From Bacteroidetes/Chlorobi group bacterium MS-B_bin-24 (GTDB lineage: Bacteria > Bacteroidota > Ignavibacteria > Kapaibacteriales > UBA2268), in assembly GCA_003731685.1 (NCBI GenBank), contig RCNO01000010.1, positions 7,100 to 41,346 on the forward strand: a stretch of 34,247 bases of DNA. The letters are read 5' to 3'. The notes under the pieces were generated by a model. The model was not told where the DNA came from, searched no databases, and saw only the letters and a program-made list of their open reading frames with translations. This document shows, piece after piece, positions 1-34,247 of this stretch (within the stretch, counting starts at the first letter, position 1; each line of letters opens with the position of its first letter). Position numbers and translations under genes: made by a program.

Positions 1-239
1 GGCTTCGAAGTGATAGCACCAAACAATGCAGCATCGACATTTTTCAACAGTTCAATCGTGCGCTGTGGCAATGCGTCGCCTTCTTTGCACCAAAATTCCC
101 ATCCAATATCGCCGTGGATGAACTCTGCGTCGAGATTCACTTTGTCCAAAACGATCTTTGCGGCTTCCATAACATCTTTGCCAATTCCATCGCCCGGAAG
201 CCAAGCAATTCGATACTTTTTCTTACCTTGACCATCCAT
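1..239 (-). CDS. Isocitrate/isopropylmalate dehydrogenase family, N-terminal part (truncated by window edge)
   Basis: Only the first 79 residues are present; the rest lies left of the window. The reading frame begins with an ATG at 239-237, preceded by a purine-rich AGGGAAAG ribosome-binding-like stretch. The N-terminus carries the nucleotide-binding signature LPGDGIGKDV (about residues 14-23) of the metal-dependent beta-decarboxylating dehydrogenases, followed by a segment containing IGWEFWCKEGDALP and the substrate-loop motif ALFGAITSK near residues 71-79. The family oxidatively decarboxylates isocitrate, 3-isopropylmalate or homoisocitrate with NAD(P). The GAITSK loop leans towards isocitrate dehydrogenase, but substrate specificity cannot be settled from this fragment. 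A -7-like box lies at 269-276. Confidence 0.85.
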   Translation of the reverse strand, partial: MDGQGKKKYRIAWLPGDGIGKDVMEAAKIVLDKVNLDAEFIHGDIGWEFWCKEGDALPQRTIELLKNVDAALFGAITSK

Positions 240-268
240 TTTTTCTTTCCCTAAATTGTTAGAAAATT

Positions 269-276
269 CAAAATTA
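269..276 (-). promoter_or_regulatory. Putative -7 box (TAATTTTG) for the dehydrogenase gene
   Basis: Read on the minus strand this is TAATTTTG, matching the Bacteroidota primary-sigma -7 consensus TAnnTTTG. It ends 29 nt before the ATG at 239. No TTTG -33 element lies at the usual spacing, so this rests on the -7 box and its position alone. Confidence 0.35.
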
Positions 277-340
277 AGAAAATACATTGAGTTGCTATGG
301 AAACGATTTCCTCAAAATCGTAACAAATTGTTGCCAACAA

Positions 341-366
341 TGTAAGGGCAACCAGCCGGTCGCCCC
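341..366 (+). repeat. GTAAGGGC-type short hairpin repeat, copy A
   Basis: Begins TGTAAGGGC and folds as GGGC-A-ACC / AGCC loop / GGT-C-GCCC, an 8-bp stem with one A-C mismatch (346-365). It shares the TGTARGGGC head with copies at 477-500, 546-574 and about 4783-4801. It lies 8 nt left of the 33-nt palindrome at 375-407. Confidence 0.6.
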
Positions 367-374
367 AACTTTTC

Positions 375-407
375 AGACATCGGATGTTTTAAAAACATCC
401 GATGTCT
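375..407. repeat. 33-nt dispersed palindrome, copy 1 (perfect)
   Basis: Left arm AGACATCGGATGTTTT (375-390), one central A, right arm AAAACATCCGATGTCT (392-407): 16-bp perfect arms. Each arm contains the 11-nt sub-palindrome ACATC-S-GATGT, so the element can form one long hairpin or two small ones. There is only a TTT after it, so it does not look like a typical intrinsic terminator. Confidence 0.9.
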
Positions 408-476
408 TTCCATAACAAATTCAGTTAGGGTCAAGAAAACTGGTTTTCAGGTAAAACACCAAATGATTTAATATCT

Positions 477-500
477 TGTAAGGGCAAATAATTATCTACC
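477..500 (+). repeat. GTAAGGGC-type short repeat, copy B (degenerate)
   Basis: Starts TTGTAAGGGC and runs into AAATAATTATCTACC, a degenerate inverted repeat around the AT-rich centre. It shares its head with copies A, C and D. Confidence 0.45.
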
Positions 501-545
501 TTACTAAAAAATAACTCCTTACTCTTTCCACTCCATCGTCATTAC

Positions 546-574
546 CGTAAGGGCAGACCTATGTGTCTGCACCG
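546..574 (+). repeat. GTAAGGGC-type short hairpin repeat, copy C
   Basis: Starts CGTAAGGGC and folds as GGGCAGAC / CTATGT loop / GTCTGC-A-CC with one bulged A. It sits 37 nt downstream of the dus stop codon, but no T-run follows in the dus direction, so I call it a repeat and not a terminator. Confidence 0.55.
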
Positions 575-610
575 AAAATCCAGGAACATTGGGGGACAGG
601 ATGGTCGCTA

Positions 611-1627
611 CTACGAGATTTCAACTTCTTTACATTGTTCAGACATTTTTTGTTCAAGTTCCTGCTTATATTGATTCAACAAATCTTCGATTTCGTTGTA
701 GGATTCGGAAACAACTAATTTCGAGCGGACTTTGCTTGAATCGGGCAAGCCTTTTAAATAACCACTATAAAACTTTCTAAATTCGATGATACCATAGTGT
801 TCGCCTTTGGTGGCTATGTTCAAACGCAAATGTTTCAAACACACCTCAATTCTCTCCGAAATTGTTGGTGGATAGGGAATTTTACCTGTGCGAAGGTATT
901 CTTTGGCTTCACGAAAAATAAATGGATTCCCGATTGCAGCCCTGCCAATCATAACGCCGTCGCAACCAGTCTCCTCGAAAGCCCTTTTTACATCTTGCGG
1001 AGTTTTTACATCCCCATTCAGGATTACTGGGATGTTCACATTTTGTTTAACTTTCGCAATCCAAGACCAATCGGCTTGAGATTTATGGGCTTCTTCGCGT
1101 GTTCGACAATGAATCGCAATCGCAGCGATGCCAGCATCTTCGAGCATCTTTGCAACATCGACTATCGCGATACTTTTTCGGTCCCAGCCAAGTCGAGTTT
1201 TAACCGTAACAGGTAACTTCACACTCTCTACCACAAGGCGGGTGAGTTCTTGCATCCTCTTCGGTGTCTTCAGCATCGCCGCCCCAGCATTATTGCGGAC
1301 CACGTTTCTCACCCAACAACCAAAATTTATATCGATAAAGTCGGGCGAAAAACTTTCGACCAGTTTAGCCGATTCAACCATTGGTTCATCATTCGCTCCA
1401 AAGATTTGGATACCAATTGGTCTTTCCGCCTCGTCGAAATCTATTTTCTTAATTGATTTCTCAACTTTTCGATATAATGCTTCGCTCGAAATGAATTCTG
1501 AATAGACAACATCGGCTCCATATTCTTTGCAAATCAAGCGGAATGGCTTTTCTGTTACATCTTCCATCGGAGCCAAAACAACTGCATCCTCTATCTGAAT
1601 TTTATTGCCAATTTTCAATATTGCCAT
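611..1627 (-). CDS. dus: tRNA-dihydrouridine synthase, DusB-like
   Basis: FMN-dependent enzyme that reduces specific uridines in tRNA D-loops with NADPH. At 338 residues it has the usual Dus length, with a TIM barrel followed by a short helical domain. Visible signatures are APMED (19-23, FMN site), the catalytic-loop cysteine C104 in INFGCWVRNVV, K143 in VKTRLGW, H173 and R175 in HCRTREEA, NGD at 204-206 and GVMIGRAAIGNP at 224-235. The motif after the catalytic cysteine is unusual: the common GCP...KKV is GCW...RNV here. It is transcribed divergently from pgi, with starts 65 nt apart. Dus family membership is firm; the DusB subgroup is an inference from motif style. Confidence 0.93.
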   Translation of the reverse strand: MAILKIGNKIQIEDAVVLAPMEDVTEKPFRLICKEYGADVVYSEFISSEALYRKVEKSIKKIDFDEAERPIGIQIFGANDEPMVESAKLVESFSPDFIDINFGCWVRNVVRNNAGAAMLKTPKRMQELTRLVVESVKLPVTVKTRLGWDRKSIAIVDVAKMLEDAGIAAIAIHCRTREEAHKSQADWSWIAKVKQNVNIPVILNGDVKTPQDVKRAFEETGCDGVMIGRAAIGNPFIFREAKEYLRTGKIPYPPTISERIEVCLKHLRLNIATKGEHYGIIEFRKFYSGYLKGLPDSSKVRSKLVVSESYNEIEDLLNQYKQELEQKMSEQCKEVEIS

Positions 1628-1664
1628 TTTTTCATTTCAATTTCTTTTATAAACTAAAAACTTT

Positions 1665-1672
1665 TATTTTTG
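1665..1672 (+). promoter_or_regulatory. Putative -7 box (TATTTTTG) for pgi
   Basis: TATTTTTG matches TAnnTTTG and ends 20 nt before the proposed pgi ATG at 1693. Its position argues against the longer reading frame that would start at 1543 inside dus. No clear -33 TTTG is visible. Confidence 0.4.
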
Positions 1673-1692
1673 TTATTTATTGTTTAAACAAA

Positions 1693-3348
1693 ATGAAACC
1701 AACGGAAACAAAAAGCTGGCAAAAACTTATTGACCACCAAAGAGTTATCGCAAGAACATCCTTGCGGGAGCTTTTTGATGCGAATCCAAATCGAGCCGAA
1801 GAGTTCTCGTTGGAGTTCGACGACATACTTTTCGACTTTTCCAAAAATCTAATCATTGAACAAACAATACGCCTTTTAACCGACTTGGCAACCGAACAAA
1901 AATTGCCCGAAAAAATCGAAGCAATGTTCAACGGCGAGAAAATCAATTTCACCGAAAAAAGAGCAGCCTTGCACATTGCTTTGCGAAATCTCGAAGACCG
2001 CCCAATCAAAGTCGATGGTTGGGATGTTGTTCCAAAAGTCAATGCTGTGCTCCTAAAAATGCGCAATTTCACCGAAATGATTCATAGCGGATTCTGGCGC
2101 GGCTATCGCGGCGAAAGAATTACCGACATTGTCCACATCGGCATTGGCGGTTCAGACCTTGGTCCCCGCTTGGTTTGCGATGCTCTTAAAGAATACCGAA
2201 AACCGAACATAAATGTTCATTTTGTTTCGAATGTTGATGGCTTGGATATCGCACAAACATTGAACCAAGTCGTTCCCAGCAGAACCTTGTTTATCATTGC
2301 ATCCAAAAGCTTCACAACACAGGAAACTTTACTCAATGCAACAACAGCAAGGGAATGGTTCCTGAAAAATACAAACGGTAACGAAAAAGAAATCGCGAAA
2401 CACTTTATTGCAATTTCTACCAATGAAGAAGCCTGCAAAGCTTTTGGTATTCCACCCGAAAATATGTTTCATTTTTGGAACTGGGTCGGTGGTCGCTTTT
2501 CGTTGTGGAGTGCAATTGGATTGGTTATTGCTCTTTATCTTGGTTACGAAAACTTTCTGAAGCTTCTCGAAGGAGCCCACCAAATCGATAAAAATTTTAG
2601 AACCGAGCCTTTCGAAAAAAACATCCCCGTTTTGATGGGTCTGCTTTGCATTTGGTACACCAATTTCTGGAAATACAATACCTACGGCATTATTCCTTAC
2701 GATTTGCGGTTGAAACTACTGCCCGATTATCTCCAACAACTCATAATGGAGAGCAATGGAAAACGCATTGCCAGCGACGGAAGCGAAATCGATTATCCTA
2801 CAAGCCCGATTGTTTGGGGAAGAATCGGGACCGACAGCCAGCATTCATTCTTCCAATTACTTCATCAGGGAACCCATATCGTCCCAATAGATTTTCTTGC
2901 TTGTGTTGAACCTGAACACCCATTTACAAATCACCACGATGTGTTGATTGCCAACTTAATTGCCCAAAGCGAAGCACTTACGAAAGGCAAAACACGGCAA
3001 GAAGTTGCCCTTGAACTGGAAAATTCAAACCTTGACCCACTGGAGAAAACCGAACTTCTACCACACAAAGTATTTCCCGGTAATCGTCCTTCGACAACCA
3101 TTCTGCTTCGCAAGCTCACCCCCAAAACTCTTGGCTCTTTGCTTGCTTGCTATGAACATAAAGTATTTGTCGAAGGCGTTATTCTGGACATCAATTCTTT
3201 CGACCAATGGGGTGTGGAACTCGGCAAACAACTTGCTAAATCGATATTAAAAGAAATCGAGGCAGGAAAAACTTCAAATGCTCTTAACTCTTCAACAAAC
3301 AAATTGTTAGAGTATTATTTAAAACATAGAAAACGTTATTATGAGTAA
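1693..3348 (+). CDS. pgi: Glucose-6-phosphate isomerase
   Basis: Interconverts glucose 6-phosphate and fructose 6-phosphate in glycolysis/gluconeogenesis. With the ATG at 1693 the product is 551 residues, close to the ~550 of E. coli-type Pgi. The frame is open back to 1543, but those 50 extra codons read into dus on the other strand and look like non-coding hydrophobic sequence. Recognisable segments are HIGIGGSDLGPRLV, the phosphate-binding FIIASKSFTTQETL, the signature-like FWNWVGGRFSLWSAIGL, the catalytic-histidine region QLLHQGTHIVPIDF and the C-terminal FDQWGVELGKQLA. Its last 8 bases overlap plsY, and a transaldolase follows, so the three probably form an operon feeding sugar phosphates. 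Confidence 0.97.
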   Translation: MKPTETKSWQKLIDHQRVIARTSLRELFDANPNRAEEFSLEFDDILFDFSKNLIIEQTIRLLTDLATEQKLPEKIEAMFNGEKINFTEKRAALHIALRNLEDRPIKVDGWDVVPKVNAVLLKMRNFTEMIHSGFWRGYRGERITDIVHIGIGGSDLGPRLVCDALKEYRKPNINVHFVSNVDGLDIAQTLNQVVPSRTLFIIASKSFTTQETLLNATTAREWFLKNTNGNEKEIAKHFIAISTNEEACKAFGIPPENMFHFWNWVGGRFSLWSAIGLVIALYLGYENFLKLLEGAHQIDKNFRTEPFEKNIPVLMGLLCIWYTNFWKYNTYGIIPYDLRLKLLPDYLQQLIMESNGKRIASDGSEIDYPTSPIVWGRIGTDSQHSFFQLLHQGTHIVPIDFLACVEPEHPFTNHHDVLIANLIAQSEALTKGKTRQEVALELENSNLDPLEKTELLPHKVFPGNRPSTTILLRKLTPKTLGSLLACYEHKVFVEGVILDINSFDQWGVELGKQLAKSILKEIEAGKTSNALNSSTNKLLEYYLKHRKRYYE

Positions 3349-3958
3349 ATATCTAATCATATTTGCACTGTCATATATCGTAGGTTCAATACCATTTGCA
3401 TACATAATTGTTCGCTTATTTTTCCGCAAAGATATAAGCAAGGAAGGAAGCGGAAATGTCGGAGCAATGAACTCCTACGAAGTTACGGGGAGAAAGTGGG
3501 TCGGCTTTCTCGTCTTTCTGTTCGATTTCCTAAAAGGAATTTCGGTTGTGTTGATAAGCAGACATTTAATTCCCGATGACGATTTCGCAATTCTTGCTGC
3601 TTCGTTTTCTGTTGTTTTGGGACACAACTTTAGCCTCTTCCTTCGATTCAAAGGCGGCAAAGGACTGGCTACATCTGCTGGTGTTCTTCTTCTCATCCAA
3701 CCTATAATTCTTCTTCTTTGGGTTATCCTTTGGTTATTAATTTACAACTTTGTCAAAAAGGATATGGACATTGCAAATCCAGCAACGAGCGTCATCAGTC
3801 CATTCCTTTTCTTTGTTCTTCCCGAGGATTTTGTTCGTAAAGCCAACATAATTCCATTTCTATCTCGAATGGTTCTATATATCACCATTGGTTTGCTTGC
3901 ACTTTTGATTTTATCGAAGTATTTTATAGTTTTAAAATTAAAATTGTCAAAAAAGTAG
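3341..3958 (+). CDS. plsY: Glycerol-3-phosphate acyltransferase PlsY
   Basis: Integral membrane enzyme that transfers an acyl group from acyl-phosphate to glycerol 3-phosphate, the first step of phospholipid synthesis with PlsX. At 205 residues it has the family length, and hydrophobic segments span most of the chain. The PlsY motifs are present: SGNVGAMN (37-44, a variant of the usual SGNxGATN), GHNFSLFLRFKGGKGLATSAG-type loop at 94-114, and a third loop around PATSVISP. Its ATG overlaps the pgi stop by 8 bases, suggesting translational coupling. The A-M in place of A-T in motif 1 is a mild variation. Confidence 0.94.
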   Translation: MSKYLIIFALSYIVGSIPFAYIIVRLFFRKDISKEGSGNVGAMNSYEVTGRKWVGFLVFLFDFLKGISVVLISRHLIPDDDFAILAASFSVVLGHNFSLFLRFKGGKGLATSAGVLLLIQPIILLLWVILWLLIYNFVKKDMDIANPATSVISPFLFFVLPEDFVRKANIIPFLSRMVLYITIGLLALLILSKYFIVLKLKLSKK

Positions 3959-3992
3959 AAAATTCGTAAATTGCATTTTTTTTGGTTGAACT

Positions 3993-4667
3993 ATGGAACT
4001 ATATTTAGATACAGCCAATTTAGAACAAATCAAAGAAGTTGCCGAACTTGGGATAATTCGGGGAGTAACTACAAACCCTTCCCTGCTTGCAAAAGAAGAC
4101 CCAAGCGTGGATTTCAAACAGAGGATACTGGAAATCCACAGATTAGTTGGTGGACACGTTTCCGTCGAGGTAATTTCCACCGACAAAGATGGGATGATTC
4201 GCGAAGCTGAGCAGATAATCGAATGGTTCCCCGAAGCCACAATCAAAATTCCGATGATTCCACAAGGACTTGCAGCAGTGAAGGAATTAACTAAACGTGG
4301 GATACCCACCAACGTGACGCTAATTTTTTCGGCAACCCAAGCAATTGCAGCCCAAAACGCTGGTGCTTCTTACATTTCAATATTCTTAGGCAGATTGGAC
4401 GACATTGCATACGATGGAATAGCCATACTCAACGATATTTGCGAAATCTGGGATGTTCAAGGCTACGATTCCCTTATCATTGCAGCATCGGTTCGTAATC
4501 CTCTCCATATCGTCGAGGCTGCACGCGCCGGCGCCGATATTGCTACCGTTCCCTACAATGTCTTGATGCAATCCCTGAAAAATCCACTTACCGACAAGGG
4601 ATTGGAACTTTTCCTCCGCGACTACGATAAATACTTAACCGAACGCCAAAAATCAATGCTTATTTAA
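3993..4667 (+). CDS. tal: Transaldolase (TalC/FSA-like short form)
   Basis: Short (224 aa) class I aldolase of the transaldolase/fructose-6-phosphate aldolase group, acting in the non-oxidative pentose phosphate pathway. The Schiff-base lysine is K85 in TIKIPM; other family motifs are LDTAN (5-9), GVTTNPSLL (24-32), TNVTLIFSATQA (105-116) and GRLDDI. Two positions separate transaldolases from true fructose-6-phosphate aldolases: E59 (Gln in E. coli FSA) and F130 (Tyr in FSA). Both are transaldolase-like here, so I favour sedoheptulose 7-phosphate/glyceraldehyde 3-phosphate transaldolase. It lies 34 nt after plsY on the same strand and is probably cotranscribed with pgi. Confidence 0.93.
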   Translation: MELYLDTANLEQIKEVAELGIIRGVTTNPSLLAKEDPSVDFKQRILEIHRLVGGHVSVEVISTDKDGMIREAEQIIEWFPEATIKIPMIPQGLAAVKELTKRGIPTNVTLIFSATQAIAAQNAGASYISIFLGRLDDIAYDGIAILNDICEIWDVQGYDSLIIAASVRNPLHIVEAARAGADIATVPYNVLMQSLKNPLTDKGLELFLRDYDKYLTERQKSMLI

Positions 4668-4706
4668 CAAACAAGAACATTCAATATAAATCTTTTTGTG
4701 TTTTAA

Positions 4707-4725
4707 CCAGAAACCCGATTTCTTG
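4707..4725. repeat. Small inverted repeat after the transaldolase gene
   Basis: CCAGAAA-CCCGA-TTTCTTGG can fold into a short stem with one bulge. It lies 39 nt beyond the tal stop. No T-tract follows directly, so terminator function is not supported. Confidence 0.3.
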
Positions 4726-4739
4726 GATTTGTTACGGAA

Positions 4740-4772
4740 AGACATCGGATGTTTTTGAAACAACCGATGTCT
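4740..4772. repeat. 33-nt dispersed palindrome, copy 2 (one mismatch)
   Basis: Left arm AGACATCGGATGTTT (4740-4754), right arm AAACAACCGATGTCT (4758-4772). A single arm mismatch occurs at 4763 (A instead of T). It lies between the convergent transaldolase and glycosyltransferase genes. A GTAGGGGC repeat follows 10 nt later. Confidence 0.85.
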
Positions 4773-4782
4773 GAAATTAACT

Positions 4783-4801
4783 TGTAGGGGCGAATAATGA
4801 T
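4783..4801 (+). repeat. GTAGGGGC-type short repeat, copy D (truncated)
   Basis: TTGTAGGGGCGAATAATGA shares its head with copies A-C. The expected right half (TCGCCCC-like) is missing. It is in the same orientation as copy A, but on the other side of its neighbouring 33-nt palindrome. Confidence 0.45.
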
Positions 4802-4856
4802 AAATTTTTAAAGTTTAAATATTGGGTGGCCTTTGTTGAGCTATTCCCAAACGCTT

Positions 4857-6374
4857 TTAATTTTCCCTAAGCCATTTTGAAATATACTTCACGTCGGTAG
4901 GTATTTTTTTATTTGGTAAGTAATTGTAGCATTTGTAAATAAAGAATCGGCGAAAGACAATTCCACGGCGCACGATTTGTAATTCCTCGTGAAATTCTAC
5001 CCTCTCGAAGTATTCTTCCAATCGTTTAAATTCTCCAAAGGGATTAAAATCGGAGTAGATGAACAATGCATTCCAACCCGAAAATTTGTGTACATCGAAC
5101 CAGAAGTCGAATTGCAATGCGGGCTTACCATAAACATTCTCGGCAAGTATGTGTTCTCGGTATGGAGTGTAAAAGGCAAGTTCAGCAGGAATTTTGTATT
5201 CGTTCGAAAATATGAAAGTAGGTTTCTCCTTGTCCATTTCGCTTTTCAGTTGAACAACATTGCTTGCCAATTCCCGCCATCCAGTCCAAGTATCACCTTT
5301 TTCTATTGGTACAACTGGAAAGACAATTATTATCAAAGTCAAAAGAATTAGCCCAAGACTCGTTGAGCCGCCGACGGAGTTAAAAACCTTCTTGCCTTTG
5401 GTCGACAAAGTTTCGTAGTAATCAGCCACCAATAGCATAAATGATAAATACGCAGGCAAAATCCAGTTCATTTTCACAAGCGATGTGAAACTAACTGCAA
5501 AGAAAAACAAAACGAGTGGAAACGCAAAGCAGGCTAAAAAAAGCTTTTCTTTTGATAAAGCAGTAAACCTTTTTATTATTCTCCACAGAATTATCCAGAG
5601 CAAAACAAAGAATAACGGGGTTAGTTCGAAAATCTGGCTTGCGATGAGTTGGAAAAAGTAATTAAAACCAAAGGAACGGACGCCTTTGGCTCGGTGTGAC
5701 GTTTGAAATAGGAACGAAGCCCATCCATTTTGGAAATTCCAGATTATAACAGGCGAGAAAACAAGTAAGGCAACTAAAACCGAAAGCCAAAGCTTCCAAT
5801 TGAGAAATTCCTTCCAGTTTTTTGTCAAAATCAAATAAAGGAACAACGAAAAGAAAATGAAGAAGGCAGTGTATTTACTTGCCATTGCAACGCCAGCAAA
5901 GGCACCCGCAAGAAGCCAGTCACTCAATTTGTTTCCTTCGTTAATCGCTTTGAAATAAAAATACATCGAAGCAGACCAAAAGAAAAGAAGCGGGGCATCG
6001 GGCGTTGCCACAACAGAGTGAAGATTGAAAAACACTGTAAGATTCAAAAACACTACGCTAAGGAAAGCAAATCGAGTGGAGCCTGAAATCTTCTTACCCA
6101 AAAGAAAAACAAAGATGGATGTTCCCTGCGAATAGAGAAGCATACCGAAACGAACCCCAAATTCGGTATTCCCAAAAAGGTATGTGAAAATGCCAATAGT
6201 GTAACTACAAACAGGCGGATGGTCGAAATAACTTAAAGCGGGCTTCTGGATGTAAAGCCAATAGTATGCTTCCTGTGGAACAAGATTGAATTGCCCAAGC
6301 AAAATCATTCGAAGGATAAACAATCCAAACAACAAAAGTAAAAAATATTTTGTGTATCTATCCTTTAAAATCAT
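4857..6374 (-). CDS. GT39/PMT_2-family membrane glycosyltransferase
   Basis: Polytopic membrane protein of 505 residues, resembling dolichyl/undecaprenyl-phosphate-sugar-dependent glycosyltransferases (ArnT/PMT_2 clan). The first extracytoplasmic loop has the catalytic-type motif EAYYWLY (35-41) and SYFDHPPV (48-55), followed by ATPDAPLLFFW (123-133), all characteristic of the family. About ten hydrophobic segments follow, then a hydrophilic C-terminal domain from about residue 370. The donor is expected to be a polyprenyl-phosphate sugar and the acceptor a lipid or protein at the periplasmic face; neither can be read from sequence. It is a single gene, convergent with the transaldolase and divergent from the ureohydrolase. 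Confidence 0.85.
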   Translation of the reverse strand: MILKDRYTKYFLLLLFGLFILRMILLGQFNLVPQEAYYWLYIQKPALSYFDHPPVCSYTIGIFTYLFGNTEFGVRFGMLLYSQGTSIFVFLLGKKISGSTRFAFLSVVFLNLTVFFNLHSVVATPDAPLLFFWSASMYFYFKAINEGNKLSDWLLAGAFAGVAMASKYTAFFIFFSLFLYLILTKNWKEFLNWKLWLSVLVALLVFSPVIIWNFQNGWASFLFQTSHRAKGVRSFGFNYFFQLIASQIFELTPLFFVLLWIILWRIIKRFTALSKEKLFLACFAFPLVLFFFAVSFTSLVKMNWILPAYLSFMLLVADYYETLSTKGKKVFNSVGGSTSLGLILLTLIIIVFPVVPIEKGDTWTGWRELASNVVQLKSEMDKEKPTFIFSNEYKIPAELAFYTPYREHILAENVYGKPALQFDFWFDVHKFSGWNALFIYSDFNPFGEFKRLEEYFERVEFHEELQIVRRGIVFRRFFIYKCYNYLPNKKIPTDVKYISKWLREN

Positions 6375-6393
6375 TTTACATTATATAAATTAG

Positions 6394-6401
6394 CAAAATT
6401 A
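6394..6401 (-). promoter_or_regulatory. Putative -7 box (TAATTTTG) for the glycosyltransferase gene
   Basis: On the minus strand TAATTTTG lies 19 nt before the ATG at 6374, in the 47-nt divergent gap to the ureohydrolase gene. No -33 TTTG at standard spacing was found. Confidence 0.38.
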
Positions 6402-6421
6402 TGAATTTAAGTTGGTAAAAT

Positions 6422-7360
6422 ATGGAAACTCTTAACAAAGCAAATAATTTTTTGGCAATAGAAAAAGAGTATTCGAATTACGAAAATTCACAAATTGTAA
6501 TTCTCCCCGTTCCCTACGAAGCAACAACCAGCTACGGCAAAGGAACTCGCAAAGGACCTCGGGCAATTCTTAAAGCAAGCGCCTATGTCGAGTTCTACGA
6601 CGACGAGACCAAACGGGAACTCTGCTTCGAAAAAGGCATCGCTACGATTAAACCTCTGCAATTCGACTATCTAAGCCAAATGGAAAGCCTTTCCTTGATT
6701 GAAAAAACTGTTGAAACAATATTGAAAGACGGGAAGTTTCTTGTCTCGCTTGGTGGCGAACACACAATCACCTTACCAATTGTTAAATCTTTTTTCGAGA
6801 GATTCCCCAATATGTCTTTGCTTCAATTCGATGCCCATTCCGACTTGAGAGTAGTTTACGAAGACAATCCATTTTCCCACGCCTGCGTTATGGCGAGAAT
6901 CATCGAGTTTTTCCCGCCCGAAAGGCTTGTCCAAGTTGGTATTAGAGCACTCTGTTCCGAAGAAGCTGAACTTATCGAAAAATCCGGAATCAAGACATAT
7001 TTTGCTTCAAAGATTAAGCAAAACCATTACGGAAGCAATTGGATATCCCAGCTTGTGGAATCGCTATCCGAGCAGGTTTATGTTACTTTCGATGTAGATT
7101 TCTTCGACCCAACCGTAATGCCTTCGACCGGCACCCCCGAACCCGATGGATTTACTTATTCCGACGCTCTGAACATAATTCGGGAAATAATAGCCCAAGG
7201 CAAGCAAATTCTCGGCTTCGATGTCGTTGAACTTGCCCCCATAAAGAAACTCCACTACCCCGACTTAACCACCGCCCGCCTTGTGTACAAAATGTTAAAT
7301 TTAATTTTCTCAAAAAAGTTAAGTCCTTCTCTGCTAAAAAAGGAACTTGGGATAGTGTGA
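6422..7360 (+). CDS. speB: Agmatinase-family ureohydrolase
   Basis: Binuclear manganese ureohydrolase of 312 residues, most likely agmatinase (agmatine to putrescine and urea). All metal ligands of the family are visible: H114 in GGEHTIT, D137, H139 and D141 in FDAHSDLR, and D224 and D226 in TFDVDFFDP. The substrate-loop signature PSTGTPEPDGFTY (234-246) and the late ELAP motif are also present. The GTPEP form is typical of agmatinases and related enzymes; arginase, formimidoglutamase or guanidinobutyrase activity cannot be excluded. It stands alone and runs convergently towards ispG. Confidence 0.88.
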   Translation: METLNKANNFLAIEKEYSNYENSQIVILPVPYEATTSYGKGTRKGPRAILKASAYVEFYDDETKRELCFEKGIATIKPLQFDYLSQMESLSLIEKTVETILKDGKFLVSLGGEHTITLPIVKSFFERFPNMSLLQFDAHSDLRVVYEDNPFSHACVMARIIEFFPPERLVQVGIRALCSEEAELIEKSGIKTYFASKIKQNHYGSNWISQLVESLSEQVYVTFDVDFFDPTVMPSTGTPEPDGFTYSDALNIIREIIAQGKQILGFDVVELAPIKKLHYPDLTTARLVYKMLNLIFSKKLSPSLLKKELGIV

Positions 7361-7411
7361 TAAAAGTAAAGTAAACAAATTACTTCTGATATCGGAGGCT
7401 TTTCCAATGCC

Positions 7412-7444
7412 AGACATCGGATGTTTCAAATACATCCGATGTCT
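7412..7444. repeat. 33-nt dispersed palindrome, copy 3 (imperfect centre)
   Basis: AGACATCGGATGT (7412-7424) and ACATCCGATGTCT (7432-7444) form a perfect 13-bp stem around TTCAAAT. The centre departs from the other copies but the total length is still 33 nt. It lies between the convergent ureohydrolase and ispG genes, 25 nt from the ispG stop. Confidence 0.85.
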
Positions 7445-7469
7445 TGTGCAAAAGACTTCAAAATTATCT

Positions 7470-8546
7470 TCACGAATGCGTTTCTTTTGGTTGGAATTCC
7501 ATCACGGCTTGGTAAACAGCGTCGACTATCTCTTCTTCTTTGACTTTGCGAACGATTTCGCCGTTGATGTACAACAATCCTCCGCCTTTGCCCGCTGCAA
7601 TTCCAATATCGGCCTCGCGGGCTTCTCCGGGACCATTGACTGAACAACCCAAAACGGAAACCTTGACGGGCTTCTTTATGTTTTTGAGCTTTTGTTCGAG
7701 TTCCGCTGTAATTTTGAACAAATCAACATCGAGTCGTCCACAAGTGGGGCAGGAAATCAACTCCACAGTTCGCTGTGTTAAACCTAGCGAACGAAGGATT
7801 TCTTTCCCGACCTCAACTTCCTTTTCGGGCTCAGCAGTAAGCGAAACACGAATCGTGTCGCCAATGCCTTCGGCAAGCAGTGTTCCAATTCCCACAGCCG
7901 ATTTGATAGTCCCAACGGTTTCCCTTCCAGCCTCGGTAACTCCAAGATGGAGAGGGAAATCCGTCTCCTGAGCAATGTAGCGGTAGGCTTCTATCATCAG
8001 TCTTACGTTGGTGCTTTTAACGGAAATCACAATATCTTCGAAGCCAAGGTCGGTGCAATATTTTGCATGTCGCATTGCGCTTTCGTAAAGTGCTTCGGCA
8101 GTGGGATAGCCGTGTTTTTCGAGCAAATCCTTTTCCAGAGAGCCACTGTTGACACCAATCCGAATCGGTATTCGTCGCTTCTTTGCAGCTTCGATGACTT
8201 CTTTAATCCTGTCCAAAGAACCAATGTTGCCAGGATTTATTCGAACCTTTGCTACCCCTGCCTCGATTGCTGCAAGGGCATAAATATGATTGAAATGAAT
8301 ATCGGCAACAATTGGGACGTCCACGCGCCGAACAATTTCCCGAATTGCCTCGGCTGCATATTTATCGTTAACAGTAACACGGACAATATCGGCTCCTGCT
8401 TCCTGACACCTTTTGATTTGAGCAACAGTTGCTTCGACGTCAGCAGTCTTTGTTTTGGTCATTGTTTGGACAGAAATTGGGGCTCCCCCGCCTACTGGAA
8501 TCCCTCCAACATTGACCTGACGCGAAATCCTACGAGTGTATGGCAC
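7470..8546 (-). CDS. ispG: 4-hydroxy-3-methylbut-2-en-1-yl diphosphate synthase
   Basis: Penultimate enzyme of the MEP isoprenoid pathway; it reduces the cyclic diphosphate of methylerythritol to HMBPP with a [4Fe-4S] cluster. The 358-residue product is the compact two-domain bacterial form: a TIM barrel beginning ISVQTMTKTKT, then a cluster domain with C266 and C269 (CPTCGR), C301 (LGCSVNGPGE) and the ligand E308. Start choice is decided by the sequence: the frame has a TGA three codons before GTG 8546-8544, and the nearby ATG is out of frame, so a GTG start is used. It follows the rhomboid gene by 29 nt on the same strand and is probably cotranscribed with it. Confidence 0.97.
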   Translation of the reverse strand: MPYTRRISRQVNVGGIPVGGGAPISVQTMTKTKTADVEATVAQIKRCQEAGADIVRVTVNDKYAAEAIREIVRRVDVPIVADIHFNHIYALAAIEAGVAKVRINPGNIGSLDRIKEVIEAAKKRRIPIRIGVNSGSLEKDLLEKHGYPTAEALYESAMRHAKYCTDLGFEDIVISVKSTNVRLMIEAYRYIAQETDFPLHLGVTEAGRETVGTIKSAVGIGTLLAEGIGDTIRVSLTAEPEKEVEVGKEILRSLGLTQRTVELISCPTCGRLDVDLFKITAELEQKLKNIKKPVKVSVLGCSVNGPGEAREADIGIAAGKGGGLLYINGEIVRKVKEEEIVDAVYQAVMEFQPKETHS

Positions 8547-8575
8547 ATTAAATCATTTCGTTGTTTAACAAGATA

Positions 8576-9523
8576 CTAAAGTTTTTTGCTGAGTTCCAAA
8601 AGTATTCTTTTTTCTTTTTCAGTCAAACTTTGATAGCCGCGTTCAGCAATTTTGTCCAAAATTCTATCGACAATTTCTTGGGTAATTTCTTCGCCTTCGA
8701 ACGTAAAGTAGCTTTTAGGTTGCTTTTTGCTTGGTTCGTCATAAATTTCGTAATATGGCGGCTCTTCGATAAAAGGCTCACGCTGGCGATAGCGTGGCTT
8801 ACGGACAAAATATTCCCCGCCATAAGTTTCGTAGGGATGGTAAGCACTCCCGCCAGTTAATCTATTCACAAGTCGATAAATTCCAATCTTATCGCCAAAT
8901 TTGAGCAAAAGAAAACCAGTAACAGCACCGCCAAGATGTGCAATGTGGGCAACATTACCCGCTGAACCTGTTATCCCCAGCAAAAATGCCAACCCTGCAT
9001 ACAAGATTACAAAAAACTTAGCAGGAATTGGAATGAAAATTGGGAACATAAACACTGGTCGGTCGGGAAATGTAAATCCATAGGCTGCAAGAACGCCAAA
9101 AATAGCCCCCGAAGCACCAATTGTGGGTAATGGCTCGGAAAATAGCGGAGCCACAAACAACTGGAACAAAGCAGCTCCAATTCCCGAAAGCAAGTAGAAA
9201 GTCAAAAACTTGCGACTGCCCCAAATCGATTCCAATTCGACTCCAAACATCCACAAGGCGAATAGGTTGAAAAACAGATGCCACACTCCACCGTGAATGA
9301 ATTGGTAGGTGATTAATTGCCAAATGTAAAAGTTCCCGCTTTCTATTGGTTGAAGGTAAAAATATTTGGCAAAGTAGTAAATCAAAGGAACATCGCCAAT
9401 GCGATAAATTCCAAAAAAGAATACATCGAGAAAAAAGATAATTGCATTGATTAAAATCAATGACTTAATTACAGGTGGAAAAAGAGTAAACCCAAAACCA
9501 TTTTTCGCTATTATTTTCTTCAT
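8576..9523 (-). CDS. Rhomboid family intramembrane serine protease
   Basis: Six-helix intramembrane protease (315 aa) with the catalytic serine S138 in GASG and the catalytic histidine H196 in AHIAHLGG. The HGGVWHLFFNLFALWMFG segment (77-94) is the conserved HxxxxHxxxN region of active rhomboids. After the membrane core (to about residue 215) comes a charged cytoplasmic tail ending in an amphipathic module (about 278-315: ITQEIVDRILDKIAERG...), like the C-terminal domain (DUF6576-type) common in Bacteroidota rhomboids. A GGAG ribosome-binding site lies 4 nt before the ATG. It is preceded on the same strand by an unknown gene (49 nt) and followed by ispG. Substrates are unknown. Confidence 0.93.
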   Translation of the reverse strand: MKKIIAKNGFGFTLFPPVIKSLILINAIIFFLDVFFFGIYRIGDVPLIYYFAKYFYLQPIESGNFYIWQLITYQFIHGGVWHLFFNLFALWMFGVELESIWGSRKFLTFYLLSGIGAALFQLFVAPLFSEPLPTIGASGAIFGVLAAYGFTFPDRPVFMFPIFIPIPAKFFVILYAGLAFLLGITGSAGNVAHIAHLGGAVTGFLLLKFGDKIGIYRLVNRLTGGSAYHPYETYGGEYFVRKPRYRQREPFIEEPPYYEIYDEPSKKQPKSYFTFEGEEITQEIVDRILDKIAERGYQSLTEKEKRILLELSKKL

Positions 9524-9572
9524 TATTCTCCAAAATAATTAGATAGGACGAAAGTGAAACAAAACAATTGAT

Positions 9573-9965
9573 TTAATTCAGATAAAATTTGTAAAAATCG
9601 AATGCATCTGGCTGTTTTTGGACTAAATCATAAATTTTTAGCCAAACAGAGAGAAATTCATCCCATGCAGTGAAGAAATTTTCTTTATTCTGGTCAAAAT
9701 TTTTCCACTCTTCGGTCAAGTTGGTTAGCGTTTGCTCGAAGGAAAGCAATAAATCGAAATCTATATTTTTGTGCTTCTTCACTTTGAAATACATCGGCAG
9801 GAAGGCAGACACCTGATGCAAAAACATCAGCACCAAAGTAATCGATAAATACAGGCTTGTATCGTTTTGACATTGCCTTTTTATGCACCGAACAATGTCA
9901 TCAGTCTTTTGTATCACATTATTAATTAAATCAAATTGTTTCTTTTCGTCGATAACATATTTCAT
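9573..9965 (-). CDS. Unrecognised helical protein, 130 aa
   Basis: I do not recognise this gene. The start is placed at ATG 9965 because GGAGG lies exactly 7 nt upstream; the frame is open 21 nt further to an upstream ATG (9986), which would include the GGAGG itself. The product is mostly helical, with no signal peptide and one moderately hydrophobic stretch (about residues 38-55) that is not a convincing membrane anchor. It is rich in aromatic and charged residues (KNFDQNKENFFTAWDEF). Codon use matches its neighbours, and it is spaced 49 nt from the rhomboid gene, so it may be the first gene of a rhomboid-ispG operon. No function can be assigned. Confidence 0.7.
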   Translation of the reverse strand: MKYVIDEKKQFDLINNVIQKTDDIVRCIKRQCQNDTSLYLSITLVLMFLHQVSAFLPMYFKVKKHKNIDFDLLLSFEQTLTNLTEEWKNFDQNKENFFTAWDEFLSVWLKIYDLVQKQPDAFDFYKFYLN

Positions 9966-10275
9966 AACGCAACCTCCAAAAATCAATAAATGAAAAAAAA
10001 GGCAAAATATTGTATGAAATTAGATATTTTAACTAAAATACATCGGACGTTTGCGAAACATCCGATGTCTGAAAAAACTAAGTGTTGTTCCCTCTTGCTC
10101 ACTGTCATCAGTCTATGGCTTTTGCCTCCATTCTATCGTAAACAACGTTTCGATTCTTACCCAGCCTGTTTCACTACATTCGTCACAAAATTGCAATAAA
10201 ATATTATCAGTTTTAATACTTCTCTCTTTTTTGGAGCTGGGAAGCGATTTGAGTTTTGAATAAATTAAAAGAACT
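9966..10275. other. Divergent intergenic region, no gene seen
   Basis: About 310 bases between the start of the unknown 130-aa gene (minus) and the start of the T9SS protein gene (plus). It contains 33-nt palindrome copy 4 (10038-10070). Two short overlapping open frames on the plus strand cross the palindrome, lack homology I recognise and look non-coding. I find no TAnnTTTG box with good placement here. Confidence 0.6.
10038..10070. repeat. 33-nt dispersed palindrome, copy 4 (two changes in the left arm)
   Basis: Left arm ATACATCGGACGTTT (10038-10052) and right arm AAACATCCGATGTCT (10056-10070), with loop GCG. Relative to copy 1 the left arm has T for G at 10039 and C for T at 10048. This copy lies between divergent genes, upstream of both, so it cannot be a transcription terminator for either. 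Confidence 0.85.
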
Positions 10276-12912
10276 ATGAAAAAAATTTTAACACTTTTGG
10301 TTTTCATTCTACTTCCAGCAATTTCGTCAAGCCAAGTAGTTATCAATGAATTAATGGAGCAGGAAAAGCGAGAGGAATTTCACCGAAGGCGGGAGGAATG
10401 GATTAGGAATATGCATCGCTGCGAAGAAAACTTGCCCTACTGGATTTTGGACAACAAAGCCAAGGAAACTTTCCATAAGTCCACCAGTAAAAGCAATCTG
10501 GATGCTACACTCGAAAATTCCTATGCAAATGGTCGCATCATTGGTAAATGGATTGAAAAGGGAAGCAATAACCAAGCTGGAAGGGTGCATACTCTCGACA
10601 TCGACACGAACGACTGGACAATTTTCCTTGCTTCGGCAGGTGGGAACATTTGGCGCGGCTCAATCAACGGCAACGACTGGGTCTGTATGAATAACTCACA
10701 TCGGTTTCCTAATCCACGTATGGTTCGGATTCTTTTTGTCGAAGGCAAACGCCGGGTTGTCGTAGCTGCAAATTCGCCATCCTCGGTTTATTACACCGAC
10801 GATTACGGAACAACTTGGACAAAGGCAAAAGGTTTCGACAACGCAGAGAAATGGGGATGGACAATTCGCGGGCAGGTAACATTGAACCAGAACGTATATG
10901 TTCTGCTTACTGAATGGGATATGAAAGCTTGGAAGAGTATGGTCAGCCTTTATAAATCGACTGACTTTGCCCAAACATTCGTCCCGATTTACTCGCTTTA
11001 TCTCGATTACAGCAACGCTCTCCTTTGCGATATTTGGGCTCCCCGGTACGACAAAAACATTCTCTACTTCGCCGTCAAAGATACACTCTACATAGTTGAT
11101 GCACAGGACAATTTCAACATCGTCAGCATAAATTCTTTTATCGACCAATATACCGAAAGGGTAATGGTTCGGGGAAGTACATCGGGGAATAATGTGAATA
11201 TTTACCTGGGCGTGGTCGGGAACAATGTTCAAACCAGCTTTTACTATTCTTCCAACGGCGGGAAAACCTTTACCCAACAAGGCAAACTCAATTTTTACCC
11301 ATTCGAAGTCAATAGCTTCGAAGTTTCGCAATTACCAATTTTAAACCCTTATTATACTCAACAAAATGTTTATTTCGGTCAAGTTGAATTTTATTGCAGC
11401 ACCAACAATGCTCTGCATTGGAATCGGCTGAATTCTTGGACGGAATACTATTCCAAGCCAGAAACAAAACTACACGCCGATATCCCAGGAATTCTAAGTA
11501 TTCGCAAGTGGGACGAAAAACAAAAGGACTTTATTGACTATGTCTTTGCTTGCACCGACGGTGGGCTTTACCTTTTGCAATTCAAAAGAGGATACTACCA
11601 ACCTACAATGGTTAAAAATCTTTCCTTAAAAAATTTAAACATTTCTCAATATTATTCGATTTACACATACGAGAAGAAAGGGAAAATCCTTTTCGCCGGA
11701 AGCCAAGACCAAGGTTTCCAGCGATGCCTAAATGATTCGGGAAAGGTTCTCTCTTTTTCTCAACTTATAAGCGGCGATTACGGACACCTTTGCTCAAGCA
11801 ATGGTGGATTTCATCTTTGGGGAGTTTACCCCGGCTTTGCAATGCTGGTGGTTCAGCCTAATATGGAACAATCATTATTGAAAACCTGGAATTTCGTTGG
11901 CAGGCGGTTTTTGTGGATGCCTCCGATAGTTCCCGACCCCGACACTTCGATATATGCATACTTAGTTGGTGGCGACAACGAAGTTTCCCTATCGCAACCT
12001 GCTTCCTTCATTTACAAATTGAAATATTTCGAAAGCTTGGACAGTATGGGCTACGAAGTTCTACCTTTCAATTTTGCACAAGACAAAATAAATCGGCAAC
12101 TAACATATCTTGCAATTTCGCCTTTCGACCGCAAAGTTTGGTACGCAATCACTAACGACGGAAAATTTTTCCGCTCCACCGACGAAGGTATTAATTGGGA
12201 AATGACACCAGATTTTTCCGGACCCGGTAACCATTATTTATACGGAACCAAAATTCTCCCTTCCCGGCTTCAGTTTGGCAAAATCGTGGTTGCTGGAAGC
12301 GGCTACTCTAACAAAGGTGTGTACATCTCTTACGATAACGGGGCGACTTTTGTCCCGCTCGACAACTCAATTCCCTCGACAATGTTCTACGATGTTGAAT
12401 TCAACGAGGACGAATCGCTGCTCTTCGCTGCGACCGAAATCGGTCCTTTTGTTTATCATTTCGCTGAACGGCGTTGGTATTCTTTGAGCGGGGAAAATTG
12501 CCCAGACCAGATTTTCTGGGATTTAGAATACCTTCCCGAACTTAAAACACTTCGCTGTGCCACCTATGGCAGAGGTATTTGGGACTTCCAGATCGAAAAA
12601 GTGCTCGATGTCGCCGAAACAAAGCCAAATATTGCAAAAGAAATTAATATCCAAGTATTTCCAAACCCAACCAGCAGTTCAACTCATATCGAAATAGAAA
12701 CACAACCCGAAACAAACCTTTCGGTCGAAATATTCGACACCCAAGGTCGATTAGTCCGCAATCTTTGGAATGGCTTCGAAGCAACAGGAAAGTTACATCT
12801 TGAATGGGACGGGAAAACCGACGATGGCTATCGACTGCCCTCGGGAAATTACTTTGTGATTGTCACAAGCAGATTTGTCTCTCGGTATTCAATAATTAAA
12901 CTGGAAAGATGA
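10276..12912 (+). CDS. Secreted Asp-box (BNR/sortilin-like) protein with T9SS sorting domain
   Basis: An 878-residue secreted protein. An N-terminal signal peptide (MKKILTLLVFILLPAISSSQ, cleavage near residue 20) is followed by beta-propeller-like sequence with several Asp-box motifs of the S/T-x-D-x-G-x-T-W/F kind: YYTDDYGTTWTKA, YYSSNGGKTFTQQ, RSTDEGINWEM and ISYDNGATFVPL. This is the architecture of sortilin/VPS10-like or exo-glycosidase-like propellers, used in Bacteroidota for surface or secreted proteins of varied function. The C-terminal ~85 residues (from VFPNPTSSSTHIEI at 794) form a type A T9SS sorting domain with a FlgD-like LPSGNYFVIV core. It is therefore expected to cross the outer membrane through T9SS. 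Substrate or partner unknown. A frameshifted Dabb gene begins 1 nt after its stop. Confidence 0.85.
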   Translation: MKKILTLLVFILLPAISSSQVVINELMEQEKREEFHRRREEWIRNMHRCEENLPYWILDNKAKETFHKSTSKSNLDATLENSYANGRIIGKWIEKGSNNQAGRVHTLDIDTNDWTIFLASAGGNIWRGSINGNDWVCMNNSHRFPNPRMVRILFVEGKRRVVVAANSPSSVYYTDDYGTTWTKAKGFDNAEKWGWTIRGQVTLNQNVYVLLTEWDMKAWKSMVSLYKSTDFAQTFVPIYSLYLDYSNALLCDIWAPRYDKNILYFAVKDTLYIVDAQDNFNIVSINSFIDQYTERVMVRGSTSGNNVNIYLGVVGNNVQTSFYYSSNGGKTFTQQGKLNFYPFEVNSFEVSQLPILNPYYTQQNVYFGQVEFYCSTNNALHWNRLNSWTEYYSKPETKLHADIPGILSIRKWDEKQKDFIDYVFACTDGGLYLLQFKRGYYQPTMVKNLSLKNLNISQYYSIYTYEKKGKILFAGSQDQGFQRCLNDSGKVLSFSQLISGDYGHLCSSNGGFHLWGVYPGFAMLVVQPNMEQSLLKTWNFVGRRFLWMPPIVPDPDTSIYAYLVGGDNEVSLSQPASFIYKLKYFESLDSMGYEVLPFNFAQDKINRQLTYLAISPFDRKVWYAITNDGKFFRSTDEGINWEMTPDFSGPGNHYLYGTKILPSRLQFGKIVVAGSGYSNKGVYISYDNGATFVPLDNSIPSTMFYDVEFNEDESLLFAATEIGPFVYHFAERRWYSLSGENCPDQIFWDLEYLPELKTLRCATYGRGIWDFQIEKVLDVAETKPNIAKEINIQVFPNPTSSSTHIEIETQPETNLSVEIFDTQGRLVRNLWNGFEATGKLHLEWDGKTDDGYRLPSGNYFVIVTSRFVSRYSIIKLER

Positions 12913-12913
12913 T

Positions 12914-13214
12914 ATGTTAAATCACATTCATTTTCAAACTAAAAGATGAGTTTCAAGGGAAAAAGAAGGATGAAATTGCACAAGAAATCAAGGAACGATT
13001 GGAAAAGCTCCCACGCCTAATTCCCGAAATAATATATTACGAAGTTGGTATTAACTCGTTGAACGACCCAAGAGCCTACGATTTGGTTTTGATTTCCAAA
13101 TTCGAAAATCTTCAAGCCCTCGAAAATTATAAAAGCAATGAGCACCACAAACAAACATTAGAATTCATCCTCGAACGCGCGCTCGATGCAAAAGTAGTTG
13201 ACTTTTATTCTTAA
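12914..13214 (+). pseudogene. Dabb-family (stress-responsive A/B barrel) gene with apparent frameshift
   Basis: Starting at ATG 12914, 1 nt after the preceding stop, the frame reads MLNHIH, as expected for a Dabb protein (typically M-x-x-H-I-V-x-F-K-L-K), then runs into a stop at the TGA of AGATGAG. Shifting frame in the T run at about 12928-12934 restores FKLKDEFQGKKKDEIAQEIK and continues unbroken to the TAA at 13212-13214, including IIYYEVGINSLNDPRAYDLVLISKFENLQALENY and the terminal AKVVDFYS. All Dabb landmarks are thus present, split over two frames. Two missing T bases (or one extra) would explain it. It could be a real pseudogene, a sequencing/assembly indel, or initiation at a non-ATG codon within the second frame. 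The longest single-frame piece begins at TTG 12999. Confidence 0.65.
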
Positions 13215-13220
13215 CCAATC

Positions 13221-13697
13221 TTAAAACTTATCGGCAATCCCTCTAAACTTCTGTTCAGAAAGAATATAGTTAAAGAGTTTGACCATATGAGATTTTTCTA
13301 TTGCGATTATCGAGTTCAAAATTTCGTTTTCGCCAACAACATCCCTAACAGCGGAATAAAACAAGTAGGTGTCCTTTTCGAACTCATACGCTAATTTCAA
13401 GATTTCCAAAACATTGTCATCAATTGAGGCAAACTTGTCGAAATATCTTTCCAAGCCAATTTGACTTAGCAATTCACTATTTACTTCGTCGAAAGAAATA
13501 TCTTTGGCTTCGAGCGAATTTTTCAGTTGCATAAACTGAGATAAGTGGATTTGCTCATCGCGAGCAAGTAGCGAAAATGCTTCCGCCATTTCAGGCTTAT
13601 TAGAAAACTTTTCGGCAAGTTTTTCGTAAACTTGCATCCCTTTTTCTTCTGCTTTAATCGCAATATCCAGAACTCTTTGAAGTGAGAAATTTCTCAT
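13221..13697 (-). CDS. Ferritin-like diiron protein (rubrerythrin-type four-helix domain)
   Basis: A 158-residue all-helical protein with two copies of the E...ExxH diiron motif: E17, E48 and H51 (RDEQIH) in the first half, and E107, E134 and H137 (EKSH) in the second. That ligand set is characteristic of rubrerythrin-related four-helix bundles. The C-terminal rubredoxin domain of classical rubrerythrins is absent, so electron transfer must differ. Likely roles are peroxide/oxygen handling or iron handling; sequence alone does not choose. Start ATG 13697 has AGGTG 5 nt upstream, lying in the end of the upstream hemerythrin-PAS gene, whose stop is only 14 nt away. The two are very probably one operon. 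The gene ends 6 nt from the convergent Dabb gene. Confidence 0.85.
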   Translation of the reverse strand: MRNFSLQRVLDIAIKAEEKGMQVYEKLAEKFSNKPEMAEAFSLLARDEQIHLSQFMQLKNSLEAKDISFDEVNSELLSQIGLERYFDKFASIDDNVLEILKLAYEFEKDTYLFYSAVRDVVGENEILNSIIAIEKSHMVKLFNYILSEQKFRGIADKF

Positions 13698-13711
13698 AAT
13701 ACACCTATATT

Positions 13712-14656
13712 TTAACTTTCATCAAGTAAACGTTTTTCGCCTTCCAATGCTCGATAAGGATTAACATCCTGAACCATTTCGACAACGCCACGATAATTCC
13801 CATTTTCATCTCGAACTGCGTAGTAGGCTATGAAAAGATACATCCCATTAAAATGTATCCAAAATGTGGCTTGCTCTCGCTTTCCTTCCTTCATCTCTTG
13901 AATTATCTGGTTGACCAAATGAATGCTTTTTGGTGGATGACATTGCTGAACCAAGCGTCCAACTGCAGATAGCGTTCGCGAGAAAATTTTGTCTTTATCC
14001 AGTTTGTTAAAATACCTTACTCTATCTTCTGCATCGACAAAAGTTAACTCAACTGGCAGAGCATCCAGCATATCGCTTATAACATCAATGGGAAGAGAAG
14101 CAAGCAGATTAATTCGTTCGCCTGTCTCCTTTTCCAAAGCATCGACAAGTGTCTTGTATCGAGTATAGGCTCCAACACCAAGCGATTCCTGTTCAATCCT
14201 TTTGAATTCCGTTGCAAGATAAGGTACATCATCGGGCTGAACAAATTTTCTTCCCATTGGATAAAGTATATCATTCTCTTTCCAGATATGGTCTTTTGTC
14301 AAAGCAGAATACTCGCCAAATATGTTTGAAAATTCTTGTTCAAGCTCTTTGTTCTGCTTCGCCTCGGGAAGTAAACTCTTCAATTTATTCAAGTAATCCC
14401 GCTCTTTCTGATGCTCAGCAAGCATAACAGCCACAGGTCCTTGTGGTGGCATTCCTCTTTCGAGCAGTAACGGGAAATAAACTTTTTCTTCCTTCATATT
14501 ATGGCAAGTCTCGCCATAATCCCAAAGTACATCCAACAAAGTGCTAATTGCAGACCAATTCTTTTTGCTTTTCTCTAATTGTCGCTCAATGATGACCAAT
14601 GCCTTTTCGATAATCGAATGGTCATCCATCAAAAGCTTAATATAAAGTTCCTCCAT
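13712..14656 (-). CDS. Hemerythrin-like domain + PAS protein (DUF438-like)
   Basis: A 314-residue cytoplasmic protein. Residues 1-140 form a hemerythrin/HHE helical bundle with candidate ligands H13, H52, E56/E57, H82, H123 and E127. After a helical linker (141-190), residues 195-314 form the PAS-type module of DUF438 proteins, with LPVELTFVDAEDRVRYFN (200-217), AVGRLVQQCHPPKS (231-244) and AVRDENGNYRGVVEMVQDV (280-298). The diiron bundle likely binds oxygen or nitric oxide, and the PAS module signals or binds a ligand. No kinase or output domain is attached. Start ATG 14656 has an AAGGTG site 6 nt upstream and a two-box promoter (14685-14716). The diiron ferritin-like gene follows, suggesting an oxygen/redox-responsive pair. 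Confidence 0.87.
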   Translation of the reverse strand: MEELYIKLLMDDHSIIEKALVIIERQLEKSKKNWSAISTLLDVLWDYGETCHNMKEEKVYFPLLLERGMPPQGPVAVMLAEHQKERDYLNKLKSLLPEAKQNKELEQEFSNIFGEYSALTKDHIWKENDILYPMGRKFVQPDDVPYLATEFKRIEQESLGVGAYTRYKTLVDALEKETGERINLLASLPIDVISDMLDALPVELTFVDAEDRVRYFNKLDKDKIFSRTLSAVGRLVQQCHPPKSIHLVNQIIQEMKEGKREQATFWIHFNGMYLFIAYYAVRDENGNYRGVVEMVQDVNPYRALEGEKRLLDES

Positions 14657-14684
14657 TTTTTCACCTTTTTAATTAAACAAATTA

Positions 14685-14716
14685 CAAAATTATTTCAAAA
14701 CATTAAATCGGACAAA
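14685..14716 (-). promoter_or_regulatory. Putative promoter (TTTG - 20 nt - TAATTTTG) for the hemerythrin-PAS operon
   Basis: On the minus strand, TTTG (14716-14713), a 20-nt spacer and TAATTTTG (14692-14685) match the Bacteroidota -33/-7 promoter pattern well. The -7 box ends 28 nt before the ATG at 14656. Confidence 0.5.
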
Positions 14717-14734
14717 ATATTCTTTTTTAAATTT

Positions 14735-16798
14735 TCATTTTGTTGTTTGAATTTTTATCCTTGCGTCAACTGCTAAAATCTTTCCACCATTCCCAAATGC
14801 TGGATTTATGTCCATTTCCACTATTTCAGGTGCAATTTGAACAAGATTTGAAATTCGTAACAAAATGTTGCAAACCGAAACCTTATCGACTGAAGGTTTT
14901 CCACGAAATCCTTCCAGAATCGCTTTGCTTCGTATACCTTCGACCATTTCCATTGCTTCTGCAGTGGTTATAGGAGCCAAACACATTTGCACATCTTTTA
15001 GCAACTCAACAAAAATCCCCCCAAGACCGAAAACAATGATATGCCCAAAATCTTTCTCATATTTCACTCCGAAGAACAATTCCACACCGTTGGCCACCGG
15101 TTGAATTTGCACACCTTCTGCCCTTTCTATTTTCATTAATTCCGCAAATTTTGCCTCTGCTTCACTCAACGAAGCAATACCGACCTCAACTCCTCCAACT
15201 TCTGTTTTATGTACCGGTCCAACAACTTTCATCACCACAGGTAAACCGATTTCCTTGATTGCTGGAATTAACTCCTCATTCGCTTTAACCAGCTTCGTTG
15301 CCACAAAGGGAATTCCCGTACTTTCGAGTATCGCAATGGTTCCCATTGCAGGCAAAAATCCATCGCGAGATTGCTGAATTATGTTCCGTATTTTCGCAAC
15401 ATCAATATCCTCGAAGCTTTTGGTTTCGCCGGTTTCCCTCAATTCCGTTTTCAACACTTTTGCCAGAGCTTTGCCGAAAGCAACTTCGTCGTTAAAGTAA
15501 TTCCCCCCAAGCGACTTATATCTTTCAATAGCATCTTTTGCTTGGACAATCGACGGAAGAATCGCAAAAATTGGCTTCCGTGAGCTCCGTTGTTTACTGA
15601 ACAAAACTTCGTACACATTTGTTACATCGAATAATCCCGGCGTTCCAAAAATTACCGCGATTGAATCTATATTATCAAATTTGTTATCTGCATAATTCAA
15701 TATCAAATCGAGTTGTTCAGCAGTGCCCGTTGCCAAAAAATCAATCGGATTCGACACAGAAGAGCCATAATTTAAATGAGAAAGCAGTTCTTCGGCATCT
15801 TTCCCTTCTATTCGTGGGACATCAATTCCTTCGCTTTCCAATGTGTCGGTCAACATAACGCCCGGTCCACCTGCGTGGGTAACCACCGCAACTCGTTTGC
15901 CATTGGGCTTCTTCCCCAACAAAATTCCTGCAACATTGACCAAATCCAAACGGCCTTCGCAGCGAATTATTCCCGCCTTGCGGAAAAGCAAATCGACTGC
16001 TGTGTCTTCGCCCGCCATTGCACCAGTGTGGGACGAAACTGCTCTCTGCCCAGCCTTGGTTCTTCCTGCTTTAATTCCGGCGATTCTGCAACCTTTCGCT
16101 TTCAAAGATAGTGTGTGTTTCAAGAATTTTTGTGGATTGACGATTTGCTCGGCATAAATCAATTTAACATTCGACGATTTGCCCTCCTGATATGTCTCGT
16201 CCCAATATTCAAGTACTTCCTCGATACCAATTTGGGCAGAGTTGCCAACAGAAAAGATTTCGGAAAACTTGATGCCCCGAACGATTGCCTCTTCGAGTAT
16301 AAACACAGCTGTTGCCCCCGAAGCAGAAACAAAATCGCATCCCATTGGGTCATACTCGGGTATTGGACCGGCGAACACCCCCTTGTACTTTTGTGTTATC
16401 ACCCCAATACAATTCGGTCCAATTAACGTTCCGCCAGCGCTTCGAGCAATCTCGGCAATTTTTGCTTCGAGCTTTTTCCCTTCTTCACCCATCTCGCTGA
16501 ACCCAGCCGAAAGGACAATGAATCCGCGAGTCCCACGGCTGGCAAGCAATTCCATTGCCTCGGGAATCATCCCCGCCGGAATGGCAAAAATTGCAAGCTC
16601 GACTGGTGAAATATCTCCACACGAAGGGAAAGCCTTGACCCCCTGCACTGAACTTTCCTTCGGGTTGACAACAAAAAGTTCGCCATCGAAACCGCCCCGA
16701 AGAATATTTTCCAAAACCTTCCCGCCGGGCTTTCGGGTATCATTCGAGCCCCCAACAACTACAATACTTTTTGGTTCAATAATTTCCTTGACAATCAT
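14735..16798 (-). CDS. acdAB: ADP-forming acetate/acyl-CoA synthetase, alpha-beta fusion
   Basis: A 687-residue fused NDP-forming acyl-CoA synthetase, which converts acyl-CoA + ADP + Pi to acid + CoA + ATP (or the reverse). Domains in order: CoA-binding Rossmann domain from residue 6 (SIVVVGGSNDTRKPGGKVLEN region), ligase-CoA domain with the phospho-accepting histidine H257 in VSSHTGAMAGED, a third ligase domain (about 295-450), and a C-terminal ATP-grasp beta domain (about 465-687) with LPVVMKVVGPVHKTEVGGV and FGLGGIFVELL. No GNAT acetyltransferase domain is attached, which separates it from the Pat-type protein lysine acetyltransferases. Acyl preference (acetyl, aryl, branched) is not readable. 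AAGGAAG lies just upstream of ATG 16798. It is a single gene. Confidence 0.9.
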   Translation of the reverse strand: MIVKEIIEPKSIVVVGGSNDTRKPGGKVLENILRGGFDGELFVVNPKESSVQGVKAFPSCGDISPVELAIFAIPAGMIPEAMELLASRGTRGFIVLSAGFSEMGEEGKKLEAKIAEIARSAGGTLIGPNCIGVITQKYKGVFAGPIPEYDPMGCDFVSASGATAVFILEEAIVRGIKFSEIFSVGNSAQIGIEEVLEYWDETYQEGKSSNVKLIYAEQIVNPQKFLKHTLSLKAKGCRIAGIKAGRTKAGQRAVSSHTGAMAGEDTAVDLLFRKAGIIRCEGRLDLVNVAGILLGKKPNGKRVAVVTHAGGPGVMLTDTLESEGIDVPRIEGKDAEELLSHLNYGSSVSNPIDFLATGTAEQLDLILNYADNKFDNIDSIAVIFGTPGLFDVTNVYEVLFSKQRSSRKPIFAILPSIVQAKDAIERYKSLGGNYFNDEVAFGKALAKVLKTELRETGETKSFEDIDVAKIRNIIQQSRDGFLPAMGTIAILESTGIPFVATKLVKANEELIPAIKEIGLPVVMKVVGPVHKTEVGGVEVGIASLSEAEAKFAELMKIERAEGVQIQPVANGVELFFGVKYEKDFGHIIVFGLGGIFVELLKDVQMCLAPITTAEAMEMVEGIRSKAILEGFRGKPSVDKVSVCNILLRISNLVQIAPEIVEMDINPAFGNGGKILAVDARIKIQTTK

Positions 16799-16824
16799 TT
16801 CACTTCCTTTGCTAATTAAAAAAG

Positions 16825-16860
16825 CAAAATTAAACTTTAATAATTTTCAGTTAACCCAAA
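16825..16860 (-). promoter_or_regulatory. Putative promoter (TTTG - 24 nt - TAATTTTG) for the acyl-CoA synthetase gene
   Basis: Minus-strand TTTG (16860-16857) and TAATTTTG (16832-16825), the latter ending 26 nt before ATG 16798. The 24-nt spacer is slightly longer than usual for this promoter class, so the -33 assignment is uncertain. Confidence 0.4.
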
Positions 16861-16967
16861 TTTAATCTTTCAAAAAAGAATATATTCATAGAATTTAGAG
16901 ATGCCAAGAACTTAAAATAAGAATACGGAAAGAATTTGAAGATATTTACACTATATTAATGTTTTAT

Positions 16968-17000
16968 TTTGAAAACTTTAACACAGTGCCAATAATTTTG
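16968..17000 (+). promoter_or_regulatory. Putative promoter (TTTG - 21 nt - TAATTTTG) for the phytase-like gene
   Basis: TTTG at 16968-16971 and TAATTTTG at 16993-17000 with a 21-nt spacer fit the Bacteroidota promoter. A second match, TATTTTTG, follows immediately at 17001-17008, 20 nt before the ATG at 17029. Either could be the true -7 box. Confidence 0.5.
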
Positions 17001-17028
17001 TATTTTTGTTCAACAATATGGGGTTTTT

Positions 17029-18303
17029 ATGAAACTATTTAAAAGTATATTAGCTTTTTCTTTGTTTCTTATCACTTTCGTTTCCTGCTCTAAAGATGAT
17101 AATGTAACAAATCCTCTGGAAAATTTGCCTGAAAAATCAGTTATCAACAAGCAGGATGTATTATTGACTACACCAAACGGTGTTAAAATAATTAATGGAG
17201 GTTTTGGTTCAGCATTAGCTTTCGATGGGAAATATTTCTATGCTTTAACCGACAGAGGACCGAATTTCGATGGAGCCAATTCGAACGATAAAATCTTCCC
17301 AAAGCCCGATTTTACACCTCAAATAGGAAAGTTTTCTTTAAACAACGGAGTATTAAAATTAGAAAGAATTATCCTTCTTAAAGACGAAACGGGAAAAAAT
17401 CTTACCGGGCTACCTAATCCTTTAAATTTTGGTGGTACTGGGGAGAATGCTTTGGATCTCAATGGTAATAAACTCAATCACGACCCAAAGGGAATTGACC
17501 CTGAGGGACTCGTTGTTTTAGAGGATGGTAGTTTCTGGGTTTCTGATGAGTATGGTCCACACTTAATTCATTTCGATGCCAATGGAAGAGTACTCGAATG
17601 GTTAAATCCATTCGGCAATGGCGTTGGTAGTAAAAAACTTCCTGAGGTTTACAAGTTCCGCAGACCAAATCGTGGAATGGAGGGATTAACAATAACGCCC
17701 GATAAAAAATATTTGGTTGGAATAATGCAGTCACCTCTTTTAAATCCAAATAAAGATGTTCAAAAAACATCCAAAGCCTGCAGAATACTCTTCTACGAAA
17801 TCGCAACCGCAAAATTCAAGGAATACATCTATCTGCTCGAAAGCACTGGAACAGCAGTCTCCGAAATTGCAGCAATTACCAATACCACCTTTTTAGTGCT
17901 TGAAAGAGATGGTAAAACCCCAGGCAAAGACCAGGGTATAATAAAAAAATTGTATAAAATCGACATTTCCAACGCTACCAATGTTCACGATGTCAACGCT
18001 AACGGTTTGATGATAAACGGGAAAACAATTGAACAACTAAGTAATGATGAGATAATTGCTTCTGGTATCAAACCTGTTTCGAAAGAAGAATTTTTCGACA
18101 TTTTGTCAATTCCAAATTATCCCCATGACAAGCCCGAGGGCATAGTGATTATTGATAAAAATAAAATTGCAATTGTCAACGACGATGATTTTGGAATTGA
18201 TTCCGATAATGGAAATGTAATTGAGAAAATTATGCCTCTCTTGGGCAATAAGCGAGATGAAAATATCATTTATTTTGTAAAACTTGCCAAAAGTTTATAC
18301 TAA
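17029..18303 (+). CDS. Esterase-like phytase-domain lipoprotein
   Basis: A 424-residue exported lipoprotein. The N-terminus is a lipoprotein signal with lipobox FVSC (C20), followed by SKDDN, which resembles the K-D-D surface-export signal described for Bacteroidota lipoproteins. The body matches the 'esterase-like activity of phytase' family: FDGKYFYALTDRGPNFDG, GIDPEGLVVLEDGSFWVSDEYGPHLIHFD, RGMEGLTITPDKKYLVG, FLVLERDG and KPEGIVIIDKNKIAIVNDDDFG are its recurring propeller-strand motifs with acidic, probably metal-binding loops. Substrate is not known; phytase or phosphodiester activity is only suggested by the family name. The gene looks somewhat more A+T-rich than its neighbours, has its own promoter pattern and a strong hairpin terminator, and stands alone, so it could be a later acquisition. 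Confidence 0.85.
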   Translation: MKLFKSILAFSLFLITFVSCSKDDNVTNPLENLPEKSVINKQDVLLTTPNGVKIINGGFGSALAFDGKYFYALTDRGPNFDGANSNDKIFPKPDFTPQIGKFSLNNGVLKLERIILLKDETGKNLTGLPNPLNFGGTGENALDLNGNKLNHDPKGIDPEGLVVLEDGSFWVSDEYGPHLIHFDANGRVLEWLNPFGNGVGSKKLPEVYKFRRPNRGMEGLTITPDKKYLVGIMQSPLLNPNKDVQKTSKACRILFYEIATAKFKEYIYLLESTGTAVSEIAAITNTTFLVLERDGKTPGKDQGIIKKLYKIDISNATNVHDVNANGLMINGKTIEQLSNDEIIASGIKPVSKEEFFDILSIPNYPHDKPEGIVIIDKNKIAIVNDDDFGIDSDNGNVIEKIMPLLGNKRDENIIYFVKLAKSLY

Positions 18304-18322
18304 ACTCGGATAATTATATTTG

Positions 18323-18384
18323 GGGTCAGTTCGATATTCTAATCAAAATTTTGTTAACATTTACTATCGAACTGACCCTTTTTT
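18323..18384 (+). terminator. Large hairpin with T-tract, likely rho-independent terminator
   Basis: GGGTCAGTTCGATA (18323-18336) pairs perfectly with TATCGAACTGACCC (18365-18378), a 14-bp stem around a 28-nt loop, and is followed at once by TTTTTT (18379-18384). It begins 19 nt after the phytase-like stop codon. The loop contains a second small palindrome CAAAATTTTG (18344-18353). The long loop is unusual for a simple terminator and the GGGGTCAG start is reminiscent of REP-type hairpins. Confidence 0.75.
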
Positions 18385-18478
18385 ATTAATGGCTGCAAAA
18401 TAATTTTCAATTCTTTACAAAAAATGTAATTTGTTCTATAAGCAAAACCCCAAAAACCTCCCTTACACTAATAATTCA

Positions 18479-18486
18479 TATTTTTG
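18479..18486 (+). promoter_or_regulatory. Putative -7 box (TATTTTTG) for murD
   Basis: TATTTTTG ends 22 nt before the GTG start of murD at 18509 and lies downstream of the phytase terminator, as expected for an independent transcription unit. No convincing -33 box. Confidence 0.4.
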
Positions 18487-18508
18487 TATTTGGTAAATTT
18501 TTAAGATT

Positions 18509-19852
18509 GTGGAAAGCGTTTATATCATTGGGGCGGGGAAAAGTGGCTTTTCGGCAGGGTTGCTTGCCCGAAGGAAGGGCTTCGAGCGGGTCTTTGTTAG
18601 CGAAAGCAGCCAACCCGAAAACTCTGCTGAACTAATCGAACTTTTTGAGTCCAATGGAATCGAATATGAGTTTGGCAAGCATAGTTTCGACCTGCTTGAG
18701 GAATTCGACTTGGTTGTTACTTCCCCGGGAGTACCACCAAATGCATCAATCATTACCGAAGCTGCAAAAAGGGGAAGGAAAATCATTGGGGAAATCGAAT
18801 TTGCAAGCCAATTCCTCGAAAATCCAATTATTGCTATAACGGGAACAAATGGCAAAACTACAACAACTGCTTTGGTAGATTTTATTTTCAAAACCGCTGG
18901 GCGAAAATCCGTCTCTGCTGGAAATATCGGCACTCCGCTTAGCGATTTTGTCGATAGAATCGACAAGGAAACCGTTGTTGTATTGGAAGTTAGCAGTTAC
19001 CAACTCGACAGAACAGAGAAATTCAAACCAAAAGTTGCTGTGATATTAAACATAACACCTGACCACATAAAATATCATGGGGATTACGAAAGCTATCGCG
19101 ATGCCAAGTTCAAAATTTTTGCAAATCAGGATGAAAAAGATTTACTAATTTTGAATTTTGATGATAAAGAAACTTATTTAGCGAAATCGCTGGCAAGGGG
19201 GGAAGTTGCCTTTTTTGGGTTCACAGAAGTTGAACACGGGGTTTATGTAAAAGGCAATGAAATTTGCTTGCGATTTCCGGATTCAAAAAACGAGGAAGTT
19301 CTTATGGATATTGGGGAAATTAAAATACCGGGAGTTCATAATCTTTACAATTCCCTTGCCGGGATAATTGCTGCTCGCTTTTTCGAGATTAAAAACGAGC
19401 ATATTAGACAAGCCTTGAGAGAATTCTCGGGCGTCGAACATCGACTGGAATTGGTCCACACACTCGACGGTGTTGATTACGTAAACGATTCCAAAGCAAC
19501 AAATGTCGACGCAGCGTATTATGCTCTCCGGAGCTACAATCGACCTATCGTTTGGATTGCCGGCGGTCGAAGCGACAACAACGATTACGAATTCCTTTAC
19601 GACATCGTCGAGAAAAATGTTAAGGCAATTGTGGCTATTGGCGAAGCTCGTGGAGAGATTTTTACGAACTTTTGCACAATCAAAAGGTGTTATCTCGAAG
19701 ATACCCTCGAGGATGCTGTTCGGCGGGCAAGGGAAATAGCCACTCCGGGCGATGTCGTGCTTTTTTCGCCTGCTTGCAAATCTTTCGATATGTTCAAAAA
19801 CTTCGAACATCGTGGAAAAGTTTTTAAAGAAATAGTCAATCGGTTAAGATGA
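18509..19852 (+). CDS. murD: UDP-N-acetylmuramoyl-L-alanine--D-glutamate ligase
   Basis: Adds D-glutamate to UDP-MurNAc-L-Ala in cytoplasmic peptidoglycan precursor synthesis. The 447-residue product has the three Mur-ligase domains: an N-terminal Rossmann-like domain (VYIIGAGKSGFSAG, 4-16), a central ATPase domain with P-loop TGTNGKTTT (111-119), E160-VSSYQL and NITPDH (181-186) plus the carbamylated-lysine candidate K200 in DAKFKIF, and a C-terminal domain with HRLE and NDSKATN. The SPGVPP motif (72-77) of MurD is present. The start is GTG 18509; no Shine-Dalgarno is evident. Its stop overlaps the next ATG by 4 bases. The gene is outside any mur/dcw cluster in this window. Confidence 0.96.
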   Translation: MESVYIIGAGKSGFSAGLLARRKGFERVFVSESSQPENSAELIELFESNGIEYEFGKHSFDLLEEFDLVVTSPGVPPNASIITEAAKRGRKIIGEIEFASQFLENPIIAITGTNGKTTTTALVDFIFKTAGRKSVSAGNIGTPLSDFVDRIDKETVVVLEVSSYQLDRTEKFKPKVAVILNITPDHIKYHGDYESYRDAKFKIFANQDEKDLLILNFDDKETYLAKSLARGEVAFFGFTEVEHGVYVKGNEICLRFPDSKNEEVLMDIGEIKIPGVHNLYNSLAGIIAARFFEIKNEHIRQALREFSGVEHRLELVHTLDGVDYVNDSKATNVDAAYYALRSYNRPIVWIAGGRSDNNDYEFLYDIVEKNVKAIVAIGEARGEIFTNFCTIKRCYLEDTLEDAVRRAREIATPGDVVLFSPACKSFDMFKNFEHRGKVFKEIVNRLR

Positions 19853-20610
19853 TTCGATTAGCCTTTCCGGATAACCCCGTTTACAAGCCATTGTTCGAAG
19901 GCAGCGAAAAATACTGCCTTGGCAATGAAGTTCGCTGCTATCGGCTTTCCGAAACTCAATGTTCTGATTATATGCTGCGGAATCTTGTCGACGCTGCATT
20001 TCTTTCCCCGCTCGGCTATGGCAAAGGCGTAAAAGTTGCCGATTATCGAATTATCCCCGGACCAATGATGGTTTCGGAAAATTACACTGGTCTGGCAACA
20101 ATTTACTTTAAACAAGGTCTTGAAAATGTGAATACGATTTATTCGCCAACGCCCGATGATTTTATGATGTTGCTTGGGCAACTTGTTTTAAACGAAAAGT
20201 TCGGTATCGATGCAAAGATTAAGAAAATGACGGGAAGCAAAAGCGACATTCTTCTGAATTACGATTCAGCAATCATCTGGGGCAAAGCCGAAAGCGGCGA
20301 TATTTCGCTCGATGTAAGCGAAGAGTGGTTCGACCTTGTCGAAGAACCTCTTCCGCTTGGTTTCTGGGTTTGCAGAGCCGAAAGTTATCCCCCCAAAATC
20401 CAAGAAATTGTCTCCTCTTTTGCTTCCGCTCAATTAGCTAAGACCGAAGAGATATTGGATTCAAGTTCAAAATATTCCGAGCGAAAAGGCAAAATCTATT
20501 GGCATTGGGAACCGGAACTCGAAGGGGCGTTCGAATCTGTCCTGCTATTTCTCTACCTTCATCAAATGCTTTCCGAACTCCCCGCTGTGAAAATCCTTGC
20601 AAGAGATTAG
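19849..20610 (+). CDS. MqnA/MqnD-family protein (menaquinone biosynthesis fold)
   Basis: A 253-residue protein resembling the MqnA/MqnD family of the futalosine menaquinone pathway, which has a periplasmic-binding-protein-like two-lobed fold. Supporting stretches are LVDAAFLSPLGYGKG...YRIIPG (the family's SPxxYG...LPG region), the NEKFG lobe-crossing segment, a conserved-style DSAIIWG, and EWFDLVEEPLPLGFWVCR, matching the W-x-x-L...LPFxFWV region. MqnA dehydrates chorismate to 3-enolpyruvylbenzoate; MqnD makes 1,4-dihydroxy-6-naphthoate. The canonical serine-rich TS motif of these enzymes is replaced (SPTPDDF), so function could have diverged. Its ATG overlaps murD by ATGA, indicating coupling. 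Family placement is moderate, exact enzyme uncertain. Confidence 0.6.
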   Translation: MIRLAFPDNPVYKPLFEGSEKYCLGNEVRCYRLSETQCSDYMLRNLVDAAFLSPLGYGKGVKVADYRIIPGPMMVSENYTGLATIYFKQGLENVNTIYSPTPDDFMMLLGQLVLNEKFGIDAKIKKMTGSKSDILLNYDSAIIWGKAESGDISLDVSEEWFDLVEEPLPLGFWVCRAESYPPKIQEIVSSFASAQLAKTEEILDSSSKYSERKGKIYWHWEPELEGAFESVLLFLYLHQMLSELPAVKILARD

Positions 20611-20644
20611 AATCTGTTCTTGAACGATAAAGTCCGATAATATT

Positions 20645-22036
20645 TCAAAAATTTTTACTGATTTGTTTCAGCCAATCATCGATTTCGGGGATGCCGCCTT
20701 GGAAAATCAAGTAGGCATCGATAGGCTCGCGTTCGGTGATTTCCCCTGCAATAGGAGTTAGCATTATTTCCTTGATTTCTTCGGGCTTATTGGTTCTGCC
20801 CAACACCCAGCAAAGCTTCATATATGCTACTTCGGGAAGCATATTTGCTCCGGGGACAACCCCAAGCTCCATAATGTTTCGTCCAGTTTCGTAAACATAC
20901 ATTTGGACATAACCCCAAAGAGTTTGAACAGTCATAAATACAACGACTCCGCTATCTGTTGCCCGTCTCAATGCGGGATAAATCTGGCGATTCACGTGCC
21001 CTAATCCAGTTCCAGCAATCACAATTCCCCGATATCCATTATCCACGAGAGCATCAATAATATCGGGCTTCATATTCGGGTAGTAATAAATCAAAGCGAC
21101 TTTTTCTTCGAAAGCAAGTTGGAAGTTGAATTGCCTGTCCTTCCTTCGTTTATTGTAATCTTTTCGCAATGTTCGAATTTCATCGGCTTTGACGATTGCC
21201 AAAGGTATATCTCCAATGGTTCTGAATGTCGAACGATGCGATGAATGCATCTTCCGGACGCGTGTCCCTCGATGTAGAAGCCCGTAGTTGTCAGATGTTG
21301 GACCAAGGGCGCAAACCGAAACTTCCGCTATGTCGCTCTCGGCAGCAACTTTCACACTATTAATCAAATTCAATGGAGCGTCCGATGCAGGCCTGTCGCT
21401 CGAACGCTGCGATCCAACGAGCACAATAGGTATCGGAGGATTTTGGATAATGAACGACAACAACGCCGAAGTATAGTGCATAGTATCTGTTCCGTGGCCA
21501 ATTACAATCCCTTCATAACCCGCTTCGATATCGTTGGCAACAGCACTGGCAATTCCCATCCATTCTTCGGGTCCAATATCTTCGCTCAACACGCTGTATA
21601 ATTTTTGGGTTGTTAAGTTGCAGTAGTCAAAAAGTTTTGGCACAAAAGCATAAAGTTCTTCGGGTTCGAATGCTGGCACCACAGCCCCCGTCCGATAATT
21701 CATTCGGGAAGCAATAGTCCCACCAGTGCTAATCAATTTAACATTGGGTTTATCGGGGTCGAAAGGAACTTCTTGCTTTTGCAGAACCTGATGGTGTTCT
21801 ACTCTTTCTATGAACTCGATGGAGGTGATTTTCTCGACCGAAATCCCAATATTATAGCCAGAACGGAGCTTAACCACAATATGGCTATCGTCGGCAATTT
21901 CGCTTCGGGGGAGGATAATCCCAACGATTTCGTTGCCGTTTGCCTTGATTTTAACTTCGCTCCAAACCGAAACCCCAAACGATTTAAGAAGCGATAACGC
22001 TTTCCCTTTGTATCCTTTATATCCAGTTGCTTCCAT
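20645..22036 (-). CDS. gatD: Glutamyl-tRNA(Gln) amidotransferase subunit D (archaeal type)
   Basis: The glutaminase subunit of the GatDE amidotransferase, which makes Gln-tRNA(Gln) from Glu-tRNA(Gln). With ATG 22036 the product is 463 residues. An upstream in-frame TTG at 22063 would add 9 residues, so the ATG is preferred. The N-terminal ~85 residues form the GatD-specific beta domain (VWSEVKIKANGNEIVG..., VKLRSGYNIGI), absent from ordinary asparaginases. The asparaginase-like domain follows, with catalytic T106 (STGGTIAS), T183-D184 (GHGTDTMHYT) and K262 in HRGTRVRKMHSSHRSTF, the archaeal GatD signature. It overlaps the end of gatE by 20 bases on the same strand. GatDE is classically regarded as an archaeal hallmark; here it sits among bacterial genes. 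Confidence 0.93.
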   Translation of the reverse strand: MEATGYKGYKGKALSLLKSFGVSVWSEVKIKANGNEIVGIILPRSEIADDSHIVVKLRSGYNIGISVEKITSIEFIERVEHHQVLQKQEVPFDPDKPNVKLISTGGTIASRMNYRTGAVVPAFEPEELYAFVPKLFDYCNLTTQKLYSVLSEDIGPEEWMGIASAVANDIEAGYEGIVIGHGTDTMHYTSALLSFIIQNPPIPIVLVGSQRSSDRPASDAPLNLINSVKVAAESDIAEVSVCALGPTSDNYGLLHRGTRVRKMHSSHRSTFRTIGDIPLAIVKADEIRTLRKDYNKRRKDRQFNFQLAFEEKVALIYYYPNMKPDIIDALVDNGYRGIVIAGTGLGHVNRQIYPALRRATDSGVVVFMTVQTLWGYVQMYVYETGRNIMELGVVPGANMLPEVAYMKLCWVLGRTNKPEEIKEIMLTPIAGEITEREPIDAYLIFQGGIPEIDDWLKQISKNF

Positions 22037-23969
22037 TCTCTTTTTCCAACTTTTGTGCGACAAATTCTTTCACAGTTTTGCCTTCCACTCTACCCCGAAG
22101 AATTCGCATAATGTAGCCGGTGAGTATCTCTGCTCTCTTTTCGTTATGGTATATTCTGTTTTGGGATAAGAATTCCACTGCTTGATTATACGCCTGTTCT
22201 AATTCATCATTGGTTGCGGGATACAGATGGCTTGGAATTTTATCGCATTCACCTCTCATAGCAAATTCAATTGCACTAAAAACCCCAGTGCGAAGAATTT
22301 CCCCTTTCGAATACATTGCAAAAATTGTCCTTATTTGCTCATTGGTTAATACTTTCGTTTTCAATCCACGCTTTTCAAGGAAAGGCAAAAATTCTAAGAA
22401 AATTCTGACAATAAAATTTGGATGAATGCGAAATTTTTCGACCAATTCCTTAATGAGCAAATATCTATCGGAAGTACAAATTCTTTTGATTGCAGAAGGG
22501 GGGAAACCGAAAGCCTCGCACCATTTGACTCTATCGCTGAAACTTTCTTTTAGCTTCAGTCGAAGTCGCTCGACCCTACTTTTAGATATATTTATGTGGG
22601 GTAAATCTGTGTCGGGATACATTCGTTGTGGACCGGGAAGCACACGCTCGAAGGCAGTTGTTCCTTCGGGCAAAGCCCTTCGGCTTTCTGATGGAACCCC
22701 TATGGTTGCCTCGTATGCGCGATTTTTGATTTCTTCGATAGCAATTTGAACATCTTCGGGCGGCCCCCAAACAATTACGAAGCCATCGTTGCTTGTTGCA
22801 CCAATAAATTTCTTTGTCTTGTCGATTTCTTCGCGGGAAATAGTATTATCGATAATATCGGAAACAATGATGTTCGGGTAATCGGTTAGGCAAGCAATGA
22901 CTTTAACTCTTTCGGATATTTCTTGAGCGAATGTTGTATATCGCTGGGTGGGCCATTTCAAAAAGCCTGCCCAATTGGGCAGTTTAATGCAATAAACCTC
23001 ACCATTATTTTTTATTGCTTGCTGGATTGGATAAAAGAAAGTGTGCTTGAGAACATTGTGAAGGTCGTAAACTGTCGCTTTAAAATTCTCCGGGGTAATA
23101 TTCCTTGTATGCAAGGCATCGCGCAGACGAAGAAGGTTCCATTGCCGCAAAGCTTCGTTGTATCCCAGAATAGGTATTTTACTTATTTTATCGACCCCTT
23201 TGATTTCGCAGCGCTCGGAACCATTTATGCTTATATTCAAGTCCATTCGCAAAGTTCCGCTCCCTTTGCGAACTTCTCCGGTTGCCAAAAACTCATTTCG
23301 AATTGCCTCGGCAAATTCTTTTACTTCCTGGGGCGAAGTAAATGAGGGCTCGGTAACAATTTCAATCAAAGGGATGCCCAATCGGTCGGTGAAATATTCT
23401 CTAATATGATACTTGTCCGAAATCTCGCGTGCCGCATCCTCTTCCAATGTGATTTCGGGGAAATGGATTTTCTTCCCTTTGAACTCGTAAAACCCTTGAA
23501 GTCCAATCATAGCAGTGCGTTGATACCCGCTTGGAATACTGCCGTCCAGATGATACTTTCGGCAAACATAGATTTCATCGACAATCTTGGCGTTAAATTT
23601 CAAACAATAATATATTGCAATATCAAGAGCATCTTGATTGATTTCAAATGGGGGACTCTGGTCGAGTTCGTATGTGCAAATTGTATCGCGATTTATCTTG
23701 TAAATAATTTGCTTTTGACTTTTAAACTCCATAAGAATCGAGGGGTCTATTTCCCCAAGCTCCGACAAGGCAGGTCGAAGCGTTCGAGCAATTTCAATAT
23801 GAAAAAAATCGTCGTATGGCGGATGGGGGGCTGGACACCGACAAAACAACTTCTGGCGAGTATCCAACTGCTGATGGATTTCCAACCCCGCCCGAAAACC
23901 TATCGCCCTATAATCATTTTCCGTTATCTCTTCAAAATCTTTGAACAACAAAGTACTCATAATTGCCAT
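22017..23969 (-). CDS. gatE: Glutamyl-tRNA(Gln) amidotransferase subunit E (archaeal type)
   Basis: The kinase/transamidase subunit of GatDE, which phosphorylates and amidates the glutamyl group on tRNA(Gln). The 650-residue length and motifs fit GatE, not the ~480-aa GatB: GLEIHQQLDT (28-37), LFCRCP (41-46), YHLDGSIPSGYQRTAMIG (139-155), RKGSGTLRMDLNISI (234-248), an AspRS-like insertion domain (about 290-420), and ESRRALPEGTTAFERVLPGPQRMYPDTDLP (428-457), the GatE-specific block. A helical YqeY-like tail follows. Start: ATG 23969 gives MAIMSTLL; the next ATG at 23960 is 20 nt from the -7 box at 23981-23988, the same distance as at several other genes here, so it may be the true start. It is followed by, and overlaps, gatD. 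Confidence 0.95.
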   Translation of the reverse strand: MAIMSTLLFKDFEEITENDYRAIGFRAGLEIHQQLDTRQKLFCRCPAPHPPYDDFFHIEIARTLRPALSELGEIDPSILMEFKSQKQIIYKINRDTICTYELDQSPPFEINQDALDIAIYYCLKFNAKIVDEIYVCRKYHLDGSIPSGYQRTAMIGLQGFYEFKGKKIHFPEITLEEDAAREISDKYHIREYFTDRLGIPLIEIVTEPSFTSPQEVKEFAEAIRNEFLATGEVRKGSGTLRMDLNISINGSERCEIKGVDKISKIPILGYNEALRQWNLLRLRDALHTRNITPENFKATVYDLHNVLKHTFFYPIQQAIKNNGEVYCIKLPNWAGFLKWPTQRYTTFAQEISERVKVIACLTDYPNIIVSDIIDNTISREEIDKTKKFIGATSNDGFVIVWGPPEDVQIAIEEIKNRAYEATIGVPSESRRALPEGTTAFERVLPGPQRMYPDTDLPHINISKSRVERLRLKLKESFSDRVKWCEAFGFPPSAIKRICTSDRYLLIKELVEKFRIHPNFIVRIFLEFLPFLEKRGLKTKVLTNEQIRTIFAMYSKGEILRTGVFSAIEFAMRGECDKIPSHLYPATNDELEQAYNQAVEFLSQNRIYHNEKRAEILTGYIMRILRGRVEGKTVKEFVAQKLEKENGSNWI

Positions 23970-23980
23970 AAATTAAAATG

Positions 23981-23988
23981 CAAAATTA
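23981..23988 (-). promoter_or_regulatory. Putative -7 box (TAATTTTG) for gatE-gatD
   Basis: Minus-strand TAATTTTG lies 11 nt before ATG 23969 and 20 nt before ATG 23960. The gap of about 180 bp to the upstream permease gene also suggests that gatED has its own promoter. No -33 TTTG was found. Confidence 0.38.
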
Positions 23989-24147
23989 AGAATTAACGAC
24001 TGCGTGAAGGGGATAAAAAACTCATAAAATCAGTTTTGTTGGAATTTACTTCGATTGCTCAGAACACTTAAGTGTGAATACTCCCCAAAGAATGAAGATG
24101 TTTTACAATGATGATTGTAAAGTAGAAAAAAACGACTTAGAGAAGCG

Positions 24148-25377
24148 TTATTCATATCTCAGGGCTTCGATTGGGTCGAGGTTGGCGGCGCGGTACGCAG
24201 GGTATGTCCCAAAGGCAATACCAAGTATTGTACAAACAATTATGCTTAGAACTACCCAAGGCACTGGAAAGAACAAGGGCAACTTGATTGCATTGCCAAG
24301 GAGATAGCCGCCAAGCACACCAAAAATTATCCCGAATAATCCGCCAATCTGCGAAAGTGTGATTGCTTCGAGAATAAATTGCCAAAGTATCCAGCGACGC
24401 CTTGCCCCAACAGCTTTGCGTATCCCGATTTCACGAGTTCGCTCCTTGACCGCAACAAGCATAATGTTCATTATTCCAACTCCCGCGGCAACAAGTGCGA
24501 ACCCGCCCGAAATAAATCCAAAAATTGAAAGGAAATTGACAAAGCTCCCAAATTGCTGGGAAATGGTTTCGTTCGTTTCGAGCTCGAATGTGTTTGCTTC
24601 CCAAGGCTTTACATTGCGAATCACACGCATATTGCCAATCACTTCGTCCATTGTCGCCTGAAGCATTTCTTTGCTAATGGCTTTAACGGTGATTTGCAAA
24701 GACTCTTCCCAAGGAGAAGCAAAATATTTTAGGAAATTCGTGATTGGGATTATAACCATATTATCTTTGCTTTGACCAAGCAAAGCCCCACGCGTTTTTA
24801 GTATCCCAATTACAGTATACTTCTGATTTTTAATGGAAATTTCCTTGCCCAAAGGATTAACATTTGGAAAAATTTTAACAACGATATCATTTCCAATTAT
24901 CGCAACATTTCGGTTGTAATCTATATCCTCTTCGATAAAAGTTCTACCAAATTCCACATCAATCGAATTGGTTATAAAGAAATTCGGGTCGGCGCCCGTA
25001 ACATAGACATCGGGGTCGGTGGAAAGATTACCAGCGTTAATAGTCATACCAAAAGTGTAGGAATGAGCAGAAATCCAAGGGGTGGAATTAGTCATTCGCA
25101 CCAATTCTTTGTATTGACGATAAGTTATTGGCTTACGCTGTCGATATTTATACCAAGTATTCCCTGTTTGTATCGATGGGAGCCGTTGTATCCAGAAAGT
25201 CGTCTCGCCAATTTCTTCCAGCTGTGCCAGCACAGCTTTTTCGAAAGAATTAATAAGAGTTCCTGCAACGATTAAAGCAAAAACACCTATCGCAATGCTC
25301 AACAGAGTCAGAAATGTTCTCAACTTATTTGTTCGAATCGAATCAATTGCTTGGTAAATGCTTTCCGTAAAGTCCAT
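24148..25377 (-). CDS. MacB-like ABC transporter permease (second of pair)
   Basis: A 409-residue FtsX/MacB-type permease. Architecture: cytoplasmic lead, TM1 (about 20-42), a large periplasmic MacB-core-like domain (about 45-275), then three C-terminal TM helices within the FtsX domain (about 280-409). The coupling-region motif VKERTREIGIRKAVGARRRWILWQF and the terminal AANLDPIEALRYE are typical of MacB permeases. The nucleotide-binding domain is absent; it is supplied by the separate ATPase gene of the operon. It is the last gene of the operon, 8 nt after the sibling permease, and the two share the family scaffold, so they likely form a heterodimer. Confidence 0.92.
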   Translation of the reverse strand: MDFTESIYQAIDSIRTNKLRTFLTLLSIAIGVFALIVAGTLINSFEKAVLAQLEEIGETTFWIQRLPSIQTGNTWYKYRQRKPITYRQYKELVRMTNSTPWISAHSYTFGMTINAGNLSTDPDVYVTGADPNFFITNSIDVEFGRTFIEEDIDYNRNVAIIGNDIVVKIFPNVNPLGKEISIKNQKYTVIGILKTRGALLGQSKDNMVIIPITNFLKYFASPWEESLQITVKAISKEMLQATMDEVIGNMRVIRNVKPWEANTFELETNETISQQFGSFVNFLSIFGFISGGFALVAAGVGIMNIMLVAVKERTREIGIRKAVGARRRWILWQFILEAITLSQIGGLFGIIFGVLGGYLLGNAIKLPLFFPVPWVVLSIIVCTILGIAFGTYPAYRAANLDPIEALRYE

Positions 25378-25385
25378 AACCGCTC

Positions 25386-26648
25386 CTACTCGTACCTTAA
25401 TGATTCAATTGGGTCGACCCGAGAAGCCCTCAACGCTGGCAAAAAGCCAGCAAGAATGCCAACAAAGATAGCAACAATTGAAGCAATAAATACAAAATCC
25501 GCTGGCAAAAATGGCTGCAAAAAGCCAGTTTCGGGCACAAATTTAGGCAATATCTTTGCAACAGCAAAAACAAGAATCGAACATACAACGACAGAAGTCA
25601 TTGCACCCGCAAAGCAAAGGAATGCAGATTCGATAATAAACTGCAATAAAATCGAACGATTTTTGGCTCCAACCGATTTACGGATACCGATTTCTTTCGT
25701 CCTTTCGGCAACCGATACAAACATTATGTTCATAATGCCAATAATACCAACAACGAACGAAAGAATAGTCATACCAATTCCAATCCCCCAAACATACAAT
25801 CGGAAAGTAGAGACAATCTCCTCGAATGCTTTCGTTTCGTTAATAGAAAAATCATCCTCTTCCCAAGGTTTCAAGTTGCGAATAGCCCGCATCATTCCGC
25901 GTGCTTCTTCGCGAACTTCATCCATACGGTCGATACTTCCCGCTTTGATACCAATCGAGACGCTTCGGCGGTGCTCTCCTCCACCAAAAAGTTCCAAAAA
26001 GTTTCCAATCGGGATGTAGATTCTATTATCGATAAAATCCATAAGCAATGTGCCTTGACGCTTAACCACGCCAATGACCTCGAGCTTTCTGCCCATAATT
26101 TTGATTTCTTTGCCAATTGGGTCTTGGTCGGCGAAAAGTGTTTGAGCCACCTTGTATCCAAGAACAGCAACGGGGCGAGTTTCTCGTTCATCGGCTTGGG
26201 AGAAAAATCTACCCTTTTCGACATCCCCCGAAGGAATTCTACCAAAATCGGCTGATGTTCCAGCAATACTAATTCCAGAATAAACAATGTTGTTTGCCTT
26301 AACTTGTGCGTTCCAAGCACTGGCAAGCGGAACAGCAACTTCGGGAAGGGTAAGTCCCGAAATTAATTGTTTCGCCTGTTGGTAAGTGATGTCTTTTCGG
26401 TTGCGAATTTCCTTCCAACGTTTCCCGCCCGACCAATCCCATTTATCTATGTACAACATATCCTCGCCGATAAGATTGATTGAGTCCTGAAGTGCTTTGT
26501 CCAAGCCCGAAATTGCCCAACCCATCAGAACAACGAAGGAAATGCCAATCACCACACCAAGAGTTGCCAAGAACGCACGAAGTTTATTTGCCCAAATCGA
26601 TTCGGCCGAAATTCGAATGCTTTCTTCGATTTCCGCAAGGATTTTCAT
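25386..26648 (-). CDS. MacB-like ABC transporter permease (first of pair)
   Basis: A 420-residue permease paralogous to the following gene: N-terminal TM (about 20-42), periplasmic core domain (about 45-285) and FtsX domain with three TMs, including [25 protein letters not shown] and [14 protein letters not shown] at the C-terminus. Its start overlaps the ATPase stop by 4 bases (ATGA), so the two are translationally coupled. MacB-type machines use mechanotransmission: ATP hydrolysis drives the periplasmic domain against an adaptor to push substrate through a TolC-like duct. Substrate unknown. Confidence 0.93.
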
Positions 26649-27388
26649 TCGTTAACCCCCTCGAAAACAAACCGATGATGATTCATTTCGTCGGATTCTA
26701 TCAAACCATCGCGAAGACGAACTATCCTTTGTGCGTGTAGAGCAATATCGCGTTCGTGAGTTACAAGCACAATCGTGTTTCCTTCGAGCCAAAGCTTATG
26801 GAAAATCCTCATAATATCTTCCCCGCTTTTGGAGTCAAGGTTTCCCGTGGGCTCATCGGCAAGAATAATAGAAGGATTAGTAACCAACGCCCTTGCAATC
26901 GCAACTTTTTGCTTTTGCCCACCAGAAAGTTCATTTGGTTTGTGGTTAATTCTGTCGCCCATACCAACAGCATTCAAAGCATTCATTGCCCGCTCGAGCC
27001 GAATGTGTTTCGGGACCCCTGCATAGATTAAAGGAAGCTCAACATTTTTCAAAGCGCTCGCCCGAGGCAAAAGGTTGAACATCTGGAATACAAAACCGAT
27101 TTCCTTGTTCCGTATCTCTGCCAGTTCATCATCATCAAGTTCGCCTACATTAATTCCCTTCAAGTAATACGCTCCGCCGGTTGGAGTATCCAAACAACCA
27201 ATGATATTCATCAAAGTCGATTTACCTGAGCCCGAAGGTCCCATTATTGCAACATATTCGTTTTTGTAAATCTTCAAATTGATGTCCCGCAAAGCAAAAA
27301 CCTGTTCAATACCAACTTGGTACACTCTCGATATATGTTGCAAATCGATTAATGGTTGTCTATCTTGGCTATTATTATTCTTTTCCAT
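26645..27388 (-). CDS. ABC transporter ATP-binding protein (MacB/LolD type)
   Basis: A 247-residue cytoplasmic ATPase. Walker [10 protein letters not shown] (50-58), Q-loop Q102, signature LSGGQ (154-158), Walker B IILADE with D178 and E179, and H-loop H211 (VTHERD) are all intact, so it should be active. The [40 protein letters not shown] segment is typical of the MacB/LolD export subfamily. It powers the two permeases encoded directly downstream, and starts 6 nt after the adaptor gene. Confidence 0.97.
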
Positions 27389-27394
27389 TTCTGT

Positions 27395-28675
27395 TTACGA
27401 TTTTTTTACAAAACGGGTTTTTGTCGAATCGACTTTAATTGGCGAGCCGTCTTTCAACAATTTGCTAACAGCCATAAAACTGCCCGAAATGACTTCGTCG
27501 CCTTCTTTCAAGCCTTCGATAATTTCAATATAACCTTTATCGCTTATTCCAGTTTTAACTTTGACCATCTTAGCTTTGCCTTTGTCGTTCAAAAAAACTA
27601 CCGACGGTGGAGCTTTGGTCTTCTCCTTAGGCTCTTCGGTCTTCTTCTCGATTTCGCCCGAAGCAACGTCGGTTGCAAGATTCCCGGCTTCCAAACGAAC
27701 TGTCACAGCCTGCAATGGAACTGCAAGAACATTTTCTCGGACATTTGTTCGGATTTCGGTGTTGCAACTCATTCCCGGTCGGAGCCGATTGTCGGGTTTC
27801 AAAAAGCGAATCTTCACCTTGAAATTCGTAACCTCGTCCTGAGTTCCAAGTCGGCTTGTAATTGCACTATGCCCCGTTTCGACAACTACGCCTTTGTACA
27901 CTTCGTTTGGGATTGCATCAACTTCGATTTCGGCAGTATCGCCAACTTTGACATTGACAATGTCGTTCTCGTCTACTTCAACAATTGCATTCATCACAGA
28001 AAGGTCGGCAATTTGCATAATCTCGGTGCCAGCCATCTGTGCAGTTCCAACGACTTTTTCGCCTTTTTCGACAGAAAGAGAAGTTACAATTCCATTTATT
28101 GGTGAGTAAATAACTGTTCGTTCGTAGCTTTTTTGCATTTGTTTGTAGGCAGAAAGGGCTTGTTGGTAGCGCGACAAACTTGCGTTGTAATTTGCAACAG
28201 CACGGTCGAAATTTGCTTTTGCCAATTCGAATTCCTGTTTCGAGGCAAACTCCTTCTTGTAAAGTTCAGTAACTCGCTTGAGTTCACTTTCTGCACGAAT
28301 TTTTTCGGCAAGCATAGCTTCGGTTTCGAGCTTGGCTGCCTCGGCTGCAGATTTAAATTGCTCAAGCTGAGTCTCGAAAATGTCAGGCTTGATTCTGACA
28401 AGCAACTGCCCTGCCCGAACTGTATCGCCTTCGCGTACTCCAAGGTAAATGATTTCGCCACTGGTCTCCGACGAAATCTTTACACTCGTCTCGGGTTGTA
28501 TCTTGCCTACTGCCGAAACCGTCTGCACTATCGTTCGCCTTTCAACTTTCGCCGTTGTTACTTTAATTACATCGTCCTTTTTGCCCGCAACAAATGCTAC
28601 GACAACTAAAATGATTACTGCAATAATAATTCCAAAAACTATAAGTCTCTTTTTCTTCGATTTTTTCTTTACCAT
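27395..28675 (-). CDS. MacA-like periplasmic adaptor (HlyD/RND membrane-fusion family)
   Basis: A 426-residue membrane-fusion protein. A basic N-terminus leads into one TM anchor (about 11-30), followed by the first half of the barrel-sandwich (GKIQPETSVKISSETSGEI...VREGDTVRAGQLLVRI, about 57-92), a long alpha-helical hairpin (about 95-185), the second barrel-sandwich half (SPINGIVTSLSVEKGEKV), a beta-barrel domain and a C-terminal membrane-proximal domain. It should bridge the MacB-like permease pair and the TolC-like protein. It is spaced 10 nt from the RDD gene upstream and 6 nt from the ATPase downstream. Confidence 0.93.
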   Translation of the reverse strand: MVKKKSKKKRLIVFGIIIAVIILVVVAFVAGKKDDVIKVTTAKVERRTIVQTVSAVGKIQPETSVKISSETSGEIIYLGVREGDTVRAGQLLVRIKPDIFETQLEQFKSAAEAAKLETEAMLAEKIRAESELKRVTELYKKEFASKQEFELAKANFDRAVANYNASLSRYQQALSAYKQMQKSYERTVIYSPINGIVTSLSVEKGEKVVGTAQMAGTEIMQIADLSVMNAIVEVDENDIVNVKVGDTAEIEVDAIPNEVYKGVVVETGHSAITSRLGTQDEVTNFKVKIRFLKPDNRLRPGMSCNTEIRTNVRENVLAVPLQAVTVRLEAGNLATDVASGEIEKKTEEPKEKTKAPPSVVFLNDKGKAKMVKVKTGISDKGYIEIIEGLKEGDEVISGSFMAVSKLLKDGSPIKVDSTKTRFVKKS

Positions 28676-28685
28676 TTTTCACCCT

Positions 28686-29438
28686 TTATTGTTTTTCCTC
28701 TTCTTTAACTTCGGCATCAAAAATTTTCCCTTCCTTTAAATTCTGTAGCTCTTCTAAATCATCGACTTTAAACACAGTGGTCTTTGCAATGATGTCCTGA
28801 ATATTTTGCCTATTGCGACCCAAAATAAGAAAGAACCCAAAAAACAGAACGAAAGCCCAGATAGAATTGATTGTGTTAATAATTGAAAGACTTGTAATTA
28901 TCCCAAGTAAATTCAATACACCGCTCGAATTTTTCACAACATAACGAATCCACAACTGCCTCGATGAAGCATTTTCACCATCGGTGTTTGCGATTTTAAG
29001 ACCAAGAATATATTTGCCCAAAGATACCCCAGCGATTGCTTCTGAAAGAAAATAGAAAAACGTTAACACAGAAGGAATAGCCAGATTAATCAAATTGCTT
29101 CCAAAAAATTCGTTCTGAAGTAATTTAATTGTTTCAGCATCGGTGCCTGCGTTTTTAATTTCTTGCAAAAAATCACCGTAGGCAGACAAAAAGCCGTCCA
29201 GTTTGTAAATCACAAGAACAATTACACTAATCAAAAGAAAATCTACTAAGGAAGCAAGGAAACGCTTCCCAAACCTTGCACGAAATTCCAACGTTTGCTC
29301 GGTTGTAAATTGCTTTTGAAGATTAGAAAGGCGAAGTTTTTCCTCTTCGGGAAGTTTCTCGAAACAAGCCTTGCAAATCAATGGCGTTGCAAAATAAAAT
29401 GTCGATGGATAATCATTTTGGCATTTTTCACATCTCAT
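28686..29438 (-). CDS. RDD-family membrane protein with N-terminal zinc ribbon
   Basis: A 250-residue protein with two parts. The first ~30 residues contain C3-x-x-C6 and C22-x-x-C25, a likely zinc ribbon. From about residue 55 an RDD domain follows, with the RFGKRFLASLVDFLLI motif and about three to four membrane helices (around 62-84, 115-137, 185-210). RDD proteins have been linked to ion transport or membrane assembly, but their roles are poorly known. The gene lies inside the exporter operon between the TolC-like and MacA-like genes, with 10-nt gaps on both sides. This implies a role with the exporter, though co-location is the only evidence. Confidence 0.85.
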   Translation of the reverse strand: MRCEKCQNDYPSTFYFATPLICKACFEKLPEEEKLRLSNLQKQFTTEQTLEFRARFGKRFLASLVDFLLISVIVLVIYKLDGFLSAYGDFLQEIKNAGTDAETIKLLQNEFFGSNLINLAIPSVLTFFYFLSEAIAGVSLGKYILGLKIANTDGENASSRQLWIRYVVKNSSGVLNLLGIITSLSIINTINSIWAFVLFFGFFLILGRNRQNIQDIIAKTTVFKVDDLEELQNLKEGKIFDAEVKEEEKQ

Positions 29439-29448
29439 AATTAACCTT

Positions 29449-30795
29449 TTATTTGTTTGTAAGCAATCCTATCGTGTAAAGAAGCTCTTTTTGAGCAAGA
29501 TAATAGCCATAAATTGCATTTATTTGGTTTATTTGTGCATTCACAAGCAAATTGTTGGCTAAAAGGTAATCGGTTACGCTGGCAGAACCAACGTTGTAAC
29601 GTTCGCGGGCACTTTGGAAATTTTTTTCGGCTGCTTCGACCGACTTTTTGGTTGCCGATAATTGCTTCTCAGCAGCGTCAAGATTATTGATTGCCTGAAT
29701 AAGCTGCGATTTTATGTTCTGCACGAGTTGAAGCTTCTGTGTTTCCAGTTCAACAATCTGGGCTTTGGCAAGCTCAATCTGGTAATTGGTCTTAAAGTTT
29801 TCGAAAATTGGAACTCGAAGAGCCAGCCCAACAAAAGACCTGCCCAACTCCGAGAATTTGTTGAATTCATTGTTTGCCCACGACCAACCACCATAAGCCG
29901 AAAGCGTTGGAAAATAGTTCGCACGCGCAATTGTAAGATTGGCTTGGCTGGCTGTGATTTGCTGTTCCAAAGCAAGCAAGTCCTTCCTGTTCGATAATAC
30001 TTTCGGCAGGACTTTTTCGAGAACAACAAATTGGGAACGAAATTGGGTAATCTCTTCTTCGGAATATTCCAAAGGTATATCCTTTTCCGAAATTTCAATG
30101 TTTATGTCTGGCTCCATACCCATTGAGGAAAGAAGAACCGCCTTTGCATTCTTTAAATCATTTTCAGCTTGAATGATTAAAATCTCCTTGTTTGCAAGTT
30201 CAGCTTCTTGGGATAATACATTGGTAATAGGAATCGAGCCTGCTTCGAAAAGCGCCCTCACCCTTTCGAGTTCTTTCTGTCCAAGCTCAAAATCTTTTCG
30301 CCTTGCTTCGAGTATTTTAGTTAATCGTAGAGCATTTATATAGGCACGATAGACCCCAATCTCAATTTCCGAGATGGTTTGTGAATAGGACGAAAAGGCA
30401 GAATTAAGCTTTTCTTTCGCCGAATTGTATTGTGCTTCACGGTTGAAGCCGTCGAAAAGGTTGTAATTCAGCGAAAGGGACATATTGTAAGAATTTGGTT
30501 CGATTTTGCCTACAACAATAGTTTGCCCACCGATGTTAATCTTTTGCCCGGCTTCGACATTCAGCTGGCGAGTATAGCCCATATTAAAAGTAGCAGAGGG
30601 CAAAAAGTTGCCAAAGGCAGAAGTAATTTCCGCTCCCGCAGTCGAAATGTTTGCTTCTGCAACTTTCAAACGAGGATTCTTTTGCCGCGCTATCTTCAAA
30701 CACTCGCTAAGAGTAAAAACTTGGGTTTGCCCTTTTTCCTGTGCAATTAAAGTAAATCCATAAAACAGAAAAAATAAAATAAAAACCTTTTTCAT
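29449..30795 (-). CDS. TolC-family outer-membrane efflux protein
   Basis: A 448-residue outer-membrane channel protein. A signal peptide (MKKVFILFFLFYGFTLIAQ, cleavage near residue 19) is followed by two homologous OEP repeats of long alpha-helices and membrane strands; landmarks are FTLSECLKIARQKNPRLKVAEANI near the start of the first repeat and RARYNVGSASVTDYLLANNLLVNAQ near the end of the second. It should trimerise into the outer-membrane duct for the adaptor and permeases encoded downstream. It is the first gene of the six-gene operon. Confidence 0.93.
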   Translation of the reverse strand: MKKVFILFFLFYGFTLIAQEKGQTQVFTLSECLKIARQKNPRLKVAEANISTAGAEITSAFGNFLPSATFNMGYTRQLNVEAGQKINIGGQTIVVGKIEPNSYNMSLSLNYNLFDGFNREAQYNSAKEKLNSAFSSYSQTISEIEIGVYRAYINALRLTKILEARRKDFELGQKELERVRALFEAGSIPITNVLSQEAELANKEILIIQAENDLKNAKAVLLSSMGMEPDINIEISEKDIPLEYSEEEITQFRSQFVVLEKVLPKVLSNRKDLLALEQQITASQANLTIARANYFPTLSAYGGWSWANNEFNKFSELGRSFVGLALRVPIFENFKTNYQIELAKAQIVELETQKLQLVQNIKSQLIQAINNLDAAEKQLSATKKSVEAAEKNFQSARERYNVGSASVTDYLLANNLLVNAQINQINAIYGYYLAQKELLYTIGLLTNK

Positions 30796-30819
30796 TTTCT
30801 CCCTTGCATTGGCTCAAAG

Positions 30820-30827
30820 CAAAAATA
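30820..30827 (-). promoter_or_regulatory. Putative -7 box (TATTTTTG) for the exporter operon
   Basis: Minus-strand TATTTTTG lies 24 nt before the tolC-like ATG at 30795. No -33 TTTG at standard spacing. The 33-nt palindrome copy 5 lies about 90 nt further upstream. Confidence 0.38.
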
Positions 30828-30916
30828 CGGATATAGAGGCAAAAAGTTGCATAAAATATTGAGATTTGTCAAAATTGTATTTGGTCATACTTTTTCGACT
30901 TAAAACAATTCATAAA

Positions 30917-30950
30917 AGACATCGGATGTTTCCAAAAACATCCGATGTCT
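30917..30950. repeat. 34-nt dispersed palindrome, copy 5
   Basis: AGACATCGGATGTTT (30917-30931) and AAACATCCGATGTCT (30936-30950) form a perfect 15-bp stem with loop CCAA. It lies between the stop of the large T9SS protein gene (31050) and the start of the exporter operon (30795), both on the minus strand. Confidence 0.9.
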
Positions 30951-31049
30951 GATAAAACCTTTGCGACTTGTTACTCGTTTGTTTTTATAGCGACTTAATA
31001 TTCGATAAATATAATTTCCAAAATATATTTCAGACGCTAACTTTTCCTT

Positions 31050-34000
31050 TTATTTCGCAATAACAACTTTCACAATCTTTGAGTAATTACCCGCAAGCAT
31101 TCGCAAAGCATAGACTCCCGAAGAGATTTGTTCTGTCGAAATTTGAATTGCATACTTCCCGCTTTTCACAACTTCGCTCAATATTGGAATTACTGCCCCA
31201 GTCTCGAGATTGATGAGGTCTAATTTCGTGTAGCCATCGAATCCGACACCGAAACCGACCTCAAAGCTGGAAGTACTAACAGGATTTTGGTTCATCTCAA
31301 GGTAATAATCGGTCAAAGCAATTTCGATAGGTCTTATATCGACAACGCAAGTATTTATGACAATGAAGCAAGTATCGCCCGAAGGAACCACGCACTTGTC
31401 GCGGTCGTGGAAAGTGATATTGTCGATGTATGGACGGAAAATTTTGGCATCGGTTAACATCAACAGCATAGTCGGTCGGGCTAATTCACCATCGCCACTG
31501 ATTGGATTCTTTCCACTTCCCTGAATGTGCAACTTAGTATAGGTCTCATCAATTCTATTTTCGGTTGCCGAGATTGTCCAAGTATTATCAAGAATAGCGC
31601 CCTTTTCAATCGAAATGTATTTAAGCCAGTCTGTTTTGTAAATAATATCATATTCAAATGATGTTATCCCAGCATCGCGCCAATTTTTCGAAGCAGCAGT
31701 AGTTGTCAATACAATATTAAGGCCGGGAGCAAGATGCAAATCGGCATCAAAGTCTCTTAACGTAAGTTTAACGGGGACATCGTAGCCAACACCAACAAGT
31801 TCGACATAATAATTGTTGCCTACATCACTGAAGACACGCAGCAAAGCACGGAAATTGCCTGTTTTATCGGGCGAGAACTTAACTTTTACTTTGACTGAAC
31901 TTTGTTGTGTTATAGTTAGCGGGAAAGTAGCACCAACAAGTTCAAAATTGGCAACATTTCCCGAAACAAATACAACACTATCAATAATCGCTGGAGTTGT
32001 GGAACTCGTGTTTGTAATTGTAAACTCTTTAATAGGTTCATCGCAAAGAAGGACAAGACCATAATTTATAGAATCGACGACAATTCCCTTTTCGATGCCA
32101 TAACCAATAACTTCGGTGCGTGTGGTAATAATCGAATCTGGGGCGGGCGAAGCATCGTTAACAACATCAACATAAGCAAGTCGTTTGTTCACAGCCTTCG
32201 GAGTAAAGCGAACAGGAAGCACCAAAGAATCGCCCATCGGAAGAGTAATTTTCGTCGGAGGTGGTGTAACCCAAACGAACTCGTTCAAATTATTTTGATT
32301 CCAGTTGATTGACTCGATATACAAGTCTGCACTTGAACTGGTAGATTTAATTACAACAGAGCCAACGTCTGGATGCTGTGTTCCAACGAGAACGGGCGGT
32401 TGAAATTCGTAGCCTCGCACCTCGATTTTCGGCAAATAGCCATAGCCGTGGAGGCTTCCAACAACACTTCCCGGCTCGATGTTGTCGTCGGGATGAAACT
32501 CCGGAACGACTGTATTATTATGGTCGAATTCATCCTTTGGTTCATAAAGAATTGTTATTTCAATTTGGCGAACACCAGAAGTTCCCGACTCGGGCATCAA
32601 ATCAACAGGTGCACCGGGAGTTGGCTCCGGAACTATGCCACCGGGTTTGATACGGAAATGCGGACTATTCGCACCAAGTTTGATGTCGGTAACCCGAACT
32701 TTTGAAGTACCAGAGTTACGCAAATATACTTTTCCTTCGTTCGAAGTACCAACGCGTCGGCGCTGCCAATCGTAATCGGTAATATATGGACCCGGCTGAA
32801 TCCCAACCCCAGTCCAGTTGGAAATACTATCACCGCTTCCAGCATTACTATGGAACAGAACATCGATTGAATAATCGCCTACTGATTGCGGTTCGAAACA
32901 AGGAGTTTCCAAGTAAACGGTTCCACCGGGTGGAATAACAATGTCCAAAGGTGGTACAAATGGTGAAGATAATGAGAATGGCAACGTAACACCATCTATT
33001 CCATCAATAATCAATGTATCGGTGCCTGGATTTTGAATTCTCAAACCAGTGCCTGTTTGCTGAAGTTTACAAACTTTCCTCTTAACAACAACTTGTCCGG
33101 CATTCCAATCTTCAACAATGATTTTGGGTATCACTCCTCTTCCCATAACAGGAACGGTGAATGTATCGCAGTCCGTTACTGCCACAAGGGTATCCAAATC
33201 AAGCATCGTTGGACTTAATGATTCATTAGTTGGGGTATATTCTATTGTAATGGTATGGGATTCTTTGGGTTGGAGAATTATTTCGGGTGGGACGTTTCCA
33301 CTAACAATTTTAAAAGCTTCGCCTCGCTTCAAAAAGACGGAAACGACGTTTTCGAGGGTATCCGATATGTTAGTTATTTGCGCATCCAATCTCTTGGAAG
33401 TAAATAATCTAACTTTTCCAAAATTAATTGGGGAGGGTTGGATAAGAAGTGTGTCGGGATAGAAATATAATGTATCGTATGCAATGTTTCCAGCTCTGTC
33501 GGTAATTTGTAAGTATGCAACGCCGGGCTTGTTTTTATCAATAACCTTGACAATGAAAGTGTAATCATACAGCGGCGGATATGTTTTAAATTCCCTAATA
33601 AATTTTATCTCGAAATTGTAAGAACTATCGAGCAGAGAAATATCGTTCACACCTTGGTCAACCTGGCGAGGGTCGTCTCCGGGTTTGCCATTACGCAATT
33701 CAGTGGTTCGAATGGTGAACACGCCGCAGTGTTCTTGCACGAAAATTTCTGGCGGGAGTGTGTCCGTTTCATCGACTTTGTTGAATGCAGTGCAAGCAGG
33801 CCAGCCGTAGCCATCTGCCTCGCTGAAACCATAAATATAACCACCAAACTTGGTCTGGCTCCGAACCACGTGTGTACCGGGCTGAACCCTTAATTTTGCC
33901 CAATACAAATCAGTTCCGGGAATTCGATTGAACAGAAACTTAGGTTCCAACTGCCATATCGGTTTTCCATCGAGCGTAATAGATTTAAGCAATTTGTTCT

Positions 34001-34247
34001 CGGGGTCATTTGGATCTCCAATTGCAATTATGTTGAAGTAGTTATCCAAAAACTGAGCCTGCTCGGCTGGTGTTTGAAACACAGTGTTGGGAACGTATTG
34101 TTCGCGAGGAATAACCAAAATCATAAATGGGTCGAACTCTGGAGCGTTATCCCAATCCGTAGAATAGGAATATTGCATAACCAAAACAGGTTTGTCAGCT
34201 TCCCACACCGAGGTTCCTTTGATTGATTCCTGATTATTAGGTTGCCC
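31050..34247 (-). CDS. Large T9SS-secreted surface protein with Hydin/choice-of-anchor-D repeats (N-terminus outside window)
   Basis: The frame stays open to the right edge, so at least 1065 C-terminal residues are encoded and the signal peptide is missing. The visible part begins with an IgGFc-binding-like domain: SVWEADKPVLVMQYSYSTD, then GTHVVRSQTKFGGYIYGFSEADGYGWPA. About five immunoglobulin-like ASPM-SPD-2-Hydin (choice-of-anchor D) repeats follow, recognisable by PINFGKVRLFTSK, ITNISDT, FKIVSGNVPPEI, ITIEYTPTN and the later INYGLVLLCDEPIKEFTITNTSS. Then comes a cohesin-like stretch (SFEYDIIYKTDWLKYISIEKG region) and a C-terminal T9SS sorting domain (MNQNPVSTSSFEV to GVYALRMLAGNYSKIVKVVIAK). 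It is probably a surface-attached adhesin-like or matrix protein; function is not readable. A GTG at 34208 could be mistaken for a start, but coding sequence continues upstream of it. Confidence 0.85.
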   Translation of the reverse strand, partial: GQPNNQESIKGTSVWEADKPVLVMQYSYSTDWDNAPEFDPFMILVIPREQYVPNTVFQTPAEQAQFLDNYFNIIAIGDPNDPENKLLKSITLDGKPIWQLEPKFLFNRIPGTDLYWAKLRVQPGTHVVRSQTKFGGYIYGFSEADGYGWPACTAFNKVDETDTLPPEIFVQEHCGVFTIRTTELRNGKPGDDPRQVDQGVNDISLLDSSYNFEIKFIREFKTYPPLYDYTFIVKVIDKNKPGVAYLQITDRAGNIAYDTLYFYPDTLLIQPSPINFGKVRLFTSKRLDAQITNISDTLENVVSVFLKRGEAFKIVSGNVPPEIILQPKESHTITIEYTPTNESLSPTMLDLDTLVAVTDCDTFTVPVMGRGVIPKIIVEDWNAGQVVVKRKVCKLQQTGTGLRIQNPGTDTLIIDGIDGVTLPFSLSSPFVPPLDIVIPPGGTVYLETPCFEPQSVGDYSIDVLFHSNAGSGDSISNWTGVGIQPGPYITDYDWQRRRVGTSNEGKVYLRNSGTSKVRVTDIKLGANSPHFRIKPGGIVPEPTPGAPVDLMPESGTSGVRQIEITILYEPKDEFDHNNTVVPEFHPDDNIEPGSVVGSLHGYGYLPKIEVRGYEFQPPVLVGTQHPDVGSVVIKSTSSSADLYIESINWNQNNLNEFVWVTPPPTKITLPMGDSLVLPVRFTPKAVNKRLAYVDVVNDASPAPDSIITTRTEVIGYGIEKGIVVDSINYGLVLLCDEPIKEFTITNTSSTTPAIIDSVVFVSGNVANFELVGATFPLTITQQSSVKVKVKFSPDKTGNFRALLRVFSDVGNNYYVELVGVGYDVPVKLTLRDFDADLHLAPGLNIVLTTTAASKNWRDAGITSFEYDIIYKTDWLKYISIEKGAILDNTWTISATENRIDETYTKLHIQGSGKNPISGDGELARPTMLLMLTDAKIFRPYIDNITFHDRDKCVVPSGDTCFIVINTCVVDIRPIEIALTDYYLEMNQNPVSTSSFEVGFGVGFDGYTKLDLINLETGAVIPILSEVVKSGKYAIQISTEQISSGVYALRMLAGNYSKIVKVVIAK

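Follow-up and report, generated by a model that had tools for sequence, protein, structure and literature searches.

The window, a 34,247-nucleotide stretch of a contig from Bacteroidetes/Chlorobi group bacterium MS-B_bin-24 (class Ignavibacteria), encodes a complete GatE and a complete GatD with intact catalytic residues, and the host genome is bacterial. The gatE-gatD order, which is kept in most relatives, and the 20-base overlap of the two reading frames are as an earlier note on this DNA had described them. The features of the locus are listed below, with GatD residues in ATG numbering; type II is our own name for the subfamily to which both proteins are assigned.

22017..23969, minus strand: gatE (type II), encoding GatE, Glu-tRNA(Gln) amidotransferase subunit E; 650 aa
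20645..22036, minus strand: gatD (type II), encoding GatD, the ammonia-generating subunit; 463 aa from ATG 22036 (alternative start, TTG 22063); assigned by TIGR02153, GatD_N and alignment with relatives
22017..22036, minus strand: overlap of the gatE and gatD reading frames, 20 bases
22680..23117 (limits approximate), minus strand: AspRS-like insertion in the GatE catalytic domain, residues 285-430
22047..22448, minus strand: helical/tail region of GatE (GatB_Yqey), residues 508-641; PF02637, 25.0 bits, 28.4 in the genome search
23874..23876, minus strand: GatE H32 (M. thermautotrophicus H15), conserved GatE/GatB core
23442..23444, minus strand: GatE E176 (M. thermautotrophicus E157), conserved GatE/GatB core
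23361..23363, minus strand: GatE E203 (M. thermautotrophicus E184), conserved GatE/GatB core
21716..21718, minus strand: GatD T107, STGGT motif, invariant in 16/16
21485..21490, minus strand: GatD T183-D184, HGTDT motif, invariant in 16/16
21251..21253, minus strand: GatD K262, RVRKMH motif, invariant in 16/16
20648..20731, minus strand: GatD C-terminal extension, a type II trait, residues 436-463

Both products passed the curated NCBIfam models for their families. GatE scored 420.7 bits against TIGR00134 (cut-off 319.55) and 513.5 against NF003107 (cut-off 456), whereas the best of the GatB models gave 135.3 bits, far under its cut-off of 338. GatD scored 519.7 bits against TIGR02153 (cut-off 324) and 521.4 against NF003217 (cut-off 310), and it contains the Pfam GatD_N domain (PF18195; 60.9 bits, cut-off 25.7). 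It also lies above the cut-off of the broader type I asparaginase subfamily (TIGR00519; 399.3 versus 260.5) and below that of the type II asparaginase model (161.5 versus 314.3). An AF2 model of GatE (pLDDT 87.9) found its best PDB matches in 1zq1_C and the GatE of 2d6f, and its AspRS matches were weak (E 1e-3 and above). Pfam GatB_N, a model of 277 positions, is stretched across residues 27-466. The lower of the two PF02637 scores comes from the Pfam scan, where the cut-off is 27, and the genome-search score lies above that value; the AF2 model predicts a helical tail here, mostly with pLDDT 84-94.

The window GatD is one of the 16 aligned sequences in which the listed residues are invariant. 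As in L-asparaginases, T107 would be the catalytic threonine, and the roles of T183-D184 and K262 are presumed likewise; the earlier note had named the same set with the first threonine one residue too early, at position 106. In GatE, the positions of H32, E176 and E203 are presumably catalytic. The protein keeps 34 of the 35 core columns defined by invariance in three GatB and by conservation of 95% or more among 27 type I GatE (34 of 34 when restricted to columns where the type II majority agrees).

The locus is a genuine gatE-gatD operon within a bacterial genome, as previously noted. On the murD side, murD is above the TIGR01087 cut-off and an MqnA-like ORF is above that of Pfam VitK2_biosynth (32.2 versus 26), with no NCBIfam model passed by the latter. 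The exporter previously called MacB is a MacB-like ABC operon that falls under the MacB equivalog cut-off. The assembly is a draft of 109 contigs with an estimated contamination of 4.66%, but the chance that archaeal contamination or a chimeric join produced the locus is negligible: gatDE adjoins the same MacB-like operon in another genome of the genus (G357), a synteny that rules out such a join; the window and G357 GatE are sisters with a support of 100 in the GatB-rooted tree; and GatE is above cut-off in 30 of 395 genomes of the phylum. A third genome of the genus (G369) has neither GatE nor GatB above cut-off.

The GatB-rooted tree, built from 76 hand-picked rows with three of the six fetched GatB among them, placed the window GatE in a clade comprising 34 bacterial rows and 11 from Thermoplasmatota (SH-aLRT 99) that is the deep sister of the 27 rows of type I, the canonical archaeal GatE (98). 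Bacterial GatDE and that of some Thermoplasmatota form a second GatDE subfamily, our proposed type II. The window GatD has the C-terminal extension, and so do all 33 other bacterial rows and all five archaeal rows labelled type II, but none of the 17 type I rows. Fourteen columns differ consistently between the types; the window has the type II state in eight, the type I state in two and neither in four. A second tree was rooted on two archaeal sequences and took 17 of the 30 GatE of the class, 65 named loci with a GatE of at least 520 aa, every second archaeal locus (15 of 30), 23 other rows and a pair of chains from the PDB. Here bacterial-type GatE nested inside the archaeal rows. Because the two rootings disagree, the direction of transfer depends on the rooting; the ancient transfer from archaea proposed earlier is one possible reading.

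Archaeal GatDE of known structure (P. abyssi 1zq1, M. thermautotrophicus 2d6f) has the same two-subunit architecture, GatD_N domain, asparaginase-type catalytic set, AspRS-like GatE insertion and conserved core residues as the window proteins. It differs in its separate deep branch, in the extension and the 14 columns that mark type II, and in its hosts, those of type II being mostly bacteria and mostly equipped with GlnRS. Bacterial GatCAB has the GatB fold and 34 of 35 core columns in common with the window GatE, but here no GatA was detected and ammonia would come from an asparaginase-like subunit. Unlike type I L-asparaginases, the window GatD has a GatD_N domain, a C-terminal extension and a gatE partner.

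A 2022 review describes GatDE as now restricted to archaea and all known archaea as lacking GlnRS (PMC9499178), in line with the earlier note's view of GatDE as archaeal, and a 2020 review also gives GlnRS as absent from archaeal genomes (PMC7373986). In contrast, 79 of the best 80 database relatives of GatD came from records named as bacteria, belonging to many phyla. Among the 30 GatE-positive genomes of the class, GlnRS was found in 27 and GatB in 22, and none was without both (the scan covered 80 of 98 listed class members). Across many phyla, 50 GatDE-positive genomes taken from the 80 named loci, one of them archaeal, gave GlnRS above cut-off in 38, GatB in 16, both in 11 and neither in 7, although four of these seven show a fragment of one. 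Outside the order of the window, the class showed no significant association between GatE and GlnRS (22/23 versus 26/33, Fisher p 0.12). A subfamily present in many bacterial phyla, usually beside GlnRS, breaks the archaea-only rule and bears on the origin of GatDE. One of its hosts, Clostridium tagluense, is cultured and encodes both GatDE and GlnRS, with GatB not above cut-off. The Thermoplasmata chromosome CP070751, with both GatE types and GlnRS beside three tRNA-Gln genes, appears to break the rule of GlnRS-free archaea. In eight archaeal genomes searched for GatE, type II was the only type found. A plasmid search returned asparaginases only, and a search of viral contigs gave no match.

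The window genome encodes an intact GlnRS of 579 aa (TIGR00440, 785.2 bits versus a cut-off of 425.8), and GlnRS is present in both same-genus genomes as well. GatDE is therefore not the only route to Gln-tRNA(Gln) here, and the suggestion that it might be is refuted for this genome unless the GlnRS is inactive. No amidase-family gene (PF01425, GatA) matched in the genome and GatB models matched GatE only, which would suit a sole and essential route, but with GlnRS in all three genomes of the genus and G369 doing without GatE and GatB alike, such a route is very unlikely in this organism. It may hold in G403, G407 and G409, which show neither GlnRS nor GatB, the last with two GluRS paralogues; G403, however, lacks even a GluRS match and is therefore probably incomplete. 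The GluRS of the window genome has an arginine at the Thermus Arg358 position, which would suggest a tRNA-Glu-specific enzyme, but this mark was uninformative because GlnRS-less relatives, whose GluRS is necessarily non-discriminating, also carry it (12 of 12 GluRS compared). Because Asp-tRNA(Asn) can be a substrate of GatB-type amidotransferases, a role in Asn-tRNA(Asn) formation was weighed too; it is even harder to credit, since AsnRS is encoded, the best family match is GatE, and GatE is known as Glu-tRNA(Gln)-specific. With AsnRS present and GatA and GatB undetected, the proposal that GatDE is kept alongside GatCAB for asparagine is unsupported as well. One paper reports GatCAB kept beside GlnRS and AsnRS in Deinococcus, Thermus and Bdellovibrio (PMC4206432), likewise an amidotransferase route alongside direct synthetases; the window genome has GatDE instead.

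The reading we favor, and think probable, is that of a working Glu-tRNA(Gln) amidotransferase that provides an accessory route alongside GlnRS, with tRNA-Gln(UUG) as the most likely substrate. We infer that GatD would free ammonia from glutamine or asparagine at its Thr/Thr-Asp-Lys site, while GatE would use ATP to activate the gamma-carboxyl of glutamate on tRNA-Gln and then amidate it to Gln-tRNA(Gln), with GluRS feeding this route. The family models, the catalytic conservation and the structural match to a GatE solved with tRNA-Gln support this reading, as do the presence of GlnRS, GluRS, AspRS and AsnRS with the amidase family and GatB undetected, and the eight archaeal genomes with type II as sole GatE. 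Against it, GlnRS is present and the need for a second route is not evident. Neighboring genes lend further support, through links that are few and post hoc: glnS adjoins gatDE convergently in G014, both Rfam and ARAGORN place a tRNA-Gln next to gatDE at two archaeal type II loci and ARAGORN alone does so at a third, and glutamine synthetase family genes adjoin it in four genomes. All-against-all clustering of 482 neighbor ORFs gave no neighbor conserved across bacterial loci. A Pfam scan of 179 of 251 ORFs (short or redundant ones dropped by hand, top 25 families listed) found that, among families, only glutamine synthetase and S30AE match 3 of 85 ORFs; CoA-binding/Rex-like domains occur in 3 of 94. 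At one locus (L070), ARAGORN called a tRNA-Glu that was not backed by Rfam.

Redundancy with GlnRS or GatCAB in most hosts, the 14 column differences and the GatD extension could also point to an ATP-dependent amidotransferase repurposed for another aminoacyl-tRNA or a metabolite. We regard this as quite improbable given the GatB/type I columns kept by the window GatE, the gatDE loci that adjoin tRNA-Gln, glnS or glutamine synthetase genes, and the archaea in which type II is the only GatE. Less improbable, though still unlikely, is that gatDE is a relic in this genus, once useful and now nearly neutral because GlnRS suffices. GatE is only 53% identical between the window genome (G000) and G357 versus 88-89% for GlnRS, a difference that weak constraint on the gene would produce; the GatE/GlnRS distance ratio of this pair is 5.5, whereas pairs that include neither genome average 1.37 (sd 0.41). 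This comparison used 14 of the 30 genomes, namely those for which all three genes had been fetched. The absence of GatE from G369 and the near-cut-off PF02637 score point the same way. However, the per-genome mean ratio of G156, from another family, equals that of the window genome (both 2.22; G357, 2.20), so speed alone is not peculiar to this genus. Moreover, both frames are open, catalytic positions are kept, and GatD is still 72% identical at a synonymous divergence that is saturated (in six of seven dN/dS comparisons). Relic or accessory route, GatDE is dispensable in this genus, since it evolves fast there and is absent from one sister species.

The isoacceptor preference proposed for the accessory route draws on the tRNA genes. 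Archaeal GatDE recognizes A1:U72 and the D-loop, according to the 2022 review (PMC9499178). An A1:U72 pair was found in the tRNA-Gln(UUG) of one genome, that of the window; its tRNA-Gln(CUG) is without the pair, and apart from this tRNA-Gln(UUG) the five tRNA-Gln examined in the class have U1:A72. The genes examined (39 of 46 matches in the window genome, 27 of 40 in G314, 32 of 43 in G132) are fewer than the matches, so further tRNA-Gln genes are possible; a TTTGA-pattern search recovered no tRNA-Gln. It is conceivable, if rather doubtful, that many bacteria and some archaea run GlnRS and type II GatDE together, with GatDE specialized on A1:U72 isoacceptors so that the two Gln codons are served by different chemistry, and that the CP070751 archaeon uses GlnRS, its native GatDE and type II GatDE. 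Hosts with both GlnRS and type II GatDE make it directly testable whether tRNA identity separates the two enzymes. The tRNA-Gln of the window genome carry G37.

Two genes on the minus strand of the window, recognized in the earlier note as a coupled pair with a 20-base overlap, were analyzed with curated protein family models and by residue-level comparison:

20645-22036, minus strand: gatD, above the curated GatD cut-offs; a TTG at 22063 is a possible alternative start
22017-23969, minus strand: gatE, above the cut-off of the curated GatE models

The pair and its overlap stood. Both products pass their curated models, GatB models fall far under cut-off, and GatD carries a GatD_N domain as well as a catalytic set (T107, T183-D184 and K262) that does not vary in 16 of 16 aligned GatD sequences. 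Window GatE retains 34 of the 35 core columns common to GatB and type I (canonical archaeal) GatE, a set with no variation among three GatB and at least 95% conservation across 27 canonical archaeal GatE; the sole differing column is residue 99, where most members of the second subfamily, for which we propose the name type II, likewise have T. Its AlphaFold2 model (pLDDT 87.9) best matched the GatE structures of P. abyssi and M. thermautotrophicus, followed by GatB. Elsewhere in the window, 31050-34208 (minus strand) encodes a protein of 1052 aa in which IgGFc-binding and Ig-like ASH/HYDIN domains were recognized.

The locus is not an artefact, as the earlier note had anticipated in calling contamination unlikely. 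In G357, a genome of the same genus, gatDE adjoins the same MacB-like operon, separated from it by one additional exonuclease-like ORF; six ORFs neighboring gatDE are 58-78% identical between the two, and their GatE sequences are sisters with a support of 100 (supports are SH-aLRT values from quick searches). GatE scored above cut-off in 30 of 395 genomes of the phylum sample, all 30 within the window's class.

Archaeal rows in our trees came from Thermoplasmatota and two PDB species only. In a tree computed under a site-mixture model, with GatB serving as the outgroup, GatE split into type I (27 archaeal rows, support 98) and type II (support 99; 34 bacterial and 11 Thermoplasmatota rows), with one branch setting the bacterial rows apart (97) and a single long row from archaeal genome G524 (L201) unplaced. 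Rooting on the two archaeal PDB chains put type II inside the archaeal rows. In the GatD tree all 17 type I rows fell on one side (100). A GatD C-terminal extension was found in 34/34 bacterial rows, including the window, and in 5/5 archaeal rows labeled type II, one of them from G524, versus 0/17 type I rows. Both GatE types occur together in three archaeal genomes (G423, G464 and G473); in eight, no GatE other than type II was seen.

A GatD alignment scanned against the species genomes of GTDB yielded at least 570 confirmed stretches. The best 80 of these are 57-67% identical to window GatD, and GatE was detected at 68 of them. By record name these 80 include Ignavibacteria, Kapaibacterium, Bacteroidales, Aminicenantes, Calditrichota, Zixibacteria, Fermentibacteria, Planctomycetota, Cloacimonadota, Marinimicrobia, Myxococcota, KSB1, Coatesbacteria and others, along with one Clostridium tagluense strain and one Thermoplasmata archaeon. 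No report of bacterial GatDE appeared among the open-access titles and abstract openings searched, and the negative reaches only that far; automatic annotation may already label such genes.

The suggestion that GatDE might be the only Gln-tRNA(Gln) route here did not hold. The window's genome (2.6 Mb, 98.8% complete, 4.7% contamination) encodes a 579-aa GlnRS scoring 785.2 bits against a cut-off of 425.8, so GatDE is not the sole route. The genome search found neither an Amidase-family protein nor GatB. Retention alongside GatCAB for Asn-tRNA is likewise disfavored, as the genome encodes AsnRS, together with GluRS and AspRS. A separate 320-aa AsnRS-like protein (L007:1507-2469) aligns with no more than the C-terminal portion of the asnS model (137.6 against a cut-off of 342.6) and is perhaps an asparagine-synthetase-like AsnRS paralogue. 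GlnRS is encoded in two further genomes of the genus; in one of these two, G369, neither GatE nor GatB was found.

Across the class, the 30 genomes with GatE comprise 19 with GlnRS and GatB, 8 with GlnRS only (one, G116, with a 124-aa GatB fragment), 3 with GatB only and none with neither. Among 80 genomes, and with shared ancestry ignored, GlnRS was commoner with GatE (27/30 versus 27/50 without; Fisher p 0.001) and GatB rarer (22/30 versus 46/50; p 0.048). Outside the window's order the GlnRS difference, again ignoring shared ancestry, was not significant (22/23 versus 26/33; p 0.12). For a wider census, 50 GatD-bearing genomes were drawn from the best 80 loci: GlnRS exceeded its cut-off in 38 and GatB in 16, giving 11 with both, 27 with GlnRS only, 5 with GatB only and 7 with neither. 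Three of these seven (G403, G407 and G409) yielded not even a GlnRS or GatB fragment. In G409, a Neomarinimicrobiota MAG, GatDE is accompanied by two GluRS paralogues, and neither GlnRS nor GatB was found; this genome is the strongest candidate for a possible GatDE-only bacterium, although the absences could reflect incompleteness.

Between the window's genome and G357, identity is 53% for GatE, 72% for GatD and 88-89% for GlnRS. The GatE/GlnRS distance ratio for this pair is 5.5, versus 1.37 (sd 0.41) for pairs lacking both genomes; G156, from another family, has a per-genome mean ratio (2.22) as high as theirs. Synonymous sites are saturated in the comparison. In this genus GatDE stays intact, yet seems weakly constrained.

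Chromosome CP070751.1 (G423), a single 5.2 Mb Thermoplasmata contig, is an archaeon with GlnRS. It clusters with a phylum whose sampled genomes carry GatE above cut-off in 163 of 194 cases, and it encodes both GatE types, an archaeal-type GluRS (TIGR00463, 635.7 against 401.75) and a GlnRS scoring 755.4 (cut-off 425.8) with an archaeal-type LysRS nearby. Three tRNA-Gln genes lie at its glnS locus, with A1:U72 in 3/3 and G73 in 2/3.

Several links between gatDE and glutamine genes were noticed post hoc. glnS and gatDE are convergent neighbors in G014, and the only tRNAs seen at 12 extended archaeal gatE loci were tRNA-Gln. ARAGORN and Rfam agree on a tRNA-Gln adjoining gatD in G461 and another adjoining gatE in G616; ARAGORN alone calls one upstream of gatE in G524, where glutamate dehydrogenase also lies upstream. 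Glutamine synthetase family genes adjoin gatDE in G616 (passing the GlnA model), in G423 (225.8, under the GlnA cut-off of 429.15) and in one Phycisphaerae and one Fermentibacteria genome. In an unclassified bacterial MAG, a tRNA-Glu(CUC) gene (L094:3802-3878) precedes gatE by ∼170 bases; its appearance is reminiscent of archaeal tRNAs.

In the window's genome, tRNA-Gln(UUG) has A1:U72 and G73, and tRNA-Gln(CUG) has U1:A72; the bodies of these isoacceptors (L232 and L249) are very unlike each other. U1:A72 was present in both tRNA-Gln seen in each of G132 and G314, which have GatB. The UUG body is variable in these two genomes as well, and the CUG body similar. In G132, four tandem 114-base copies occupy L148:1430-1885, where ARAGORN calls no tRNA; the array looks degenerate and tRNA-Pro-derived.
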